Program-made: the position numbers and the translations under genes
Part shown: positions 1-32,143 of the stretch, piece by piece
Layout of the letters: every line of letters begins with the position of its first letter
Position numbering within the stretch: the stretch's first letter is position 1
Notes under the pieces: model-generated
Database searches by the model: none
Seen by the model: the letters and a program-made list of their open reading frames with translations, nothing else
What the model was told of the DNA's origin: nothing
Source of the DNA: Acidimicrobiaceae bacterium
Lineage (GTDB): Bacteria; Actinomycetota; Acidimicrobiia; Acidimicrobiales; RAAP-2
DNA length: 32,143 nucleotides
Direction: 5' to 3'
Assembly: GCA_003142095.1 (NCBI GenBank)
Contig: PLON01000023.1
Span: 7,585-39,727 of the forward strand

Positions 1-339
1 AGCACCAAGGCGAAGAAGGCGGTCGGCAAGAAGATCAGGGACTGGCACCTCAACCGTCGCAGTGGCACGGGCCTCGTTGGTCTCGCTCGTGAGATTAACG
101 CTCAAGTGCGGGGCTGGATCAACTATTACGGAGCGTTCTACCGTTCCGAGTTGTACTTCCTCGCGAGGCGCATCGACCAGCATCTTGTTCGGTGGGCTAT
201 GCGAAAGTTCAAACGATTTAGGAGGAAACCTCTCAGCGCGTGGGATTGGTTAAACGCTGCTCGACAGCAGGTCCCCAGTCTTTTTGCGCACTGGCCGTTA
301 CTTTCTTCCACGACCAATCGGCCTGCAAGAGCCGAATGA
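1..339 (+). CDS. group II intron reverse transcriptase/maturase, C-terminal part (5' end outside window)
   Basis: The frame is open from base 1 to the TGA at 337-339 and gives 112 residues. The block GWINYYGAFYRSELYFLARR, the following basic stretch RKFKRFRRKP, and the AWDWL and LFAHW motifs are characteristic of the maturase (X) and C-terminal region of group II intron-encoded proteins. These proteins bind their intron RNA, help splicing and copy the RNA into DNA at a target site. The catalytic RT domain with its YADD motif would lie upstream of the window. The stop codon falls inside intron domain V, so protein and ribozyme overlap by 11 bases. No frameshift is visible in the part present. 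Identity is secure; activity cannot be judged from the C-terminus alone. Confidence 0.9.
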   Translation, partial: STKAKKAVGKKIRDWHLNRRSGTGLVGLAREINAQVRGWINYYGAFYRSELYFLARRIDQHLVRWAMRKFKRFRRKPLSAWDWLNAARQQVPSLFAHWPLLSSTTNRPARAE

Positions 340-402
340 GTTGAGAGGCTCACGTTCGGTTCCGAGAGAGCCGGGGGGTGCGATTCCCTCCGGCTACTCG
401 AC
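329..402 (+). ncRNA. group II intron domains V and VI
   Basis: Domain V is the 34-nt segment 329-362. GAGCCG (329-334) pairs with CGGTTC (357-362), TGAG (337-340) pairs with CTCA (349-352), and the conserved AGC catalytic triad is at 330-332. Domain VI follows: AGCCGG (369-374) pairs with CCGGCT (389-394), with an inner GGG/CCC pairing, and the branch-point region leads to CTACTCGAC. Size and pairing are typical of bacterial group II introns. Domain V binds the metal ions for splicing and domain VI carries the bulged branch adenosine. Confidence 0.85.
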
Positions 403-732
403 TCACCGGGTGTTCCGCGGCGGACCTCGAGACTGATCGGTCAGGTCTGCGGTCGCGCGAGACGCACGAAGCAGTTGCTCCACTGGGCGATTGAAGTAAG
501 CACGGCCCAGGCGCTGGTTGTGTAGAGACTCCAATTCTACCTGATAGAGGCACCTTTTTCGCGCATGGTCAACTCTTCAGAGCGATGATTTCATGGTGGG
601 ATCCAGGCTAATCACTCGCGCGTCACAGTGGATGACTGCCCTCACCCCTTGCACTAAGTATCAATACTGTGTTGGAGCGGGCGGTTGCTGGTCGCTCAGA
701 TGCTCGCCGCGGGAAACGATAGCGTATCGCCC
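403..732. other. non-coding stretch between intron and SGNH gene
   Basis: I see no convincing gene here. The left end should be the exon or target sequence of the intron. A short inverted repeat, AGTAT-CA-ATACT (657-668), lies about 65 bases upstream of the next start codon and could be an operator or chance. No clear promoter hexamers were recognised. Confidence 0.4.
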
Positions 733-1725
733 ATGAGAATCCTCCGAGTCCTTCGCGTTGTGGGCGCCCTTGCCCTTTTGCCGATCGCCATTCTCTCCTC
801 GTCGAGCGATGCGTTCGCTTCGAGCTCAGCGTCCTCAGGACCAACGCTGTCGCAACTCATTTCCTATGTCGATGCGTCGTCTCAGGTGAATCATGGACCA
901 AATGTGTTTTCGTCACTGCCAACTTTGAAACAAGCTGGCGACGACAATCCCAACGCGATGATCCCGTCGCAGTGCTATTCAACGACCACTGCCGCTCAGG
1001 CATTGCCCACGGATGCTGGTACGACCTGTGCCTTTGGCGACAAAGAGGCAACCAAAACGCTGCTCCTCTTCGGTGATTCGCAAGCTGCGATGTGGCTGCC
1101 CTCGCTCAATATTGCGGGCCAGATGCTCCATTGGAAAGTCGTGTTTGTGGCGAGGACCGGTTGCGGTCCCTGGATCAACATCGCGAACGAAGGTACGAGC
1201 GCTTGCAATGATTGGGTTCGCGGTGAAATCGCTCTTGCGAACCAATTGAAGCCTCAGGTGGTGATTCCAGACGGGCTGACGATAGCAACGCTAAGTGACG
1301 GCAAGTACCCGACGAACCTCCAATTCGAAAGCTCTCTTCAATCGATGGTGAAGGCGCTCGCACCGAGTGGCGCCAAGGTTCTCTTCTTCCAGGAGATTCC
1401 ACAGTTTTATACGAACTTGACATCGGCCACGCCGGAGTCTTGCTTGACGATACATACGTCGTCAATTGAGAATTGCGAACTCACTGTCAAGGAGATAAAG
1501 ACACTCGGTACGAGTGTTGGCATCGCTGCCATCGCTTCCTATGATCACCTGGACACTGTTCCGATTCGCGAGTTGTTCTGCGGACGCGTGCGGTGCGACG
1601 CCTTTGTCAACAGTCCCGGCAAGAGCCATTTGGTGTACCAGGATTGGGCCCACATGAACGCGACATATGCGACATGGATAGGCCGAGCCACCGCTCAACT
1701 CCTCGCCAAATATCTCCCCAGTTGA
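733..1725 (+). CDS. exported SGNH-fold hydrolase/acyltransferase-like protein
   Basis: From the ATG at 733 the product is 330 residues. It starts with MRILRVLRVV, a hydrophobic segment and a small-residue cleavage region (SSSDAFASS), so it is probably exported. The block LLLFGDSQAAMW carries the GDS nucleophile of the SGNH family. VARTGCGPW follows, and near the C-terminus DWAHMNATYA supplies the Asp-x-x-His pair. This matches the SGNH domain often fused to the C-terminus of acyltransferase-3 membrane proteins (OatA type), but here it stands alone with no multispanning membrane domain. Such domains move or remove acetyl or other acyl groups on glycans. Next to a glycosyltransferase cluster, a role in surface-glycan acylation is likely but inferred. 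In-frame TTG (685) and ATG (700) are alternative starts; 733 is chosen because it begins the signal peptide. Confidence 0.75.
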   Translation: MRILRVLRVVGALALLPIAILSSSSDAFASSSASSGPTLSQLISYVDASSQVNHGPNVFSSLPTLKQAGDDNPNAMIPSQCYSTTTAAQALPTDAGTTCAFGDKEATKTLLLFGDSQAAMWLPSLNIAGQMLHWKVVFVARTGCGPWINIANEGTSACNDWVRGEIALANQLKPQVVIPDGLTIATLSDGKYPTNLQFESSLQSMVKALAPSGAKVLFFQEIPQFYTNLTSATPESCLTIHTSSIENCELTVKEIKTLGTSVGIAAIASYDHLDTVPIRELFCGRVRCDAFVNSPGKSHLVYQDWAHMNATYATWIGRATAQLLAKYLPS

Positions 1726-1842
1726 ACCGTCGTCATCAAGGAGTCCACGTCGGGTCTAATTGAAAGCGCGTTTTCCGTCGAACCAACTCACTGCACGGAG
1801 ATGTGGTGCAAAAGGCTTCTCGCACTCGATTGATCGGATGGT

Positions 1843-2946
1843 TCATTTGCCGTGATCGAGCAAGGCCACCTCGTACGCCTCAATGGTGTCACGGGCGATG
1901 TCCGCCCAATCGGCTCTCGCTGACCACCTCAGTGCGGCGGTACTGAGCTCGCTGTACTCCCGCTCGCTGAGACCCTCAGCACGCTGTAGCGCAGCGACCA
2001 ACGAATCGAGCCCTGGCTCGAAGCGAACCGCCGTGTCGTCTGGAATATCGCGAAGCGTTGGCAGATCCGGGATGATGACTGGTCGACCAAACGATTGGGC
2101 GAGCAATATCGAGCCACTGTTGGTGATCTCACGGAAGGGAAACGCCGCGAAATCACTCGCTTGGAGGTAGCGAGCGAGCTCCTCGTCCGGTATCCACTGA
2201 AAATCTAAGACCGCTCTTCCCTTCGCCTCTCCGGCGAGATGAAGTAGTTCTCTTTGATACGCCTTGTCCGTACAAAAGCCCGCCAGCAGAACCTTGATCC
2301 TTGAGGAGGTCGGCAACAGCGCCGCCGCTTGTAACAGCAGATCCGCTCCCTTGTATGCCTCCACTCTTCCGATCAGCGACACCACGACATCGTTTTGATC
2401 GAACCCAAAACTCGCGCGCGCTTTCTCCCTCGTCATCGTCACTGGGTACGGTTCGGCGTATGAGCCCATCGGAATTACTCTCACGCTTCGAGCTCCCAAT
2501 GTGCGCAGCTCGATCGCGGTTGCCTCTGAGAGGGCTATCACTACCTTCGCTTTCGATAACAGCACGCCGCGCGCCCGATCATCGTTCGCGAATACCCGTT
2601 CATGTGGCACGAGATCGTGAGCGGTCCAAACGATCTTGTAGCCGAGTACTTGAACTGTTCGGAGGTACACGCCGAACCAAAACTCCATCAGACGCCTGGC
2701 CCATCGCCTTTGCCGAGCCCACGGGAGTGAAAATTGAAATACCCAGTGAATGTGCAGGATCCGAGACCCACGCCCACGACACCACGCCAGGACGGCGGGC
2801 GCGAGAAGAATGTTGAGCGTCTGAGATGGAGTGGGCCCGCTGGCGTAGCGAACTCGAACACCATCGGCCACAAGACTTCGGTAGAGAAGTTCTTGGTAGG
2901 GCGGCCCGCTACGCGGAGTCACCAATACCGAGAGCCTCGGATTCAC
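1843..2946 (-). CDS. GT-B glycosyltransferase, GT4-like
   Basis: This 367-residue protein has the two-domain GT-B layout. The N-terminal acceptor domain holds LHIHWVFQF and IVWTAHDLVPHE; the C-terminal nucleotide-sugar domain holds GRVEAYKGADLL and FREITNSGSILLAQSFG. The second of these fits the EX7E-type donor site of the GT4 family, although the first acidic residue sits in FREIT rather than a canonical E. It would transfer a sugar from a nucleotide donor to a growing surface oligosaccharide on the cytoplasmic side. Its ATG overlaps the stop of the upstream GT2 gene by 4 bases (ATGA), so the two are probably translationally coupled. The donor and linkage cannot be read from sequence. Confidence 0.85.
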   Translation of the reverse strand: MNPRLSVLVTPRSGPPYQELLYRSLVADGVRVRYASGPTPSQTLNILLAPAVLAWCRGRGSRILHIHWVFQFSLPWARQRRWARRLMEFWFGVYLRTVQVLGYKIVWTAHDLVPHERVFANDDRARGVLLSKAKVVIALSEATAIELRTLGARSVRVIPMGSYAEPYPVTMTREKARASFGFDQNDVVVSLIGRVEAYKGADLLLQAAALLPTSSRIKVLLAGFCTDKAYQRELLHLAGEAKGRAVLDFQWIPDEELARYLQASDFAAFPFREITNSGSILLAQSFGRPVIIPDLPTLRDIPDDTAVRFEPGLDSLVAALQRAEGLSEREYSELSTAALRWSARADWADIARDTIEAYEVALLDHGK

Positions 2947-3824
2947 GTACCTGGCTTCGCTAATTCGTGCAGTACGCCGACTCCCATCACAAGGTGATCG
3001 GCAAGTACGAGCCAGCGAAGCTCTTCATTTCGGTGACGCCAAATCGGCCACAAGAGGAGCAGTGGGTACCACCGCCACTTCAGGGTCAGCGGTAGGCCGA
3101 GCAAAAAGAGCGCGTACACAAAGGGGGCCGAATTCTCCCTGACGGCCTCGCCAATTCGATCGTGATGCTTGCGAAGAAGTCGACATCCACCCTTGCCGTA
3201 GAAAAACGCCCTTCGAAGCTGCCGCCGCGGAGTACCCCAGTCGTGCCGTACGACCGCATCCTGCACCCACCGAATGCGATAGCCGTAATCATTAAGTCTC
3301 CATGTGAAGTCGATGTCCTCTGCCGACCCAAACGACTCGTCGAAACCACCCACCATGTCATAGGCTTCGCGCCGGAAAGCCAAGTTTATGGTTGCCGCCA
3401 TCGGGACATAGTCCGAGTCAGAGTTTCCCCACCGGTGGACCGCGTTGTAGACGCTCCTGCCGATCGATCTCGCGGGACCAGCAGTGACGAATTCGCCCTC
3501 TTCATAAATCGGCGCGAGCAATCGTTCAAGCCATCCGTCCTCGGGCAAGCAGCCCGAGTCGGTGAACACGATGATGTCGCCCTCGGCACTTTGCACACCG
3601 ACGTTACGTTGATGAGCGATCGTGATGTGAGCACCCGGCGGTTGTTTGTAGTCAATCCAACGAGCCCAGTCGTGGGACTGTCGGATGTCGTCGAGTGCGC
3701 CGCTTGAGGCGTCGACAACCAACACTTCGTGGAGTATCGATCCAACGAATGGCTTGAGCGCCTGAAGCGTGTCATCCAAGAGCCGTTCGTCCTTGTTGAC
3801 AATGACCAGGGACGTCTTGTTCAA
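2943..3824 (-). CDS. GT-A glycosyltransferase, family 2
   Basis: The 293-residue product begins with the GT2 fold (SLVIVNKDER, then VLVVDASSG) and has the metal-binding acidic motif in FTDSGCLPEDGW. AFRREAYDMVGGFDESFGS and AEDIDFTWRL contain the acceptor-side ED motif. After this there is a hydrophobic stretch (FVYALFLLGLPLTL to LLLLWPIW) that probably anchors it to the membrane. The start is TTG at 3824, supported by a strong AAAGGAG ribosome-binding site four bases away (minus strand, near 3829-3836). AT-rich TATTAT/TATGAT sequence just upstream (near 3845-3856) could be its -10. It is first of a two-gene operon with the GT4 gene at 1843-2946. Confidence 0.85.
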   Translation of the reverse strand: MNKTSLVIVNKDERLLDDTLQALKPFVGSILHEVLVVDASSGALDDIRQSHDWARWIDYKQPPGAHITIAHQRNVGVQSAEGDIIVFTDSGCLPEDGWLERLLAPIYEEGEFVTAGPARSIGRSVYNAVHRWGNSDSDYVPMAATINLAFRREAYDMVGGFDESFGSAEDIDFTWRLNDYGYRIRWVQDAVVRHDWGTPRRQLRRAFFYGKGGCRLLRKHHDRIGEAVRENSAPFVYALFLLGLPLTLKWRWYPLLLLWPIWRHRNEELRWLVLADHLVMGVGVLHELAKPGT

Positions 3825-4114
3825 GTCACTCCTTTGACCAAATCATAATAATACGTTGTTAAATCGAATAGGCGACGCAACTTGGCACACGAGGGTTTCG
3901 CGCAAGTAAATTTTCACGGCGACGTCACGGCAGAACGCCTTCTCGGGCTGCAGCAATTCGCCGCACTCAAGTTCGAAGACGCGCTCGGGCGATTCGTTGA
4001 GAGGGTTTCCCGCCACGCGTTCCAGCGCGAGGGTACTAAAACCAGCGTTCGTGTGTCCGCGCGGTACGATGTACTTTTTCGCCGCCTGACCCAGGCTGGA
4101 CAAATCGGATCCGA
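3825..4114. promoter_or_regulatory. divergent intergenic region between two glycan gene sets
   Basis: These 290 bases separate the minus-strand GT2-GT4 pair from the plus-strand flippase operon and should hold both promoters. On the minus side, AT-rich sequence around 3843-3860 sits directly upstream of the Shine-Dalgarno for the TTG start. Overlapping open frames exist on both strands (minus 3843-4124, 93 aa; plus 3882-4127, 81 aa). Neither shows a recognisable domain, and the plus one runs into the flippase start, so I do not call either as a gene. Confidence 0.4.
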
Positions 4115-5398
4115 ATGCATCCAATGAAAGAAGCTCCGTTTAGCAAGCGCGCTGCACACATCTATCGAAGTTTCATTGACGACAGCTTCTATAGAAACTC
4201 GACCTACTTGCTCATCAACATGGGCGTGTCGACTGGCAGCGGGTTCTTGTTTGTCATCATTTGCGCGCACTTGTTCTCTCAAGCAAGCTTCGGGTACGCG
4301 ACATCCCTGCTTGGGGCACTCGGGCTTGTCACGTCCCTCGCCAACATCGGGATGAGTCGAACCATCGTCAGGTTCATGGGGAGATCTGAAAACAAATCCC
4401 AAGACCTCATCACCAACATCCTTCTGGTTTCAGGATTCTCGATTCTGGTCGCAATCATCCTGAGTCACTTCTTTTCTTCCTTCGGCATAAAGCACGTCGA
4501 CCCATTGGTCGAAATAGTTTTCATCGCCACAGCGTTTTTGATGTCGATAAAGGCGTTGTTTGACAGTGTCTTTGTCGCCATCAGAAAGTCTTCGGGGACC
4601 TTGATTGAGAATTCGCTCTTTAGCGCCGTACGGGTGCTCTTTCCGATATTTGTAATCGGATCGGGCTATCTCGGTATCTTCAGCGCGCAACTCGCCGGGG
4701 TCGTTCTCGCACTCGTAGCATCCGTCTTGTTGCTGCGACATCGGCATGGATTCACTTTTTTCGTGAGACCATCCAAGACGAGCATGGAAGGAAAGTGGCG
4801 ATTCGCGTTAGGCAGCTACACCTCCGACTTGGTCGGTGGACTGCCAACAAGCGTCTTGCCCATCATTGTGGTTGCTCGACTGGGCGCAGTCGCCGGAGCT
4901 CTGTGGTACGTGGCCATGCAGATCATCACCGTGCTCCTCACTGTCAGTGGAACCGTAAGCCAGGCCATGTTTGCCGAATTGGCAAATGCGGAGGGGAACA
5001 TCAATAAATTTCTGAAGAAAGCATCGCTCTCGATGTACGCGTTGCTGATCCCACTGTCCGTGGGTGTGTTCGTCTTAGCGCCGTTCATTTTGAGACTGCT
5101 GCACGGTGATTACGTTGCCGCCGACCATGTGCTGAGGCTGATGACGATATTCGCGTTGATCGGTGTCGCGAACTACATCTCCGGCTCAATTCTCCAGGTC
5201 TACAAGAAGGTTCTCTATATAACAGTCGTGAACGCCGCCAATGCCGCAGTTGTCATCTTGTACTGCCTGCTGTTCGCTCATAGCCTCGACGGGATCGCGA
5301 TTGGCTGGATGTTGGGAGAGGTTGTCAACTTGGTGTTGTTCGTTCTCGGCGGGGTCGTCGTCTACCGGCAAAATCATGGCGTTGTTGCGATTGATTAG
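4115..5398 (+). CDS. Wzx-type polysaccharide flippase (MVF/MATE-like membrane protein)
   Basis: The 427-residue product is almost wholly membrane-embedded. I count roughly 12 hydrophobic segments, for example MGVSTGSGFLFVIICAHLF, ILVSGF to LVAIILSHFF, and LLIPLSVGVFVLAPFILRLL. The last of these, followed by LHGDYVAADHVLRLM, is typical of Wzx/MurJ-like lipid-linked oligosaccharide flippases. It would move the undecaprenyl-linked repeat unit made by the neighbouring glycosyltransferases to the outer face of the membrane. An ATG at 4124 is an alternative start; neither has a strong Shine-Dalgarno. It leads the plus-strand operon, with the next gene 12 bases downstream. Family assignment is good; the substrate is unknown. 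Confidence 0.85.
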   Translation: MHPMKEAPFSKRAAHIYRSFIDDSFYRNSTYLLINMGVSTGSGFLFVIICAHLFSQASFGYATSLLGALGLVTSLANIGMSRTIVRFMGRSENKSQDLITNILLVSGFSILVAIILSHFFSSFGIKHVDPLVEIVFIATAFLMSIKALFDSVFVAIRKSSGTLIENSLFSAVRVLFPIFVIGSGYLGIFSAQLAGVVLALVASVLLLRHRHGFTFFVRPSKTSMEGKWRFALGSYTSDLVGGLPTSVLPIIVVARLGAVAGALWYVAMQIITVLLTVSGTVSQAMFAELANAEGNINKFLKKASLSMYALLIPLSVGVFVLAPFILRLLHGDYVAADHVLRLMTIFALIGVANYISGSILQVYKKVLYITVVNAANAAVVILYCLLFAHSLDGIAIGWMLGEVVNLVLFVLGGVVVYRQNHGVVAID

Positions 5399-5410
5399 GA
5401 TCAGCGCACG

Positions 5411-6310
5411 ATGGAAGTGTCAGTAATCATCCCCACAAAGGATCGACTTGCTTCACTGCAGCGAATCTTGCCTTCGATGTTGGCCCAAGACGAGGTCAAA
5501 GAAATCGTCGTGGTTGTCGACGGAAGTACCGACGGCACTCTGGAGTACCTAGACGAACTCAGTCGAACCAGTGACGTAGTTCGCTACTTAGACAACGAGA
5601 AGAACCGCGGATTACCGTTTTCACGAAACCGAGGCATCGATGCGGCGAGATTCGAATACATCTTCATGGCAGAAGACGATCTCGAGATGAGCGATAACTT
5701 TCTGGGCACTCTCGCCGACCATATGGCTTCCACCGGCGCCGACGTGATCTGCGGTCGCAACATCTTTCGACCCGAAACTGAGTCTGCGGCAGCGTCAATC
5801 AGTCGCACCGACAAGCTCACGGGCCCGTACGTGAACATGAAGACCATCGAGATCGAAACGGGTATGGATATCGGGGTCGATCAGGAGTCACCGATCATTG
5901 CCTCCCCCATGCTCGCCAAAGCAGCGCTGTTTCGCGAGGTGAGGTACAGCAACATCTACGAGGTGAATTTCTGGCGCGAAGAGACCGACTTTCAACTTTC
6001 AGCCCGTAAGCGCGGTAATAAGTTGGTCAGCTGCCCTCACGCCATCTGTTTCAATTTCGTTTTTTCCAACGACCGTGGAGGAGTGCACGCGTCTGACGGG
6101 CTGCGGCGGGAAAAGTGGGTCATCAAAAACAATTGGCGGTTCGTGAATAAGCACGCGGCCTTCATCAAGGACAACTTCGATATAGGAAACAAGAGGGTGT
6201 ACATCGTCAAGTTTTCGGTAGTGAGAATTGTGAACTACATCCTCAAGCCCCCCGTGATTCGGGTTCTGTCAAAGGTGAAGCGACGCGTCCTCAGGAAGAG
6301 GGCGGTCTGA
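5411..6310 (+). CDS. GT-A glycosyltransferase, family 2
   Basis: The 299-residue protein opens directly with the GT2 nucleotide-sugar fold (MEVSVIIPTKDR, then VVVVDGSTDGT). The acidic metal motif is in FMAEDDLEMS and the later acceptor motif in WREETDFQLSARKRG. The C-terminus is basic (KVKRRVLRKR), which may hold it at the membrane. AGGA at 5396-5399 gives a ribosome-binding site 11 bases before the ATG and overlaps the flippase stop. The GT4 gene starts five bases after its stop, so the genes are co-transcribed. It probably adds one sugar of the repeat unit. Confidence 0.87.
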   Translation: MEVSVIIPTKDRLASLQRILPSMLAQDEVKEIVVVVDGSTDGTLEYLDELSRTSDVVRYLDNEKNRGLPFSRNRGIDAARFEYIFMAEDDLEMSDNFLGTLADHMASTGADVICGRNIFRPETESAAASISRTDKLTGPYVNMKTIEIETGMDIGVDQESPIIASPMLAKAALFREVRYSNIYEVNFWREETDFQLSARKRGNKLVSCPHAICFNFVFSNDRGGVHASDGLRREKWVIKNNWRFVNKHAAFIKDNFDIGNKRVYIVKFSVVRIVNYILKPPVIRVLSKVKRRVLRKRAV

Positions 6311-6315
6311 GGCGT

Positions 6316-7491
6316 ATGGCTCGAATTCTTGTCATCTCGCCATACGAACCTCCGTCGGACGGGATCGCAAAGCACACGGCCCACCTCGTAGGCGCGTGGG
6401 ATTCTGACGGACACAGCGTGTTGGTCATTGCTCCGGGGAATGAACGAGATCTCGGACGAGCAGAGCGTATCGGCTCGCACTCGAAGGTCGCTCGCGTACT
6501 GCGAAAGGTTCCACGACGTCGAACCTGGAATGAGGTGATCGAGTTTCAACCGGACGTGGTCTTCGTACAATTTGCCATCGCAGCGGCGAGCGTCAACTTT
6601 TGGTCGATTAGGAGTCTCAGCAAGAAATGCTTTGCCGCACAGATCCCAGTTGTCGTTGCATATCACGAGCCTCTACGCGAGTACGATCTCCTCGGTTTTG
6701 TATCGCGCTTCATCTATCGTGCCATGGTTCGAGTTACTAGTGTGCCAATTGCATTCTCTTCGGCGGGCCGACAGGCACTCACTGAGCGTGGGCTGTTCAA
6801 CGAGGTAGCCGAGTTCCCTCACGGGACATTGGGCGTCGCGACAATTACCGATGACGATGTCCAACGAGTACGAGATCTCTACCACGTCCAAAAGCCTCTA
6901 GTGCTCGCACTCGGCTTTACGCACCCCGACAAGGGAACGGACGTGCTGCTTGATGCTGTCGACGCAATTGCGGAGGCCCGAAGCAATGAGGTGCAGTTTC
7001 TCATTGCCGGATCGCCAAGAAGGAGACGTGGGATTTTTCGAATATTGGAGCGTCGCGACGTTAAATTCCAACAGCACCTTGAGAATCAGGGAAGGCAGAT
7101 CACTGCGGTCGACGTTGCATTTCGGGGATTCGTCCCTGACTCGGACGTCGCCGCTCTACTTTTCGTGGCGGAGGTCGTCGTGCTACCGTATCGAAAGATC
7201 ACGCAAAGCGGGATTGCGAACCTTGCGCTCTCAAGCCGATCTGTTGTGGTGAGCTCGGATCTTCCCGGATTACGGAGCGATCTCGGCGACGCGGCAAAGT
7301 ACGTCGCAGTCGGTGACTCAAGAGCAATCGCGAAGCAGATCGCGGGATTATTGGGCGACGACAACGCCTCGATACGACAACACATGCGTGAACTGTCCGC
7401 AGAGCGCGCGCTCGTTAACACCTTCGCGAACGTGGCCGAGCACATCTTGTCCATTGGGCTGGCACAAAGAGGCTCGAAAAACTCGGCGTAG
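6316..7491 (+). CDS. GT-B glycosyltransferase, GT4-like
   Basis: The 391-residue product has the GT4 opening (ILVISPYEPPSDGIAKHTAH), a mid-protein acceptor loop with AYHEPLREYDLL, and the donor domain ALGFTHPDKGTDVLLDA then VLPYRKITQSGIANLALS. The loop before KITQSG is where the catalytic acidic residue usually sits; as in the GT4 at 1843 it is not a canonical E-x7-E. The GAGG at 6309-6312 just before the ATG overlaps the upstream stop. It is the third gene of the flippase operon, with the same presumed pathway. Donor and linkage are unknown. Confidence 0.85.
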   Translation: MARILVISPYEPPSDGIAKHTAHLVGAWDSDGHSVLVIAPGNERDLGRAERIGSHSKVARVLRKVPRRRTWNEVIEFQPDVVFVQFAIAAASVNFWSIRSLSKKCFAAQIPVVVAYHEPLREYDLLGFVSRFIYRAMVRVTSVPIAFSSAGRQALTERGLFNEVAEFPHGTLGVATITDDDVQRVRDLYHVQKPLVLALGFTHPDKGTDVLLDAVDAIAEARSNEVQFLIAGSPRRRRGIFRILERRDVKFQQHLENQGRQITAVDVAFRGFVPDSDVAALLFVAEVVVLPYRKITQSGIANLALSSRSVVVSSDLPGLRSDLGDAAKYVAVGDSRAIAKQIAGLLGDDNASIRQHMRELSAERALVNTFANVAEHILSIGLAQRGSKNSA

Positions 7492-7601
7492 TATCGAGCG
7501 AGCCAACTCGTGTCACTATCGTATTGAGCAATGTCCACATGCTCAATCCCACGTAGATTCCGTTGAGCGCGTCAGAGAACATCGGTAACTCTGGCGACGT
7601 A

Positions 7602-8633
7602 ATGTTCTCGGTGGTGATCGGCACCTTCAATGGTGCGGGAACTCTTGGAGTGGCGCTTGGCGCTCTAGAAGCGCAAGTCACCGAATTCACATACGAGATT
7701 CTCGTGGTCAACGATGCGTCAACGGATTCGACCGCAGCAGTTGCGACCCGCCCGTCCGTTCGACTTATCAATCTCGAACGGAACCAGGGCCATGGCCACA
7801 CGCTCAACGTAGGACTCGCGGAAGCGGGTGGTCAGTTCATGGCGATGATGGATGACGACTGCGTTCCTCCGCCGGAGTGGATTCAACAGCTGGGGCTCGC
7901 GTGGAAAAGCGTCGGGCCGGATGTGACCATGATCGGAGGTTTGGTTGAACCTATTGAGACTGATACGTTCAATCGGCGCTACGTGGCGTTTCGTCGCCCA
8001 CTGAGTCATCAAGAGGCTGAAATCAATGAAGACGCGGGAATTTGGACGCGGCTGCTCTACCAGTTTTCGCCACCAAGGATGCGTCTAGACCAACGTCCGG
8101 TGTACTTCACCGTCGGCGCCAACATGTCCGTACGAGTAGACGCCGCGCGGGACGCTGGCGGATTCACTGATGCCTCCGGAGCCGGCGAAGAAGAGTCATT
8201 GGCGCGACCCTTGCGTTCAAGATTTGGACCCCAGACGATACAACTCTTCCCCAATATCATCATGCGTCACAATTTTGACGCCTCTCTTCGAGACACGTTT
8301 CGCCGGTCGCGGAGCTACGGCCGCTCTAAAGGGAGAGATTGGGTACGGGACCGAGACATCCCAACAATTGCCCCATTGATTCCCATCGCAACGCTCGCTG
8401 CCGCCGTGGTAGCAGTGGTGAGTCCCGTGTTTTCGGCGTTATTGCTGATATTTTCGCCGTATGTTCTCTACCGCCGCTGGTTCCAGTGGCTCAAATCGGG
8501 CGGATCCCGCGAAGCAATTTTCTACCCATATATACAAGCCGGTGAAGAAATATTCAACAACGTAGGTTTCGTCCAGGGTGTGTCGCGAGAGCTCCGCTCG
8601 CGGCGTCAACTGTCCCAGGGTCCCCCTCGCTGA
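7602..8633 (+). CDS. GT-A glycosyltransferase, family 2, with C-terminal membrane segment
   Basis: From the ATG at 7602 the product is 343 residues and begins MFSVVIGTFNGAGTL, the expected GT2 N-terminus; a TTG at 7563 would add 13 residues. Further motifs are ILVVNDASTDST, the DDD metal motif in MAMMDDDCVPPPEW, VGANMSVR, and GAGEEESLARP in place of the usual ED motif. Near the C-terminus PLIPIATLAAAVVAVV and SALLLIFSPYVLY form one or two membrane segments. It follows the GT4 gene by 110 bases with no obvious terminator, so it is probably in the same transcript. No strong Shine-Dalgarno marks either start. Confidence 0.85.
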   Translation: MFSVVIGTFNGAGTLGVALGALEAQVTEFTYEILVVNDASTDSTAAVATRPSVRLINLERNQGHGHTLNVGLAEAGGQFMAMMDDDCVPPPEWIQQLGLAWKSVGPDVTMIGGLVEPIETDTFNRRYVAFRRPLSHQEAEINEDAGIWTRLLYQFSPPRMRLDQRPVYFTVGANMSVRVDAARDAGGFTDASGAGEEESLARPLRSRFGPQTIQLFPNIIMRHNFDASLRDTFRRSRSYGRSKGRDWVRDRDIPTIAPLIPIATLAAAVVAVVSPVFSALLLIFSPYVLYRRWFQWLKSGGSREAIFYPYIQAGEEIFNNVGFVQGVSRELRSRRQLSQGPPR

Positions 8634-8778
8634 CCCAGTAGCCATCAGATTCAAGTAACGAACCCGACGAACACTCGCAGTGCCCCTAAATCCCTCATAA
8701 TTCTCGCCCATAATGGGATCACAAAGATCACAATAATATAACAAAGGTGCGAGGTTATCACAACGCATTATCTACGAC

Positions 8779-8808
8779 TTGACAAATCTATGCCGTTGTG
8801 GGATTGTT
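8779..8808 (+). promoter_or_regulatory. possible sigma-70-type promoter for the DPM1-like gene
   Basis: TTGACA at 8779-8784 is a perfect -35 hexamer. Seventeen bases later GATTGT (8802-8807) is only a weak -10 (three of six). The 245-base gap 8634-8878 is otherwise AT-richer than the genes around it and contains CCCAT-A-ATGGG (8708-8718). If this promoter is real, the GTG at 8798 lies upstream of the transcript start, which favours the ATG at 8879. Confidence 0.3.
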
Positions 8809-8878
8809 TGTGTCGCAAGGGCTGAAGCGGAGTGAGCCAGTGTCTGTTGGACCAGCTACATTTTTCGGATGTCCTCTA

Positions 8879-10318
8879 ATGACTTTTACGAAGCCATTAA
8901 GCGAAATCGACACTCAAACTGAGACTTTGGTGAATGAGGATTTCGCCATGGAAGTTGCTCAGGTTGAGAACTTGACGATCGACGCTGAGAGTGAAAATTT
9001 CGTCATCGAAGCGCAAGTTGAGGATCTCCGCGCGGAGCAAGATCGTCTGCTGTGCGGAGTCGGAGTTACCGTCGTCTTCCCCTGCCTCAACGAGGAACTC
9101 GCAGTTGGACTGTGCGTAAAGAGAGCCCTCACGGCCATGCGTCGTGCAGGAATTGACGGAACGGTGATCGTGGTCGACAACGGCTCAACCGACGAGTCCG
9201 CAAGGCTCGCCTCTGAAGCCGGCGCCCAAGTGATTTTCCAGCGCGAACCAGGTTACGGCGCCGCCCTGCGCTCGGGCATTGATGAAGCGCAATCAGAGTT
9301 CGTGATCATGGCTGACGCTGATGGCACCTACGAGCTAGACGCCATCCCACGCCTACTGTTGCCGTTGGTCAAAGACGAAGCCGACATGGTGCTCGGCCAG
9401 AGGCTCAGCGACGCGACGGCGGCAACAATGCCCTGGCTACATCGCTACGTCGGCACGCCAGCGATTACCTACCTCGTGAAGAAGGCCACCAAGAACAGGA
9501 TCACCATTCGCGATAGCCAATCTGGCTTTCGCGCATTTCGTCGCGAGCAGATTCTCAGCCTCAGGCTTTCATCGACCGGCATGGAGTTCGCCTCGGAGAT
9601 GCTCATCCGTAGCTCCTGGGCAAATTTGAGAATCCAAGAAGTTGACACGAAGTACGCCGAGCGTATTGGGCAATCAAAGCTCAGTACGTTCTCCGACGGC
9701 CTTCGTCACCTGCGTCAAATCATCTTGTTGAGCCCTGAGACTGCCGCCACCGTTCCCGGCGTACTCGCGACTTTCGCCGCGTTCTTGTTGTGGATTATGG
9801 CCGCGCAGTCGTCGACCGGCTTTGGGCACGCTGGATCGCTCAGTTGGATTGCTGACGTCGCCGCGGGCGTTCTCAGCATCCTTGGCCCAATCCTTCTTTG
9901 CACTGGCATTGTTCTCAAATACCGCGCAGAGTCATCGGGTCTTCGTAGCGCTCACGTCAAGCTACCGATTGCAAATTTGGTTCGTCGGTTCTCTCTGTAC
10001 GGCGTCCTTCTTGTTTTCATCTCGCTGGCAGGTCTCGCTGTCCTTCTGCTTAGCTTTTACCACCACCCCGAATTCATTTCAAAATCGGTTGCCGCGTCAT
10101 TGGCTTCATTTGTTAGAAGCGCCTTCGTCGTAGGTATCGTGTTGAGCGCCGCACCAGTGATCGCTCCTTTTCTCATCACGTCACCGCGCTCCCTGTTGCC
10201 GACGGCCGAAGTGGGGAACAAGAAGAAAAGGCTGCTACGCGTAAGAGGCGTCGAAAACGAGGACGCCTCGACGGACGCTGGCCCGCAACGTATGCAAGAG
10301 AACGCTTTCGGGGACTGA
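8879..10318 (+). CDS. DPM1-like family 2 glycosyltransferase with C-terminal membrane domain
   Basis: From the ATG at 8879 the product is 479 residues; a GTG at 8798 would add 27. The N-terminal 60 residues are acidic with spaced repeats (AQVENLTIDAE, AQVEDLRAEQ). The GT2 domain follows: VVFPCLNEELAV, VIVVDNGSTDES, then PGYGAALRSGI and MADADGTYELDAIPRL, the last with the D-x-D metal motif. RDSQSGFRAFRR and the final YAERIGQSKLS are typical of dolichol/undecaprenyl-phosphate mannosyltransferase-like enzymes. About four hydrophobic segments follow. Such enzymes charge polyprenyl phosphate with one sugar for later use outside the cytoplasm. The substrate sugar is not readable. It could supply lipid-linked sugar donors to the surface-glycan pathway. 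Confidence 0.85.
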   Translation: MTFTKPLSEIDTQTETLVNEDFAMEVAQVENLTIDAESENFVIEAQVEDLRAEQDRLLCGVGVTVVFPCLNEELAVGLCVKRALTAMRRAGIDGTVIVVDNGSTDESARLASEAGAQVIFQREPGYGAALRSGIDEAQSEFVIMADADGTYELDAIPRLLLPLVKDEADMVLGQRLSDATAATMPWLHRYVGTPAITYLVKKATKNRITIRDSQSGFRAFRREQILSLRLSSTGMEFASEMLIRSSWANLRIQEVDTKYAERIGQSKLSTFSDGLRHLRQIILLSPETAATVPGVLATFAAFLLWIMAAQSSTGFGHAGSLSWIADVAAGVLSILGPILLCTGIVLKYRAESSGLRSAHVKLPIANLVRRFSLYGVLLVFISLAGLAVLLLSFYHHPEFISKSVAASLASFVRSAFVVGIVLSAAPVIAPFLITSPRSLLPTAEVGNKKKRLLRVRGVENEDASTDAGPQRMQENAFGD

Positions 10319-10387
10319 CAGGCGGGCGTCGGCCACTCGGTGATCTGCTGCTTGCGATTGAAGTTGTGGCTTTGATCCAACAGTGAG

Positions 10388-11629
10388 TTAGAGCGAACGG
10401 TTCCCACCGAGCAGAGGTGCGTCACGCACGAGTGCAGAAATCCGTTCGACCATCTCTTCGGCCGATCGATCGATGCTCTTCGTCGTCGAATATTGAGCAC
10501 CCCACTCGGCGGTCGAGCGGCGAAGAGAGTCGCCGGCGGCGACCGCGGCGAGTATTCCTCGAGCCATTCCACGAATCGAAGCTTCGACCACGAAGCCATT
10601 GACTCCTGACTCGACGAGATGCGTGGCAAGGTTTTCGGGGTTATCTGCGACAACTACCGGTGCGCCGGCAGATACCGATTCCGCGACGACGATGCCGTAA
10701 CCTTCTCGAAGCGACGGAACAATGGTGCACGACGCTCGTGCAAAGAGGTCAAAGAGTTCATCGTCGGAAACCGAACCTGTGAAGAGCACCGCTTCGCTGA
10801 GCCCGAGACGATCCACTTCGCTTTCAACGCTGACGCGCTCCGGGCCGTCACTTACTACGGTCATCTTTAGAGACGGTAATGATTCTCGAGCGGCGGCGAG
10901 TATTTGAGGAAGCAGTGCAACCCCTTTGTGTTTGACGTGCCGACCCACGAACAGCACCATCGGATCTTCCGGCTGCATCAATGAGGGAGCACTTCCCTCT
11001 CGTTTGCTCGGCAATAGGCCCGGCAGGACCGCCACGTCTCCTCGGAACCCGAGCGAGCGCAATCGTCGTGCACTCTCTGGCGTGAAGACCTGAGCAAAGC
11101 GACTCGCTTTAATGCACACCCTTTGAACGAGAGCACCAACCGTGCCCGTCAGCCGACCGGCGTAAGTCCTCCAGTACCTCGATGACCAGACTTCGTGGTA
11201 ATCGACAAAGACGGGAATTCCCGTGCCCAACAGTGCGCCGCGAGCGGCGAGGAGCGAGAAAAACGGGAAACTCGCAACAACTACGGCGTCAAACTCATGT
11301 CGGCGATGTGCCATCCAAGAGAACGTTCCGGCTCCAAACGCCAGCGCTGGACCGGTTCGTCTCGTGCCTTCTGAGTCATAAAGCTGACTGGCCCGACTTA
11401 CGGCGACAATCTGCACCCCCGGCCAATTAGGGGGTTCGGTTGTCCACTGACGACGAGTTACGTAGGTGACGGTCGCCCCGGCTGCGACAATCTGGTCAAC
11501 GAGGACTCGATACCATCGCTCGGCTCCGCCGTGCGTCAGAGGGAACAAACAGTCGTACACCACGCAAATACTGCGTCCCTCGAGACTCACATCGCTCACT
11601 GATTCGTTCGATGGAGCGACGTCATTCAC
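10388..11629 (-). CDS. GT-B glycosyltransferase, GT4 family
   Basis: This 413-residue protein is a clear GT4. The N-terminal domain has CVVYDCLFPLTHGGAERWY, the usual GGAER acceptor loop, and VDYHEVWSSRYW. The donor domain has VLFVGRHVKHKGVALLPQI and SLREGYGIVVAESVSAGAP, which carries the intact EX7E motif (E in REGYG, E in VAES). It is convergent with the DPM1-like gene, 69 bases apart, with no clear terminator between them. It belongs functionally with the glycosyltransferases to the left but is transcribed alone. Confidence 0.87.
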   Translation of the reverse strand: MNDVAPSNESVSDVSLEGRSICVVYDCLFPLTHGGAERWYRVLVDQIVAAGATVTYVTRRQWTTEPPNWPGVQIVAVSRASQLYDSEGTRRTGPALAFGAGTFSWMAHRRHEFDAVVVASFPFFSLLAARGALLGTGIPVFVDYHEVWSSRYWRTYAGRLTGTVGALVQRVCIKASRFAQVFTPESARRLRSLGFRGDVAVLPGLLPSKREGSAPSLMQPEDPMVLFVGRHVKHKGVALLPQILAAARESLPSLKMTVVSDGPERVSVESEVDRLGLSEAVLFTGSVSDDELFDLFARASCTIVPSLREGYGIVVAESVSAGAPVVVADNPENLATHLVESGVNGFVVEASIRGMARGILAAVAAGDSLRRSTAEWGAQYSTTKSIDRSAEEMVERISALVRDAPLLGGNRSL

Positions 11630-12064
11630 GTTCGGAGTCCAAACTGATTTGCAACTGGTGTGTCTCTTGGACCTGAAGTGTTACGGCCCCAGTCGAGTGG
11701 CGGGGTTCGCAGAGCACTTGTCGGTTTGCATTGGCGAAAGCTTCGAAACAGAAACTTTTCATATTTGGACTCTCATTGGCAAAGGGCACCTGCATCGTCT
11801 CGCGCTATCGATTAACTGTACGGGCTGTTCGCGGCGTGACGGGAGTCTTGGCCAACTCACGTCAGAGATTACGGTCATTGACCAAGCTCCGCTAAGAGTC
11901 TCCACGGTGAAGGATGGCGACTCACCGAGCATCGGGTCATCGACGAAGAATCATCACTGGAGCATTCGACAGTTCTCGCCGAGCTTCAACGACACTCCAT
12001 CAGGTTCACTCGCCAGATCTGCCGCGTGACACACATCCAAGGGGAAGGTGCGGCAACTAAAGAA
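11630..12064. other. non-coding stretch upstream of a GT4 gene
   Basis: About 435 bases with no gene I can support. A plus-strand open frame (11466-12029) covers part of it, but half of that frame is antisense to the GT4 gene and its product shows no domain, signal peptide or start signal. The promoter of the minus-strand GT4 gene must lie at the left end of this stretch. Confidence 0.4.
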
Positions 12065-12112
12065 GGTGTCGGGGTCGTAATCGGATTAGTTACCGACTAC
12101 GACCCCGACACC
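12065..12112 (-). terminator. long stem-loop terminator of the GH26-like gene
   Basis: The arms 12065-12084 and 12093-12112 are complementary at 19 of 20 positions around an 8-base loop. On the minus strand the stem is followed by TTCTTTAGTT, a partial T tract. It lies 22 bases beyond the stop of the minus-strand gene at 12134, as expected of an intrinsic terminator. It may also stop plus-strand read-through. Confidence 0.75.
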
Positions 12113-12133
12113 AAGGCATTCGATGACGAATCC

Positions 12134-13519
12134 TTAGCTATTACCAAACCACTTTTGAAACGCTGCCAGTGACAACGGCGTGTTCGACTCAAGTGCCGAC
12201 GTATTGTCATTACCCACGTCGTAGTAGGACTCGAAGGCGAAGTTCCCGTTGGCAACCGTTGAACCAATCCCGTTGATGTACCCTGCATCGTCTCCAGGTG
12301 TCGCGTACAGTCCCCACTCGGGGAAGCTCATGGGCTTTCCATGTGCCGCTGCGAACGCCTCAAAAGTGTTGAGGCCGTCCGGCTCAGTAGCGAGCTGCGA
12401 GAAGGTGAACGGTCCGCTTGTGAGGCCTGAGGCGTCATACTGATCGAGCCCGAGGATGTCGACGTACTGGTTGCCCGGGTAGAAGTTCGCGTAAGGAATG
12501 TCCTGGTTGAACGCGTTGGGGTTCCAGTCGATCAGAAAGTTCTCGCCGGACGCCTGACGAAGACCTGTGACTTCATTGGCGAAGCACTGAGCCCACAGAT
12601 TCTGCTCCTGCGTGGTCGCGCCAACGAAGTCCGCTTCCCACGCGCCATTCATTTCCGCGCCGAGTCGGATAACCGAGTTCTGCAGTCGAGCGGCGACAAG
12701 ATTCTGACCAAGTTGAGTTGCGTAGTTGTCAAAGTCTCCGGCGGCACACGACTGCTCCCAGCTCAGCGGGTCGTTGACGTCTTCGAGGCTGACAGGGATC
12801 AAGTCCACTTGCAACACGAGTTGACGAGTCTGAGGCGCTTCCGCAACCCAATCCGTGTACCCGTAGCCCGGGGTGGAGACCCACGGCGAAACCCAGTCGG
12901 CCCATGTCGGTGCACCGTTGAGGTAGGCCAGCACACACGTCACGTTTGAATTGGTCAAGTGATCGAAACTGGTGACTGCAGCTTGAAGCGACGCGAGTCC
13001 CGTGTCATCGAAGTTTGGCTCGAGGCATTCGCTTCGCGACGCACCGGCCGTGATGGGCCCTCCCGAGGCAGCAGGATTTGACGGCGTGGTCGTTGTAGTC
13101 GTTGGGGGAAGTGTGGACGTGGTCGTGGTCGTGGTACCGCCACCGCCACCGCCACCGCCACCGCCACCGCCACCGCCACCGCCACCGCCACCGCCAGCAC
13201 CACCAGCACCACCGCCGCTAGGCGTGACTAGAGTGCTTGGCGACGTGGTGGTCGTTGTGGGGGTGACCGGATTACGGTGGTGACGCCCGAGCTCGATGAG
13301 CTGGCTGAGGCTTGATTCCGACGCGAAGACGGACGAGTGGTTCGACGATCCCGCAGTCAGATCAGTGATCCCGTTGGGCGATGCCGAGGCGTCGAGAGCG
13401 ATCATCGCCACCAACACGGAGGTAGTTATGGCGAGAGTAACGACCTTTGGAAAACGGTGCGCGGTCTTGCCCTTGACAATTTGAGTAAATGAGCCCTTGT
13501 TCATGCTGCATAAATTCAC
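12134..13519 (-). CDS. exported GH26-like glycosidase with poly-Gly/Thr linker
   Basis: The 461-residue product has a basic N-terminus and a hydrophobic signal segment (VVTLAITTSVLVAMIALDASA, roughly residues 26-47). A low-complexity linker follows: Thr-rich, poly-Gly of about 20 residues, then Thr-rich again (about residues 86-150). The remaining 300 residues resemble family 26 glycoside hydrolases. VIRLGAEMNGAWE carries the acid/base Glu (about residue 289), and KPMSFPEWGLY carries the nucleophile Glu (about residue 401) on a TIM-barrel pattern. GH26 enzymes cut beta-mannans and related beta-glycans. With a glycan locus next door, an exported enzyme that trims or releases the cell's own polysaccharide is plausible, as is feeding on external glycan. 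A second ATG six codons in is an alternative start. A strong terminator follows. Confidence 0.75.
   Translation of the reverse strand: MNLCSMNKGSFTQIVKGKTAHRFPKVVTLAITTSVLVAMIALDASASPNGITDLTAGSSNHSSVFASESSLSQLIELGRHHRNPVTPTTTTTSPSTLVTPSGGGAGGAGGGGGGGGGGGGGGGGGGGGTTTTTTSTLPPTTTTTTPSNPAASGGPITAGASRSECLEPNFDDTGLASLQAAVTSFDHLTNSNVTCVLAYLNGAPTWADWVSPWVSTPGYGYTDWVAEAPQTRQLVLQVDLIPVSLEDVNDPLSWEQSCAAGDFDNYATQLGQNLVAARLQNSVIRLGAEMNGAWEADFVGATTQEQNLWAQCFANEVTGLRQASGENFLIDWNPNAFNQDIPYANFYPGNQYVDILGLDQYDASGLTSGPFTFSQLATEPDGLNTFEAFAAAHGKPMSFPEWGLYATPGDDAGYINGIGSTVANGNFAFESYYDVGNDNTSALESNTPLSLAAFQKWFGNS
13137..13196 (-). repeat. perfect hexanucleotide microsatellite, 10 copies, inside the GH26-like gene
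   Basis: The hexamer CCGCCA (TGGCGG on the coding strand) repeats ten times without interruption and encodes the poly-Gly linker. Gain or loss of whole units by slippage would lengthen or shorten the linker by two Gly per unit without breaking the frame. Confidence 0.95.
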
Positions 13520-13876
13520 AGACTCAGATCACTGCCCCGCCTACGGTCCCTCAATATTCGCCCAACTCTCTTCACCAACACTGCTAATCAGGATTTACAC
13601 GGTGAATTTTGTATCGAAAAGTGCGATTTTGCCTAACTTCACTGATGAAGAATCCTCGTATTTCTTCATCGTGATGACAACTCCTTCAGTGCCCTAGGCG
13701 ACTTTTGTCTCACGGGCGTAATGAAAATCACATCGCGGCAATCTGGAGAATCGAGTCGCCGTTACATTTCGAATTCATCGAGGAGGCTTCCGTGGCTCGC
13801 AGGAGGGCTTCTTCAAGGAGCGTGGCGGGTGGAAGTTCCCCCGGCCCCAAAAGGGGTTTAGTAGTAGGTTGCCCAG
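13520..13876. other. divergent intergenic region between two exported-protein genes
   Basis: These 357 bases lie between the minus-strand GH26-like gene and the plus-strand InlB-repeat gene and should hold both promoters. The left half (13520-13700) is clearly AT-richer. GATGAAGAA (13644-13652) and TTCTTCATC (13662-13670) form a perfect 9-bp inverted repeat with a 9-base spacer, a candidate operator or RNA hairpin. A CCCC-AAAA-GGGG hairpin lies near 13848-13859, shortly before the GTG start. I could not match a known riboswitch. Confidence 0.45.
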
Positions 13877-15862
13877 GTGAGTGGGAGGGCCGGATTCTTG
13901 AAATTCGCCACGAATGCAGCGGTGGTGGCGTTGGTCTTGACAGCCAGCGTCGTCGCGTCGCCCCTCGCGTCGGCCGCGTCAAACATTGTTCAGGGACCAC
14001 CCAGCTCCGGTGCAACTGACGTGGCCGGCAGTGCCGGTTATACGGACTTTCTGACGGCGGCGTCGGGCGCTACGGGAACAGTCACGTTCACCACGTCAAT
14101 GTCGGGCTTCGCCATCGTTGGCGACAACGAGCTGGAGAGCACCGGAACGCTCTCGGCCTCCGGTTCGCCATACGCCATCACGGGCAGCGACACCGACGCC
14201 GACGCATACGGCGACAGTGGGACCTGGAGTTATATCTTGACCGTCACGCCGGACACGATCGTTCAAGGTTCTCCTACCTCGGGCTCCACAAGCACGACGA
14301 GTAGCACTGCCTTCACCGACACCTTGGAAGCAAGTTCTGGATTTGTCGGTCCGGTCACCTTCGTCACGCCGACCACCGGTTTCACTATTAGTAATGATGA
14401 CGAACTCGAGACCACTGGTCCTTTGAACGCGGGGAGTTCTCCCTACACAATTACGGGCACCGACTCCGACGCATACGGCGACAGTGGGACCTGGAGCTAC
14501 TCCTTGACCGTGACGCCAGCCTCGGGGGGTGGATCAGAGGGTGGAACGACGAGCCTCATTCAAGCTTCTTTCACGTCAGGCTCTGTTTCGGCGAGTTCAT
14601 CAGGGACGTTCACGGCGGGTCCGATCACCGTTGAGGGCAACGTCGGTCCGGTGACGTTTGTCACGACCAGCTCAAGTTCGAGTCTGACCGCGAGCTCCTC
14701 GGGATCGATATCGACGACGGGTCCTCTCTCGGTCGGTTCGTACATGGTGTCGGGAACCGACTCCGACACGAACGGCGACACGGGAACATGGACGTACACG
14801 TTGTCGGTGATCGCCACGGCTGTCATCACCGTCACCTTTGACGGCAATGGTGGATCCGGTGTCATCACACCTGAGAGTGAGAGCGCACCCACGGCACTGT
14901 CTTTGAACGGCTTCGTACGAAAGGGGTACACCTTCGTCGACTGGAATACCAAAGCCAACGGGTCGGGGCTTTCGTACGCGAACGGGGCCATATTCCGCTT
15001 TGTCACCGCGACCACTCTCTTCGCTCAATGGAAGCGCGGAAAGTCACCACTGCGCACGATCACCTTCGCTAGCAACAGAGGTACCGGCGCCACCGTTTCG
15101 GAGATCGAAGACACGCCGACCGCCATCAGGCCGAATCACTTCACGCGGTCGGGGTACACCTTCGTCGACTGGAACACCAGGGCCAACGGATCCGCCATGC
15201 GTTTCAAGCCGGGAGCTACCTATCCCTTCAAAAGGTCGATCACTCTGTACGCGCAGTGGAAGAAGACTCCGAAGGCTCCGACGAAGCCGCCACCCAAAGC
15301 CGCCATTCACGTTGTTACGTTCGCGGCTAACGGGGGCGCCGGCGCCATGGCCGCAGAGTCGCACCGGAGCCCGACGAGACTGAAGCCAAATCACTTCACG
15401 CGGTCGGGGTACACCTTCGTCGACTGGAACACCAAAGCCCACGGGTCAGGGGCCTCGTACGGCTTCGGGGCTACCTTCTCATTTGCCGCGTCAACGACGC
15501 TCTATGCCCAGTGGAAGAAAAACAAGGTGATCCCACCGACGCCCCCCATCCCTGGTGGCGTGATCATCGGGCCCTTCGCTCTCGGATCGTCGTCTCTGAC
15601 GTCAGGACTCGAGAGCCAGATTCAAAGCCTCGCCGGTGAGGCAAAGACCAAGGGAGAGAAGCAGATAACCCTGTACGGTTTCGGCGACGCCTCCGTGTCA
15701 AGCGAAACGAATACTCAACTGGGCCGAGCGCGAGCGGTCGCGGTAGCGACGTATTTGGAAGCGCGTCTCGCGGCGATTGGGCTCAAGGGGTGGACGATAT
15801 CCTTCGCGCTCGCAAGCCCCAGCCCATCGGAAGTGTCGACCGTCGTCGCCACGTTCTCGTAG
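13877..15862 (+). CDS. surface protein with InlB-type repeats and OmpA-like C-terminus
   Basis: The GTG start gives 661 residues with a clear signal peptide (FATNAAVVALVLTASVV then SPLASA). Three repeats of about 85 residues follow, each opening near IVQG(P/S)P and closing near GDSGTWSY.LTV. Three Listeria-Bacteroides (InlB B-type) repeats come next, marked by ITVTFDGNGGSG and GYTFVDWNTKANGSG and ending in LFAQWK. A Lys/Pro-rich spacer leads to a C-terminal domain with FALGSSSLTSGLESQIQSLA, ITLYGFGDAS and LGRARAVAVATYLEA, which resembles OmpA-type peptidoglycan-binding domains. The protein probably binds the wall by its tail and displays the repeats. It converges with the gene at 15936-17522. 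Confidence 0.75.
   Translation: MSGRAGFLKFATNAAVVALVLTASVVASPLASAASNIVQGPPSSGATDVAGSAGYTDFLTAASGATGTVTFTTSMSGFAIVGDNELESTGTLSASGSPYAITGSDTDADAYGDSGTWSYILTVTPDTIVQGSPTSGSTSTTSSTAFTDTLEASSGFVGPVTFVTPTTGFTISNDDELETTGPLNAGSSPYTITGTDSDAYGDSGTWSYSLTVTPASGGGSEGGTTSLIQASFTSGSVSASSSGTFTAGPITVEGNVGPVTFVTTSSSSSLTASSSGSISTTGPLSVGSYMVSGTDSDTNGDTGTWTYTLSVIATAVITVTFDGNGGSGVITPESESAPTALSLNGFVRKGYTFVDWNTKANGSGLSYANGAIFRFVTATTLFAQWKRGKSPLRTITFASNRGTGATVSEIEDTPTAIRPNHFTRSGYTFVDWNTRANGSAMRFKPGATYPFKRSITLYAQWKKTPKAPTKPPPKAAIHVVTFAANGGAGAMAAESHRSPTRLKPNHFTRSGYTFVDWNTKAHGSGASYGFGATFSFAASTTLYAQWKKNKVIPPTPPIPGGVIIGPFALGSSSLTSGLESQIQSLAGEAKTKGEKQITLYGFGDASVSSETNTQLGRARAVAVATYLEARLAAIGLKGWTISFALASPSPSEVSTVVATFS
14823..15525 (+). 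repeat. three tandem InlB B-type repeats, partly identical in DNA
   Basis: Three units each encode an (I/V)TF...G..G to AQWK module. A 46-bp segment encoding NHFTRSGYTFVDWNT is identical at 15134-15179 and 15389-15434, 255 bp (85 codons) apart, while flanking DNA differs. The first unit shares the GYTFVDWNTKANGSG core. Such identity points to recent unit duplication or gene conversion. Confidence 0.8.
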
Positions 15863-15935
15863 AGGACTGCTTTCTCTCACGGCCGTCGGTCGGTCGGTTC
15901 GCCCCATCGGAGTGGAAATCCACTACTTGAGCGAA

Positions 15936-17522
15936 TTAGGGCTCGATCGTGACGTGTGACGTCGGCGAGACGTACGACCGTCCGTAACCGGTGTACGTCG
16001 CGTAGATCGACGTGGCTCCAACCGCCGGATTCGCTATCGTGATCAGGCATTCACCAAACGGGTTTGGATGACAATACGCGAGTCTCGCACCAAAATGAAC
16101 GGTAATCGTGGTGACCGGATAGATGCCTTGACTATTCGCGATGACACCCGTGACTTGTATGACGACGGGCGTCGACTGCGCAATGACTGGCGCGGTGGTC
16201 ACTGCGCGAAAACTCCACGACGCGACGGGTATCACGAACTCCGGGTCCGTCGTCGCCGAGTACCCGAAGCGGTTGTGCGCTTGCGTGGTGACCGTGTACA
16301 CCTCGCGGTTCGTGAGGCCTCGAATAATGCAGTTCGGTTGAAAGTAGACGGGGGCGGTGCATTGCTTCGTGACCGTTCCATTGCTAATTGTGACCCGATA
16401 GCTGTTTACTCGGGCTCCGCCCGCGTGAACGGACGGATGCATGTAGGTCCACGCCTCACCGCTATGCATATTCCCCGACACTTGCTGCGGCGTCGAGGGA
16501 ACCGCGGCCGCACAGTCGGCGGGGTAGCTCGACCACGCGATGTCGCCGGCACTGTCAACTGCGACGAACCGATGGGCGCCGTACGCGACACCCGTCCACT
16601 CTGACGTCGCGTCGGTCGGCACGGCGGACGCGGACCAGGTCGATCCCGAGGTCGATGCGAAGAAGTTATTCGTGGATCCACTCGACTGACCGGCGGCGAT
16701 GAAGGTGCCGCAGCCGAACGTGGCGTCGTTGATCTCCTGCGCCGGAGCGAAACGGTGCAGGGTCCACTGATAGCCGTACACGGATGTCGCAAAATATCCC
16801 GATCCGGAGGCGTCGAACTCCACGAAGTTCCCGTTGCCGTAAGCAACGGCGCCCCACGTCACGCCATGGATCAGTGGCAACAACCTGTGCCACACCAGCC
16901 CGTTCGTTGAAATGATGGTGGCGCCCATGGCTGCGTCCGTGGCGACAAACTGTCCGTTCCCGTAGGTGACCGCAGTGAGGTCATAGTTCTTGTGGTACCA
17001 CGGCTGCGTCCACTGGACCGCATTGGTGGAGGTGACAATCTGACCGTGTGACCCAACCGCCACGAAGAGACCTTCACCGTACGTCAGGCCCGTCCATTGA
17101 CCCGCGGGCCCTGACTGCGCGGTCCAATTAGTGCCATTCGTCGAGACCATCTCTTCGACAGTCGCGTTGACCGACGAAAGCGCGACAAATTCTCCGTTCG
17201 CGTAGGCGAGCGTCTGCCACGAGCCAGCTGGCACGGGATACTCCGTCCAGTCGGAGCCGTCAGACGAGACAGCGACCTCCGAACCGTGACCGAGCGCGAT
17301 CCACTGACCGTCTCCGAAGGCGACCGCAGACCAACTCCCAGTGGGCGAAGGCGCTGTCGCGATATTCCAGGTGCTCAGTGACGGCGCTCCCGTTGCGCCA
17401 CGGGCGGGTATGACTGCAATGCAGACGTATGCCGCCAGCGTCGTCGTCGCAACTGCGATCAAGAATCGACGGACCGAGGTCCAGCTCATAGGCCCGCCAT
17501 TCATCACAGTACTGGCCCTCAT
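15936..17522 (-). CDS. exported beta-propeller-like protein with fibronectin-type C-terminal region
   Basis: The 528-residue product has a signal segment (MSWTSVRRFLIAVATTTLAA, from the in-frame ATG at 17489). About seven repeats of roughly 45 residues follow, with the pattern W.(A/G/T)(V/L).(Y/F)G(N/D)G.(F/W)(V/I)A, then S.(D/N)G..W. Examples are WSAVAFGDGQWIALG, WTGLTYGEGLFVAVG and WGAVAYGNGNFVEFD. This is the pattern of sialidase/BNR-like beta-propellers in exported actinobacterial proteins. From about residue 340 a fibronectin type III-like region begins (STPQQVSGNM, VNSYRVTISNG, GLTNREVYTVTTQAHNRFG), and a further Ig-like part ends in SPTSHVTIEP. No catalytic residues were recognised, so binding or adhesion is more likely than hydrolysis. 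The start is uncertain among ATGs at 17522, 17504 and 17489. Confidence 0.65.
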   Translation of the reverse strand: MRASTVMNGGPMSWTSVRRFLIAVATTTLAAYVCIAVIPARGATGAPSLSTWNIATAPSPTGSWSAVAFGDGQWIALGHGSEVAVSSDGSDWTEYPVPAGSWQTLAYANGEFVALSSVNATVEEMVSTNGTNWTAQSGPAGQWTGLTYGEGLFVAVGSHGQIVTSTNAVQWTQPWYHKNYDLTAVTYGNGQFVATDAAMGATIISTNGLVWHRLLPLIHGVTWGAVAYGNGNFVEFDASGSGYFATSVYGYQWTLHRFAPAQEINDATFGCGTFIAAGQSSGSTNNFFASTSGSTWSASAVPTDATSEWTGVAYGAHRFVAVDSAGDIAWSSYPADCAAAVPSTPQQVSGNMHSGEAWTYMHPSVHAGGARVNSYRVTISNGTVTKQCTAPVYFQPNCIIRGLTNREVYTVTTQAHNRFGYSATTDPEFVIPVASWSFRAVTTAPVIAQSTPVVIQVTGVIANSQGIYPVTTITVHFGARLAYCHPNPFGECLITIANPAVGATSIYATYTGYGRSYVSPTSHVTIEP

Positions 17523-17716
17523 TTATACATCTTGCCACTCTTCCAAAACACCCAGCTTCCGTGTGTGAAATGAATCGTTTGTCCATCGGAACGTGAATCG
17601 AAGAGCGGTTTCTTCCAAAACCGGAGGTAATGACTAAGTTTCGCTACGCTGCCCGAAAAACATGACCAGGTCTTCCGAGGAATCACTACCGAATACATAG
17701 AAAAGCACCGACTCGG

Positions 17717-17971
17717 CTAGGAAACGTCGACGCCTAAAGAGCCCAGAGCCTTACGAATTGCCGCTACCGACTCGAAGGTGCCTTTGCGCAAAAGCGCGTC
17801 GGGAAATTCGAGATCAAACTCGTCCTCGAGCGCCAACATGACGTTGACGCTCGCGTGCGAGGTCAGCCCACTTTCGTAGAAGTCATCGGTGTCACTTAGC
17901 GTGTCAATCTCGACCAGAAGCCGACCGTGCGCCTCCAAGACACTTCGGATTTTGAGATCTGCACCACTCAT
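17717..17971 (-). CDS. acyl/aminoacyl carrier protein
   Basis: The 84-residue protein has the size and acidic four-helix pattern of a free-standing carrier protein. The motif DFYESGLTSHASVNVML contains the phosphopantetheine attachment Ser (residue 38) in a GLTSH context rather than the usual DSL of fatty-acid ACPs. EDEFDLEFPD follows on helix III. This variant is known from stand-alone carrier proteins that work with dedicated adenylating enzymes. Its ATG overlaps the stop of the upstream phosphopantetheinyl transferase gene by four bases, so carrier and activator are co-translated. It differs from the housekeeping ACP and probably serves a special pathway. Confidence 0.88.
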   Translation of the reverse strand: MSGADLKIRSVLEAHGRLLVEIDTLSDTDDFYESGLTSHASVNVMLALEDEFDLEFPDALLRKGTFESVAAIRKALGSLGVDVS

Positions 17972-18375
17972 TGGCCAGACTCCTCGGGTGCAGACATCAG
18001 GGAGGCCACGACCGCGGCGGTGGCGACACCACCAGCGTGACTGAGACTGACGGAGAGATTGTGTATTCCCTGCAGCTGAGCGAGATCTGCGGCGTTGTCA
18101 TGAAGCACGATTTCTGGTCGACCACTCGCGGTGCGCGTCACCTCGATAGAGCGCCACGATGGAACGCACTCACCGACGTCGAGAATCTTTAGAACTGCCT
18201 CTTTCGCGGCGAATCGTGCAGCGAGTCTTGACGCAGTTGCCGGACTGTCGCCACAGGATTCAAGTTCATGGTCCGTAAAAAGAAGTTGTCGATAACGAGC
18301 TCCAAAGTTTCTCAACGACGCTTCAACCTCTTCAATTGGCTGAATATCGACCCCGACGACAACACGCTCTGTCAT
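17968..18375 (-). CDS. acpS: holo-[acyl-carrier-protein] synthase (4'-phosphopantetheinyl transferase)
   Basis: The 135-residue protein is AcpS-sized. It has the three family motifs: VVGVDIQPIEEVE with the Mg-binding Asp10, ARFAAKEAVLK with Glu59, and LSVSLSHAGGVATA near the C-terminus. It transfers 4'-phosphopantetheine from CoA to the carrier-protein Ser, here surely the adjacent carrier encoded four bases into its own 3' end. The coupling suggests it is specific to that carrier. Whether it is also the genome's only AcpS cannot be told from this window. The motifs are intact, so activity is likely. Confidence 0.88.
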   Translation of the reverse strand: MTERVVVGVDIQPIEEVEASLRNFGARYRQLLFTDHELESCGDSPATASRLAARFAAKEAVLKILDVGECVPSWRSIEVTRTASGRPEIVLHDNAADLAQLQGIHNLSVSLSHAGGVATAAVVASLMSAPEESGQ

Positions 18376-18566
18376 AAGTGAATGCTAACGGCACATGCGA
18401 ATTAAGCAAGACACGGAAATTAATGATGGCAGCCTGAAAAGTTGCCCGATTTTCTTCCCCAGCGACCCGGCGTGGGCCATGGCGGTGACGACAAGCAGAA
18501 GGGTCCTCGGTTTGACCAGACGAGACACGTGACGGACCGCCGACATTGAGTGACGATATGGCTGGG

Positions 18567-19565
18567 CTACTCGTTCGGAGGGGGAGTCCATGTACGTGCG
18601 ACTAATTCGTAGGAACGCGCGCGCGCGTCATACGAGTGCGTTCTTGTAGACAGCATCAGTTCGTCGGCGTCGGTACGTTCTGCGAGTGCCGCGAGACCCT
18701 TGTGCACAGAATCCGCGCTCCCAATGATGTGGGTGGACATGGCGTCGTCAACCAGTGTCTGTTCCGATTCGGAAAATTTGCGAGTAGAAGCCTCTTCTAC
18801 CGAAGGAAGCGGTCCCATGCGTCCAGTACTTCGCTGAATGATGTTGAGTGCACTAGAAAGTGCGAGCCGACGAGCCTCTTCATCGGTGTCCGCGCAGATC
18901 ACAGAGGCGGCAACCATGAAATAAGGATTTTCGAGCAGTAAGGACGGTTGGAAGTTCGCACGGTAGCTCTCGACGGCCTGATCCAAGAGCGTGGGCGCGA
19001 AATGATATGCAAACGAGAATGGCAAGCCAAGGATCCCAGCCAACTGCGCACTGAAGGTGGACGAGCCGAGTAGCCACACTTCTGGCAGGTAGCCGCTACC
19101 CGGTACGGGCGCGGGGTGGGCCGGATTGTCGTTTGGCAACAAGTAACGAATGAGTTCCACCACGTCGTCGGGGAAGTGATCGGCGCCGAGGTCCGCACTT
19201 CGACGTAATGCTCGAGCGGTGACGTGATCGGTTCCGGGGGCTCGACCAAGCCCAAGGTCAATGCGCCCCGGGTGCAGGGCCTCCAGCGTGGCGAACTGTT
19301 CGGCGACGACAAGCGGGGCGTGATTGGGCAGCATCACACCTCCCGAGCCGACGCGAATCGTCGTTGTGGCGCTCGCCAGGTGCTCAATTAAAACGGCGGG
19401 AGCAGAACTAGCGACTGCCGCGATGGCGTGATGTTCCGCGACCCAAAACCGGTGGTATCCGAGTCGCTCCGCTTCGACGGCGAGCATCGTCGTCTCTTGG
19501 AGAGCTTGCGCGGGCGAGGAGCCGGTCGCGACGGTTGCGAGGTCGAGTATGGAGAGGGGGATCAT
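18567..19565 (-). CDS. LLM-class flavin-dependent monooxygenase (bacterial luciferase-like)
   Basis: The 332-residue protein has the luciferase-like TIM-barrel signature: [14 protein letters not shown] at the N-terminus, [12 protein letters not shown], then [19 protein letters not shown] and [33 protein letters not shown] and SFAYHFAP follow. This matches the LLM-class oxidoreductases that use reduced FMN to oxygenate small molecules, of the YhbW/alkanal-monooxygenase-like branch. The substrate is unknown. It is transcribed in the same direction as the transferase-carrier pair, 191 bases upstream, so it could share the transcript. Such enzymes are common in carrier-protein pathways, but they also occur alone. 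Confidence 0.85.
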
Positions 19566-19649
19566 GACACCATTTACCTTACGGGTGGCAACTTCGAGCT
19601 TGCTCCGTCGAATGGGGAACTTGCGTTGAGCGAATCCACTGGTCCGATC

Positions 19650-20041
19650 ATGAGTCGAGAAGCCGCCAATTCCAGACCGGCCCTGGCGAGGGAAATAGTC
19701 GTAGCGGCGGCGGCGTTTCTCATTATGTGTCTTGTCGTTCTCTTGAGGTCTCCCCAGTTGATGGAGCCCGACGACTACGCCTATCGCGCTTCGATTATCG
19801 CTCTCAGCCAGGAATTACGTGCTGCTCACGAATGCTCAGTACGTCGCGCTGAAGACCCAGCTCAGCGTGCACGGTGGACCGGGCATTGAACAGTGGATAC
19901 ATTTCAAAAGGCGGGAAGTGGATTAGTCAAAAGAACCCCGGTAACCGTTTTTCGCAGTGATCTTTCAATGGCTTCACGCGCTGCGCGCGGCACCTTTGTT
20001 CAACTGGGCAAAAGGGAATTCTCAGTTCGAAGAGGTGAGAA
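19650..20041 (+). pseudogene. frameshifted 5' remnant of an integral membrane protein gene
   Basis: The ATG at 19650 opens [10 protein letters not shown], a membrane segment ([16 protein letters not shown]) and [20 protein letters not shown]. Near 19811 the sense shifts to the next frame ([20 protein letters not shown] then GGPGIEQWIHF). Near 19910 it shifts again (GKWISQKNPG) and near 19945 once more (AVIFQWLHALRAAPLFNWA). Joined, these read as one membrane protein of a type seen in actinobacteria, possibly related to polyprenyl-sugar-using transferases, but I cannot name the family. At least three single-base lesions and loss of the rest of the gene where the recombinase gene begins show it is dead. 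Confidence 0.7.
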
Positions 20042-20752
20042 TTACTGTCGCGCTTCAGCGGCGTTCGCCACGTGGCGCACGGTGGCTGGGTACCACTGTT
20101 TTCCACCTTGCGCCGTGGGCACGCCTTCTTCATTGAGCTCGTCGGCGATTGCGGCCCACGTGGCGCCGCCCTTTCGCGCTTCGACGATTCTTTCGACAAT
20201 GTCCAGTGAGAGTGTCGACGGCCGCCCGAGACGAGCCGGGGGACGACGGACCGAAAGTTCTGGTCGGGCCTCTCTCTCGCCAATGAGCTTTCGCTCCATT
20301 TCGTCGAAGATGGCGAGTACCTGGATGAGAGCGCTGCCTTCCGTCGTCGTCGTATCGACCGGCGAGTCCAACGCGATAATCCCCCAACCTCCACGCTCAG
20401 CGGATGCAAGAACCCTCGCGGCGACGTGCATCGAGCGCGTCAACCGATCGAGCTTGGTAACCATCAAGACCGAACCGTTGCCGTCATTGAGGCTGGCGAG
20501 AGCGGCTGACAACGCAGGTCGTCCGGGTGTTTCCGCGAGCCCCGCGTCGCTGTAGAGGGCGACGAGATCGAAGCCTCGCTTGGTGCACTCCTTGCGAATG
20601 GCTTTTTCTTGGTCTTTCAGGCTGAGCGCGAGAGCTGAATTCTCTTGGGTGATTACGCGGCAATAGCCAACGACGCCTGTTGTCTTTTCGGACTTCTGCG
20701 CCGTCTTTGCCACCCATGCATTATTACCGCCGTTTACCGACGGAGTTTTCAA
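20042..20752 (-). CDS. serine recombinase (resolvase/invertase family) lacking the catalytic Ser
   Basis: The 236-residue protein has a resolvase N-terminal domain: GVVGYCRVITQENSA, LYSDAGLAETPGRPAL, VTKLDRLTRSMHVAARVL, and the EMERKLIGER helix. A C-terminal helix-turn-helix follows (GRPSTLSLDIVERIVEA and GATWAAIADELNEEGV). In active members the RVS of the first motif supplies the nucleophile Ser. Here residue 34 is Ile (codon ATC at 20653-20651), one base from AGC. The arginines of KLDRLTRS remain. The protein is therefore probably unable to cut DNA but may still bind its site. A small gene ends 24 bases upstream, suggesting a two-gene operon. The gene is otherwise intact. Confidence 0.85.
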   Translation of the reverse strand: MKTPSVNGGNNAWVAKTAQKSEKTTGVVGYCRVITQENSALALSLKDQEKAIRKECTKRGFDLVALYSDAGLAETPGRPALSAALASLNDGNGSVLMVTKLDRLTRSMHVAARVLASAERGGWGIIALDSPVDTTTTEGSALIQVLAIFDEMERKLIGEREARPELSVRRPPARLGRPSTLSLDIVERIVEARKGGATWAAIADELNEEGVPTAQGGKQWYPATVRHVANAAEARQ

Positions 20753-20776
20753 GGAATTGTGAATTGTGTCGATTTG

Positions 20777-20986
20777 CTATTCGGCCCGTTTATCAAGTCC
20801 TCGAAAACTATCGAGAGTCTCTTCCAAGGACCGGCCGAGCGCGATATCGAGGCCGATGAGGGCGCCTTCGATGCGGTGGCGCATGCCCGGCGTCGCTCGA
20901 AGATCTCCGCTGTCAATCTGATCGAGCAGAGCCAATAGCTGATCGATGAGCGACTCGATCTCTCGTTTGGTGAGCGGATTGTTCAT
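20777..20986 (-). CDS. small helical protein upstream of the recombinase
   Basis: I do not recognise this 69-residue protein. It is predicted by eye to be almost wholly helical: LTKREIESLIDQLLALLDQI, then PGMRHRIEGALIGLDIALG and SLEETLDSF. Heptad-like leucines suggest a coiled coil or a helical hairpin. It is read in the same direction as the recombinase, 24 bases apart, with GC-rich, codon-like composition, so it looks like a real gene and perhaps an accessory or regulatory partner of the recombinase. Confidence 0.55.
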   Translation of the reverse strand: MNNPLTKREIESLIDQLLALLDQIDSGDLRATPGMRHRIEGALIGLDIALGRSLEETLDSFRGLDKRAE

Positions 20987-21349
20987 GCCTAGACGATACG
21001 GTCGCGTTGCCGCTCGTGCAGGGAACCTTCCTGAACTCTCCGCAACAAGGCATCCGGTGCCGTTGTTGTGGCCCGGAGCGATTATTTTTCGATTACGTAA
21101 ATTGCTTTAAGCCAAGTCCCGCGCGACATTTGAATTGAAATTAATATGACTCGTCCTCCTAGGACGAAAACGGGTAGTGAGTTCGTGCCGGGACGGCCCG
21201 TTTGCATCGTGAGGTGTGCGACGCTGCCACCCGGTTTGACGGCCAAAGCCGTCTGAAATATGGGTTTTCTTAAAATTATTGCAAATTCCGGGCTTTGTTC
21301 AGACTGGGACATCTGGCGTCGGGTTGACTGGCGGCTTTTTGTACGCAAC
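20987..21349. other. non-coding stretch with small hairpins upstream of the beta-helix gene
   Basis: No gene is supported here. The minus-strand frame 21082-21630 has no domain and covers the signal peptide of the next gene in antisense. Two compact hairpins are visible: CGTCCT-CCT-AGGACG near 21150-21164, and GACGGC-CAAA-GCCGTC at 21238-21253. The latter is followed by an AT-rich run with TTTTCTT. Either could terminate or attenuate transcription entering from the left. Together with the structured element at 21350-21410 they suggest a long, folded leader. Confidence 0.45.
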
Positions 21350-21410
21350 TCCGCAGAAGTGTGTGGACGAGTGGGGTTAAATCCTCGATTTCCCCCAAAC
21401 ACACTGCGGA
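21350..21410 (+). promoter_or_regulatory. structured 5'-leader element (long imperfect hairpin)
   Basis: Four stacked helices can form: TCCGCA (21350-21355) with TGCGGA (21405-21410), GTGTGT (21359-21364) with ACACAC (21399-21404), GGGG (21373-21376) with CCCC (21393-21396), and AAAT with ATTT closing a CCTCG loop. The element ends about 100 bases before the ATG of the exported beta-helix protein. It is probably part of its leader RNA. It matches no riboswitch class I know, and has no T tract on the plus side as a terminator would. Confidence 0.5.
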
Positions 21411-21508
21411 TCTCCGCGAACGCCCTGATCTTGTAAGGTGTGCGAACGCATTTCGCGGTACGTGAATCAAGCGAACGACACAACAAGAACCTAGCCAAAG
21501 TAGAAAAT

Positions 21509-23668
21509 ATGCGTCGAACACCGCGAGTGATCTCTGTCTGGCTGTGCACTCTCTCATTGCTATCCCTTGGGTTCACTGTCGCCGTGGCAACGAGCGCTAG
21601 TGCCGCAGGAACTTTGCCGGCGACCGTCAATTATGTGGTCGCTCCTGGAGCTTTGCTTAGCGCCTGCCCCTCGGGACTCTCGACTTTTAGCCCAAGCGAT
21701 GTATTCGGCGATCTCGCGGCCGCGGTCGCGGCCGCGGACACGGCTGGGAGCGGACAGACGATCTACGTCTGTCGCGGTACTTATGACATGTCGACGACGC
21801 CGTACGGCTCGGATGAACAAGTTGACATTCTCAATAGCCTCACTATTGACGGTTACAACTGGGACGTGCCACCCTCTCCATCAGACACTTCATCCTCGGT
21901 TGATCCCACGACGCAATCGGTGTTCGAGAATGGCGCGGGCATCTTGGTCCAGTCATCGGGGGTCACAATCAGCGGTTTGACCTTCTACGAAAACAACTTC
22001 AATGCTCCCGACGCACCGAACTGCAGTGGGAGTGCTTGCAATTCGTCGATTGACGTGCAGAGCCTGGTGTCCGGCGAGGGAGACCAGGGCGAGAATGGCG
22101 TCACGGTCAGTAACAACTTCTTTGACAATACCGGTGGGGGCTTTCAGAATGGCGACGTCCACTTCGGCGACGGTCAGGACGGCCCCAACAATGACGTCAC
22201 GGCCCTTGACACCAGCGACGTGATCCGGGACAACGTCTTCACGTACGCCGAGAGTTTTGAGAACAACGCCGTCCAGATGTCCGACACCACCGGTGGCCTG
22301 GTCACAGGAAACACCGTCACCTATCCGACCGACGACGATTCCAGCTTGAGCGCGCTATGGTTCCCTGGCTTTGACCAGGGAACCACCGTTTCAAATAACA
22401 CACTCAACGGCGGCGGAATCGACAGTGACTCGGGCGCCGCGCCGGACACGGCCGACCCGAAATCCGGCATCAAGATCATCGACGGAGACTTGAACGGCGT
22501 GTACGGCAATGGCTGCACCGACCAGATTGTCACTGGCAACACGATTTCCGGATTTGTGTACGACATCAGCATGATCTCGAACAACGACGACGATGGCGCA
22601 GATCCGGAACTCTGCTCTCCGGGACCGTCCGACTATTTCGTGACAGATAACATCCTCTCGAACGCTCGGATGTATGGGATCTATGTGACCGCCGATGCGA
22701 CAGGGGGAACCATTAGTGGAAACGTTGCCTCGGATACCGACTCCGAAGGGTACGTAACAGACAGCTACGCCCCCGGCCAATACGACTACTACGACGGATC
22801 AGGCAACTCGACAGGCAACACGTGGACTAACAACAGCGGTGACGGGTCGTCGTACCCATCAACCATCAACGAAGTGTCCACCACCACGTCTACGTCGACG
22901 ACCACGACAACTACGACCGTGCCGCCGACAACGACAACTTCGTCTACGACAACAACGACGGTGCCGCCGACAACGACGACGTCTTCCACAACGACAACCT
23001 CGACTACGACGACAACGTCCACCACCACGACGACGGTGCCGCCGACAACGACCACGTCTACGTCGACGACCACGACAACAACCACGGTGCCGCCAACAAC
23101 GACGACGTCCTCCACAACGACAACCTCGACTACGACGACAACGTCCACCACCACGACGACGGTGCCGCCGACGACCACCACGACTCATCAGACGACGACC
23201 ACAAGTCCTCCGACGACCACAAGTCCTCCGACGACCACAAGTCCTCCGACGACCACTTCTAGCGCACCAACGACCACCACCTCGAACCCGACGACGACGA
23301 CCACGACGAATCCTCCGAAGCCGACGATCAACGTTTCGGTCGCCACGCTCGGATCGGGAAACAACGTCTTCACGACGGTGTACTGCGCCAATGCGAGGTG
23401 TTCCGGAACGCTTGAACTAACAAAAACAATCACGACCAAGGTTGAAATTGGCCATTCGAAGAGGTACACCGTTCACACGACGATCGTGGTACTTGGAAGG
23501 ATCAGCTACACCGTGGCAAAGGGATCACAGCGGCAATTCTCAATTCAGTTGAATACCGCGGGCGTGAAGCTCCTGCATGCGACCAATGGTCGTCGCCTTA
23601 CGTGTGAACTGACGTTGACCAGCGCCGCCGGAACGAAGCACGAGAGCGTTTCGCTTCGGCTCCCGTAA
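21509..23668 (+). CDS. exported parallel beta-helix protein with Thr-rich repeat linker
   Basis: Starting at the ATG at 21509, the product is 719 residues with a signal peptide (RRTPRVISVWLCTLSLLSL then VAVATSASAAG). Residues of about 35-450 show right-handed parallel beta-helix repeats: GVTISGLTFYENNF, NGVTVSNNFFDNTGGG, SDVIRDNVFTYAESF, GGLVTGNTVTYP and GTVSNNTLNGGGI-like units. These are the pattern of pectate-lyase-like carbohydrate-active or binding proteins, but I could not identify catalytic residues. A Thr/VPP-rich linker of about 145 residues follows, then a C-terminal domain of about 110 residues with two Cys pairs (VYCANARCSG, LTCELTL), perhaps a wall-binding or Ig-like module. An upstream in-frame start at 21440 is less likely, as it would bury the signal peptide. 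Confidence 0.75.
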   Translation: MRRTPRVISVWLCTLSLLSLGFTVAVATSASAAGTLPATVNYVVAPGALLSACPSGLSTFSPSDVFGDLAAAVAAADTAGSGQTIYVCRGTYDMSTTPYGSDEQVDILNSLTIDGYNWDVPPSPSDTSSSVDPTTQSVFENGAGILVQSSGVTISGLTFYENNFNAPDAPNCSGSACNSSIDVQSLVSGEGDQGENGVTVSNNFFDNTGGGFQNGDVHFGDGQDGPNNDVTALDTSDVIRDNVFTYAESFENNAVQMSDTTGGLVTGNTVTYPTDDDSSLSALWFPGFDQGTTVSNNTLNGGGIDSDSGAAPDTADPKSGIKIIDGDLNGVYGNGCTDQIVTGNTISGFVYDISMISNNDDDGADPELCSPGPSDYFVTDNILSNARMYGIYVTADATGGTISGNVASDTDSEGYVTDSYAPGQYDYYDGSGNSTGNTWTNNSGDGSSYPSTINEVSTTTSTSTTTTTTTVPPTTTTSSTTTTTVPPTTTTSSTTTTSTTTTTSTTTTTVPPTTTTSTSTTTTTTTVPPTTTTSSTTTTSTTTTTSTTTTTVPPTTTTTHQTTTTSPPTTTSPPTTTSPPTTTSSAPTTTTSNPTTTTTTNPPKPTINVSVATLGSGNNVFTTVYCANARCSGTLELTKTITTKVEIGHSKRYTVHTTIVVLGRISYTVAKGSQRQFSIQLNTAGVKLLHATNGRRLTCELTLTSAAGTKHESVSLRLP
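22883..23325 (+). repeat. Thr-codon-rich tandem repeats in the beta-helix protein gene
   Basis: The linker DNA is built of ACN Thr codons interrupted by GTGCCGCCG (VPP). A 61-bp segment is identical at 22986-23046 and 23112-23172, offset by 126 bp (42 codons). A second pair beginning ACCACGTCTACGTCGACGAC (22883 and 23051) is offset by 168 bp. Near the end CCTCCGACGACCACAAGT repeats three times. All offsets are multiples of three, so recombination changes linker length in frame. Confidence 0.9.
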
Positions 23669-23784
23669 ACGGACCGAGAGGTCATCGTCAACTTCGCATT
23701 GTCAGTGAGTAGCGGTGCGAGTCCGCATCTCGTCGCTACCGTGGCGAAGTTCATTGAGGTCGAAGGCGATTCCGTCTGTTGTGA

Positions 23785-24003
23785 AACTGCGCTTACTTCA
23801 CCTTTACTCGCACGGCGAGCGAGGGGCGACTCGCGCCATTTGATAAAGGATGGTCAGGATCAACTTCAACTTTGTGCGGAGTTACGGAACTCGATCTGGA
23901 CTCATCGAGCGGAGCCATCACCGGACCGGTCAGTTCTCAAGCTATGACCGAGACCTTTACTGTGACTTTGACGAGCGCCAATGGGGCGACGACGACTAAG
24001 TAA
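23785..24003 (+). pseudogene. C-terminal remnant of an Ig-like surface-protein gene
   Basis: After a stop at 23782-23784 the frame runs to the TAA at 24001-24003. It includes FTFTRTASEGRLAPFDKGW, GVTELDLDSSSGAITGPVSS and ETFTVTLTSANGATTTK. The last two resemble putative-Ig/cadherin-like repeat modules (..L.L.SSTGAITG.....FTVT....) common in exported actinobacterial proteins. There is no start, no signal peptide and only one module, so this is probably the tail of a lost gene. One of the two 23-bp direct repeats lies inside it. Confidence 0.5.
23880..23902 (+). repeat. 23-bp direct repeat, left copy
   Basis: This segment, starting AGTTACGGAACTCGAT, recurs at 26028-26050 with one mismatch (T/C at the 18th base), in the same orientation. 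The copies bracket the hipBA module. Flanking bases do not match. Confidence 0.85.
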
Positions 24004-24098
24004 TTCACGATCTCCGTCTGCCGCCAGTATTAGGCGATTCTCGTTTCGAGTGGCTTTCGCGTCATAGTTGAATCGGTAACGTCCAGACCACTAGAAAC

Positions 24099-24154
24099 AC
24101 TTGTATTTCCAAGGTTTATGACAAAATAGCGCTATAAGAGCGTGAAATACAAGT
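24099..24154 (+). promoter_or_regulatory. probable operator/promoter of hipBA (11-bp inverted repeat)
   Basis: ACTTGTATTTC (24099-24109) and GAAATACAAGT (24144-24154) are perfect inverse copies. Between them lies the palindrome ATAGCGCTAT (24126-24135), and TATAAG (24133-24138) could be a -10. This layout upstream of an XRE-family gene fits an operator through which HipB represses its own operon, as known for E. coli hipBA. Confidence 0.55.
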
Positions 24155-24234
24155 ATGCTTATCTCAGTAGTTCGAAGTTTCGCTGTCAGAGATTGATTAT
24201 CAGCGTATCGGCGACAAAGTTGGGGAATCAGGAA

Positions 24235-24564
24235 GTGGCGTCCAATCAAGCAATCACCACGGAAGAGTGGGAGCAACGACTCGGCAGCGACGTCCGACGA
24301 CTTCGTACGCGACGCCGCTGGACTCAAGTTGAACTAGCACGGCAAGCGAACATATCTCTGTCGTCCGTGCAGAGCCTCGAGCGCGGGGGTGGGTCCACGC
24401 TGTCTACGCTGATCCGCGTCGCTCGAGCGCTCGGTCGAACCGACTGGCTGGAGTCATTCGCTCCAGAAGAGCCGAAAGTGAGCCCGTTGCAGTTGTTGCG
24501 CGAGCGCGAGAAGGAGGCGACCGAACGGCGCGCTCGCGTGCGTCATCCGCCGACTCCGAAATGA
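24235..24564 (+). CDS. hipB: HipB-like XRE-family antitoxin
   Basis: From the GTG at 24235 the product is 109 residues. The helix-turn-helix is clear: DVRRLRTRRRWTQVELARQA followed by NISLSSVQSLERGGG and LIRVARALGR. The tail is basic and Arg/Glu-rich. It would bind its own promoter and neutralise the HipA kinase encoded immediately downstream; the two genes overlap by four bases (ATGA). A longer frame begins at a GTG at 24142, but that start falls within the inverted-repeat operator, and GGGGA/AGGAA just before 24235 supports the shorter form. Family HipB/XRE is well supported. Confidence 0.82.
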   Translation: MASNQAITTEEWEQRLGSDVRRLRTRRRWTQVELARQANISLSSVQSLERGGGSTLSTLIRVARALGRTDWLESFAPEEPKVSPLQLLREREKEATERRARVRHPPTPK

Positions 24565-25862
24565 GCTATTCGCCCGTCGACGTCGTGGGGGTGTCGGTGT
24601 GGGGGCGAAACGTGGGCGCAGTCGCGCTCGACCCCGACACGAATTTCTACGTCTTTGAGTACGACGACTCGTGGATAGCCAACGGCGTCGAACTGGCCCC
24701 ATTGCATATGCCTCGTCAACGAGGACGGTTCATCTTTCCCGAACTACCTCGCGAAACTTTCTACGGACTGCCGGCGATGTTGGCCGACGCGTTGCCTGAC
24801 CGCTTCGGCAATCACTTAGTCACCGCGTGGATGGCGACCCAGGGCGTCGCGGAATCGATGATCACGCCGCTCGACCGATTGGCGTACGCGAGTGATCGAG
24901 CCATGGGGGCGCTGAGCTTTCGCCCCCCGGCGGGGCCATCTGCGGACGACATCAACGCGGTGCAGTTGGCGGACCTCGTGACGGCCGCCCGGGCGCAGAT
25001 TTCCGGAAATCTCAGAGACACCGAGGACGTCCATCGAGCGCTCGCCGAGCTCATCACCGTCGGTTCATCCGCCGGCGGCGCCCGAGCCAAGGCGGTTTTG
25101 GCGTTCAAGCCGACGACCGGGCAGATGCGCTCTGGCCAACTCGACGCGCCCGACGGGTACGAGCAGTGGCTCATCAAGTTCGACGGCGTCGGTGATCCCC
25201 AGGAGCAACACGATCCACTCGTCTCGAGCCAGCAGTACTGCCGGGTGGAATTCGCGTACTACCTCATGGCGAAGAGTGCCGGCATCACCATGAGCGAGTC
25301 AATGCTGTGGCCCGAAGGGCCACGCATGCACTTCATGACGCGTCGTTTTGATCGCGAACCCGGCGGGAGGCGAATCCACTCTCAGACGCTCTGCGCCTTA
25401 GCCCACCTTGACTACAACGCCCGAAGGACGCACGCGTACGAAACGTACTTTTTGACGGCCCGACAACTCGGACTCGGATCCGACGAGATGTCGCAGATCT
25501 TTCGTCGGGCGGTCTTCAACGTCATGAGCGTGAACCGAGACGATCACGCGAAGAACTTCTCGTTCCTGCTTCCCCAAGGGGGCAACTGGCAGCTCGCGCC
25601 CGCGTACGACGTCACACACTCAAACTGGGGAGCGTCGTGGACACAGACGCACCAGATGAGTGTGAACGGCAGTTTTGTAGACATCACTCTTGACGACTTT
25701 CGCGTGATGGGTGACCGCCTCGAGGTCCCTGGGATCGGAGAAACGCTGGCGGAAGTTTCGGCGGCGATTGCCCAATGGCGCGACTTCGCAGCCATGGCGG
25801 GAGTCAGTCCCGGTACGACCGAGAAAATCGCGACTGACCTTGAAGAATTGCGACCGACGTAA
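24561..25862 (+). CDS. hipA: HipA-family serine/threonine kinase toxin
   Basis: The 433-residue protein carries the HipA signatures in order: PAMLADALPDRFGN (about 71-84), GSSAGGARAK (168-177, ATP-binding loop), WLIKFDG (203-209, Lys and Asp), FMTRRFDRE, then NRDDHAKNFSFL (325-336) with the catalytic Asp and Asn, and LAPAYDVT with the metal-binding Asp350. E. coli HipA phosphorylates glutamyl-tRNA synthetase and induces dormancy; relatives have other tRNA synthetases or unknown targets. All key residues are present, so the toxin should be active. It is coupled to hipB by an ATGA overlap. The module is bounded by the 23-bp repeats, which suggests arrival as a unit. Confidence 0.9.
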   Translation: MSYSPVDVVGVSVWGRNVGAVALDPDTNFYVFEYDDSWIANGVELAPLHMPRQRGRFIFPELPRETFYGLPAMLADALPDRFGNHLVTAWMATQGVAESMITPLDRLAYASDRAMGALSFRPPAGPSADDINAVQLADLVTAARAQISGNLRDTEDVHRALAELITVGSSAGGARAKAVLAFKPTTGQMRSGQLDAPDGYEQWLIKFDGVGDPQEQHDPLVSSQQYCRVEFAYYLMAKSAGITMSESMLWPEGPRMHFMTRRFDREPGGRRIHSQTLCALAHLDYNARRTHAYETYFLTARQLGLGSDEMSQIFRRAVFNVMSVNRDDHAKNFSFLLPQGGNWQLAPAYDVTHSNWGASWTQTHQMSVNGSFVDITLDDFRVMGDRLEVPGIGETLAEVSAAIAQWRDFAAMAGVSPGTTEKIATDLEELRPT

Positions 25863-26027
25863 GTAGGTGAAGTTCCGCGCTCTCGAAACTCTGGTGAAGA
25901 CACACGTCACGATAAAGGTCGTGACAAACACGACGTTGAGCGAAGTTACGGTAGCGACGACTAAGACGTAGTCAACTCGGGCGGTCGCACTACGTTGAGC
26001 GAGTGTTGAGGTGCGCGTTCGTCGCGC

Positions 26028-26050
26028 AGTTACGGAACTCGATCCGGACT
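26028..26050 (+). repeat. 23-bp direct repeat, right copy, at the 3' end of the glyoxalase-like gene
   Basis: It matches 23880-23902 at 22 of 23 positions. On the minus strand it encodes the last residues (SPDRVP) and stop codon of the gene ending at 26030, a position often used by integrating elements. Between hipA and this copy (25863-26027) nothing coding is seen; ACGTTGAGCGA occurs there twice (25933-25943 and 25992-26002). Confidence 0.85.
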
Positions 26051-26404
26051 ACCTGACATAACAACGCAAAACTCATTTCCGTCGGGATCGGTCAGCACGA
26101 CCCAGCGAACCCCACCTTCGCTCACTCGTCGCACGAAGTCACCGCCGAGTTGGAGAGCCCGTTCCGCGACGTCGTCGGGATCGTCCGCGTAGAAGTCAAC
26201 GTGGCAGCGCCCGGGAGCGAGATCATCAACGTCGCGTCGCTGAAACGTCATGTTCGGACCTCGACCCGAAGGGTCACGTAGCCCTACGTACTCTCCAAAG
26301 AGAGGTCGTGACTCGTACCCGGTGAGTGCGGCCCAGAACTCGCTGAGAACTTCGGGGTCTGAAGTGTTGAAGACAACGTTTCCCGGTCTCAGAGTGACCG
26401 TCAT
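26030..26404 (-). CDS. glyoxalase-like / VOC-fold protein
   Basis: From the ATG at 26404 the product is 124 residues. It begins MTVTLRPGNVVFNTSDPEVL and has SEFWAALTGYE, DPSGRGPNMTFQ, RCHVDFYADDPDDV and VLTDPDGNEFCVV. This order is that of the glyoxalase-like (VOC) superfamily, in which paired beta-alpha-beta-beta-beta units hold a metal or small ligand. These small actinobacterial members are mostly uncharacterised; roles in antibiotic binding or small-molecule modification are typical guesses. An ATG at 26461 would add 19 residues without known homology. The last codons coincide with the right 23-bp repeat, so the native C-terminus may have been replaced. Confidence 0.78.
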   Translation of the reverse strand: MTVTLRPGNVVFNTSDPEVLSEFWAALTGYESRPLFGEYVGLRDPSGRGPNMTFQRRDVDDLAPGRCHVDFYADDPDDVAERALQLGGDFVRRVSEGGVRWVVLTDPDGNEFCVVMSGSPDRVP

Positions 26405-26460
26405 CTCATCAGCCGTGTTCTCTCTCGTTACTGCTTTATCGTTTCGAAAGTTGAAGCTCA

Positions 26461-26690
26461 TGAAGACGAGTGTATGGACCTCCGTGTTCGAAAGTGGAAT
26501 GTTCCTAGTACGCCCTGTGCTGACGCACTGCGACCGAGCGGCGTACTTGTTCTGTGCACAAGCACCGGAAGAGTTACGAACAATAACGGCGATCGAGGGA
26601 TTGAGCGAGCTCCGAGCGGTCGCCGGTGCCGACGAGATCGTTCTCAATCACGGTCCAGGTCAGCGCGTTGACTGGCGAATCTCAATCTGA
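26461..26690 (+). pseudogene. possible C-terminal fragment of an ATP-grasp ligase
   Basis: This plus-strand frame lies in the 277-base gap between the VOC gene and the adenylation gene. It reads FLVRPVLTHCDRAAYLFCAQ, then ITAIEGLSELRAVAGADEIV and GPGQRVDWRIS. The pattern I.GL.E.RA..G...V....PG..VDWR resembles the C-terminal lobe of ATP-grasp amino-acid ligases. There is no ATP-grasp core, and the end overlaps the stop of the minus-strand gene. I judge it a truncated relic or a chance frame; the resemblance is by eye only. Confidence 0.3.
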
Positions 26691-28235
26691 TGGCGCAGTG
26701 ACGTCGGGTGTGGCGGCTGGGCTTAACGATCGCAGACCGGCCTCTAACAAAAGCAGTCGTTCGTCGAGCTTGTTTGACTTGTTGAGGGGAAACGCCTCCA
26801 CCAGTTCTATTCGATTGGGCATCATGCTTTCCGGAATCTGTTTTAGGGCCGCGCGGCGCAGGTCGAGGGCTGAGGCGGCCCCGCTGGTGACCACGAAGGC
26901 GACGATACCGAGCTCGCCTTCGTTATCGAATGTCATACACGCGGCGCCAGTGACACCGACCAAACTGCGCATTATTTCACTCAGCTCGACGAGCGATATC
27001 CGAACCCCGCTGCGTTTAATCACCCGGTCGGCGCGGTCCACGTAGACGTAACTGCCGTTCTTATCCCGGTAGACGAGATCGCCCGTGCGGTAGACGGTCT
27101 CGCCGGGCACCACGTCGGTGCGCATGACCTCTTTCGTGAGCGCCGGCGCCCCCCAGTATCCGTCCATTAGTTGATTCCCCCCGATGTACAGTTCGCCGAC
27201 TCGGTCTGACTCTTCAATGACGATTCCGTCATCGTCCAAGAGGTGAAAGGACACACCGGGATGGGGGTAACCCATCGGCACCGTTCCCTCTTCGATCATG
27301 TCTGGTGTCAACTCCAGGTTCGTGACGGCGATGGTGGTCTCCGTCGGTCCGTAGCGATTGAACAATCGGATCTCTGGCACGTAGGACCACAACGACCGGA
27401 GGTCGGCGACGGGAAGGGCTTCAGCGCCCAGTGCGATGATCTTGAGCGCAGAGTCGCCGAGTTCGGCCATCTGGGGGCTAGCGAGCAGCAGACGTAGGTA
27501 GCTCGGTGTGAAGCCCGAAAAGTTGATCTTCTCCCGGGCGACCGTGTTGAAGAACGTCGGGGGAAACAACAATGCGTCACGGGGTCGGATGACGACCGCT
27601 CCACCAGAATACAAGGTCGGAAACAGATTGGCGTAGGAACCGTCGAAATGGAACGCAGACACGCACAGCGTTCGGGTGGTTCGGTCGAGGCCGAGCGCGT
27701 TTGTCGTCGACTGCACCGCGGCGCCGAAAGCGGCGTTGCCGATCTGCACCCCTTTTGGAGTTCCGGTGGTACCCGACGTGTAAATCATGTAGGCCACTCG
27801 TGGTGAAGTATCGACCGGCGCCGCCAAAGCCGGTGCTTCTGCCCGTAGCGCCGACATCGGCACCAGCGTGAGCCCGCCGAGCAACCTAGGAGGCGCAGCA
27901 TCATCTCCGCTGGCGTCGGAGGTGACCACGATGGCCGGCGCGCAGTCAGCGACGATCGTTGCTAGTCGCGCTTCTGGGTCGGTGACGGCGAGCGGGACGA
28001 AGACGGCGCCGATCCAGAGACTCGCCAGTGCCGCGACGACGAAATCGACGGAGTTGGGAAGGAGGAGGGCAACTCGATCTCCCTCCGATACGCCTCGACT
28101 GGCCAGACCTGTAGCGAGGCGCGATACTTCATCAATCAGTTCGGCGTAGCTCAGGTCGCGATCCAGATCCTTGGCGGCGGGAAGATCAGGTCCGGAACGA
28201 GCCTGTTCGACGATCTCGTGGAGCACGTCGGGCAT
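26682..28235 (-). CDS. stand-alone adenylation enzyme, amino-acid-activating type
   Basis: The 517-residue protein is a complete ANL-family (NRPS adenylation-like) enzyme. Core motifs in order: A3 YTSGTTGTPKGV (152-163), A4 AFHFDGSYANLF (194-205), A5 LFNRYGPTETT (291-301), A7 VYRTGDLV (381-388), A8 DRVIKRSGVRISLVELSEI (403-421), and A10 PLNKSNKLDERLL with catalytic Lys489. The Asp of FDGS is the residue that holds the alpha-amino group in amino-acid-activating domains, so the substrate is probably an amino acid. No condensation, carrier or thioesterase domain is attached, so the aminoacyl group must go to a separate carrier; the free carrier protein at 17717-17971 is a candidate. It starts 16 bases after the truncated MetY-type gene, in the same operon. 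Confidence 0.85.
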   Translation of the reverse strand: MPDVLHEIVEQARSGPDLPAAKDLDRDLSYAELIDEVSRLATGLASRGVSEGDRVALLLPNSVDFVVAALASLWIGAVFVPLAVTDPEARLATIVADCAPAIVVTSDASGDDAAPPRLLGGLTLVPMSALRAEAPALAAPVDTSPRVAYMIYTSGTTGTPKGVQIGNAAFGAAVQSTTNALGLDRTTRTLCVSAFHFDGSYANLFPTLYSGGAVVIRPRDALLFPPTFFNTVAREKINFSGFTPSYLRLLLASPQMAELGDSALKIIALGAEALPVADLRSLWSYVPEIRLFNRYGPTETTIAVTNLELTPDMIEEGTVPMGYPHPGVSFHLLDDDGIVIEESDRVGELYIGGNQLMDGYWGAPALTKEVMRTDVVPGETVYRTGDLVYRDKNGSYVYVDRADRVIKRSGVRISLVELSEIMRSLVGVTGAACMTFDNEGELGIVAFVVTSGAASALDLRRAALKQIPESMMPNRIELVEAFPLNKSNKLDERLLLLEAGLRSLSPAATPDVTAPSD

Positions 28236-28251
28236 CGTTAACTACGACTTC

Positions 28252-28551
28252 TCACCGAGGGCCCGCTTGCGCACAACGGAGCGACGATCCGATCAACCTC
28301 GATGGCGACGTCGGCTCGACGGGCTGGGCGGCCGGGCCACCTTCCAGGGCCGCCATGCGCTTTTCTAGCACGTCGTTCGTGGGATTGTTGATCCGGTTGT
28401 AGTGGAACCCCGGTATCGATAAGTCCATGATCGCGTTGGCGTGTTCGGCATCGATGAAGTCGTGGGCGACGGTTTGAAAGATGGGCACCGCGACCGACCG
28501 GGTCCTGTTGGCCTGGTCACCACCGTGGATGGCGATGGTCTCGTCATGCAT
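28252..28551 (-). pseudogene. truncated O-acetylhomoserine sulfhydrylase-type (MetY) gene
   Basis: From the ATG at 28551 the first 70 residues are a clear start of the Cys/Met-metabolism PLP enzymes: MHDETIAIHGGDQ, TRSVAVPIFQTVAHDF, then FHYNRINNPTNDVLEKRMAA and LEGG. Full enzymes are about 430 residues and carry the PLP Lys far downstream. Here the sequence turns into an unrelated 28-residue tail and stops at 28252. More than four fifths of the enzyme, including the PLP Lys, is missing. The start overlaps the end of the upstream homoserine acyltransferase gene by eight bases. It is probably an internal deletion within an operon. Confidence 0.8.
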
Positions 28552-29530
28552 CGATCCCGTCCCTCCTCTTCTTGACGCTAGCCAACCAGTTGGCGTAAAA
28601 GCGTTTGGCCATGGAGTGCCAGGGCCACGGAGCTCGGGCGCCGACGTCATCGAACGGGTACGCGTCGAGGAGCGCTGGATCTCGCCGGCCCCCGATGATC
28701 AACTCGTGCATTTTCTCCAGTTGCTCCCAGTCCTCGGGCGCCACGCAGTGAAACGGCAGGATGGGCAAATCGTCGCGTTCGTGCAGTACGTAGCGGCGAG
28801 CGTCGCGGTGATACTCACGCAGCAGGCTGGACGGCTCGTACTCGGGGTGGCTCTGGACGAACACCACGTTGCATCCGGCGATCTCTTTGGTGGCCACGCT
28901 CCACCCCACGGTGTCGGACTGAATGGGTAAGCGGTAGCCCGAGTGCACCAGGGCGTCCTGGGGCACGGTGTTGTTGCGTGTATGAGGAAGAAGGATCTCC
29001 GGCTCCAACCCAAAGGCGAGCGGATGGGTTCGATCTACCTGCTGGGAAAAGACACCGGTGCACTTCGACGGCAGTCGGACACGCTCGATACCGTCGAAGA
29101 TTGTCATGGCCGCATGCGCGGACAAGCAAGAGAGCAACATCGAGGCGACGTTCTCACTTCCCCACGAGAGCAACTCGGTCAGATCGGCCCAGTAGAGCTC
29201 ATCTCGCATCTTCGTCTCAATAGGTTTCGATGCCGTCACGATCAAGAGGTCAGGTGGATCAAGGTACACGTCGAAGACGGGCGAGTACTCCTCGGCGATC
29301 CTGGCCGCCGTCCGTTCTCCCCTCGCCACGACGGCCATGGCGTAACGACGAACCTCGATCACCTCGGACCCCGAACCCGCGTCGAGCAGTTCGAGATACT
29401 GTCGCTCGGTGGCGTCGAAGGCGCCGTCGGGCATATTGTTCACGAACGCACAGGTCCAGCGCGTTTGATTGGTACTCGTCTCGGGTGAGGGGTTCGGACG
29501 CGTAGCGTCTTGAACCAGCCGCACCGCCAC
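28544..29530 (-). CDS. metA: homoserine O-succinyltransferase/acetyltransferase, MetA family
   Basis: The 328-residue product matches the MetA family. It has AFVNNMPDGAFDATERQY near the N-terminus, MLLSCLSAHAAM with the nucleophile Cys135, LPSKCTGVFS with Lys156, LPHTRNNTV, and VFVQSHPEYE with His228 and Glu230. These correspond to Cys142, His235 and Glu237 of E. coli MetA. The enzyme acylates homoserine on its hydroxyl to prime it for sulfhydrylation or other replacement. Cys in CLSAHA is usually CWGAQA, so this is a divergent branch and the acyl donor is uncertain. The start is GTG at 29530, overlapping by one base the stop of an upstream fragment. The following gene would use its product but is truncated. 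Confidence 0.82.
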   Translation of the reverse strand: MAVRLVQDATRPNPSPETSTNQTRWTCAFVNNMPDGAFDATERQYLELLDAGSGSEVIEVRRYAMAVVARGERTAARIAEEYSPVFDVYLDPPDLLIVTASKPIETKMRDELYWADLTELLSWGSENVASMLLSCLSAHAAMTIFDGIERVRLPSKCTGVFSQQVDRTHPLAFGLEPEILLPHTRNNTVPQDALVHSGYRLPIQSDTVGWSVATKEIAGCNVVFVQSHPEYEPSSLLREYHRDARRYVLHERDDLPILPFHCVAPEDWEQLEKMHELIIGGRRDPALLDAYPFDDVGARAPWPWHSMAKRFYANWLASVKKRRDGIDA

Positions 29531-29688
29531 TAGTCGTCGCTCACGTTGTCGTGCGTCACCGTTACCTCTTCGTGCAGCAGTCGATTCACCGCTTGCAACT
29601 CGGCGTCGTCATGAACAGAACCGACGACGGCCATGATGTAGTTGCGAGATCCGTCCATCCAGTCCAGGGCGGCACCGGGCCCCGTAAC
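29530..29688 (-). pseudogene. C-terminal fragment of an unidentified gene, coupled to the MetA-family gene
   Basis: On the minus strand an open stretch after a TAA near 29688 encodes about 52 residues: AALDWMDGSRNYIMAVVGSV, then HDDAELQAVNRLLHEEVTV and THDNVSDD, ending with TAG at 29532-29530. Composition and secondary-structure pattern look like the end of a folded protein, and its stop overlaps the next GTG start (TAGTG), as in real operons. No start codon or N-terminal domain is present, so its 5' part was probably lost when the higBA segment arrived. I do not recognise the family. Confidence 0.45.
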
Positions 29689-29690
29689 TT

Positions 29691-29999
29691 ATGGCGACCA
29701 GTGGTCGCTTCTCGCCGGACGTCGCATCGAACGTGTCCCTAACCACCTACCGGATGTTAGCGTTGAACTGGGCGCTCGATCAGGAACTTCTCCGTTCGGC
29801 CGTACGCAAACTCCTAATTCTCGGTGCTGGCGAACAATTGAACGACGTGACCATCCCGTCAGGTAACCGACGTGAGAAGTTGCAAGGTGACCGTGCGGGT
29901 CAGCACAGCATTCGGATCAACCAGCGGTGGCGAAACTGTTTTCGCTGGACTGCGGCGGGGCCGGAAGACGTATTGATTGTGGATTATCACCGAGGAGGA
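29691..29999 (+). pseudogene. HigB/RelE-type toxin remnant, in frame with higA
   Basis: The second half is a clear HigB: LLILGAGEQLNDVTIPSGNR, then REKLQGDRAGQHSIRINQRW, RNCFRWTAAGPEDVLIVDYH. Complete relatives end at or just after VDYH and begin with a segment containing a run of the form (G)RR(I/V)(E/R)R(V/F)P. That segment is here in another frame (WSLLAGRRIERVPNHLPDV, near 29697-29753), so a frameshift separates the N-terminal helix from the body. The stop codon after VDYH is missing, and the frame passes through RGG into HigA. HigB toxins cut mRNA on the ribosome; this one is probably inactive as such. Confidence 0.6.
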
Positions 30000-30002
30000 A
30001 TG

Positions 30003-30311
30003 ATGGCAAAGACGATGGACCCTATTAAGCCGGGCGAGATATTGATAGAGGAGTTTCTCATTCCTCTTGGCATCAGTCAGAATACGCTGGCCCGCGCTCT
30101 CCGTGTTCCGCCGCGTCGAATCAACGAGATCGTACTTGGAAAGCGTCGCATTACTGCCGATACGGCGTTGCGACTCTCACGGTTTTTCGCAATGAGTGAG
30201 GGATTCTGGATGAACCTTCAGGATCGCTATGACCGTGAAGTCACCAGAACCCGGATCGCTGATGTCTTGTCCGCAATCGACCCGTGGGTGAGTAACGCGC
30301 GTACTGCTTGA
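30003..30311 (+). CDS. higA: HigA-family antitoxin (XRE)
   Basis: From the ATG at 30003 the product is 102 residues, the usual HigA length. It begins MAKTMDPIKPGEILIEEFLI and has a helix-turn-helix (SQNTLARALRVPPRRINEIV, then LGKRRITADTALRLSRFFAM) and SEGFWMNLQDRYD, all typical of HigA. GAGGAGG at 29992-29998, four bases from this ATG, is an excellent ribosome-binding site, so the antitoxin can be made on its own. The same frame also reads through from the upstream HigB remnant (29691 onward) and would give a 206-residue fusion. HigA binds its promoter and the toxin. Confidence 0.85.
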   Translation: MAKTMDPIKPGEILIEEFLIPLGISQNTLARALRVPPRRINEIVLGKRRITADTALRLSRFFAMSEGFWMNLQDRYDREVTRTRIADVLSAIDPWVSNARTA

Positions 30312-30684
30312 CGTCACGTTTCGATCTGTGCTGGTGAACGCCGACATCGGTGTTTGCGCCGATTTCATCAGTCGCTCCAACACATTCAAGTTTGGAGCGG
30401 GCGACGAGAATCGAACTCGCGTTCTCACCTGGGGAAGCGTATCCCGCCCTGTCGGAACCAACCAAGAAAGTGCTGATTAGGACAATTTAAGCGACGACGA
30501 AGGGCGGAAGGTGAACACCTGGGGCGCTCCATGGGCACCAGTGGGCGAGCGCCTCAGTTATGGCGACTGACCCGGGATCAGTCAGGTTGAAGTCGCTAAA
30601 GGCAGTCTCTCCTATCGAGGTGCTGGTGACACACTCAACGGTGCCAGCGAGTCAGGCCGACACGGTGAACTTCACACACGGCGC
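30312..30684. other. non-coding stretch with tRNA remnant between higA and vapC
   Basis: The left part holds the tRNA 3'-half described separately. The right part (about 30480-30684) shows no gene; a short plus-strand frame (30560-30748) has no recognisable domain and runs into vapC antisense. ACTGACCCGGGATCAGT (near 30566-30582) can form a small hairpin. Confidence 0.4.
30393..30431 (-). tRNA. tRNA 3'-half remnant (Gly-like), probable attachment-site scar
   Basis: On the minus strand the end of a tRNA is clear: T-arm GCGAG-TTCGATT-CTCGT, acceptor 3' strand CGCCCGC, discriminator base T, and encoded CCA. It resembles tRNA-Gly, whose 5' acceptor strand would be GCGGGCG. Upstream there is no D-arm and no properly paired anticodon arm: a GCGGGAT lies only 25 bases before the T-arm. 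So this is not a working tRNA. A lone tRNA 3'-half is what an element leaves at one end after integrating into a tRNA gene. By its orientation, the element would extend to the right of 30431. Confidence 0.6.
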
Positions 30685-31080
30685 TCAGATGGTGATGATC
30701 TCGATGAGGTTCTCGAGGCCGGTGAAGTCGTGGGGAGTGCGTGTGTAAAGCGCGAGCCCATTGGCGTGGGCGGTGGCGGCGATGAGCAGGTCCGCGATAC
30801 GACGCTGGTGAGAGCGGCCAGTGTCGACAACGGCGGCGACGACTTGGCCATAACTGCGAGCGGCGCTGACATCGAATGGGATCGGGTCGAAGGTTGCCTC
30901 AACTTGTTGGAGTCGAGACTGGCGACGGGCACTCTCAGCGCCCGTCGAGGCCAGACGAGGACCCGCAGTCAATTCAGCCAGTGTGATCGCGCTGATCGCG
31001 GCTTCGTCCGGGAGTGCGGCGGCGACATCACGGTCGTCCCAATCAATGACGACTGACGTATCGAGTAGCCCCGTGGACAT
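30685..31080 (-). CDS. vapC: VapC-type PIN-domain ribonuclease toxin
   Basis: The 131-residue protein has the PIN acidic residues in place: LLDTSVVID (Asp7), ITLAELTAG (Glu36) and RRIADLLIAATAHANG (Asp97), followed by LYTRTPHDFTGLENL. VapC toxins are Mg-dependent RNases that cut tRNA or rRNA. Its ATG follows the stop of the antitoxin gene with no gap (TAA then ATG). The active-site residues look intact. The partner is a Phd/YefM-type antitoxin. Confidence 0.9.
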   Translation of the reverse strand: MSTGLLDTSVVIDWDDRDVAAALPDEAAISAITLAELTAGPRLASTGAESARRQSRLQQVEATFDPIPFDVSAARSYGQVVAAVVDTGRSHQRRIADLLIAATAHANGLALYTRTPHDFTGLENLIEIITI

Positions 31081-31329
31081 TTAGAGACTCTGGTCGATGA
31101 CGCGATCGAGATCAGATCGAAACTGTTCGAGGTCGATGTGCGGCCCATGGACCGCGACGGCCAAGAGGTCGCTCTTCGGCACGAAACTCCGACGTGGGCT
31201 TCGGATTGGCCCGAGTTCGGCCACGGGAACACCGTTGCGGGTCACGACAAAAGTCTCCCCGGACACCACGGCATCGATTACGCGAGCGTTGTCGTTTCGC
31301 AACTCTCGTTGGGGAATGGTCTTAGTCAT
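31081..31329 (-). CDS. Phd/YefM-family antitoxin (VapB partner)
   Basis: The 82-residue protein starts MTKTIPQRELRNDNARVIDA and continues VVSGETFVVTRNGVPVAELG, the Phd/YefM DNA-binding and dimerisation fold. The C-terminal part (LEQFRSDLDRVID) is the acidic toxin-neutralising segment. On the minus strand TACGAT lies six bases before the ATG, so the transcript probably starts at or next to the start codon (leaderless). CGTAGC repeats around that -10 suggest autorepression. Confidence 0.87.
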   Translation of the reverse strand: MTKTIPQRELRNDNARVIDAVVSGETFVVTRNGVPVAELGPIRSPRRSFVPKSDLLAVAVHGPHIDLEQFRSDLDRVIDQSL

Positions 31330-31335
31330 GGCAAC

Positions 31336-31366
31336 ATCGTAGCATAAAGTGCTACGAAGAGCTACG
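31336..31366 (-). promoter_or_regulatory. promoter/operator of the phd-vapC pair
   Basis: CGTAGC at 31338-31343 and its inverse GCTACG at 31351-31356 are separated by seven bases, with a further GCTACG at 31361-31366. The minus-strand -10 TACGAT (31341-31336) overlaps the first copy, so a dimeric antitoxin bound here would block RNA polymerase. No good -35 was seen. Confidence 0.6.
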
Positions 31367-31400
31367 TGGATTGAGCAAGACGTGAACTCGCGGTCTCAGC

Positions 31401-31429
31401 TTGGAATACGGGCACAATCATGCTATAAT
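31401..31429 (+). promoter_or_regulatory. leaderless promoter of the RHH-MazF pair
   Basis: TTGGAA (31401-31406, four of six) is followed after exactly 17 bases by a perfect TATAAT (31424-31429). The ATG at 31436 is six bases further on, where transcription should begin, and no Shine-Dalgarno is present. The start is therefore most likely leaderless, and this promoter decides it over the longer upstream frame from 31349. Confidence 0.75.
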
Positions 31430-31435
31430 TGTGGC

Positions 31436-31672
31436 ATGAGCCGGGTACGAGTAAGCACAACGGTCGATGGCGACCTATTAGACGAAGCACGGCGATTGCG
31501 TTCCAACGCAAATGACGCCACGTTGCTTGACGAGGCACTCGGCGCGCTTGTCGCTCGCAATCGTGCGGGTGAGATTGACGCCGCATACGTCGCGTACGAC
31601 GAGTTCCCAATTGACGAATTCGATGAATGGGGCAACCTCGCTACGTTTCATGCTGGTGCCGCCGCTTCGTGA
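31436..31672 (+). CDS. ribbon-helix-helix-type antitoxin of a MazEF-like pair
   Basis: From the ATG at 31436 the product is 78 residues. SRVRVSTTVDGDLLDEARRL and LLDEALGALVARNRAGEIDA form a short beta strand plus two helices, as in ribbon-helix-helix antitoxins. The C-terminal tail is acidic (YDEFPIDEFDEWG), as expected for binding a basic toxin. The stop overlaps the GTG of the toxin gene by four bases (GTGA). A longer frame from 31349 lacks start signals and would span the TATAAT box. Confidence 0.82.
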   Translation: MSRVRVSTTVDGDLLDEARRLRSNANDATLLDEALGALVARNRAGEIDAAYVAYDEFPIDEFDEWGNLATFHAGAAAS

Positions 31673-31998
31673 CTCCAATACCGCTAAGGGGCGAAGTCTG
31701 GTGGTGCGAGTTGCCAGAAATACAAAGAAGACCCGTGGTCGTGATTTCTCGCGACGCGGCCATCCCGAGATTGCATCGAACGTTGATTGCACCGTGCACA
31801 ACGACGATTCGTAACCTTCCGAGCGAGGTGGTCCTTGAGCCAGGAGAAGATCCAATCGATCGTCGTTGCGCGGTCAACCTCGATTCGGTTGAGAGTGTTT
31901 CGATATCGATTTTGGTGGAGAGAATTGGACGCCTCAGCGACGGGCGGATGCGCCAGATTTGCTCTGCACTTAATGTTGCGGTCAGTTGTGGAGAGTAG
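31669..31998 (+). CDS. mazF: MazF/PemK-family endoribonuclease toxin
   Basis: From the GTG at 31669, which overlaps the antitoxin stop, the product is 109 residues. Motifs are LRGEVWWCELPEIQRRPVVV, ISRDAAI, TLIAPCTTTIRNLPSEVVL and CAVNLDSVESVSISILVERI, ending LSDGRMRQICSALNVAV. This is the MazF/PemK order: a beta-barrel RNase that cuts mRNA or rRNA at short motifs. The Arg of RRPVVV and the Thr of CTTT, both near the active site in the family, are present. An in-frame ATG at 31627 would add 14 residues inside the antitoxin gene and is unlikely. Confidence 0.87.
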   Translation: MTPIPLRGEVWWCELPEIQRRPVVVISRDAAIPRLHRTLIAPCTTTIRNLPSEVVLEPGEDPIDRRCAVNLDSVESVSISILVERIGRLSDGRMRQICSALNVAVSCGE

Positions 31999-32097
31999 AC
32001 CACTCGCTGCATCAAGAAGGAGTTCGAATGAACAGATCTGGAATTGAAATTTCAGAAGTGCTGTGACCCAAAATGAGACCGGACGAACAGTTGTCAC

Positions 32098-32143
32098 CCG
32101 CCACCACTAAGGGACCACCCCTCCGCCACGAGTAAGGGACCAC
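32098..32143. repeat. tandem 21-bp repeats at the window edge, possible insertion-sequence end
   Basis: CCGCCAC(C/G)A(C/G)TAAGGGACCAC occurs at 32098-32118 and 32123-32143, with a 25-bp period and two mismatches. Repeated transposase-binding sites of about this size lie inside the ends of IS21-type and similar elements. The transposase would lie beyond the window. The stretch 31999-32097 shows no gene. Confidence 0.5.

What the first reader, a model, noticed from the sequence alone, without database searches (positions are those of the whole stretch)
29691..30311. HigB remnant fused in frame to HigA
The HigB body ends at its normal VDYH but has no stop, and the frame continues through RGG into a HigA that also has its own strong Shine-Dalgarno and ATG. 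The HigB N-terminal segment appears in another frame just upstream. The result could be a 206-residue toxin-antitoxin fusion made alongside free HigA, either a stage of toxin decay or a tethered regulator.
Basis: partly seen in the sequence, partly recalled or inferred. Interest (0 to 1): 0.55.

Follow-up and report, generated by a model that had tools for sequence, protein, structure and literature searches.

The report
Decayed toxin gene before intact antitoxin
A broken copy of a common bacterial toxin-antitoxin pair has lost the start and the stop of its toxin gene but kept its antitoxin gene, so what looks like a fused protein is most likely an accident of gene decay beside an intact second copy.

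Summary
The 206-codon ORF (29691-30311) is real: HigB residues run without a stop into HigA, which keeps a strong Shine-Dalgarno site and ATG. The HigB N-terminus is not upstream in another frame. An intact higBA copy, 88% identical, lies about 11 kb away on the same contig; homology to it starts at 29773 (HigB codon 21), and its junction reads TGA where the window reads CGA. Upstream of 29773 is another gene: antisense and leader of a deleted ATP-grasp-like gene, present without higB in relatives. The truncation removed operator, presumed promoter and HigB start. HigB changes since then look neutral (9 nonsynonymous, 4 synonymous), HigA's constrained (3, 9; small counts). The likely product is free HigA, a solitary antitoxin. 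No other match in 99 genus and 296 class genomes spans both domains without a stop; one class relative has a roughly 10-residue HigB tail running stop-less into HigA. Fused HigB-HigA genes are already in print (PMC11980606). Ordinary.

The parts
29530..29658 (-). C-terminal remnant (42 codons) of a mostly deleted ATP-grasp-like gene
   Evidence: matches by eye the C-terminus of the 431-aa ORF of relative L120 (G063:C18); two ATP-grasp-type profiles reach their cut-offs on that ORF (PF02786, PF02655); DNA homology
29609..29746 (-). N-terminal remnant of the same gene, now in another frame
   Evidence: N-terminus shared by eye with L120 and with the 85-aa internally deleted ORF of L117
29691..29772 (+). 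first 27 codons of the 206-codon ORF: antisense of that gene's 5' end plus its leader, not HigB
   Evidence: query residues 1-29 match G063:C21:22424-22510 (86%) and G078:C98:15380-15466 (83%), where no HigB follows
29773..29990 (+). HigB remnant, from codon 21 of the intact 93-codon toxin; join at about 29773-29778
   Evidence: DNA alignment to the intact paralogue starts at 29773; flank homology to L117/L118 ends at 29777/29778
29991..29993 (+). CGA at the place of the toxin stop codon (TGA in the paralogue)
29993..29998 (+). Shine-Dalgarno AGGAGG of higA
30003..30311 (+). higA, whole antitoxin gene (102 aa)
   Evidence: TIGR02607 103.6 bits, cut-off 47.7; 3 nonsynonymous to 9 synonymous changes on this lineage
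30393..30424 (-). 3' part of tRNA-Gly(CCC), one of 10 matches in this genome; edge of a repeat-bounded array

Best explanation
It is a decayed higBA toxin-antitoxin locus. A recombination or deletion joined the leader of an already broken ATP-grasp-like gene to codon 21 of higB, removing the palindromic operator, the presumed promoter and the toxin's start. With HigB no longer made, its stop codon and body drifted (TGA to CGA plus changes at conserved positions). HigA kept its own Shine-Dalgarno site and start and is most likely made alone, from read-through transcription. As a solitary antitoxin it can plausibly neutralise HigB of the intact paralogue 11 kb away and bind that copy's operator. 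Shown: truncation point, foreign 5' part, stop loss, missing operator, intact paralogue, substitution counts. Inferred: which product is made, that the palindrome is the operator, order of truncation and stop loss, cross-neutralisation and cross-repression. The confidence given is for the decay core; the step that HigA is still made and useful I put at about 0.55-0.6.
For: Intact paralogue on the same contig, 88% identical over 543 bp, homology from 29773, TGA against CGA. Flank homology to relatives ends at 29777/29778 and the 5' codons occur in two relatives without higB. N-terminal HigB profile finds nothing upstream. Palindrome ATAACG-N5-CGTTAT: exact in 32 of 141 loci held (several are the same place twice), upstream of the matched toxin in 28 and inside the match in 4; directly before higB in the intact copy, G063, G027 and G121; in this genome exact only at the intact copy; 0 in the window with up to 3 mismatches, 0.34 expected by chance. 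Changes on the window lineage: HigB 9 nonsynonymous to 4 synonymous (neutral fraction 0.71, P=1.0), HigA 3 to 9 (P=0.0014), Fisher P=0.047; pairwise dN/dS of the two copies 0.45 in HigB, 0.12 in HigA. D38G, L54R and I75N, all polarised to the window lineage, have 0 of 78 precedents. HigA start -11.6 kcal/mol against -2.8 for the ORF's ATG. A second stop-less HigB tail before HigA in G248:C50.
Against: The frame is open for 206 codons. Counts are small, some changes may predate the truncation, and the HigB-HigA contrast is only P=0.047. The intact copy's HigB is itself not significantly constrained on its lineage (4 nonsynonymous to 4 synonymous, P=0.24) and has two residues without precedent in 78. 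AlphaFold gives the HigB remnant fair confidence (block means 68-88), so a folded remnant is not excluded. No promoter for HigA was found (0 sites, 0.4 expected), so its expression is not shown.
Confidence: 0.85

Rival explanations
1. A functional HigB-HigA mono-gene fusion (tethered regulator or masked toxin) made from 29691 alongside free HigA.
For: Open frame of 206 codons; the Asp-Tyr-His end of HigB is kept; HigB-HigA fusions are in print: 10 prokaryotic PF_HigB and 17 PF_HigB-like (PMC11980606 Table 2, passages seen).
Against: N-terminal 27 codons are foreign and predicted disordered (residues 1-28 pLDDT under 50); weak initiation site; L54R and I75N at conserved hydrophobic positions; no recurrence of a match spanning both domains in 99 genus and 296 class genomes, nor in 84 other loci.
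Confidence: 0.06
2. The whole locus, HigA included, is a dying pseudogene with no function (shares the decay core with the best explanation, differs in the fate of HigA).
For: Operator and presumed promoter lost, no promoter-like site found; a related locus, L021 = G065:C46, shows both genes degraded, HigA with an in-frame stop.
Against: HigA is full length, above the family cut-off, keeps its Shine-Dalgarno and shows 3 nonsynonymous to 9 synonymous changes.
Confidence: 0.3
3. Assembly or sequencing artefact: a chimeric join or a wrong base at the stop.
For: The genome is an incomplete assembly of 77 contigs; reads were not available; repeats are many here.
Against: The remnant differs from the intact copy at 12% of positions, so it is not copied reads of it; relative G063 has the same flank followed by a higBA pair in the same order and orientation, 2 kb further.
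Confidence: 0.06

Closest known systems
HigBA type II toxin-antitoxin system (PF05015 HigB-like toxin with TIGR02607 HigA)
   Same: gene order toxin-antitoxin, both families, Shine-Dalgarno of higA overlapping the end of higB
   Different: toxin lacks codons 1-20, operator, presumed promoter and stop; only the antitoxin gene is whole
[quoted passage not shown]
   Same: one open frame holds toxin and antitoxin residues in that order
   Different: toxin domain incomplete and drifting, N-terminus foreign, not found in other genomes searched
Orphan antitoxins / anti-addiction modules (PMC7354431, passages seen)
   Same: whole antitoxin gene without a functional toxin in cis, with traces of the lost toxin
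   Different: an intact related pair sits 11 kb away on the same contig; neutralisation untested

Membership tests
HigBA type II toxin-antitoxin system | full-length HigB toxin domain | tested here: not met
   profile match starts at position 21 of 93; PF05015 from 27 of 91
HigBA type II toxin-antitoxin system | HigA antitoxin above family cut-off | tested here: met
   TIGR02607 103.6 bits, cut-off 47.7
HigBA type II toxin-antitoxin system | palindromic operator upstream of the toxin gene | tested here: not met
   0 matches in the window with up to 3 mismatches; exact in this genome only at the intact copy. The palindrome itself is inferred to be the operator.
HigBA type II toxin-antitoxin system | toxicity and neutralisation | not testable with these tools
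   needs expression
Fused toxin-antitoxin mono-gene module | one frame without stop through toxin and antitoxin | tested here: met
Fused toxin-antitoxin mono-gene module | complete toxin domain in the fusion | tested here: not met
Fused toxin-antitoxin mono-gene module | recurrence of the fusion in other genomes | tested here: not met
   none spanning both domains in 99 genus and 296 class genomes nor in 84 loci; one short stop-less HigB tail in G248
Orphan antitoxin | whole antitoxin gene without a whole toxin gene in cis | tested here: met
Orphan antitoxin with anti-addiction role | neutralises toxin of a related module | not testable with these tools
   an intact related HigB exists on the same contig

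The most novel reading that the evidence does not exclude
The relic is the eroded outermost unit of a tRNA-Gly(CCC)-anchored array of small gene units, several of them toxin-antitoxin pairs, bounded by copies of the tRNA's 3' half and moved by a tyrosine recombinase acting in trans: an integron-like array with tRNA ends in the place of attC sites. HigA is kept as immunity against the intact higBA unit further along.
Probability: 0.25. Interest if true: 0.5.

Novelty: new member of a known kind. Interest (0 to 1): 0.2.

Why it matters
It shows how an apparent toxin-antitoxin fusion can arise by decay: in 79 of 84 related loci the antitoxin lies in the toxin's frame and in 68 a single in-frame stop separates them, so once the toxin has lost its start one substitution makes a 'fusion'. 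Surveys that count fused toxin-antitoxin genes should check that the toxin part is whole. It also gives a case of toxin loss next to an intact paralogue, in which cross-neutralisation by the left-over antitoxin can be tested.

Tried and rejected
Rejected: HigB N-terminus upstream in another frame. Rejected: stop-less HigB-to-HigA reading as unique to this genome. Of the class rows, three beginning before the junction (G338:C2, G248:C50, G332:C115) had no stop; I read them and one HigB row (G223:C1). G248:C50 has a HigB tail of about 10 residues running into HigA (it scores only -0.9 bits, so it rests on its position, model 83-93, and on the motif VEIVEYH). G338:C2 is HigA without a clear HigB trace (best -1.8 bits). 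G332 and G223 have whole HigB with a stop, HigA in another frame. Led nowhere: promoter scan of 29400-30450 (0 promoter-like sites, 0.4 expected); literature searches for tRNA-bounded toxin-antitoxin cassettes (2 and 7 papers listed, none on this by title or start of abstract; none read); the listings gave nothing used beyond a passage of PMC7180214. In one search the look at L118 across the join found nothing because my search string was not in it. In one search the G121 row was entered on the wrong strand, so I rely instead. The structure model does not decide between readings, since such models respond little to point changes (general knowledge).

Full report
What was checked. The ORF 29691-30311 (+), 206 aa, is in the sequence. 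Pfam puts HigB-like toxin PF05015 at residues 35-100 and HTH_3 at 119-170; NCBIfam puts HigA TIGR02607 at 109-186. Among solved structures the best sequence matches are 3trb, to the HigA half, and the toxin chain of 6f8s, aligning from its residue 33. HigA's ATG at 30003 has a very strong Shine-Dalgarno site, equal to that of the intact copy (-11.6 and -11.5 kcal/mol).

The intact copy. A search of the window's own genome (2.64 Mb, 77 contigs) with the 206-aa protein finds one other place, C58:48168-48689, 85% identical, with one TGA inside. It is an intact pair: HigB of 93 aa (L003:11109-11390) and HigA. The two loci are 88% identical over 543 bp, window 29773-30315; the toxin stop is TGA there and CGA here. 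No homology was found 5' of 29773, apart from a possible stretch of about seven bases across a 4-base gap. So about 20 toxin codons are missing.

What lies 5' of the join. Window 29531-29682 and 29672-29771 lie about 1.1 kb apart in G063:C18, G071, G015 and at a second locus of this genome, C1. In G063:C18 they fall at the two ends of a minus-strand ORF of 431 aa on which two ATP-grasp-type profiles reach their cut-offs. In G063:C21 that ORF is reduced to 85 codons, an internal deletion by comparison by eye; in the window the remnants are out of frame with each other. Homology to these flanks ends at 29777 or 29778, overlapping the start of higB homology by about five bases. The first 27 codons of the supposed fusion are therefore the antisense of that gene's 5' end plus its leader; residues 1-29 match G063:C21 and G078:C98 at 86% and 83%, where no higB follows. 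In G063:C21 a higBA pair lies 2 kb further in the same orientation, 73.5% identical to the window copy, so the loci share a neighbourhood but the window copy is closer to its own paralogue.

Lost control region. The palindrome ATAACG-N5-CGTTAT stands directly before higB in the intact copy, G063, G027 and G121. It is exact in 32 of 141 loci held, some of them one place twice; in 28 it lies upstream of the match and in 4 (L078, L088, L095, L096) inside it. In this genome it is exact only at the intact copy; the window has none with up to 3 mismatches. At the intact copy the toxin's GTG follows the palindrome closely and has no Shine-Dalgarno (+1.0 kcal/mol), which suggests a leaderless transcript (inference). 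The truncation thus removed operator, presumed promoter and start together.

Drift of the toxin, constraint on the antitoxin. With G121 as outgroup, changes on the window lineage are 9 nonsynonymous to 4 synonymous in HigB (72 codons) and 3 to 9 in HigA (101 codons); on the intact lineage 4:4 and 7:11; ambiguous 1:1 and 2:7. Against a neutral nonsynonymous fraction of about 0.71, the window's HigB does not depart (P=1.0) and its HigA does (P=0.0014); the intact lineage gives P=0.24 and 0.0069; window HigB against window HigA gives P=0.047. Pairwise dN/dS of the two copies is 0.45 in HigB and 0.12 in HigA, while most other HigB pairs give 0.05-0.12, with dS saturated in several. The counts are small and include time before the truncation. 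Window residues with 0 of 78 precedents in intact homologues are D38G, L54R (74 of 78 Leu), I75N (78 of 78 Ile, Val or Leu) and S88L; the last is not clearly a change of the window lineage. The intact copy has two residues of its own without precedent, Y76 and V81. The model of the 206-residue product has residues 1-28 and 101-107 under pLDDT 50, a confident HigA and a fair HigB remnant.

How rare is it. Among 84 other loci with both genes, HigA is in HigB's frame in 79, exactly one in-frame stop separates them in 68, and none lacks a stop. Of 99 genomes of the genus 18 have a match (this genome included; G078 through the 5' extension only), and of 296 drawn from the class 24 (this genome included); none other than this genome has one stop-free match spanning both domains. 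Three class rows that begin before the junction without a stop were read: G338:C2 is HigA without a clear HigB trace, G332:C115 has whole HigB and HigA in different frames, and G248:C50 has a HigB tail of about 10 residues (..VEIVEYH) reading without a stop into HigA, with the rest of the toxin not found. I take G248 as the same decay path, independently. In L021 = G065:C46 both genes are degraded, HigA with an in-frame stop, so antitoxin retention is not the only outcome.

Comparison with what is known. Fused toxin-antitoxin genes are in print: PMC11980606 (passages seen) lists 10 prokaryotic and 2 eukaryotic HigB-HigA fusions and 17 and 3 HigB-like ones. Orphan antitoxins as remnants or anti-addiction modules are reviewed in PMC7354431 (passages seen). 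The present case fails the fusion test on the complete toxin domain and on recurrence and meets the orphan antitoxin test on anatomy.

Setting. Window 30393-30424 (minus) is the 3' part of tRNA-Gly(CCC). This genome has 10 matches, one in a full tRNA gene on C59 followed by four more at 0.9-1.8 kb spacing. Of 99 genus genomes 73 have at least one match, the tRNA gene itself included, and this genome has the most in that table. On C59 the units hold an AAA/DUF4143 ATPase, an AbrB/MazE-like antitoxin with a small partner, two units without a clear family, and, after the last copy up to the contig end, a Phd antitoxin with a ParE toxin. higBA lies between two copies in G121 (about 0.8 kb apart), in G027, and at the intact copy here. 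In G063 only an interrupted copy follows higBA (by eye; a 41-bp match), missed by the scan. Ten other loci of the genus in that scan, with higBA, its pieces or more distant relatives, have no copy in the stretch held; 436 kb of loci from other groups gave 0 matches. Two tyrosine recombinase genes lie between the two higBA copies. Other genomes carry the repeats round other kinds of genes (L137). Tandem islands at tRNA genes are a known phenomenon (general knowledge); whether these units move singly is untested.

Odds.

Noticed in passing
window 30393-30424; C59:37199-42260 (L136); L119; L017: Copies of the tRNA-Gly(CCC) 3' part, in one orientation on C58 and on C59, bounding units of about 0.8-8 kb, several with toxin-antitoxin genes; higBA forms a 0.8 kb unit between two copies in G121.
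   Followed up: partly
window 30685-31329 (-) and 31436-31998 (+): Two further toxin-antitoxin pairs right after higA: PIN toxin with Phd-like antitoxin, and a MazF/PemK-like toxin with a weakly matching VapB/CcdA-like partner.
   Followed up: partly
window 29530-29746 (-); L117:1723-1980; L120:2042-3337: ATP-grasp-like gene upstream of a homoserine O-succinyltransferase-like gene lost in steps: 431 codons in L120, 85 codons after an internal deletion in L117, two out-of-frame remnants in the window.
   Followed up: partly
L003:4145-7848 (-): Two adjacent tyrosine recombinase genes (825 and 409 aa) with an IS21-type IstB gene nearby, between the two higBA copies.
   Followed up: no
L147 (G248:C50), reverse strand, match 914-1225: Second case of a stop-less HigB tail (about 10 residues) reading into a HigA.
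   Followed up: yes
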